From IMG/VR virus record IMGVR_UViG_3300012199_000007, positions 1-20,319 of that record: a DNA stretch of 20,319 nucleotides. The stretch is one strand, 5' to 3'. How positions within the stretch are numbered: position 1 is the stretch's first letter; each line of letters starts with the position of its first letter. Below, in pieces: positions 1 through 20,319 of this stretch. The position numbers were made by a program, and so were the translations under genes. The notes beneath the pieces are model-generated. The model was not told the origin of the DNA, did not search any database, and was given only the letters and a program-made list of their open reading frames with translations. The DNA is from a virus.

Positions 1-100
1 CGCTTTTCATGTGCGGTGCACCTTCATCTATCTGGACAAGGATATCTGTCTTCACGGTAATGGTAGAGCGTTTTTGTGTCACACGTGTTATAGTGCTCAT
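1..100 (-). CDS. Start of a downstream head/tail gene, cut by the window edge
   Basis: The first 33 codons of a gene that runs off the left edge. The ATG at 100-98 overlaps the TGA of the preceding gene as ATGA, and an AAGAG sequence lies about six bases upstream. The visible protein begins MSTITRVTQKRSTITVK and is basic at first, then acidic (DILVQIDEGAPH). Its place directly after the connector candidate suggests a neck or tail-completion protein, but too little is visible to name it. The coupling makes the start reliable. Confidence 0.6.
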   Translation of the reverse strand, partial: MSTITRVTQKRSTITVKTDILVQIDEGAPHMKS

Positions 101-1020
101 ACTGTTCTCTTATACTTCTTCAATAGCATACATGCCTCTTCTACCAGAGGATCTGGATCACCTCCCTTTGTTGCCCACCTTTGCCGACGTTTCCCTAAGT
201 GCTGTTCTATCACTCCATATGGATTAATCATCAGTCTCATTTGAACGGCAAGGAAGAGCGATGTTGCTTCTCGAATATCATCGGGGACACTCTGAAAACC
301 CCCGGTGTATGTCGTTCTCATGAGACCTTCGCGCATGATGACGCTTGCAGGTTGAAACCGATACCATCCTTCATGAGGTACAGGAACCTCTATAGCGGTA
401 TCAACAACACCGAATTGACTTGAGAATGAGAATGCATGCTCTATAGCAGATATGTTGATAATAGGATATGACCTGAGAAATACGACACGTGTGAGTCCAC
501 CTTGCATCACAGGTGGCATATGCGCATAGGCTATTTCAGCTTCCTGAGTCAGGAGAGCCGCGGCAAAGGGATCACTGGATGATATTCCCCCTGCCTCCGT
601 TGTCTCTTTGAAAAGGAATGCGACGGGATCTCCAGAGTTGTGGTAGAACTGTGTAGCACTTGCAAGGTTGATTGTGCCCGGGTAGGAGCCCGCCCAACTC
701 GTAACGGTTACCCCGCCGGGCTTGATCAGGATCGTCTCCTGTGTCGATCCGCTACCGATCTGTACAGCCTGTTCGTCCAGCTCGTCAAGCGTCAAAGTAG
801 AGCTGACCGAGATTTGTGTTGCTCCCGGACTAGCAGATTGTGAGAGTGTGGTCGATCCCGGGGCTTGCAGCCTACGATGGCATTCAGAGTCACAGCGCTG
901 GCTAGCCCGACTCAGGAGCTTGTCAACGACACCAGGAGCAAGAGCAGCAATAGAGACACTGAGCCCCAAACCGAGCGGGGTCTCCAAAACCTCTGAGGGA
1001 TTTAAGTACAGCTTAACCAC
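97..1020 (-). CDS. Probable phage head-tail connector / neck protein
   Basis: About 307 residues, last complete gene of the head cluster in this window. I recognise no firm family signature. The C-terminal part (SVPDDIREATSLFLAVQMRLMINPYGV) resembles the helical segment of gp6-like head-tail connectors, where a stretch starting PDDI/PEDI precedes a long helix; the first two thirds are beta-rich and Ser/Thr/Gly-rich. The frame is open back to a GTG at 1089, but that would overlap the upstream gene by 44 bases, has no good ribosome binding site, and adds an Arg-rich stretch typical of out-of-frame reading. I prefer the GTG at 1020, with AAGAG just upstream; the protein then begins VVKLYLNPSEVLETPLGL. 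It is coupled to the next gene by ATGA. Position after the capsid genes supports a neck role; a minor head protein is the alternative. Confidence 0.65.
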   Translation of the reverse strand: MVKLYLNPSEVLETPLGLGLSVSIAALAPGVVDKLLSRASQRCDSECHRRLQAPGSTTLSQSASPGATQISVSSTLTLDELDEQAVQIGSGSTQETILIKPGGVTVTSWAGSYPGTINLASATQFYHNSGDPVAFLFKETTEAGGISSSDPFAAALLTQEAEIAYAHMPPVMQGGLTRVVFLRSYPIINISAIEHAFSFSSQFGVVDTAIEVPVPHEGWYRFQPASVIMREGLMRTTYTGGFQSVPDDIREATSLFLAVQMRLMINPYGVIEQHLGKRRQRWATKGGDPDPLVEEACMLLKKYKRTV

Positions 1021-1045
1021 GCTTCTCTTGCCTCTTGTGCTTCTT

Positions 1046-1591
1046 CTAATTGTCCTCGGTATATTCAACCGATATATCGAATGCTCCACCGCCTACAGTG
1101 ACACCGTTCAAATTGATGGCAAAGGTCTCTGTTCCTCGTAGCACAATAGCCTTTGCAGGACGATTCCCAAATGCAAGATCCAGTATGCTTGTTGCTACTG
1201 TCGACAAACCAACAAACAGGCTATCGACTGTCAATGTACCAATAGCCGCGCCAAGTCCTGTAGGATTGGCAGTATAGGCATTGATGGTTGCAGTAGATGC
1301 AGGATCAGCACTGTCATAGGCTACTTTAGTTGGATTTGTCGCAGTGCCACCAGTATCAGCAGCAGAACGTTTTATCAATTGAATATCGACATCAGCCCCA
1401 GCCGTGGTTTTTATACCAGAAACGCGTGCGCGTATTATGCGAACAGGAGCGCTCCCAGGGGTAATGGTGAATATATCAGTAGCAGACGCAGCGACCACTA
1501 GTCCCGTGATTGACGCTATGTACGTGGGCTTCTGTCCATCGGTTGGGCCTGCTATGGTTCGGTAATTGGTATCAAGCTGTTGCTGTGGCAT
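1046..1591 (-). CDS. Predicted phage structural protein (beta-rich head or decoration protein)
   Basis: 181 residues, no recognised domain. The sequence is rich in Ala, Thr, Gly and Val with short alternating hydrophobic stretches (for example IFTITPGSAPVRIIRARVSG and FAINLNGVTVGGGAFDISVEY), the look of an all-beta virion protein, with few charges and no cysteine. It lies three genes after the major capsid protein, where decoration or head-stabilising proteins are common; that role is inference. Start: ATG at 1591, three bases after the stop of the preceding gene, with AGGTGAT directly upstream. It ends VEYTEDN. Confidence 0.7.
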   Translation of the reverse strand: MPQQQLDTNYRTIAGPTDGQKPTYIASITGLVVAASATDIFTITPGSAPVRIIRARVSGIKTTAGADVDIQLIKRSAADTGGTATNPTKVAYDSADPASTATINAYTANPTGLGAAIGTLTVDSLFVGLSTVATSILDLAFGNRPAKAIVLRGTETFAINLNGVTVGGGAFDISVEYTEDN

Positions 1592-1594
1592 CTA

Positions 1595-1852
1595 TCACCT
1601 GCTTTCTGTTAGGCTTCCTGCTTGTTTTTGCTGTTTAGCATACGCACTCTGCTCAGATGGCGTTGCTAGACGATGACCGAACCTTTGCAGTTCCTCAACA
1701 TCATGCTCTCTGGCATGATCAGGAGGATCTATCTCTAGGAAATGCCCTTTCTGCTGATAGTTCCTTACAGGCGTATGCACTCCTGCTATGATCTTTTCGT
1801 TAAGAGCAACATGCCCATCGCTATTCTGTTCGTGGTACATGAGAATTGACAT
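1595..1852 (-). CDS. Small hydrophilic protein after the major capsid gene
   Basis: 85 residues, unrecognised. It starts MSILMYHEQNSDGHVALNEK, is rich in His, Gln and Glu, and has no membrane segment or cysteine. Its start codon overlaps the capsid stop as TAATG, so translation is probably coupled and the protein made in proportion to the capsid. Phages often keep a short head gene at this spot, so a minor head protein or assembly helper is plausible but unproven. Confidence 0.65.
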   Translation of the reverse strand: MSILMYHEQNSDGHVALNEKIIAGVHTPVRNYQQKGHFLEIDPPDHAREHDVEELQRFGHRLATPSEQSAYAKQQKQAGSLTESR

Positions 1853-3294
1853 TATGCGGCCCTCACTCTTCCAATTTTTGCAGCAAACGCAGGTGCTCGT
1901 AGCGCCAGCGTCTTATCAGCATTCAAGGCAAATTGACGCGATCTGGCATTGATGACAGCGAGAAGCTCGGTCTGAATCGGGTTGACTTCTGGGCAAACGA
2001 GAATGTCCGGATCACGTGGGATGAGGTAGATATCCTCAGTGACCTGGGTGCCAGTCTGGACACGAGGGAAGGTCACACCATCGGAAATGGCATTAGCCCC
2101 GGAGCTAGCAATGGTAGCCCAATACAGGGTATTAGTGACTGCTGGGTTTTGGATCAATCCGGTATCCGTGAAGGAGGTTACCGCAGCGTCATTGATGTCA
2201 TAGGCTGCAACCAATGCATACAAGCTCTCAGCGCCACTAGAGGTGCTGCGGAATATCCGATACCCGAGGATATCGATCACATTTCCATCGGCGTCTGTGG
2301 GAGCTGGTGTTAGCCAAGTGAGAACAACGTTCTTACCATCGGCAGAAGGCGTTTGTGATGCCTCAGCACTGGCAGCGGTCAATCCGTATCTGGTGACCGC
2401 CTCCATCCGGTAGTAGTAGGTATTTGCAGCAAGAAGGGAAGAGCCCGTGCCAGTGTTACCTGTGGTAGAGATGGTTCCCATGGTGCCCTGATTGCCCATG
2501 AATGAGGAAATGATGATGGGGATATTGCGGTATGACTCAACTTCAACACCAGCATCAATAGCATTATCTGCTACAGGTGCGCTCGGATCTCCATAGTCAT
2601 CACGCAAGAACATGCGTTTCATCACTTGATTGTAGCGTGCATTCTGGACGTGCAAGCCATTGATGTAGGATTGCATCTTTGGGCTCATCATCCAGAAATA
2701 GTCCATGCCAAGCTCTTGAGCATAGCGACCACGCACGGCATCAATAGCATTGTCCATCATCTGAAATGCGAGGAGCTGAGTGTTGGCATCGATCTTGTTG
2801 GCGTTGGCAACCATGAGGTCCACGCCATCCCACTGGGGTCTCTTTGTGTTGAGCGTGGCTGCCGCTGAGCCATACATATGCGTGGTCTCCTCTAGCCACA
2901 CCATCGCTTTCGCATGAGCCCCAAGCTCAAGGTCAAACAGGTTCCCGTTCGCACGAGCGACCTGAACCATAAACTTGGACAGATCCCCGATGGACTCGGT
3001 ATGCTTGATCGGAAATTGTCCCTGGACATAGGTCGAGTTGCTTGCCGCGACCGAGCCCGTGCCGCTGGTTGGAGGTGCCTCTAACGTATGTTGAGGCTGC
3101 GGGAGTGCTGTGCGCTTGTTGAAGTAGAAGATGTCCGTCTCCCATGTCTGACGCGGTATTGCTCTGCCTAGCGGTCCCCACTTGCGTTGAAGCTCGGTAA
3201 GGGTGCTGTCAATCCGCTTGAGAATAAGATTGAGTGAGCCCCCTGTTGAGCTGAGTGAGAACACCTCCCTGATCTCTCTGAGTGATACTGGCAT
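1852..3294 (-). CDS. Major capsid protein with an Ig/FN3-like insertion
   Basis: 480 residues. Gene order (terminase, portal, protease/scaffold, this gene) and its size identify it as the major capsid protein; the fold is probably HK97-like. Residues 1-265 form the shell part, with a long helical stretch near 120-140 and a central segment around 195-235 (FWMMSPKMQSYINGLHV) of the kind seen in phage capsid proteins. Residues about 275-385 look like an inserted fibronectin-III/Ig-type beta-sandwich (NTYYYRMEAVTRYGLTAAS, then LGYRIFRSTSSG, then TSFTDTGL), followed by a return to capsid-type sequence (EDIYLIPRDPDILVCPEVNP, 420-439) and a basic C-terminus. Such domains usually project from the outer surface and may bind cell surfaces. 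The start overlaps the protease stop as TAATG, with GGAG eight bases upstream. Confidence 0.85.
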   Translation of the reverse strand: MPVSLREIREVFSLSSTGGSLNLILKRIDSTLTELQRKWGPLGRAIPRQTWETDIFYFNKRTALPQPQHTLEAPPTSGTGSVAASNSTYVQGQFPIKHTESIGDLSKFMVQVARANGNLFDLELGAHAKAMVWLEETTHMYGSAAATLNTKRPQWDGVDLMVANANKIDANTQLLAFQMMDNAIDAVRGRYAQELGMDYFWMMSPKMQSYINGLHVQNARYNQVMKRMFLRDDYGDPSAPVADNAIDAGVEVESYRNIPIIISSFMGNQGTMGTISTTGNTGTGSSLLAANTYYYRMEAVTRYGLTAASAEASQTPSADGKNVVLTWLTPAPTDADGNVIDILGYRIFRSTSSGAESLYALVAAYDINDAAVTSFTDTGLIQNPAVTNTLYWATIASSGANAISDGVTFPRVQTGTQVTEDIYLIPRDPDILVCPEVNPIQTELLAVINARSRQFALNADKTLALRAPAFAAKIGRVRAA

Positions 3295-3806
3295 TAAAAA
3301 TCTCCAATCTGGACATTGCCGTCAAAGCTCTGCTGAGCATCCATCCATCCCATGAGTTGCACTTCAAGCTCTTTAAGATCCCGTTCGGCGTTGTACCACT
3401 CAGGTTTAGGTCTACTACGGTCAAGCAGCTCAAGTTGCGTGTTGGGATCTCGCAACTGATCACGCATGTAATCCCCATGGCGATAGTATGGCTTCTTGGG
3501 CTTCTCTTGCTCATTAGAGCCCTCAACCATACTCTTTCGCTGAGGGAACGTACGAGGCGCAAGCTTCTGTTGCATTTCTTCAAGCTTCTGAGTGAAAGCA
3601 TTCTGCATTTCAAGCATCTGCTTTCCGATCTTTTCGTCCCAGATCTCCTCTTGCGTCTTGGGAGGTGCTACAGTGTAGCCAGCCTCTTGCAAGAGTTTGA
3701 GCGCATCCTCAGCAGTAGGCTTGGGTGGCTCCTTCTCAGCTTTCTGTTGTTGGGCGAAAGCCTCTTGCAACTCCTTCAGGAGCTGCTTTTTCTCTTCTTC
3801 AGTCAT
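3294..3806 (-). CDS. Nested in-frame scaffold protein (internal start)
   Basis: Within the protease/scaffold gene, codon 354 is an ATG (3806-3804) preceded by AAAGGAGCAACCT, an excellent ribosome binding site with seven-base spacing. Starting here gives a 170-residue protein (MTEEEKKQLLKELQEAFAQQ...) that holds exactly the coiled-coil scaffold region and the C-terminus. Lambda makes Nu3 from within gene C in the same way, so separate scaffold synthesis in excess over protease is a reasonable inference. The site and frame are seen directly; use of the start is not proven. Confidence 0.5.
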   Translation of the reverse strand: MTEEEKKQLLKELQEAFAQQQKAEKEPPKPTAEDALKLLQEAGYTVAPPKTQEEIWDEKIGKQMLEMQNAFTQKLEEMQQKLAPRTFPQRKSMVEGSNEQEKPKKPYYRHGDYMRDQLRDPNTQLELLDRSRPKPEWYNAERDLKELEVQLMGWMDAQQSFDGNVQIGDF

Positions 3807-4865
3807 AGGTTGCTCCTTTGTTTCTGGAGATGCAGGCTTGTCACCCGTACTCTCCTTCTTACTTTCTTTGCATTCCATACCTAGAAACGATGCTAATCCA
3901 CTATGTGCATGTCCCAGGTATTCTAAAGTCTTTGTACTAAACTTTGCTCCTACCTCAGTGATGCCTAGAAACTTTAGTGCAGCATCGTGCTCTATATTCT
4001 CAGGTGCGCATTCTAGACCTATTGCTTTTGCGAGATAGTTGTGAGTGGTTTCTAATGATGGTAGATTTAATGCTTCATTGGATGGTTTTACTTCTTCTAT
4101 GAGAGCGGTGTCTTTGAAGGTGAATACTTCGCGAATGTCTTGTGGCTCTTTGGACTCGGAGACGTACTCGACGCGTGCGTTAGGGATGCCTGGAGATGAG
4201 GTGAAGTCGATGCCAGTGAGACGGATGTTCTCGCCCCCAACCATCGGATAGGGCTCATTGTTGTCGATGTACATCTCAGCATTGATGGCTCGCAGACTCT
4301 GAGACTTGATGTAGCCACCTTTGACCAGATTGACGACCTCGTGGCCTGCTTGTGTGTCTGGTACATCAATGAGAGCAAAAGCTTGCGTGCCTTCCTTGCC
4401 TATCGCTGCAACCTTGCCGACGATCTCACGGGTAGCATCAGCATATGCAGCATCATGGGAAAGGTAAACAGTGAGAGGGAGCGCGTTCGAGTCGGAGAGT
4501 TGGACTTGAGCAGCTTGTATGAGGCGATTGACGGTCTGTGCAGGGTACTTTCTGCCATTGAGAGAGGTGGCATCATCCTCCAGAAAGACAGACTTCACAC
4601 GTGCTATGCGGTTTGTCGCCTCTTTCTTTCCATCCTTGGCAGTGTCAGGAAGGGCAGAGGTAAGCCCCAGGCGTGCGGCGATACTCTTGATCTTGGAACG
4701 TACAGCATCAGGATTAGCAGCATGACCAGCAAGGTTCCACGCGTCTTTTACATCGCTTGCATCTTTTATGGGGTATGACTTGTTTGGTCCAGCGAAGTTC
4801 TCAGGATGCTCAGCATAGTATGCATCTCTTGCTGCTTGTGTCCATTTTGCTTCGTACAGCTCCAT
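3294..4865 (-). CDS. Prohead protease fused to a scaffolding domain
   Basis: 523 residues in three parts. Residues 20-75 (FAGPNKSYPIKDASDVKDAW, then KIKSIAARLGL and LPD) match the short N-terminal motif found on many phage proteases and related head proteins. Residues about 88-235 look like a herpes/HK97-fold serine protease: His137 in LSHD, the strand IVGKVAAIG, then DTQAGHEVVNLVKGGYIKSQSLR with Ser188 or Ser190 as likely nucleophile, and LTGIDFTSSPGIPNA. From about 330 the protein is Lys/Glu/Gln-rich and predicted coiled coil, as in scaffolds removed by proteolysis during maturation. It lies immediately before the major capsid gene, as in many siphophages. A second in-frame start at residue 354 may make free scaffold. 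A terminator-like hairpin lies just before the ATG. The catalytic residues are my alignment by eye. Confidence 0.8.
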   Translation of the reverse strand: MELYEAKWTQAARDAYYAEHPENFAGPNKSYPIKDASDVKDAWNLAGHAANPDAVRSKIKSIAARLGLTSALPDTAKDGKKEATNRIARVKSVFLEDDATSLNGRKYPAQTVNRLIQAAQVQLSDSNALPLTVYLSHDAAYADATREIVGKVAAIGKEGTQAFALIDVPDTQAGHEVVNLVKGGYIKSQSLRAINAEMYIDNNEPYPMVGGENIRLTGIDFTSSPGIPNARVEYVSESKEPQDIREVFTFKDTALIEEVKPSNEALNLPSLETTHNYLAKAIGLECAPENIEHDAALKFLGITEVGAKFSTKTLEYLGHAHSGLASFLGMECKESKKESTGDKPASPETKEQPMTEEEKKQLLKELQEAFAQQQKAEKEPPKPTAEDALKLLQEAGYTVAPPKTQEEIWDEKIGKQMLEMQNAFTQKLEEMQQKLAPRTFPQRKSMVEGSNEQEKPKKPYYRHGDYMRDQLRDPNTQLELLDRSRPKPEWYNAERDLKELEVQLMGWMDAQQSFDGNVQIGDF

Positions 4866-4896
4866 AAAAACAGGCCGCTCCTCTCGGAAACGGCCT
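4866..4896 (-). terminator. Terminator-like hairpin abutting the protease start codon
   Basis: Read on the minus strand, AGGCCG, a 13-base loop and CGGCCT are followed by GTTTTT and then directly by the ATG of the protease gene. The shape is that of an intrinsic terminator, though the stem has only six pairs. The loop carries AGAGGAG, the best ribosome binding site for the protease gene, twelve bases from the ATG when unfolded. It could end transcripts of the upstream genes, attenuate, or tune translation of the protease. Confidence 0.5.
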
Positions 4897-4956
4897 ATGC
4901 CTCTGGGGCTAAAGCTCTTGTGGATATTCTATTGTCTACAGTATAGCGAGTTTCGA

Positions 4957-5151
4957 TTACGAATGCAAGATACGAGCATCAAATTCTGGTGAAGATGCAA
5001 TAGAGGTGTACATCTGCAAAACTTCTGCCCAGGACTTCACCTCTATCGTCTTGCAATGCCTACAACGTAAATGTATACCTTGTGCGTCATAATGCAGGAT
5101 AGTATGGTTATTCTTACACCGCACCTTCTGATGCTCATTGAGATTATTCAT
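4957..5151 (-). CDS. Small zinc-finger-like protein
   Basis: 64 residues beginning MNNLNEHQKVRCKNNHTI. Cys12 and His16, then Cys30 and Cys33 in LRCRHCKTIEV, could hold one zinc ion; the second half resembles the CxxCKT end of Mu Com-like small zinc-finger proteins, but only one clear CxxC pair is present, so I do not assign that family. Its ATG overlaps the stop of the small split reading frame upstream as ATGA, so its translation depends on ribosomes finishing that frame. It lies between the portal and protease genes. A role in nucleic-acid binding or translational control is only a guess. Confidence 0.6.
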   Translation of the reverse strand: MNNLNEHQKVRCKNNHTILHYDAQGIHLRCRHCKTIEVKSWAEVLQMYTSIASSPEFDARILHS

Positions 5152-5350
5152 GCATTCTTTCCTTCATACTCTGCAAGCTTCTTCCTTGCCTCTAGAAGCT
5201 CATTGATCACATCCCCTAGTACCATGTCAGCATCTTCTTCGTAGGGAGGGATGCGCAATGCTTTGCAGCAATTTATAGATGGAAAGCATTGCGCATCTCT
5301 TCTTCTGTTCTATACCTGTATATCTTCTTCAGCTCAGTTATTCTAGCCAT
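5148..5350 (-). CDS. 54-codon small protein gene split by a 38-base hairpin segment
   Basis: The ATG at 5350 has GGAG seven bases upstream and overlaps the end of the portal gene. Codons 1-20 read MARITELKKIYRYRTEEEMR. Straight reading then gives only NAFHL and a TAA (5275-5273) inside the loop of a perfect hairpin. If the 38 bases 5290-5253 are skipped, from one CGC codon (5293-5291) to a second CGC at the far end of the hairpin (5255-5253), the frame continues as IPPYEEDADMVLGDVINELL and so on to a TGA at 5148, which overlaps the next ATG as ATGA. The joined 54-residue protein is hydrophilic and coherent, and has normal coupling at both ends. Either the ribosome bypasses the hairpin, or the gene was broken by a palindromic insertion. 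Function unknown. Confidence 0.5.
5250..5297. repeat. Perfect 15-bp inverted repeat inside the split small gene
   Basis: The arms are GATGCGCAATGCTTT (5250-5264) and AAAGCATTGCGCATC (5283-5297), with no mismatch and an 18-base loop. Each arm holds the palindrome TGCGCA, so the same six bases also form a direct repeat. There is no T-run on either side, which argues against a terminator. The in-frame stop lies in the loop. See the split gene at 5148-5350. Confidence 0.9.
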
Positions 5351-7505
5351 TCTCTTGCTCCACATCCAATGAATACGCGTATCTCTCATCACCAATCGCC
5401 AGCCACAACAGATCAAAGTTGAGATCAATAGCAGGAACGCTCCCTATTGGCATAGGATCACTAGCAGGGATATACGAGAGGGTTATGTGAGCCGTAAAAC
5501 CATGCTCAGTGTTAGGTGGATAGCCAGCATCTTGCAAGGCTCTCACCAGCCCTTGACGCCACTCAGGTAGCCCCGGTGAGTCTATAGACGCATAGACAGG
5601 AGTGGGTTCACCATCGGGTACTGAGGTGAAACGGCCTATACCAGACACGCGTCCTTGTAGCGCAGGCGCATTCTCAGCATAGGATGATACAGCTTGCTTT
5701 AGTTTGTCTGTATTCCCCAACTGGCTCTTGTCCCCCAGGAAGACTAGCGTGCAATGTAGTTCGTCGATAGGTTCTCCAGTGGGTAGAACCAAGGCACGAG
5801 CCTCGCTAGGCTTCAGGAAGAAACCGACCATGACACCAGTCCAGTTCGCCTCTTGCATCTGGCGTTCTAGTCGAACGGTTTCAGCTATGCAGGCATTTGT
5901 AGCCGCTTCACGCTGCTCTGGAAGGCGGAAAGCATGGCTCAAAAGATATGCAGGATCATACTCTGGTGGCATATGACGAAATTTGCGCATATTCTCATCC
6001 TTCTGCTTGGGAGGTTGCTTGTCCCCATCTTGATTATCATCAGGATTGTCCTGACCTTGCTGCATAGCCTGTTGAGCACCTTGCAGTGAAAGTTGAGCTT
6101 GCTGGTTCTGTTCATCCTCTAAGGTCTGCAAGCGGGCCACTGGTGTGATGATATTGCCAGTAGTAATGGTAGCAATATCCCCGCCTGGGATAGAGATACG
6201 CCCTCGTTCCTGGCGTGCCTCATCACGAGTAAGCGTACCGTTATTGATCTCTTTATTCGCAACTTCAGCTATTTCATTATCGTCCCTGAAATCCGCATGC
6301 CTCGTTTTTACCTTCCAGTCTTCTACCCTTAATCCCGTCTTCACTGCTCTATAATTCATCTTCTCAAGTATCCTATTTTCTAGCGGTATGACCTTATTAT
6401 AAATAAAAGATTTGTTCTGGCTCTCACCTGTACCGCCGCCTATATTGCCGCTCTCGATAATACCTAGCATAGCAGGTGGGACGCCATACACAACCAGTGC
6501 CCTACGCTGCTGATCGTCCTGACTGCCACGGAAATCCATCTCAATAGAGCCTTTGCCAAACTCCTGTATCTTTCCCCCTCCATACATGATAGGAGGTATA
6601 TGCGCGTTCTGTATGCCTGTGTAGTTTTCCGAATACCACTTACGGTAGCGTTCGGCGTCATCTTCGTTGGAGTCCGGTCCCATCTCGACCCAGTAGCTTG
6701 GCTTCCCACCTTGCCGAAAGAACTTCTCACCCCATGTGACCATGCTCCGATCTAAGAATACCGGGTCTTTCAGCTTCTCGATAGGTGAGAGAGCCTTCTT
6801 CTTTGCGCGCGGGTCAGGCAACCACCAGCGGATAATCTCACGTGGCTCAAAGTCCACCGTGTCTGTACTCTTCTCCAATCTCTGCGTATATCCTGTAATC
6901 ACGCCATGCCTGTCAAACTGTGTGTTCATTGTTAGGGAGTCGATTGTGTAGAGATTGCGCACCATGCCATCAGGACCGTAGACCATCTCACAGAAGGCTT
7001 CACCAAATATAAGCATATCTGTTGCAATAGAATTAAAAAACTGCAAGAAATCTTCTTCAACATCTTCGAAATTAAATAACGCTTTTACTTTTGCTTCGTT
7101 GGCGGCATTCCCCTTACCTTGCTCAATCTCAACAGTCTCCCAGCCACCGGATATCATGCGTTCTGCTGTAGTATCGACACAGCCTGAAACCCACTGATTG
7201 CCGCAATACACCTGATAGTAGGTGTCCTTCTTCTGCCTGTCATCGAGAAAGCCTTCCCGTGTCTGGACACTGCCAAGCCCAAGCGACGTGTCATCCCATG
7301 CCATGGAGAGGTTTTTCGGACCTCTGGACTGTGGAACTTTTGCACTGCGCTTCGTTGCGGCTTCCAGGTTGAGCACGCCGACGTTGCGCTCGAACATCTC
7401 TGAGGTATGCGAATCGATATCATATGTGGGAGGAGCATATGGGCGTTCTATCACACGTGAACGTCGCTTCTTTGTGCGTATCCAGTTGGGGAAGCTTATC
7501 GCCAT
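5343..7505 (-). CDS. Portal protein fused to a C-terminal 2H phosphoesterase
   Basis: 720 residues. Residues about 60-460 are the portal, the dodecameric ring through which DNA enters and leaves the head: YYQVYCGNQWVSGCVDTTAERM, LIFGEAFCEMVYG, EPREIIRWWLPDP, YGVPPAMLGII and NNGTLTRDEAR are typical of HK97/SPP1-type portals. A Gln/Asp-rich linker (about 460-505) leads to residues about 555-715, a 2H phosphoesterase (LigT-like) domain with both catalytic motifs, His584-Cys-Thr586 in LHCTLVFLGD and His673-Ile-Thr675 in AHITLSYI. Such enzymes act on 2'-5' or cyclic phosphodiesters of RNA and nucleotides; some phage members (Acb1) destroy cyclic nucleotide signals of CBASS defence. An ordinary portal is about 400-500 residues, so the extension is real and in frame. 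An internal ATG at 5990 could release the enzyme alone. The start at 7505 has AGGAGG upstream and overlaps terL by ten bases. Confidence 0.88.
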   Translation of the reverse strand: MAISFPNWIRTKKRRSRVIERPYAPPTYDIDSHTSEMFERNVGVLNLEAATKRSAKVPQSRGPKNLSMAWDDTSLGLGSVQTREGFLDDRQKKDTYYQVYCGNQWVSGCVDTTAERMISGGWETVEIEQGKGNAANEAKVKALFNFEDVEEDFLQFFNSIATDMLIFGEAFCEMVYGPDGMVRNLYTIDSLTMNTQFDRHGVITGYTQRLEKSTDTVDFEPREIIRWWLPDPRAKKKALSPIEKLKDPVFLDRSMVTWGEKFFRQGGKPSYWVEMGPDSNEDDAERYRKWYSENYTGIQNAHIPPIMYGGGKIQEFGKGSIEMDFRGSQDDQQRRALVVYGVPPAMLGIIESGNIGGGTGESQNKSFIYNKVIPLENRILEKMNYRAVKTGLRVEDWKVKTRHADFRDDNEIAEVANKEINNGTLTRDEARQERGRISIPGGDIATITTGNIITPVARLQTLEDEQNQQAQLSLQGAQQAMQQGQDNPDDNQDGDKQPPKQKDENMRKFRHMPPEYDPAYLLSHAFRLPEQREAATNACIAETVRLERQMQEANWTGVMVGFFLKPSEARALVLPTGEPIDELHCTLVFLGDKSQLGNTDKLKQAVSSYAENAPALQGRVSGIGRFTSVPDGEPTPVYASIDSPGLPEWRQGLVRALQDAGYPPNTEHGFTAHITLSYIPASDPMPIGSVPAIDLNFDLLWLAIGDERYAYSLDVEQENG
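5988..6003 (-). promoter_or_regulatory. Possible internal ribosome binding site for a free 2H phosphoesterase
   Basis: Codon 506 of the portal gene is an ATG (5990-5988) preceded by GAAGGATGAGAAT, which gives AAGGA with seven-base spacing. It sits exactly between the Gln/Asp-rich linker and the 2H domain; starting here would give a 215-residue stand-alone enzyme (MRKFRHMPPEYDPAYLLSH...). The site is visible; use is inferred. Confidence 0.35.
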
Positions 7506-8983
7506 GCTAATTCATCCTCCTCTTCATACTGTTGCTGCTCTTTCTCTTCTTCAGTTTGTTTGTCTACTACCATACCTCCAATGCGTTTCAGCGGTTCAAT
7601 GTATAAACAATTGAATGATCCACTAGAAGCGTCAACCGGATCATCATGTACCGCTTCATCAGGGAATGCGCATAAGAAATTGAGATAGCCATTGTTCCAC
7701 CAAGCCCTAAGCAATCCCACATTCCCTACTTTGCACTGAGCTGCAAAGGTATCTGCTCGCAACTCTTTTGAGCCAGTTGATGGAATACCCTCCACATCAT
7801 AGCCTACCAGCACTTTCGTCACAAAGTTAAATATATCCTGCTTTCCGCTACTCCCACCTTCTTGCTCAATCCTAACAGCCACGCTACGACTATCCTGCTC
7901 TGCAATGGCCTTAATTAACGCCTCAACACCACCCGGGTCAAGCTGGTCCCACGTGGCATCCAAGACTACATAACGCGGGTACGCTCCCTCTTTACGTCTC
8001 CCTACGAGCACTGAAGCCGTATAGTCCGGTCCGTTGCGTCTACTGTTCTTCTTCTTGAGAGCTGTAGCAGCCTTATCCCAGAACCTGAGTTGTTTCTCGA
8101 TATCGAGAGGAGGGTCATCAAAGTATGTCGTAAACCATTCCCGTTTGAACTTCTTTCCAGATGGCCGAGCATTCCAATCACCCCCCAGCAGCCTCTTTTT
8201 CTCGAACTCTGGTAGCGCATGCAGGCCCGCTTCATACTCTGGATTGATTTCCATCAACCGCTTGTTGTCGTACAGGTTCGCAAAGAAGAAGGTGATACTG
8301 ATAGCAAAAGGTGTATCCTTGTCTACCCACTGGATTGTGTCATCCTTACGAACAAACCAGCGTATCTCACCAGACTCGGCTTTATCCTCAGCAGGCCACG
8401 TGTCATCTACCCATGGCGCTAGAAGCACCTTCACCCAGCTATCAGGATCTGGATTAGTCATAGCCCTCATGCGAGGTGTCACACCAGACACTGACCTGTT
8501 ACGAGAGAAGAGATAGAAGAATTGATACTCACTTGTCTCTGTAGCCTCGTCTACCTCAATAAGTGCAATCTCTGAGCCTTTCCATCCAAGTACATCATGC
8601 TCATACTGCATGTGAGCAAAGCGTACTTTAGCACCGCTTGGGAATGTCCATATCATATCGGTCTTGTTATATGTCGCTCCGAGCTGCGGATAGATTTCGT
8701 ACGAACGAGGAACAAGACCGCCAGGAGCTGTTAGCTGCTTATGGATACGGCGGAATAGGACAGCCTCAAATTGTGGATTGTCGATATCATAGAGCGGTTC
8801 TAGAAGAGCAGCATAGGATTTACCACCACCAGCGGCACCGCCGTAAAAAACCAACCTGGCTGGACTTCGCAAGAACTCCTCTTGAGGCCCTGGCTGTGGC
8901 CTGATTACTTCAGGACTCACTACTGCTGGCAGGTGAATCACCTCCTTTCTGCTCTTCCTTCTTTTCTGGAAGCTGTACAGCAT
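7496..8983 (-). CDS. terL: Terminase large subunit (packaging motor)
   Basis: 495 residues from the ATG at 8983. The N-terminal ATPase has Walker A GGAAGGGKS (48-56) and Walker B IALIEVDEA with Asp145-Glu146, followed by MTNPDPDSWV, the usual coupling region. The C-terminal RNase H-like nuclease has Asp303 (RFWDKAA), an acidic pair in RIEQEGGSSGKQ (Glu373/375) and Asp447/448/451 in VHDDPVDASSG. The protein pumps DNA into the prohead through the portal and cuts the concatemer. It ends in a Glu/Gln-rich tail. The start is uncertain: the ATG at 8983 overlaps the small subunit by 74 bases with a weak binding site. A near-perfect AAAGGAGGTGAT lies inside codons 13-16, followed by a CTG (8932) and a GTG (8920). 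All alternatives keep the ATPase domain intact. Confidence 0.93.
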   Translation of the reverse strand: MLYSFQKRRKSRKEVIHLPAVVSPEVIRPQPGPQEEFLRSPARLVFYGGAAGGGKSYAALLEPLYDIDNPQFEAVLFRRIHKQLTAPGGLVPRSYEIYPQLGATYNKTDMIWTFPSGAKVRFAHMQYEHDVLGWKGSEIALIEVDEATETSEYQFFYLFSRNRSVSGVTPRMRAMTNPDPDSWVKVLLAPWVDDTWPAEDKAESGEIRWFVRKDDTIQWVDKDTPFAISITFFFANLYDNKRLMEINPEYEAGLHALPEFEKKRLLGGDWNARPSGKKFKREWFTTYFDDPPLDIEKQLRFWDKAATALKKKNSRRNGPDYTASVLVGRRKEGAYPRYVVLDATWDQLDPGGVEALIKAIAEQDSRSVAVRIEQEGGSSGKQDIFNFVTKVLVGYDVEGIPSTGSKELRADTFAAQCKVGNVGLLRAWWNNGYLNFLCAFPDEAVHDDPVDASSGSFNCLYIEPLKRIGGMVVDKQTEEEKEQQQYEEEDELAWR

Positions 8984-9545
8984 AGAATTCGACCCGCCCT
9001 AGCAAAGAAGCATCATCCTTCCCTGTCAATTCCTGCTTTGTCATCTTCACACGTTCACCTTTTTCTTTTGCTATATCATCAAATGTCGCCCTATACTCAC
9101 TAACAAGAGCATCGTTAAATTTCTTCAGATGATGCGCCTCAAACCCTACTGCCTTTATATCGTCTACCCATCGCTTATCATCGTCATCTACTTCTTCTTT
9201 AAGCATTTTAGCAAGATCATTCAATTCTTTAATACGATTATGTTTTAGTGCAAATTCTGATTTAGATATCTCTTCTTCTTCTAATGATATACGCTTATCA
9301 CGCTCATCTCTATAGTGCTTATCCCAAGCTTCAGCTCTTTCGTTCCATTTCCATTCTTCAGCTATTTTGTACCACTTACCAGCTATTTTTGTCCGTACTT
9401 TTCCGTGTTTTTCCGTCTCTTCTTGCTCAAAAACAGCATTAACCGATCGTTCCCATGGCTTCATGATCCTAAATTTATCGAACCTAGAGAACCATTTGAG
9501 AGGCTCACCCTCCATTCTTTCCCATGCTTTTCTCTCTCCATCCAT
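8910..9545 (-). CDS. terS: Probable terminase small subunit
   Basis: 211 residues, directly upstream of and overlapping terL. It is very rich in charged residues. The segment WERSVNAVFEQEETEKHGKV, then KIAGKWYKIAEEWKWNERAEAWDKHY, is of the kind found in phage terminase small subunits and related DNA-recognition proteins, where a helix-turn-helix-like N-terminal part is followed by a long helical oligomerisation region (about 85-160 here). The tail is Ser/Glu-rich (GGDSPASSSES). The assignment rests on position and composition; no classic motif is decisive. Start ATG at 9545, with GGAAGGA upstream. Confidence 0.7.
   Translation of the reverse strand: MDGERKAWERMEGEPLKWFSRFDKFRIMKPWERSVNAVFEQEETEKHGKVRTKIAGKWYKIAEEWKWNERAEAWDKHYRDERDKRISLEEEEISKSEFALKHNRIKELNDLAKMLKEEVDDDDKRWVDDIKAVGFEAHHLKKFNDALVSEYRATFDDIAKEKGERVKMTKQELTGKDDASLLGRVEFYAVQLPEKKEEQKGGDSPASSSES
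8930..8948 (-). promoter_or_regulatory. Very strong Shine-Dalgarno inside the annotated start of terL
   Basis: The minus strand reads AAAGGAGGTGATTCACCTG, which matches the 16S anti-SD over AAGGAGGTGAT. The only start-like codon of the terL frame at normal distance is CTG at 8932-8930. The nearest standard start downstream is GTG at 8920, too far for usual spacing. It may point to a CTG start, or it may simply be coding sequence (KGGDSP in terS, RKEVI in terL). Confidence 0.45.
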
Positions 9546-9563
9546 CGCTATCCTTCCAACATC

Positions 9564-9674
9564 CTACCGAGGAGGCCACATTCGACCGAATAGCAGAGAC
9601 ACAACTGCCTCCAATATCACCACAAGTATAGCCGTGATGAGTGCTGTCATGAGCATATCACCCGTGATAGTCAT
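9564..9674 (-). CDS. Tiny single-pass membrane protein (36 residues)
   Basis: ATG at 9674 with AAGGTGAACT immediately upstream. The reading is MTITGDMLMTALITAILVVI and then LEAVVSLLFGRMWPPR, with one strongly hydrophobic helix (about residues 8-29) and a short basic tail. It begins three bases after the preceding gene stops and ends 18 bases before terS starts. A small membrane protein before the packaging genes could be lysis-related, but one helix and no other lysis gene nearby do not allow that claim. Confidence 0.55.
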   Translation of the reverse strand: MTITGDMLMTALITAILVVILEAVVSLLFGRMWPPR

Positions 9675-9677
9675 AGT

Positions 9678-9917
9678 TCACCTTATCCTCATACGTAACT
9701 CATAAATACGATAAGCGCCTGGAAGTGCTTCTCTGACAAGATCGGCAGCACGGGCCATCATAGCCGCTGTTACCTGTCCACCTTCAGGCAACTCATCATC
9801 TTGTAGCGCAAGAGCGTACTCATAGCCCTTTTCAGCTAGTTGCGCTTTAGTGACTCCTATGCTGATTAAATTAGCCATATGCTCTTCTATCTTCTTTTTC
9901 ATTCCATCGCTCACCAT
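9678..9917 (-). CDS. Small helical protein of unknown function
   Basis: 79 residues, unrecognised. It starts MVSDGMKKKIEEHMANLISI, is predicted to be mostly helical and has no cysteine or membrane segment. The C-terminal half (VTAAMMARAADLVREALPGAYRIYELRMRIR) becomes basic. The ATG at 9917 has GAGGAG nine bases upstream and overlaps the preceding tiny membrane gene by seven bases; a second ATG at 9902 is possible. It is flanked on both sides by tiny membrane protein genes, so the three are probably one transcription unit leading into the terminase genes. Confidence 0.6.
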   Translation of the reverse strand: MVSDGMKKKIEEHMANLISIGVTKAQLAEKGYEYALALQDDELPEGGQVTAAMMARAADLVREALPGAYRIYELRMRIR

Positions 9918-10009
9918 GGGGGATTTCTCCTCAGTTCAACGTAAAAGACCAGGACAATGCCCACAACCGTTGCTACCACTCCTATGACGAGCCCTATCAA
10001 GAACTGCAT
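9911..10009 (-). CDS. Tiny single-pass membrane protein (32 residues)
   Basis: ATG at 10009 with GAGGAG six bases upstream, reading MQFLIGLVIGVVATVVGIVL and then VFYVELRRNPPW. One hydrophobic helix (residues 3-23) is followed by a short basic tail, the usual inside-positive arrangement. The stop overlaps the next start by seven bases. It is the first gene of the late block after the non-coding spacer. Function unknown. Confidence 0.55.
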   Translation of the reverse strand: MQFLIGLVIGVVATVVGIVLVFYVELRRNPPW

Positions 10010-10077
10010 GCTCACTCCTCATAATCCGGCAACACACGCTCTATCTTCTCTTTCATTCTTTCATCCTATTGTGGAAA

Positions 10078-10110
10078 GACGCCACTACGCCTGTTGTTCA
10101 TAGTGGCGTC
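10078..10110 (-). repeat. 10-bp perfect hairpin between the integrase and the late genes
   Basis: GACGCCACTA (10078-10087) and TAGTGGCGTC (10101-10110) pair perfectly around a 13-base loop. On the minus strand it is followed by only TTTCC, so it is at best a weak terminator. It lies between the putative late promoter and the first late gene, where an RNA structure or a protein site could regulate the block. Confidence 0.6.
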
Positions 10111-10221
10111 CCTTCCTCTGAGCAGTATTAAAATTAGGGTAGGGTAAGTAGGGTCCTTGCAGACCTATGAATTCTCAGTGCCTGCAATCGTAATCGAGAG
10201 GAGTGGGCGGCCTCTATGGAG

Positions 10222-10230
10222 AGTATAGCA
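10222..10230 (-). promoter_or_regulatory. Extended -10 promoter candidate for the packaging/head block
   Basis: The minus strand reads TGCTATACT, a TG-extended -10 box. The hexamer 17 bases upstream (TACAAA) is a poor -35. Its direction and place, about 210 bases before the first gene of the late block, make it the best promoter candidate there, perhaps needing an activator. Confidence 0.4.
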
Positions 10231-10288
10231 TAGAAAGTGAGTATTTTGTACTACTTTTTGTAGAGTAGGTGAATTTGCACATGGAAAG

Positions 10289-10344
10289 GCCTCTCTCAGC
10301 TACGTACCCAAGCGTGTGCTCAGGTGTCTCAGCAAGAGAGAGGC
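10289..10344 (-). terminator. Inverted repeat downstream of the integrase, possible terminator
   Basis: GCCTCTCTC (10289-10297) pairs perfectly with GAGAGAGGC (10336-10344) across a 38-base loop. On the minus strand it is followed by CTTTCC. It starts about 40 bases past the integrase stop. The long loop and poor T-run make it an atypical terminator; it could equally be an attachment-region repeat. Confidence 0.35.
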
Positions 10345-10382
10345 TCATTTCGATAATTTTTAACCTCATCCTTGACTTTCCT

Positions 10383-11300
10383 CTAGAATAGGTTATCTGT
10401 AGCGCCTACTTCAATCTCTCGTAAGTCATACTTGACCGTTGTTTCTATACGCTTGTGCCCTAGAGCTAATTGAGCACTGCGAATATCTTTCTTAGCGAGT
10501 TGCGTGCCGACGAACCGTCTGAAGTCATGAGGCTTGATATTTTGAAGTCCCTGGGCTTCTGTAATCTCCTTGACGACCTTCCAAGCTCCTTGTGGCGAGA
10601 TGTGATTAGTGAGTGGCTTATGAGCCCTTCCATCGAACGAGGTGAAGATATACTCACTAGCAATGGTACGAGCTGCTAGCCATTCCCTGATAGCTTCCAC
10701 AGCCTCTGCTGATATGTGAGCTTCCCTGTCCTCATCCTGGTTTTTTCCTATCTGAGCATACATATGCAAGAGGTAGCCATCACCACGCGGGATAACTTGC
10801 TCAGGTTTCAATTGAGCCAACTCATTGATACGCAATCCAGATGAGGCAAGCGTGGTAAAGAGAGCTACATTGCGTAAACCTACAAGCGTTGACGGGTCTA
10901 TGGAGTCAATAAGCAATCTCATGGTTTCAGGCTCTATTTTGACTCTGTTGCTGATTTTAAGCTTGTCTTTCATTGCACCGACTTTAACACCATCAACGTG
11001 TTTAAAAGCTTCTGCTACTTCATATTTGATATAGCCTTGATCAGCAGCTAGCTTCATGACTTTCTTTATAGCACTTATCATTCTGTTGATAGTATTTGGT
11101 GACATATCTGTCCCTTTAGCAAGATATGTTATCCATCGTGCCAAGGTTGATGATTTTAACGCATTCTCTCTTGAGCCAGCATAAGACAAATATGCATTAA
11201 GATCTCTCTTGTACATCTCCATAGAAGAATCGTTGACACGCCCGGCAAGAATGGATACATCGAAATCTAATTGAAACGGAATGATGTTATTGTCTGTCAT
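10383..11300 (-). CDS. int: Tyrosine recombinase (phage integrase)
   Basis: 305 residues. The N-terminal SAM-like core-binding domain covers about 20-105 (MYKRDLNAYLSYAGSR, then TINRMISAIKKVMKLAADQGYI). The catalytic domain carries the full set: Arg157 in SGLRINEL, Lys186 in QIGKNQ, His258 and Arg261 in KPHDFRRF, His282 in LALGHKR, and the nucleophile Tyr291 in VKYDLRE. It inserts and, with an excisionase, removes the phage genome by strand exchange at att sites. There is no AP2-type arm-binding domain, so it is a short XerC/D-like integrase. The start overlaps the HNH gene as ATGA, and both probably come from the promoter near 11850. It sits between the early genes and the terminase block. 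Confidence 0.93.
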   Translation of the reverse strand: MTDNNIIPFQLDFDVSILAGRVNDSSMEMYKRDLNAYLSYAGSRENALKSSTLARWITYLAKGTDMSPNTINRMISAIKKVMKLAADQGYIKYEVAEAFKHVDGVKVGAMKDKLKISNRVKIEPETMRLLIDSIDPSTLVGLRNVALFTTLASSGLRINELAQLKPEQVIPRGDGYLLHMYAQIGKNQDEDREAHISAEAVEAIREWLAARTIASEYIFTSFDGRAHKPLTNHISPQGAWKVVKEITEAQGLQNIKPHDFRRFVGTQLAKKDIRSAQLALGHKRIETTVKYDLREIEVGATDNLF

Positions 11301-11767
11301 AGCGCACGCTCCTCAATATACCGTAAAAGAGATTTTATTCTATCAGGATCTTCTCCCAATAACCCGAGAGCCTGATTACAGGAACTGCATAGTAGACCTC
11401 GAATTAATCCAGTAGCGTGGCAGTGATCAACATGAAGCATAGGGATCTTTCCCTCTGATCGATTGTTTCTTCCAACTATTCTTGTTTCCTCTCTTCCGCA
11501 ACAAGCACATACACTATTTTGTTCTTCAAGCATTGCATCATACTCTTCAGTACTAAGTTTGTATTTGTGCTTTAAGTGTATCTCACGTCCTCTGCGAAGA
11601 GTATATCTTTTGATCTTTATGTTGTTTATACATACTTTACACCAGGAAGTTACATCGAATGCCTTTCCTTTTTCAGGGGAGTATTCAGATAGGTCTTTAT
11701 GCTCATCACACGATGGACATTTCTTTCTACCTAATGCATCTAACGTCACACGAGGTCCTCTTGACAT
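11297..11767 (-). CDS. HNH endonuclease, recombination endonuclease VII type
   Basis: 156 residues. The N-terminal part has two CxxC pairs (Cys17/20 and Cys43/46), a zinc ribbon. The C-terminal half matches the endonuclease VII family: YKLSTEEYDAMLEEQNSVCACCGRE with Cys87/Cys90, then HVDHCHATG with Asp114-His115 as the beta-beta-alpha metal active site, then GLLCSSCNQALGLLGEDPDR with Cys127/Cys130 and Asn131. T4 endonuclease VII resolves branched DNA before packaging; small family members in phages are often of unknown or homing-like function. Here it is coupled by ATGA to the integrase, so it might help with recombination intermediates. The start has AAAGGG nine bases upstream. Confidence 0.85.
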   Translation of the reverse strand: MSRGPRVTLDALGRKKCPSCDEHKDLSEYSPEKGKAFDVTSWCKVCINNIKIKRYTLRRGREIHLKHKYKLSTEEYDAMLEEQNSVCACCGREETRIVGRNNRSEGKIPMLHVDHCHATGLIRGLLCSSCNQALGLLGEDPDRIKSLLRYIEERAL

Positions 11768-11785
11768 AAATTTGTGCCCTTTCCT

Positions 11786-11805
11786 ACCTAGAACAGACGC
11801 TAGGT
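11786..11805 (-). promoter_or_regulatory. Small hairpin in the leader of the HNH-integrase transcript
   Basis: ACCTAG (11786-11791) and CTAGGT (11800-11805) pair around eight bases. They lie between the promoter and the HNH start, about 20 bases before the ATG and next to its ribosome binding site. It could be an RNA hairpin or a protein-binding site; no T-run follows. Confidence 0.35.
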
Positions 11806-11832
11806 TTATAAAATTGTCATTTAATCAACCAA

Positions 11833-11861
11833 AGTATCTCACTTTTTCCCTACCCTGTCAA
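11833..11861 (-). promoter_or_regulatory. Sigma-70-type promoter for the HNH-integrase pair
   Basis: The minus strand has a perfect -35 TTGACA (11861-11856), a 17-base spacer and the -10 GATACT (11838-11833, four of six matches). It begins just after the excisionase-like gene stops and gives the integrase its own promoter with a leader of about 60 bases before the HNH gene. Confidence 0.55.
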
Positions 11862-11875
11862 CAATTCGATACCAC

Positions 11876-12088
11876 TCAGTATCCTTCGGTGTCAAGCGGT
11901 TCCACCTGATGTCTTGCACGTTCTACCAACTTGACAGCACTTTTGATATCGCTTTCATAGAAACGGAGACTACTGCCCACTTTGCGTGCTGTTATCTCTC
12001 CACGCTTCACAAGCCGGAAAAGCGTTGACCTGCTCACTCTCAGGAGCTTGCACGTTTCTTTCAACGTGAGCAGCTTCTCATCCTCCAT
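11876..12088 (-). CDS. xis: Excisionase-like helix-turn-helix protein
   Basis: 70 residues with one winged helix-turn-helix of the MerR/excisionase type: LLTLKETCKLLRVSRSTLFR, LVKRGEITARKVGSSLRFYE, residues 6-46. Phage excisionases of this family bind and bend att DNA and turn the integrase from insertion to excision; others are simple regulators. Its place one gene before the HNH-integrase pair favours the excisionase role, but it lies upstream of the integrase promoter, so the two can be made separately, which would allow direction control. It overlaps the DUF3310 gene by eleven bases; GGAAGGA precedes the ATG. Confidence 0.75.
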   Translation of the reverse strand: MEDEKLLTLKETCKLLRVSRSTLFRLVKRGEITARKVGSSLRFYESDIKSAVKLVERARHQVEPLDTEGY

Positions 12089-12296
12089 CGCTCGTTCCTT
12101 CCTCTATCTGGATAAGACGCTCAATGTACCACTTCGCCTTACGTAGATCGTCAAGCCCGTTCTTGTGCTTGTATCGCGATACGTACTTGATCACGTTGCC
12201 AGCGTGAAAACCTAGCCCATTCGCTTCTATGTAGGCAACTGGCTCTATTGCCAGTTCTTTGTAGTGCTCACTGCTGGGAGCTTCGTTTTCACTCAT
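12078..12296 (-). CDS. DUF3310 family phage protein
   Basis: 72 residues matching the DUF3310 pattern almost end to end: HYKELAIEPVAYIEANGLGF, then HAGNVIKYVSRYKHKNGLDD, then LRKAKWYIERLI. The family is common in phages, sometimes fused to or near nucleotide-metabolism proteins, and has no settled function. Here it sits between small early genes and the excisionase-like gene. Start at 12296, directly after the preceding stop, with AAGGAAAG upstream. It ends EEGTSDGG. Confidence 0.85.
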   Translation of the reverse strand: MSENEAPSSEHYKELAIEPVAYIEANGLGFHAGNVIKYVSRYKHKNGLDDLRKAKWYIERLIQIEEGTSDGG

Positions 12297-12494
12297 TCAT
12301 TCTTTCCTTCTATCTATAATCTCTTCCATGATTTTCTGCGCTACTTCTTTATTTTGATGCCCATAGCCAGTGGGACCTAGAATGTCGCTGTATGGGACAA
12401 ACTTGCCGTTATCTATCCTTCCAATCCAATACATGCTTATTCTGTGCCCGTGATACTTCCTCTTGCGTATCACGAAATTTATGTTATCATTCAT
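12297..12494 (-). CDS. Small unknown protein
   Basis: 65 residues from the ATG at 12494: MNDNINFVIRKRKYHGHRIS, then MYWIGRIDNGKFVPYSDIL, then a helical tail (NKEVAQKIMEEIIDRRKE). Unrecognised. The sequence suggests a small beta domain followed by one helix, the layout of short phage proteins that describe how data or nucleic acid is bound, but no motif supports a role. The frame is open to a GTG at 12530 and has ATGs at 12521 and 12503; I prefer 12494 (or 12503) because it keeps the overlap with the upstream gene short, with GGAAAGG just before it. The next gene follows without a gap. Confidence 0.6.
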   Translation of the reverse strand: MNDNINFVIRKRKYHGHRISMYWIGRIDNGKFVPYSDILGPTGYGHQNKEVAQKIMEEIIDRRKE

Positions 12495-12714
12495 CCTTTC
12501 CATCAACTCTCTTATCTGCATCTTGTGCACGTTGTACCCACGTCTCGAAGAGCGCGGCTTGCTCGGTCCCGTCGTAGCTTATCTCAGGACATTTGTGGTG
12601 TATGGCCGTCTTACTGGCGAGATCGAATTTGATCCACTCGCCAGCGGGAAAACGAAAGCCGCATGCTTTGCACGTGCCTGGGAATTTCGCGGTGGTCGTG
12701 ATTTCGTGTGGCAT
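12487..12714 (-). CDS. Small zinc-ribbon-like protein
   Basis: 75 residues: MPHEITTTAKFPGTCKACGF, RFPAGEWIKFDLASKTAIHH, KC and so on. Cys15-x2-Cys18 with His39/His40 and Cys42 forms a plausible single zinc site, and FPAGEWIKF recalls small phage proteins that bind nucleic acid or help replication proteins. No family is certain. AAAGGA lies six bases before the ATG. It ends with an Asp/Lys/Glu-rich tail and overlaps the next gene. Confidence 0.65.
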   Translation of the reverse strand: MPHEITTTAKFPGTCKACGFRFPAGEWIKFDLASKTAIHHKCPEISYDGTEQAALFETWVQRAQDADKRVDGKDE

Positions 12715-12852
12715 ATTCTGTCCTTTCGGTTCGATGCCCTAGAATGCGTCTCCGTCGCGATTCTGGGCGAGTATTTTTTGAGACGGATGATTTTAGCTGA
12801 TACCGTGTCAAGGCCATTTCTCGATGAGTTCCACGGTACCAAAAAAGCATTG

Positions 12853-13140
12853 CTAATGCGCCGGATAGTTGATCGTCGTCTGGCTGACGGTCTTTTGTAT
12901 CTTTTGCTTTGCCCGTGGCGTCCGCTCCTCTGCCATGCGGCCTTGCTTTGTCTTCGATGCATCCTCCATTTCTTTCTTCTTGCCCACGACGTAGGCGGCT
13001 CCCTCATCCCCTGTGAATACCAGCGTACAGCACTGGAAACGCCCGCCTATGCGCAACGACACGACAAAGCGGCCTCTGTACCCCAACAGCAGATTGAGCC
13101 CCGCGTCTGAGATCACTTCCTCAAATTGCGCTTCTCGCAT
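12853..13140 (-). CDS. Small unknown protein with a basic tail
   Basis: 95 residues from the ATG at 13140 (MREAQFEEVISDAGLNLLLG). The frame is open to a TTG at 13161, but that has no binding site, whereas AAAGGA precedes 13140 by nine bases. Residues 1-55 look like a small mixed domain (RFVVSLRIGGRFQCCTLVFT); from about 60 the protein is Lys/Arg/Glu-rich and probably unstructured (KKKEMEDASKTKQGRM...). It overlaps the preceding gene by 20 bases. Function unknown. A 138-base gap without a convincing gene follows (12715-12852). Confidence 0.55.
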   Translation of the reverse strand: MREAQFEEVISDAGLNLLLGYRGRFVVSLRIGGRFQCCTLVFTGDEGAAYVVGKKKEMEDASKTKQGRMAEERTPRAKQKIQKTVSQTTINYPAH

Positions 13141-13432
13141 CTTGACGTATCCTTTCTTCAAAATGCACTACGCATGGACAAACATAGATCTCTAGCCTCT
13201 CATGCCATACAAACTTCTCCACGCTTCTCAGACATGTCCGTCTCGCACAATAGCCGTGCTTGCTACAATACAGCGTGCCTGACGGGCTTCTGAGCGTGGC
13301 GGGCTCAGAACATTCTTCTTTGCAGCAGACGCCCAGAGGCTCTACTACAGTTACCGGTCTTGGTGGACTCGGCGGTACCTTCGCACTGCTGTCCGCTACA
13401 GGCGTCTCGAAGAGAACTTCTTGTACTGTCAT
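13121..13432 (-). CDS. Cysteine-rich, probable zinc-binding small protein
   Basis: 103 residues. The first 33 are Pro/Val-rich and look flexible (SSAKVPPSPPRPVTVVEPLG). Then come several cysteine pairs: VCCKEECSEPATLRSPSGTL, YCSKHGYCARRTCLRSVEKF and YVCPCVVH, enough for one or two zinc sites. The C-terminus is basic. It is coupled by ATGA to the winged-helix gene before it, so the two may act together, for example in early gene control; this is a guess from context only. Confidence 0.65.
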   Translation of the reverse strand: MTVQEVLFETPVADSSAKVPPSPPRPVTVVEPLGVCCKEECSEPATLRSPSGTLYCSKHGYCARRTCLRSVEKFVWHERLEIYVCPCVVHFEERIRQDARSAI

Positions 13433-13758
13433 GCCATACTCTCTTTCTCATCAGAACTTGGCAGAAGCGCATACCCATAGCCAAGAACACAATATACATA
13501 GATGCCTGTACCTTGCAGCTTATTCCGTATGCGATCAATGTGCTTGTCCATCATAATGCGCACCTTTTCATCTACCGTGCAATTATAGACGATATAGGTC
13601 AGCTCAGAGTAGGGAACAGGGACACCATGCCGCAAAGGATACAGCAAACGATACTCCGTCGGCGTGAGAGGAACAATCCGCTCTCCGATGAAGATCAGGT
13701 GCCGTTGCGTCTCCCACCGGATATGCACGGTTTTCGGACTGTAGTCTCGCACTATCAT
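13429..13758 (-). CDS. Stand-alone OmpR/PhoB-type winged-helix DNA-binding protein
   Basis: 109 residues that are almost only the DNA-binding output domain of an OmpR-family response regulator: short beta strands (VHIRWETQRHLIFIGERIVP), LTPTEYRLLYPLRHGVPVPY at 31-50, the recognition-helix region DKHIDRIRNKLQGTG, and the closing hairpin IYVYCVLGYGYALL. There is no phosphoacceptor (receiver) domain, so it is unlikely to be controlled by a histidine kinase in the usual way. It probably regulates phage or host promoters. It is ATGA-coupled to genes on both sides. Confidence 0.8.
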   Translation of the reverse strand: MIVRDYSPKTVHIRWETQRHLIFIGERIVPLTPTEYRLLYPLRHGVPVPYSELTYIVYNCTVDEKVRIMMDKHIDRIRNKLQGTGIYVYCVLGYGYALLPSSDEKESMA

Positions 13759-14075
13759 CTCTTTCCCCCTGGTGGCTTCCCACGCTTGCCGCCTCTCACG
13801 ATGCCTATCTTGTGGTCTCCCGCCTCATAGAATTGTTTGCCTGTATCAGTGGCGTAGTGGGCAAATATCTCAGCAACGTAGGACTCTCCACCAAGCTCTT
13901 CAAGCTGGACGAGCAGTGTGCCAAACATCGCGATGCTCTCCTCACGCGTGATCTGGTCAAACTCCATCAGAGTCTCAACATGGTTGCCTTCGCGTATTGC
14001 CGTGAGTGTTGCACCGCTTGTACCTGTGTGATGGATCGTTGTTCCATCACTCTTTTCGATCGTTGTTATTGTCAT
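13755..14075 (-). CDS. Unknown small protein
   Basis: 106 residues, unrecognised. It starts MTITTIEKSDGTTIHHTGTS, has an acidic helical middle (LMEFDQITREESIAMFGTLL, VQLEELGGESYVAEIFAHYA) and a very basic Gly/Pro/Lys/Arg tail (VRGGKRGKPPGGKR) that could bind nucleic acid. Its stop overlaps the start of the winged-helix gene as ATGA, so the two are likely co-made. The ribosome binding site is modest (GAGAG four bases before the ATG). Confidence 0.6.
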   Translation of the reverse strand: MTITTIEKSDGTTIHHTGTSGATLTAIREGNHVETLMEFDQITREESIAMFGTLLVQLEELGGESYVAEIFAHYATDTGKQFYEAGDHKIGIVRGGKRGKPPGGKR

Positions 14076-14110
14076 TGTACTCTCTTTCTCCTATCCATGT
14101 GTGGACGGGA

Positions 14111-14392
14111 CTACTCTTCTTCCACTGGCATCTCAGGAAGGAGCCAGTCAATGAATGCCAGGATAATCTCGTAATGTGCCGCTGTCCGTAGTTCAGGATG
14201 CACTGCATCCCTGCCAACAAAGCGAGCGACAAACTTCTTCAACAGTTCGTAATCCTGCCAACGATAGGCAGAATGAGCGCCTGATAATGCCAGATCAATC
14301 AGCATATCCATGCGCTCCGGTTCATGGTCGAATATCTCGACCAGATACTGCTGCTGGTGTAAGGCATCGAGAGCCTTACGCTTGGTGACCAT
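14111..14392 (-). CDS. Unknown small helical protein
   Basis: 93 residues, unrecognised, predicted almost all helical: MVTKRKALDALHQQQYLVEI, then a run of acidic and aromatic helices (WQDYELLKKFVARFVGRDAV, AHYEIILAFIDWLLPEMPVE). No cysteine, no membrane segment. ATG at 14392 with AGGAT eight bases upstream. A near-copy of the end of the primase gene lies about 40 bases upstream (14433-14450), which suggests this gene once followed the primase directly. Confidence 0.6.
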   Translation of the reverse strand: MVTKRKALDALHQQQYLVEIFDHEPERMDMLIDLALSGAHSAYRWQDYELLKKFVARFVGRDAVHPELRTAAHYEIILAFIDWLLPEMPVEEE

Positions 14393-14432
14393 TTTTTCGA
14401 TCCTATGACTATGTGAAACACGTTCTACTCCT

Positions 14433-14450
14433 TATGCTGTTACTAATTCT
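14433..14450. repeat. Direct repeat, copy 1 (matches the end of the primase gene)
   Basis: TATGCTGTTACTAATTCT, identical to 15090-15107 at 17 of 18 positions. On the minus strand it reads GAA TTA GTA ACA GCA TAA, against GAA TTA GCA ACA GCA TAG at the primase end, so it looks like a leftover of a second copy of the primase 3' end. Weaker similarity continues for about ten more bases (GTTCT...CTC). Confidence 0.65.
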
Positions 14451-14486
14451 GCTTATAGTCAATGGCTGTAAGCGCTACTAGTGTGC

Positions 14487-15077
14487 TTAACATGCAATAT
14501 GATTGTACTTTCTTAAGAACATCTGTATTGCTACATCAGGCACAAGCCACTCATCAAGAAACATATCATCTGCCATATTGCAAGCGAACCAAATATCCTT
14601 CTCTTTCCATTCTTTATTAGTCCCTGCTAACCATATAGTTTTGTTAAGTGCTCTTGCATATCCAATTTCTGCAAGAGTCCCATAACATGTTGTGCATTCA
14701 AGCCAGGCAAAGACGATATCAGAGCGCTTAATAGCATCCATACACCAATCCACAACAGCGCTTTGTCTAGAAGGAAAGTCCGACCCATAGACATATCCTG
14801 GTGTTCTCTCACCACTATCCTCATCCATTTCATCAAACTCGGCACCCATACCATGCGAATTGTGCCCATGAAAGCATCCATGATCGTCAGAAACAAAGTA
14901 TGGTCCTGTATAATCAAGTCCGAACACGGCTCCGGGAAGAACAGGCCATTGCGCCATGGGAGTTGCATCGCATCTCCCTCCACACGTGCCTGCAAAAGTT
15001 CCCCGCAAACCTTTGATTATCTTATGTCTCCAATCACCTTTTGAGATCTTACCAGCCAGGTAAATTGATTTAGTCAT
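14487..15077 (-). CDS. Nucleoside 2-deoxyribosyltransferase-like protein
   Basis: 196 residues. MTKSIYLAGKISKGDWRHKI matches the N-terminal strand and loop (YLAGKI/P...W) of nucleoside deoxyribosyltransferases and related N-glycosidases. RSDIVFAWLECTTCYGTLAE, IGYARALNKTIWLAG contains the typical SD-hVhAhL strand and the catalytic-type Glu137 in GTLAEIGYA. Between them is a Gly/His-rich insertion (VSDDHGCFHGHNSHGMGAEF), which I recall from one branch of this family. The family swaps or hydrolyses the base of (deoxy)nucleosides or nucleotides, so a role in nucleotide pools, DNA modification or defence-signal removal is possible. It lies between primase and small early genes and is flanked by a direct repeat, so it may be a late-acquired cassette. 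Confidence 0.75.
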   Translation of the reverse strand: MTKSIYLAGKISKGDWRHKIIKGLRGTFAGTCGGRCDATPMAQWPVLPGAVFGLDYTGPYFVSDDHGCFHGHNSHGMGAEFDEMDEDSGERTPGYVYGSDFPSRQSAVVDWCMDAIKRSDIVFAWLECTTCYGTLAEIGYARALNKTIWLAGTNKEWKEKDIWFACNMADDMFLDEWLVPDVAIQMFLRKYNHIAC

Positions 15078-15088
15078 TTGTTCTCTCT

Positions 15089-16210
15089 CTATGCTGTTGC
15101 TAATTCTTGTACTTGTTCAAAAAGGTCCGGTCTACATTTCTCGCAATACGGGTTACCATCTCCAGGATCAAAGCTCATAATTTCATCTGCGGGTATTTTG
15201 TCGGGGTCCCAACCCTCAAATGAGGGGAATGGCTGCTGACAGGTATGGCACTTCAAGCGATCATCATACTCACCTAGTGCGGCCTGCACCCATGAGATGA
15301 TGTCCAATCCGTAACGCAACATATCGTTGATATCATGGACAATCGGTTGCCAGCGAATAGCATTTGGTAGGATGCCAAGCCAATACTCAGCAGCAGCATT
15401 TCCCTTCTCATCACGATCAAAAGCAATGAACACATGCTTGGCACAGGAGAGAAGGGCCTCCCACTTAGGAGCGCGGCTTCCCGTTGTCGTACCCGTCGCA
15501 ACCGCTATAACACAATCTCCTGCCTCCTGGGCTATTGAAAGAGCGTCTAGCTCACCTTCCACCAGGAATACTGGTCTTTTGAGCCTGAGTGCATCCGCCA
15601 GATAGAGCCCACTGTTAGAGCTTCCCTTTACCATCCGATAACGTTTCTCCTTTGGAGATCCTAGATCTACGGTGCGATACTGAATACGCCAATACTGACC
15701 ATCAGAGAACCAAGGAAAGACAATGCAAGGTGCCTTATTCCAGTCTGCATTCGAGATCACAGCATAACCAAGTCTGGCGTTGGCTATCGTCTCATCGATC
15801 AGTCCGCGCCCATGCAGATAATCAAGACCTATTGTTCCTGCACTAGACCAAAGTCGATCTATTGCCTCTTCAGAATAACCATCTGCTCTCTTCTGCCAAG
15901 ACTGCGACTCAAAATCTTTTACGTTATGTAAAGGCTTGCTCGGCAAGGTCACAAGGCTATCAATTCCGAGAAATTGTTTTGCCTCCTGGAAGCTCATCCC
16001 ACGGATTTCTCTCAGGTAAGAAATACCATCCCCCCAACCTTCCGTCTCAGCAGGGTGGCAACCTCTGCACATCCAAGCGCCTCCCTCTTTCCTACTTGGC
16101 TGTACATGAAAACGATCATTTCCCCCACATCTTGGACATGGACCGCATCGCTCTCTGACGCTTGCTCTCTTCAGAGAAGTATCGGTTTCTGCTAGATCAA
16201 GAACGTTCAT
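15089..16210 (-). CDS. DnaG-like primase (zinc finger plus TOPRIM)
   Basis: 373 residues. The N-terminal CHC2-type zinc finger is CPRCGGNDRFHV with Cys25/Cys28, then WMCRGC with Cys48/Cys51. The TOPRIM domain has VFLVEGELDALSIA (Glu218) and FIAFDRDEKGN (Asp265, Asp267), the metal-binding residues for RNA primer synthesis. Unlike T7 gp4, the helicase is a separate gene just upstream. The C-terminus carries an extra CHTCQQPFP...YCEKC pair (Cys321/324, Cys356/359), a second zinc ribbon not normal for minimal primases. The start at 16210 has AAAGGAG six bases upstream. The gene follows the origin-like repeats. Confidence 0.9.
   Translation of the reverse strand: MNVLDLAETDTSLKRASVRERCGPCPRCGGNDRFHVQPSRKEGGAWMCRGCHPAETEGWGDGISYLREIRGMSFQEAKQFLGIDSLVTLPSKPLHNVKDFESQSWQKRADGYSEEAIDRLWSSAGTIGLDYLHGRGLIDETIANARLGYAVISNADWNKAPCIVFPWFSDGQYWRIQYRTVDLGSPKEKRYRMVKGSSNSGLYLADALRLKRPVFLVEGELDALSIAQEAGDCVIAVATGTTTGSRAPKWEALLSCAKHVFIAFDRDEKGNAAAEYWLGILPNAIRWQPIVHDINDMLRYGLDIISWVQAALGEYDDRLKCHTCQQPFPSFEGWDPDKIPADEIMSFDPGDGNPYCEKCRPDLFEQVQELATA
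15090..15107. repeat. Direct repeat, copy 2 (3' end of the primase gene)
   Basis: TATGCTGTTGCTAATTCT, covering the last codons of the primase gene (E-L-A-T-A-stop). It matches 14433-14450 with one mismatch. The two copies bracket exactly the deoxyribosyltransferase-like gene. Confidence 0.65.
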
Positions 16211-16251
16211 TTTGTCTCCTTTAGAACCCTGTTACTTTCAACTTTGTCTAC

Positions 16252-16415
16252 CTTTCACTTTAGTCACTTTAGTCACTTTGCTCTATAAACCCGCTTGCAG
16301 AGCCATTCTATAAAAGTGACAGGGTGTCACTTTCAAGTGTCGCTTTTATTTTTTTTTATAAGTGACTAAAGAGACTAAAGGGATGAAAGTGACTAAAGTG
16401 ACAGTGGTGACAGGG
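16252..16415. other. Repeat-rich gap between helicase and primase, candidate replication origin
   Basis: The gap holds at least six copies of GTGAC or its complement. On the left they are inverted (TTTCACTTTAGTCACTTT, then AGTCACTTTG, 16253-16280); in the centre there is a palindrome (16313-16333); on the right they are direct (AGTGACTAAAGAGACTAAAG at 16361-16380, AAAGTGACTAAAGTGACAG at 16386-16404, GGTGACAGGG). A T-rich tract (16344-16359) lies in the middle as a possible unwinding element. Iterons plus an AT-rich tract between helicase and primase genes are typical of phage origins. A transcript could also fold here: GTCACTTTAGTCACTTT on the left is the exact complement of 16386-16402 on the right. 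Confidence 0.6.
16313..16333. repeat. Perfect 9-bp palindrome in the origin-like region
   Basis: AAAGTGACA, three G, then TGTCACTTT. It has the same GTGAC core as the flanking repeats, in both orientations. A second, wider pair (ATAAAAGTGAC at 16310 and GTCGCTTTTAT at 16339) encloses it with one mismatch. It is a probable dimer-binding site. Confidence 0.7.
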
Positions 16416-17693
16416 TTAAGTGGTAGGATTGATACCAGAATGTGCAGCATATAACCCCCTTGCTTCTTTTTTGATTTGGTCATCATTAACCATACGTCCT
16501 AATGTCTTTTTGACGTTATCTATCCCCATTTCCAGTTCATCACAAATCTGTGAGGGAGTTAGTGCATCTGGGAAATGTTCCTTGAGACACTGAAGTATTT
16601 TTTGACGGCCTTCCCCCGGAACATCTGTAGGCTTGCTCATCAGTTCCTGATCAGTATGGGTGCTGATCCCTTCCCATCGGATGTAGGGTCGCTCATCCCC
16701 CTGTTCCTCATCGGACACAATGCTATAGAGAAGCTTGGGCGCTTGCTTGGAGAGATTGTTCTTGATGTTGGCAAGGACGCACTGGCTATCGTCATCAGGA
16801 TTTTTGACGACCATCATGCCGATACGGGCGAATCCTATGAAAGCGATAGAGCCCCCTCCTGCATAGATAGCTTTGTCGCCACCACTTTTGTTTAAATGGC
16901 GAATGAGGATAACAGCCACATTACACCGCTCTGCAAGGATTTTGAGGGGAATAAGTGCCGCTCTCACCTCACTATCCTTATAGGTATCCTTCCCGCCTAG
17001 CAGTGCCATGATTGGATCTATAAACACGATCCGGGCCTCGACTCGTTTGATCGCAGATTCTAAGAGAGGAAGATCTTCCGAGATATCAAAAGGGCGTTTG
17101 ACGATCTGACCATCTGCTGTCCTAACATTGACTTCTCCAATGGAAGAGACTTTATCAAGACGTGCGCCAGCTCTAGCCAGACGCGGTTGAATGGTGTCTT
17201 CTAGTCCATCTTCCATACTAAGAATGACCGCGCCTCCTATAGAGACGGGACGCTCTTCGTTAGGCATGGCTCTACCAGTGGTGAGGCGAGCGATGATATC
17301 GAACATGAGTGTGGTTTTCCCAAGCCCGGGATCACCATCCAACAAGTGCAGCTTGCGAATGGCAAGTCGTCCTTTCCATAGCCACGTGATAGGTTCAGGA
17401 GTGACTTCAGAAAGAAGAGTATCTGGGAGGACTGGCTCTTGCTCGTATGGAGTCGCTAGCCAGTTCGTGAGGAATGGATGTTTTCGTCTGAGGACTTCCA
17501 AGTAGGCATTGAAATCGTCCATCCCTCCTCTTTGGTAGTTTTCGCGAAGGGCAAGGTATTCATCCTGCCATTGTCCCATAATAGAGGCACTATCCTCTGG
17601 AAGGTTCATATAGCCGATGGTATAGCAAATAAACTGTATAAATGGTGTATCTGCCTCTGTGGGCTTACGATTTCTTCCCCTCATAGTCGTCAT
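16416..17693 (-). CDS. RepA-like hexameric replicative helicase / AAA ATPase
   Basis: 425 residues. Residues about 95-330 form a RecA-like ATPase of the AAA_25/RepA type: Walker A GDPGLGKTT (120-128), a strand with SMEDG (159-163), Walker B RIVFIDPIMALLGG with Asp226, and VILIRHLNKSGG (261-272), where the His-Leu-Asn is the usual sensor motif. The C-terminal 60 residues (ILQCLKEHFPDALTPSQICD, VKKTLGRMVNDDQIKKE) look like a winged helix that could bind the repeats just downstream. The N-terminal 30-90 part is unassigned. It probably acts as origin-binding and unwinding ATPase for phage replication. The start at 17693 has a weak binding site; an ATG three codons later is possible. A strong promoter lies about 80 bases upstream. 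Confidence 0.85.
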   Translation of the reverse strand: MTTMRGRNRKPTEADTPFIQFICYTIGYMNLPEDSASIMGQWQDEYLALRENYQRGGMDDFNAYLEVLRRKHPFLTNWLATPYEQEPVLPDTLLSEVTPEPITWLWKGRLAIRKLHLLDGDPGLGKTTLMFDIIARLTTGRAMPNEERPVSIGGAVILSMEDGLEDTIQPRLARAGARLDKVSSIGEVNVRTADGQIVKRPFDISEDLPLLESAIKRVEARIVFIDPIMALLGGKDTYKDSEVRAALIPLKILAERCNVAVILIRHLNKSGGDKAIYAGGGSIAFIGFARIGMMVVKNPDDDSQCVLANIKNNLSKQAPKLLYSIVSDEEQGDERPYIRWEGISTHTDQELMSKPTDVPGEGRQKILQCLKEHFPDALTPSQICDELEMGIDNVKKTLGRMVNDDQIKKEARGLYAAHSGINPTT

Positions 17694-17723
17694 GCCTATC
17701 TCGCTTTCTTCTCTACATTTCTC

Positions 17724-17752
17724 TTGACAGGTGTCGAATGCTTATGGTATAT
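17724..17752 (+). promoter_or_regulatory. Candidate promoter for the XRE regulator
   Basis: The plus strand has a perfect -35 TTGACA (17724-17729), 17 bases and GTATAT (17747-17752) as a weak -10. A better -10, TATAAT (17804-17809), lies nearer the gene, but its start point would fall inside the ribosome binding site and its -35 (TAGTCA) is poor. I prefer the upstream one, with low certainty. Confidence 0.4.
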
Positions 17753-17769
17753 GTATCTTAGACATATAC
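17747..17769. promoter_or_regulatory. Operator-like inverted repeat in the divergent control region
   Basis: GTATATGT (17747-17754) and ACATATAC (17762-17769) form perfect 8-bp half-sites separated by seven bases. The left arm covers the plus-strand -10 candidate and the right arm touches the minus-strand -10, so one bound repressor dimer could silence both directions. The XRE protein encoded beside it is the obvious candidate ligand. Confidence 0.5.
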
Positions 17770-17771
17770 TA

Positions 17772-17800
17772 ATTGTAGCATAGTCATATATGGCTGTCAA
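17772..17800 (-). promoter_or_regulatory. Strong promoter for the replication genes
   Basis: The minus strand reads TTGACA (17800-17795), a 17-base spacer and TACAAT (17777-17772): a consensus -35, ideal spacing and five of six -10 matches. The expected start near 17765 gives a leader of about 70 bases to the helicase gene. It is the best sigma-70-type promoter in the window and is probably the main early promoter. Confidence 0.7.
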
Positions 17801-17825
17801 GCATATAATAGAGAGGTGATGTACA

Positions 17826-18134
17826 ATGCAACAACCGAATAGCGGTCGGAATCTGGGAAGCCAGATTGAGGCTGCTCGTGAGCGCAAGAGTAAGAAAAAT
17901 GGTGGATATACTCTGTATAGGCTTGCCAAAGATGCAAAGATGGATTATTCTCAGTTGCATCGGGTCGTTCATAATAAGTCGATGCCGTCGCGTGATAAGT
18001 TAGTGAAGATCTGCGCTGCCTTGGGGTGTAGTCTAGAAGAGGCAAGAGAGATATTCGAGGCCACTGAATACCGGGCTCCTTCCTCCGAAGATTTGGAGAG
18101 GAGCCCACAAGATCGCATAGCAACCGCAGTGTAG
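17826..18134 (+). CDS. XRE-family helix-turn-helix regulator (repressor candidate)
   Basis: 102 residues, the only gene on the plus strand. The Cro/CI-type domain covers about 25-80: GGYTLYRLAKDAKMDYSQLH, RVVHNKSMPSRDKLVKICAA, LGCSLEEAREIF. The N-terminus is basic (GSQIEAARERKSKKNG) and the short C-terminal tail has no protease-like or oligomerisation domain. GAGGTGAT five bases before the ATG is a near-perfect ribosome binding site. A divergent position to the helicase operon with an operator-like repeat between, and an own terminator, fit a lysogeny repressor or Cro-like switch. No RecA-sensitive domain means an SOS cleavage mode is not evident. Confidence 0.85.
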   Translation: MQQPNSGRNLGSQIEAARERKSKKNGGYTLYRLAKDAKMDYSQLHRVVHNKSMPSRDKLVKICAALGCSLEEAREIFEATEYRAPSSEDLERSPQDRIATAV

Positions 18135-18164
18135 GGACGAGTCCATATCGTCCCTCTTCTTTTT
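18133..18164 (+). terminator. Intrinsic terminator of the XRE gene
   Basis: AGGGACGA (18133-18140) and TCGTCCCT (18148-18155) pair perfectly around seven bases, followed by CTTCTTTTT. It starts at the stop codon. It works only in the plus direction; on the minus strand no T-run follows. Confidence 0.85.
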
Positions 18165-18233
18165 GCTTACTTCCTTGTGTAACAGTCTGCCCATCCGTTC
18201 GTGTGCCCGTATACCCGTACATCGCGCTAGTGT

Positions 18234-18467
18234 TCATGTTGTCATCTCCTGTCCTATATGGAAGTTCATTTTGAATACGGTATCTAGTGCCATCCATTCT
18301 CCAATAGTCTTGACAACGACCATGCCGCCGTATTCCATGCCGATACGCCCGTTGCTCATGAGAAACACCTTGGGCGCGTGTAGTGCACCGTGCTTGTCTG
18401 CTGACCAATTGCGGCACATGTCCATGTAGAGCGTGTGCTGTATCTCTTCTGATGGTTCGTTGCTCAT
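18234..18467 (-). CDS. Unknown small protein
   Basis: 77 residues from the ATG at 18467 (MSNEPSEEIQHTLYMDMCRN...). The frame is open further upstream, but the 18467 start overlaps the preceding stop as ATGA and has GAGG five bases before it, so it is chosen. The middle (HAPKVFLMSNGRIGMEYGGM, VVVKTIGEWMALDTVF) suggests a small beta domain. No family recognised. It is the last clear gene of the small-gene series before the XRE gene, which reads toward it. Confidence 0.65.
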   Translation of the reverse strand: MSNEPSEEIQHTLYMDMCRNWSADKHGALHAPKVFLMSNGRIGMEYGGMVVVKTIGEWMALDTVFKMNFHIGQEMTT

Positions 18468-18772
18468 AGTTCCTCTTGCTCCTTTTGTGATTGCTTCTCG
18501 ATCCGCTCTCGTATATGTTTCTCTCGAATGGCAGCCCGCCACAGACAGAGATGGAGTGTTTGTGCTGATTCTGAATGCAGCTCTCCGTCCTGGCCTCTCC
18601 ACCGCAGTATCCACCAATGGCGACTGGCAACATCAGGACGATAATGGACTTCAAGCTTGGCTGGACCTTGCCCGTTTGTTGCCAGATCTTTGAGAAGATA
18701 CTCCAGGTCGATCTCTGCCCACTCGACGAACTGGCGTGCTGCATAGACGGTACTGTCAAAGAGTGAGGTCAT
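18464..18772 (-). CDS. Unknown small protein, Trp-rich, with charged tail
   Basis: 102 residues, unrecognised. An N-terminal helix (STVYAARQFVEWAEIDLEYL) is followed by a beta stretch with several tryptophans (DVASRHWWILRWRGQDGELH) and an Arg/Glu/Lys/Gln-rich helix (REKHIRERIEKQSQKEQEEL), probably coiled coil. The start overlaps the preceding stop and its own stop overlaps the next start, both as ATGA. AGGAG lies seven bases upstream. Confidence 0.65.
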   Translation of the reverse strand: MTSLFDSTVYAARQFVEWAEIDLEYLLKDLATNGQGPAKLEVHYRPDVASRHWWILRWRGQDGELHSESAQTLHLCLWRAAIREKHIRERIEKQSQKEQEEL

Positions 18773-18960
18773 GCCTTTTCTCCTACAATCTTGCCTACAG
18801 CCTTGTCTAGCTCCTCCGTAGCATCTTTGAGCCGTCGCATGTATCTTTGCAAGTTATGCTCGTTGAGCACTGGTGACTTGAGTTCCATCAGAACCCACAT
18901 TGCACGTTCTTGCACGTTCTCTGCGCTGTTGATGATCTCTGTCATTTTGATGGTATCCAC
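18769..18960 (-). CDS. Small helical protein
   Basis: 63 residues, all helix-forming and charged: MDTIKMTEIINSAENVQERA, MWVLMELKSPVLNEHNLQRY, MRRLKDATEELDKAVGKIVG. It may form a helical hairpin or coiled-coil dimer. No family recognised. The start at 18960 is supported by AGGAGG seven bases upstream, although it overlaps the previous gene by 19 bases; an ATG at 18945 would give an ATGA overlap but has no binding site. Confidence 0.6.
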   Translation of the reverse strand: MDTIKMTEIINSAENVQERAMWVLMELKSPVLNEHNLQRYMRRLKDATEELDKAVGKIVGEKA

Positions 18961-19139
18961 GCTCGTTCCTCCTGTCTTGCAAGCATCATGGCTTCATGCT
19001 TCTTTGCCATGGCGATGATCAACTCCTGTCGCCAGTATCCTTGCGCGTCAGACTCTTCGGCCATGTTTTGCAGCAATGTACCGATGAACGTGTCTAGCGC
19101 GTCGGCCACGTGCCACCAAGTGATGTTCCTACCAATCAT
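18942..19139 (-). CDS. Small unknown helical protein
   Basis: 65 residues: MIGRNITWWHVADALDTFIG, TLLQNMAEESDAQGYWRQEL, IIAMAKKHEAMMLARQEERA. Mostly helical, with no cysteine or membrane segment; unrecognised. AAGGAGGAAAGT directly before the ATG is an ideal ribosome binding site. It overlaps the end of the tiny membrane gene upstream by eleven bases and the start of the next gene by 19. Confidence 0.65.
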   Translation of the reverse strand: MIGRNITWWHVADALDTFIGTLLQNMAEESDAQGYWRQELIIAMAKKHEAMMLARQEERAWIPSK

Positions 19140-19290
19140 ACTTTCCTCCTTCTATGAACTTGCGTAGCTTATGCACCTTTAGCTCGCTTCTGAGCTTGAA
19201 TAGCGAGCAAAGCACGACAAAGACGATCGTGATCATGAACCAGTACTTGATCGTGATGTCAATCGTGACCAATATCCAGAAAAGAACCAT
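19129..19290 (-). CDS. Small membrane protein (53 residues)
   Basis: ATG at 19290 with GGAGG five bases upstream. The reading is MVLFWILVTIDITIKYWFMI, TIVFVVLCSLFKLRSELKVH and KLRKFIEGGKYDW. A long hydrophobic stretch (residues 2-31, broken by an Asp and a Lys) could be one or two short helices, followed by a basic cytoplasmic tail. Its strong ribosome binding site and close packing with neighbours make it real in my view. Function unknown; it might act on the membrane during infection, or exclude other phages. Confidence 0.6.
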   Translation of the reverse strand: MVLFWILVTIDITIKYWFMITIVFVVLCSLFKLRSELKVHKLRKFIEGGKYDW

Positions 19291-19299
19291 AGTATCCTC

Positions 19300-19518
19300 C
19301 TAGAGCAACCAGCCGTCTACGATGCTATTGCGCTTCTGCTCATCCACAAATTGGATGCTTGGCATGATACGCACGTATATTTGATTGAGTGCCAAATATT
19401 CCATCATGTCCTTTGAAGATGTGCTGGTACCAATAGCGTTCATGCGACTACTGATAGCAGATGCAAGAGCATGAAGCTCTGCACCGCCATCAAGCACGAG
19501 TATGATATTGTCTGGCAT
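19300..19518 (-). CDS. Unknown small protein
   Basis: 72 residues: MPDNIILVLDGGAELHALAS, AISSRMNAIGTSTSSKDMME, YLALNQIYVRIMPSIQFVDE. The start looks like a beta strand and loop (NIILVLDGGAE), then helices. No family recognised. The ribosome binding site is weak (AAGGTA), and the gene is separated from its neighbours by about ten bases on each side. Confidence 0.55.
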   Translation of the reverse strand: MPDNIILVLDGGAELHALASAISSRMNAIGTSTSSKDMMEYLALNQIYVRIMPSIQFVDEQKRNSIVDGWLL

Positions 19519-19527
19519 AGCTGTACC

Positions 19528-19617
19528 TTACCTTGCTGCAAGTATTGAGAGCACTGTGAGTATTGCAATCACGAATGCTACGATGCAGCATAATTCGATG
19601 ATATCGCCTTTTGTCAT
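19528..19617 (-). CDS. Tiny single-pass membrane protein (29 residues)
   Basis: ATG at 19617, coupled to the preceding stop as ATGA and with GAGGA upstream: MTKGDIIELCCIVAFVIAIL then TVLSILAAR. A single helix (6-27) covers nearly the whole protein. The frame is open further upstream, but that part is a Cys/His/Arg-rich shadow of the preceding gene. The pattern of small coupled membrane proteins repeats three times in this region. Confidence 0.5.
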   Translation of the reverse strand: MTKGDIIELCCIVAFVIAILTVLSILAAR

Positions 19618-19775
19618 GTGTTCCTCGCAATCTGCACACGGAGAGCTATCACCTGATATGTTCTCTCGGACATGTAGCATGCTCTTGCAATATCGTAGAC
19701 GAGTGCGAAAAGCAAGAGAAGTACGAAGAGCACGAACCATGGGACAGATGCAAGAGTGGAGGTGAGGCGTTTCAT
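19614..19775 (-). CDS. Small membrane protein (53 residues)
   Basis: ATG at 19775 with GAGGAG eight bases upstream, overlapping the previous stop as ATGA: MKRLTSTLASVPWFVLFVLL, LLFALVYDIARACYMSERTY, then QVIALRVQIARNT. A basic N-terminus is followed by one strong helix (12-28) and a basic tail. The N-terminal part could be read as a signal peptide, but there is no cleavage motif, so a signal-anchor is more likely. Function unknown. Confidence 0.55.
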   Translation of the reverse strand: MKRLTSTLASVPWFVLFVLLLLFALVYDIARACYMSERTYQVIALRVQIARNT

Positions 19776-20080
19776 GGCTGTGGCTCCTCTCGTACAAACT
19801 CGGCAAAGACCATTCTGACCATCCGTGGCGTGACCTCTTCCAACGCGATCAGTCCCGCGTGCTGCAGCTTAAAGAAGTCCTGTGGTGTGATCGGCGTATG
19901 CGCGATATCTCTGATGTGTTCGAAGAAGTCGCCTGCAATGATCATTGAGCCGTATTTCGGGTACGATTTGCAAGTAGCGCACGCTGCCGCTTTGTGATGC
20001 TTGACAAGTGCTCTGTACAATTTGCGTGCTTTTAGGTGCTCAGGACCGATAAGTCCTTCTTGTGTTGCGACGTGTATCAT
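19772..20080 (-). CDS. Unknown small protein with a CxxC motif
   Basis: 102 residues, unrecognised: an N-terminal helical part (GPEHLKARKLYRALVKHHKA), then ACATCKSYPKYGSMIIAGDF with one CxxC pair, then a helical C-terminal half (PITPQDFFKLQHAGLIALEE, VTPRMVRMVFAEFVREEPQP). With the two histidines before the cysteines (HHKAAACATC) a zinc site is possible. Coupled by ATGA to the LuxR-type gene before it and to the membrane protein gene after it. Confidence 0.65.
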   Translation of the reverse strand: MIHVATQEGLIGPEHLKARKLYRALVKHHKAAACATCKSYPKYGSMIIAGDFFEHIRDIAHTPITPQDFFKLQHAGLIALEEVTPRMVRMVFAEFVREEPQP

Positions 20081-20316
20081 GATGGATAATCACTTTCTAG
20101 ATAGCCATGCTCAATAGCATAGCGGATAAGCTGTATTCTATTGTGTACACCAGATAGACGCATGATAGTATATACTCTGTTTTGTATATTCCCATCAGTC
20201 GTTTCAAGCATTTGTGCTATTTCTCTGTTTGTATAGGCTTGAGCGATAAGATGAAGGACTTGCCGCTCACGTGGCGTAAAGTGCGGTGTGCCGCTTCTCT
20301 CAATCATGAGAATCAT
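20077..20316 (-). CDS. LuxR/GerE-type helix-turn-helix protein without a sensory domain
   Basis: 79 residues consisting of one LuxR-type DNA-binding domain: HFTPRERQVLHLIAQAYTNR, EIAQMLETTDGNIQNRVYTI, MRLSGVHNRIQLIRYAIEHG. The TPRE start, NREIA turn and the final LGVHNR-like region are all as in the family. A free output domain cannot be switched by a receiver or autoinducer domain, so it probably acts by amount, or by pairing with another protein. The ATG at 20316 is only three bases from the window edge; the gene might continue upstream, and a second ATG at 20307 is possible. Coupled by ATGA to the next gene. Confidence 0.8.
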   Translation of the reverse strand: MILMIERSGTPHFTPRERQVLHLIAQAYTNREIAQMLETTDGNIQNRVYTIMRLSGVHNRIQLIRYAIEHGYLESDYPS

Positions 20317-20319
20317 CAG

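Follow-up and report, generated by a model that had tools for sequence, protein, structure and literature searches.

Why should the portal protein of a phage continue, within a single open reading frame, into a phosphoesterase of the 2H superfamily, and where would such an enzyme act? The question is raised by a 720-residue protein of a soil phage, encoded in a 20.3-kb virus record (IMGVR_UViG_3300012199_000007; the whole stretch of 20,319 nucleotides is hereafter called the window), which served as the source of the gene calls and of the neighbour map. The reading that we favour, and to which we give about even chances, is that the portal carries the 2H enzyme into the head for delivery, the enzyme then acting on the host's RNA or signalling nucleotides.

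Genomic setting

On the minus strand the genes follow one another in the order small terminase (weakly matched), large terminase, portal-2H, a small ORF, protease/scaffold and major head protein (Table 1). The fused gene thus sits among late head genes, with terL, portal, protease and major head protein in sequence. As in known head-borne effectors of the portal, MuF and polyvalent kinds, a putative effector domain is fused to the portal and its gene lies within the late head module.

Table 1. Features of the portal-2H gene and its neighbours (positions in the window)
Feature	Position	Strand	Basis
Portal-2H fusion gene, 720 aa	5343..7505	-	ORF calls, Pfam, PHROG; single full-length AlphaFold2 model with fold matches to both HK97 portals and 2H enzymes
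HK97-type portal domain, aa 106-434	6204..7190	-	PF04860, E 5.1e-39; Foldseek 8cez, 8fql (HK97 portal)
Gln/Asp/Lys-rich linker and helical spacer, aa 465-552, holding the possible internal start	5850..6113	-	low pLDDT, dN/dS, variable length
2H phosphoesterase domain, aa 556-713	5367..5840	-	PF13563; phrog_14859; AlphaFold2; Foldseek 1iuh, 5h7e, LigT; dN/dS 0.08-0.11
First catalytic motif HCT, His584 (residues 584-586)	5748..5756	-	His invariant, n=88 sequences
Second catalytic motif HIT, His673 (residues 673-675)	5481..5489	-	His invariant, n=88 sequences
Possible internal start: AAGGA, 7 nt, ATG; 215-aa product	5988..6002	-	sequence; absent in L003/L005; weak
Large terminase, upstream neighbour, overlaps portal start	7496..8983	-	phrog_979, E 6e-125; Terminase_6N/6C
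Probable small terminase	8910..9545	-	phrog_6299, E 1e-3, weak
Prohead protease/scaffold-like protein	3294..4865	-	phrog_207 head maturation protease, E 1.5e-7; Peptidase_S77, E 3e-4, below cut-off
Major head protein	1852..3294	-	phrog_752, E 9e-14

A portal and a 2H enzyme in one chain

A preliminary description of this DNA, made from its letters alone, had proposed that a complete portal is followed in frame by a 2H domain, and this is borne out within the single 720-residue ORF: the Pfam portal model PF04860 (Phage_portal) is matched at residues 106-434 over nearly its full length (profile positions 3-320 of 321; 134.8 bits against a cut-off of 39.1), the PHROG portal family matches the same protein at E 8e-49, and the 2H domain lies beyond. 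Since the score against the HK97 equivalog TIGR01537 (88.1 bits) falls below that model's cut-off of 112.05, the portal is to be regarded as divergent and as distinct from the HK97 equivalog proper. The full-length AlphaFold2 model is confident in the portal and 2H parts, with a low-confidence linker between them, and a fold search with it retrieved HK97-type portals and 2H enzymes in a single chain.

The two parts are likewise fused without a stop in viral contigs of other samples, namely L002 (79% identity), L003 and L005 (74%) and L004 (82%), which represent three distinct lineages, since L003 hardly differs from L005. Stops separating the portal from the 2H domain in relatives had been named beforehand as an observation that would speak against the proposal; none occurs in these fused proteins, while some close relatives have a portal with no 2H domain. 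A frame or assembly artefact was rejected on the strength of these four fused relatives from other metagenomes, and by these comparisons the portal-2H fusion is genuine.

The C-terminal domain as a 2H phosphoesterase

Pfam 2_5_RNA_ligase2 (PF13563) matches residues 582-684 of the full protein at E 3.4e-6 (27.6 bits, with a cut-off of 27) and reaches 30.4 bits against the same cut-off when the 215-residue part is searched in isolation; phrog_14859, which is labelled 'RNA ligase' but is really a 2H family, covers residues 553-713 at E 2e-27. A PHROG 'head maturation protease' family matches as well, its profile including the same 2H domain. The HxT motifs that had been read at His584 and His673 stand exactly there, as HCT and HIT; both histidines are invariant in all 88 aligned domains, and Thr586 and Thr675 are threonine in 86 of the 88.

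An AlphaFold2 model of the domain, built from these 88 aligned sequences, has a mean pLDDT of 92.6 and a pTM of 0.86, and its top PDB matches in Foldseek are all 2H enzymes, with E values down to 3.5e-9; the bilobed 2H fold, whose failure to appear would have told against the assignment, is therefore predicted. The best matches are Thermus TT0787 (1iuh, E 3.5e-9), the Deinococcus CPDase and E. coli LigT, and below this ThpR/LigT group come the rotavirus VP3 2',5'-phosphodiesterase, Usb1 and Acb1; a profile search of PDB sequences gave the same order, with ThpR/LigT closest. Among viral models, the nearest folds are head-region proteins of actinophages, many of them labelled 'RNA ligase'. The domain is a genuine and conserved 2H phosphoesterase that very probably has catalytic activity.

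The linker and a possible internal start

The Gln/Asp-rich linker described between portal and 2H domain is present; it falls below a pLDDT of 50 at residues 486-512 of the full-length model, and its length differs among relatives. At the domain border an ATG at 5990 is preceded, 7 nucleotides upstream, by AAGGA, which had suggested that the 2H part might also be made on its own. The ATG and its AAGGA do exist, but the case for initiation there is weak: internal ATGs with a Shine-Dalgarno match as good or better occur at 6 of 117 in the window's genes, the stretch AAGGATGAG doubles as Lys-Asp-Glu codons of the charged linker, and the site is absent in the fused proteins of L003/L005. There the whole segment is missing, with no ATG, GTG or TTG in its place, and upstream of the first strand of the 2H domain no start codon is closer than 153 nt, leaving aside an ATG inside that strand; L004 and L002 have an ATG at the same place with shorter Shine-Dalgarno matches. 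A conserved internal start as a general feature was accordingly rejected, and separate production of a 215-residue form is possible in the window, with no conservation among the fused lineages.

This site bears on an alternative whereby the enzyme would act in the cytosol late in infection, the 2H domain of newly made portals, or the product of the internal start, removing CBASS-like signals in the producing cell with no delivery by the virion. Phage head genes are expressed late, which would suit such timing, and an enzyme acting in this manner would not need to be released from the portal. In T4 infection, moreover, Acb1 activity and CBASS killing are both late (PMC9117128), and the ATG at the domain border recurs, as described, in two fused relatives. 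We nonetheless consider late cytosolic action unlikely, given that L003/L005 have no such start, that equally good internal sites are common, and that it leaves unexplained the constant tie to head genes and the fusions to portal, MuF, protease and capsid proteins described below.

Constraint, gain and loss

Among the fused relatives dN/dS is 0.08-0.11 for the 2H domain and about 0.02-0.07 for the portal, whereas the linker mostly gives 0.16-0.27, above the folded parts (one pair at 0.06, one not computable), all of these values being rough because synonymous sites are near saturation. A dN/dS of about 0.1 and histidines invariant in 88 sequences imply that the 2H domain is under constraint and has been kept in an enzyme-like state. 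Nevertheless, the nearest portal, that of L006 (90% over 343 tree columns of the portal region), has no 2H domain, and searching the contigs of the portal-only L006, L007, L008 and L009, which may be incomplete, recovered none anywhere on them. The idea that these four are broken fusions was rejected on that basis, with the same limit of possibly incomplete contigs, and the domain is, as far as these sequences tell, dispensable to the portal.

In a phylogeny of 49 portals the 2H domain is gained or lost at least nine times, six of these events being forced by well-supported branches, a count that is rough because the set is biased towards 2H carriers and relatives of the query and because some long branches meet. 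The fusion is retained across a clade of 28 tree rows, 26 of which are recognised portal fusions. The preliminary description had left the frequency of the fusion open: close relatives commonly have it, and publications of 2017 and 2022 had already described portal-2H proteins as well as MuF-2H ones.

Could the domain then be a passenger, a neighbouring gene that became joined to the portal when a stop codon was lost, and that has no role in the virion? Fusion by read-through would be easy, since in L100 (at 54 bases) and in L010 an unfused 2H gene comes immediately after the portal, and L006 manages with no 2H domain. Such an origin would hardly account, however, for a dN/dS near 0.1 with invariant catalytic residues, nor for a fusion kept throughout the 28-row clade (26 recognised) and recurring with four portal families, so that we regard a chance passenger as very improbable.

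Separately from the 2H domain, a MuF-like Cys/His motif, CxxCxxNDGxVxxxGxxFPxGxxxPxxHPxCxC, ends portals with and without 2H (L009:129-1925, L024, L029, L034, L040); it is found in L009 despite the lack of a 2H domain, and the clade of the window does not have it.

Head partners of the wider 2H family

Scanning with the domain alignment yielded 365 related stretches in viral contigs, of which 80 were kept, and 22 in bacterial genomes; L015 and L016, matched in the first scan, were dismissed as unrelated chance matches. By local profiles, 42 of 96 non-redundant domains are portal fusions (35 HK97-type, 3 SPP1-like, 3 Phage_portal_3 and 1 Mu-type), 22 are joined to protease-type proteins, 3 to MuF and 3 to capsid polyproteins, and 26 have another, an unrecognised or no partner, proportions that are not representative of phages at large because the sample was picked by similarity to the window. 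Pfam confirms portal-2H-MuF in L023 and L027, Portal_Mu-2H in L066, Phage_portal_3-2H in L076, MuF-2H-S78_2 in a Tumebacillus genome (L101), S78-2H in L068 and L105, 2H with Phage_capsid_4 in L037 and L113 and ART-2H in L013, with SPP1_portal-2H in L061 falling below the cut-off. The partners thus comprise four portal families, MuF, S78-type and Mu-like prohead proteases, capsid polyproteins and an ART. Where a 2H gene is unfused and a portal is recognised at the same locus, the portal precedes it on the same strand by 54-3797 bases in 24 of 24 cases and follows it in none. From these architectures, the common denominator of the family is the phage head rather than the portal.

The ART-bearing protein of L013 (3678-7417, 891 residues) has ADP-ribosyltransferase and 2H domains and is followed by another protein, upstream of a prohead protease; both adjacent proteins bear repeated DEHGRFGSG-like motifs, which might serve as a signal for packaging or for cleavage.

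Relatives of the domain occur in genomes of Chloroflexota, Actinomycetota, Bacillota and Deinococcota, and an attempt at host assignment found no close portal-2H protein in 47 genomes of the class containing the Ktedonobacterales contig. Cultured carriers are phages of Arthrobacter, Gordonia, Mycobacterium and Streptomyces, in which the proteins usually go by the names 'RNA ligase' or head maturation protease; Streptomyces phage TP1604, considered as a named portal-2H example, was rejected as its protein is MuF-2H. Orf10 of Gordonia phage GMA2 ends in a 2H domain in which the two HxT motifs are both found; it carries the label 'putative structural protein' in a study that ran mass spectrometry on purified virions (PMC4524720), although the label may rest on homology. 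Orf18 of GTE6, likewise with a 2H domain, is called hypothetical. The 'RNA ligase' of Thermobifida phage P318 is Rnl2-like and encoded outside the head genes, and a 'phosphoesterase', ORF9, was detected in its virion. Our literature search found no virion proteomics of a phage with exactly the portal-2H arrangement.

A naming problem is also apparent, hundreds of actinophage 'RNA ligase' records being head-tied 2H phosphoesterase proteins. Actinophage records named 'RNA ligase', 'aldolase' or 'head maturation protease' (e.g., KU160664 gp18 and OR521074 gp17) carry a 2H domain.

Comparison with known enzymes and the likely substrate

ThpR/LigT (1iuh, 5h7e, 5ldi) provide the top structural and profile matches and share the two HxT motifs, but their identity to the 2H domain of the window is only about 16-19% and they are free enzymes, whereas that of the window is fused to a portal; the domain scores 32.0 bits against the ThpR/LigT equivalog TIGR02258, below the cut-off of 65.7. 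This kinship in predicted structure bears on the possibility of RNA end healing, in which the 2H domain would open 2',3'-cyclic phosphate ends left by host defences that cut tRNA and a ligase would rejoin them, the closest solved structures by both profile and fold being RNA 2',3'-cyclic phosphodiesterases. Yet RNA ligases score over cut-off in very few contigs that carry a 2H domain, many of which are fragments (PF09414 in 1 of 40, the T4 Rnl1 type in 1 of 37, RtcB in 0 of 37), and a published survey never met such 2H forms alongside RNA ligases (PMC5512222). An RNA-repair operon was rejected because these three ligase families are nearly absent; the earlier suggestion of RNA end repair is thereby weakened. 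Repair as the main role is disfavoured by the rarity of ligases, leaving nucleotide signals or RNA cleavage, and we judge end healing to be quite unlikely.

Cleavage of RNA would be the function if the domain were a Usb1-like nuclease of host takeover, trimming or cutting the RNA of the host once it has entered the cell. An RNase role for portal- and MuF-fused 2H domains has been proposed by analogy with PBECR RNases fused to the same proteins (PMC5512222), and the structural matches include Usb1. In L008, moreover, a close relative whose portal has no 2H domain, the next gene (6555-7169) encodes a predicted 3'-5' exoribonuclease (PF16473, E 2e-10), another enzyme acting on RNA and occupying this slot. 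As a match Usb1 ranks below ThpR/LigT, however, and a takeover nuclease seems to us improbable, slightly more so than end healing.

The earlier comparison with Acb1 proved weak. Acb1 (7t26, 7t27) is phage-encoded and shares the superfamily fold and the paired HxT motifs, but it is a free protein, its Foldseek TM-score of 0.44-0.46 stands well below the 0.69 of 1iuh, and its Pfam family PF23474 gives no match to the window protein at E<=1, on which ground membership of that family was rejected. Some relatives match PF23474 weakly, below the cut-off, and an Acb1-type function of the domain is possible. A further parallel is the C-terminal 2',5'-phosphodiesterase of rotavirus VP3 (4rpt, 4ye2, 5af2), a structural match in which a 2H domain is likewise joined to a structural or virion-core enzyme, in an unrelated virus and with an unrelated fusion partner. 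The VP3 domain is used against 2'-5' oligoadenylate.

Proposed delivery from the head

In known portals, which are dodecamers, the C-terminal end is on the crown side, in the capsid interior. Because the C termini face inward, assembly itself would bring some 12 enzyme copies into the prohead by way of the fusion. The preliminary description had built the enzyme into the virion at the DNA exit; its place in the portal chain stands, but the location has to be qualified, the C-terminal side being that of the capsid interior. For the same reason the enzyme would have to be freed from the portal before it could get into a cell. The flexible linker might be cut during maturation, for instance by the neighbouring prohead protease (3294..4865), which we infer as a candidate; the freed enzyme would then be ejected with the DNA into a new host, whose RNA or whose 2'-5'-linked or cyclic (oligo)nucleotide signals it would hydrolyse.

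The attachment of related domains to different head proteins in many phages makes the 2H domain look like a head-borne weapon against the host. An accessory enzyme that needs a location in the head is best explained by packaging and delivery, and a conserved, head-tied 2H domain fits virion delivery with an anti-signalling or RNA-directed role. Among the points that count against this reading, a 2H domain covalently held by the portal stays put unless it is cut, and the predicted structure is nearest to the RNA-processing ThpR/LigT enzymes rather than to Acb1.

More tentatively, and in our opinion with the odds against it, the stretch after the portal could be a swappable cargo slot in which the linker serves as an address, bringing 12 copies of an interchangeable effector into the prohead, from which it would be cut and ejected, the same 2H module using alternative addresses in portal, MuF, protease and capsid polyprotein. 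Effectors other than 2H in such a slot would perhaps be an exoribonuclease or an ADP-ribosyltransferase elsewhere.

The portal-2H combination, and injection against nucleotide signalling, are already in print. Iyer et al. (2017; PMC5512222) described portal-2H and MuF-2H fusions among polyvalent, early-phase phage effectors, and a survey of NAD+-ADPr systems in 2022 (PMC9503650) repeated them and proposed that they are packaged and injected to counter signalling by SMODS (CBASS), cyclic mononucleotides and CRISPR. The published proteins resemble that of the window in domain combination, head-module setting and proposed purpose; they are mentioned in one sentence and a figure, and the protein of the window has no MuF part. 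What is new here is the comparison of near-identical portals that have or lack the domain, the constraint on it, a structural model nearer to ThpR/LigT than to Acb1, and further partners in the form of prohead protease, capsid polyprotein and three other portal families.

If it travels in the virion, the enzyme could let the phage disarm defences built on nucleotide signals or RNA as it enters the cell, ahead of all phage gene expression, in contrast to the known free anti-CBASS enzymes, which act later. The natural contrast between near-identical portals that carry the domain and those that do not (the window against L006, at 90% in the portal region) makes the question directly testable.

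Other features of the window

A defence-family library returned zero matches. The major head protein (1852-3294) has an inserted, fibronectin-like looking stretch at about residues 275-385 with no Pfam match, the sole nearby PHROG match being a weak one to an unknown family. A nucleoside 2-deoxyribosyltransferase-like protein is encoded at 14487-15077 (PF15891; PF05014 barely over the cut-off). At 10383-11300 a tyrosine recombinase (integrase) gene overlaps an endonuclease VII-like gene (11297-11767), and the integrase suggests a temperate phage. A Cro/C1-type helix-turn-helix gene at 17826-18134, on the strand opposite to the remaining genes, is a candidate repressor.
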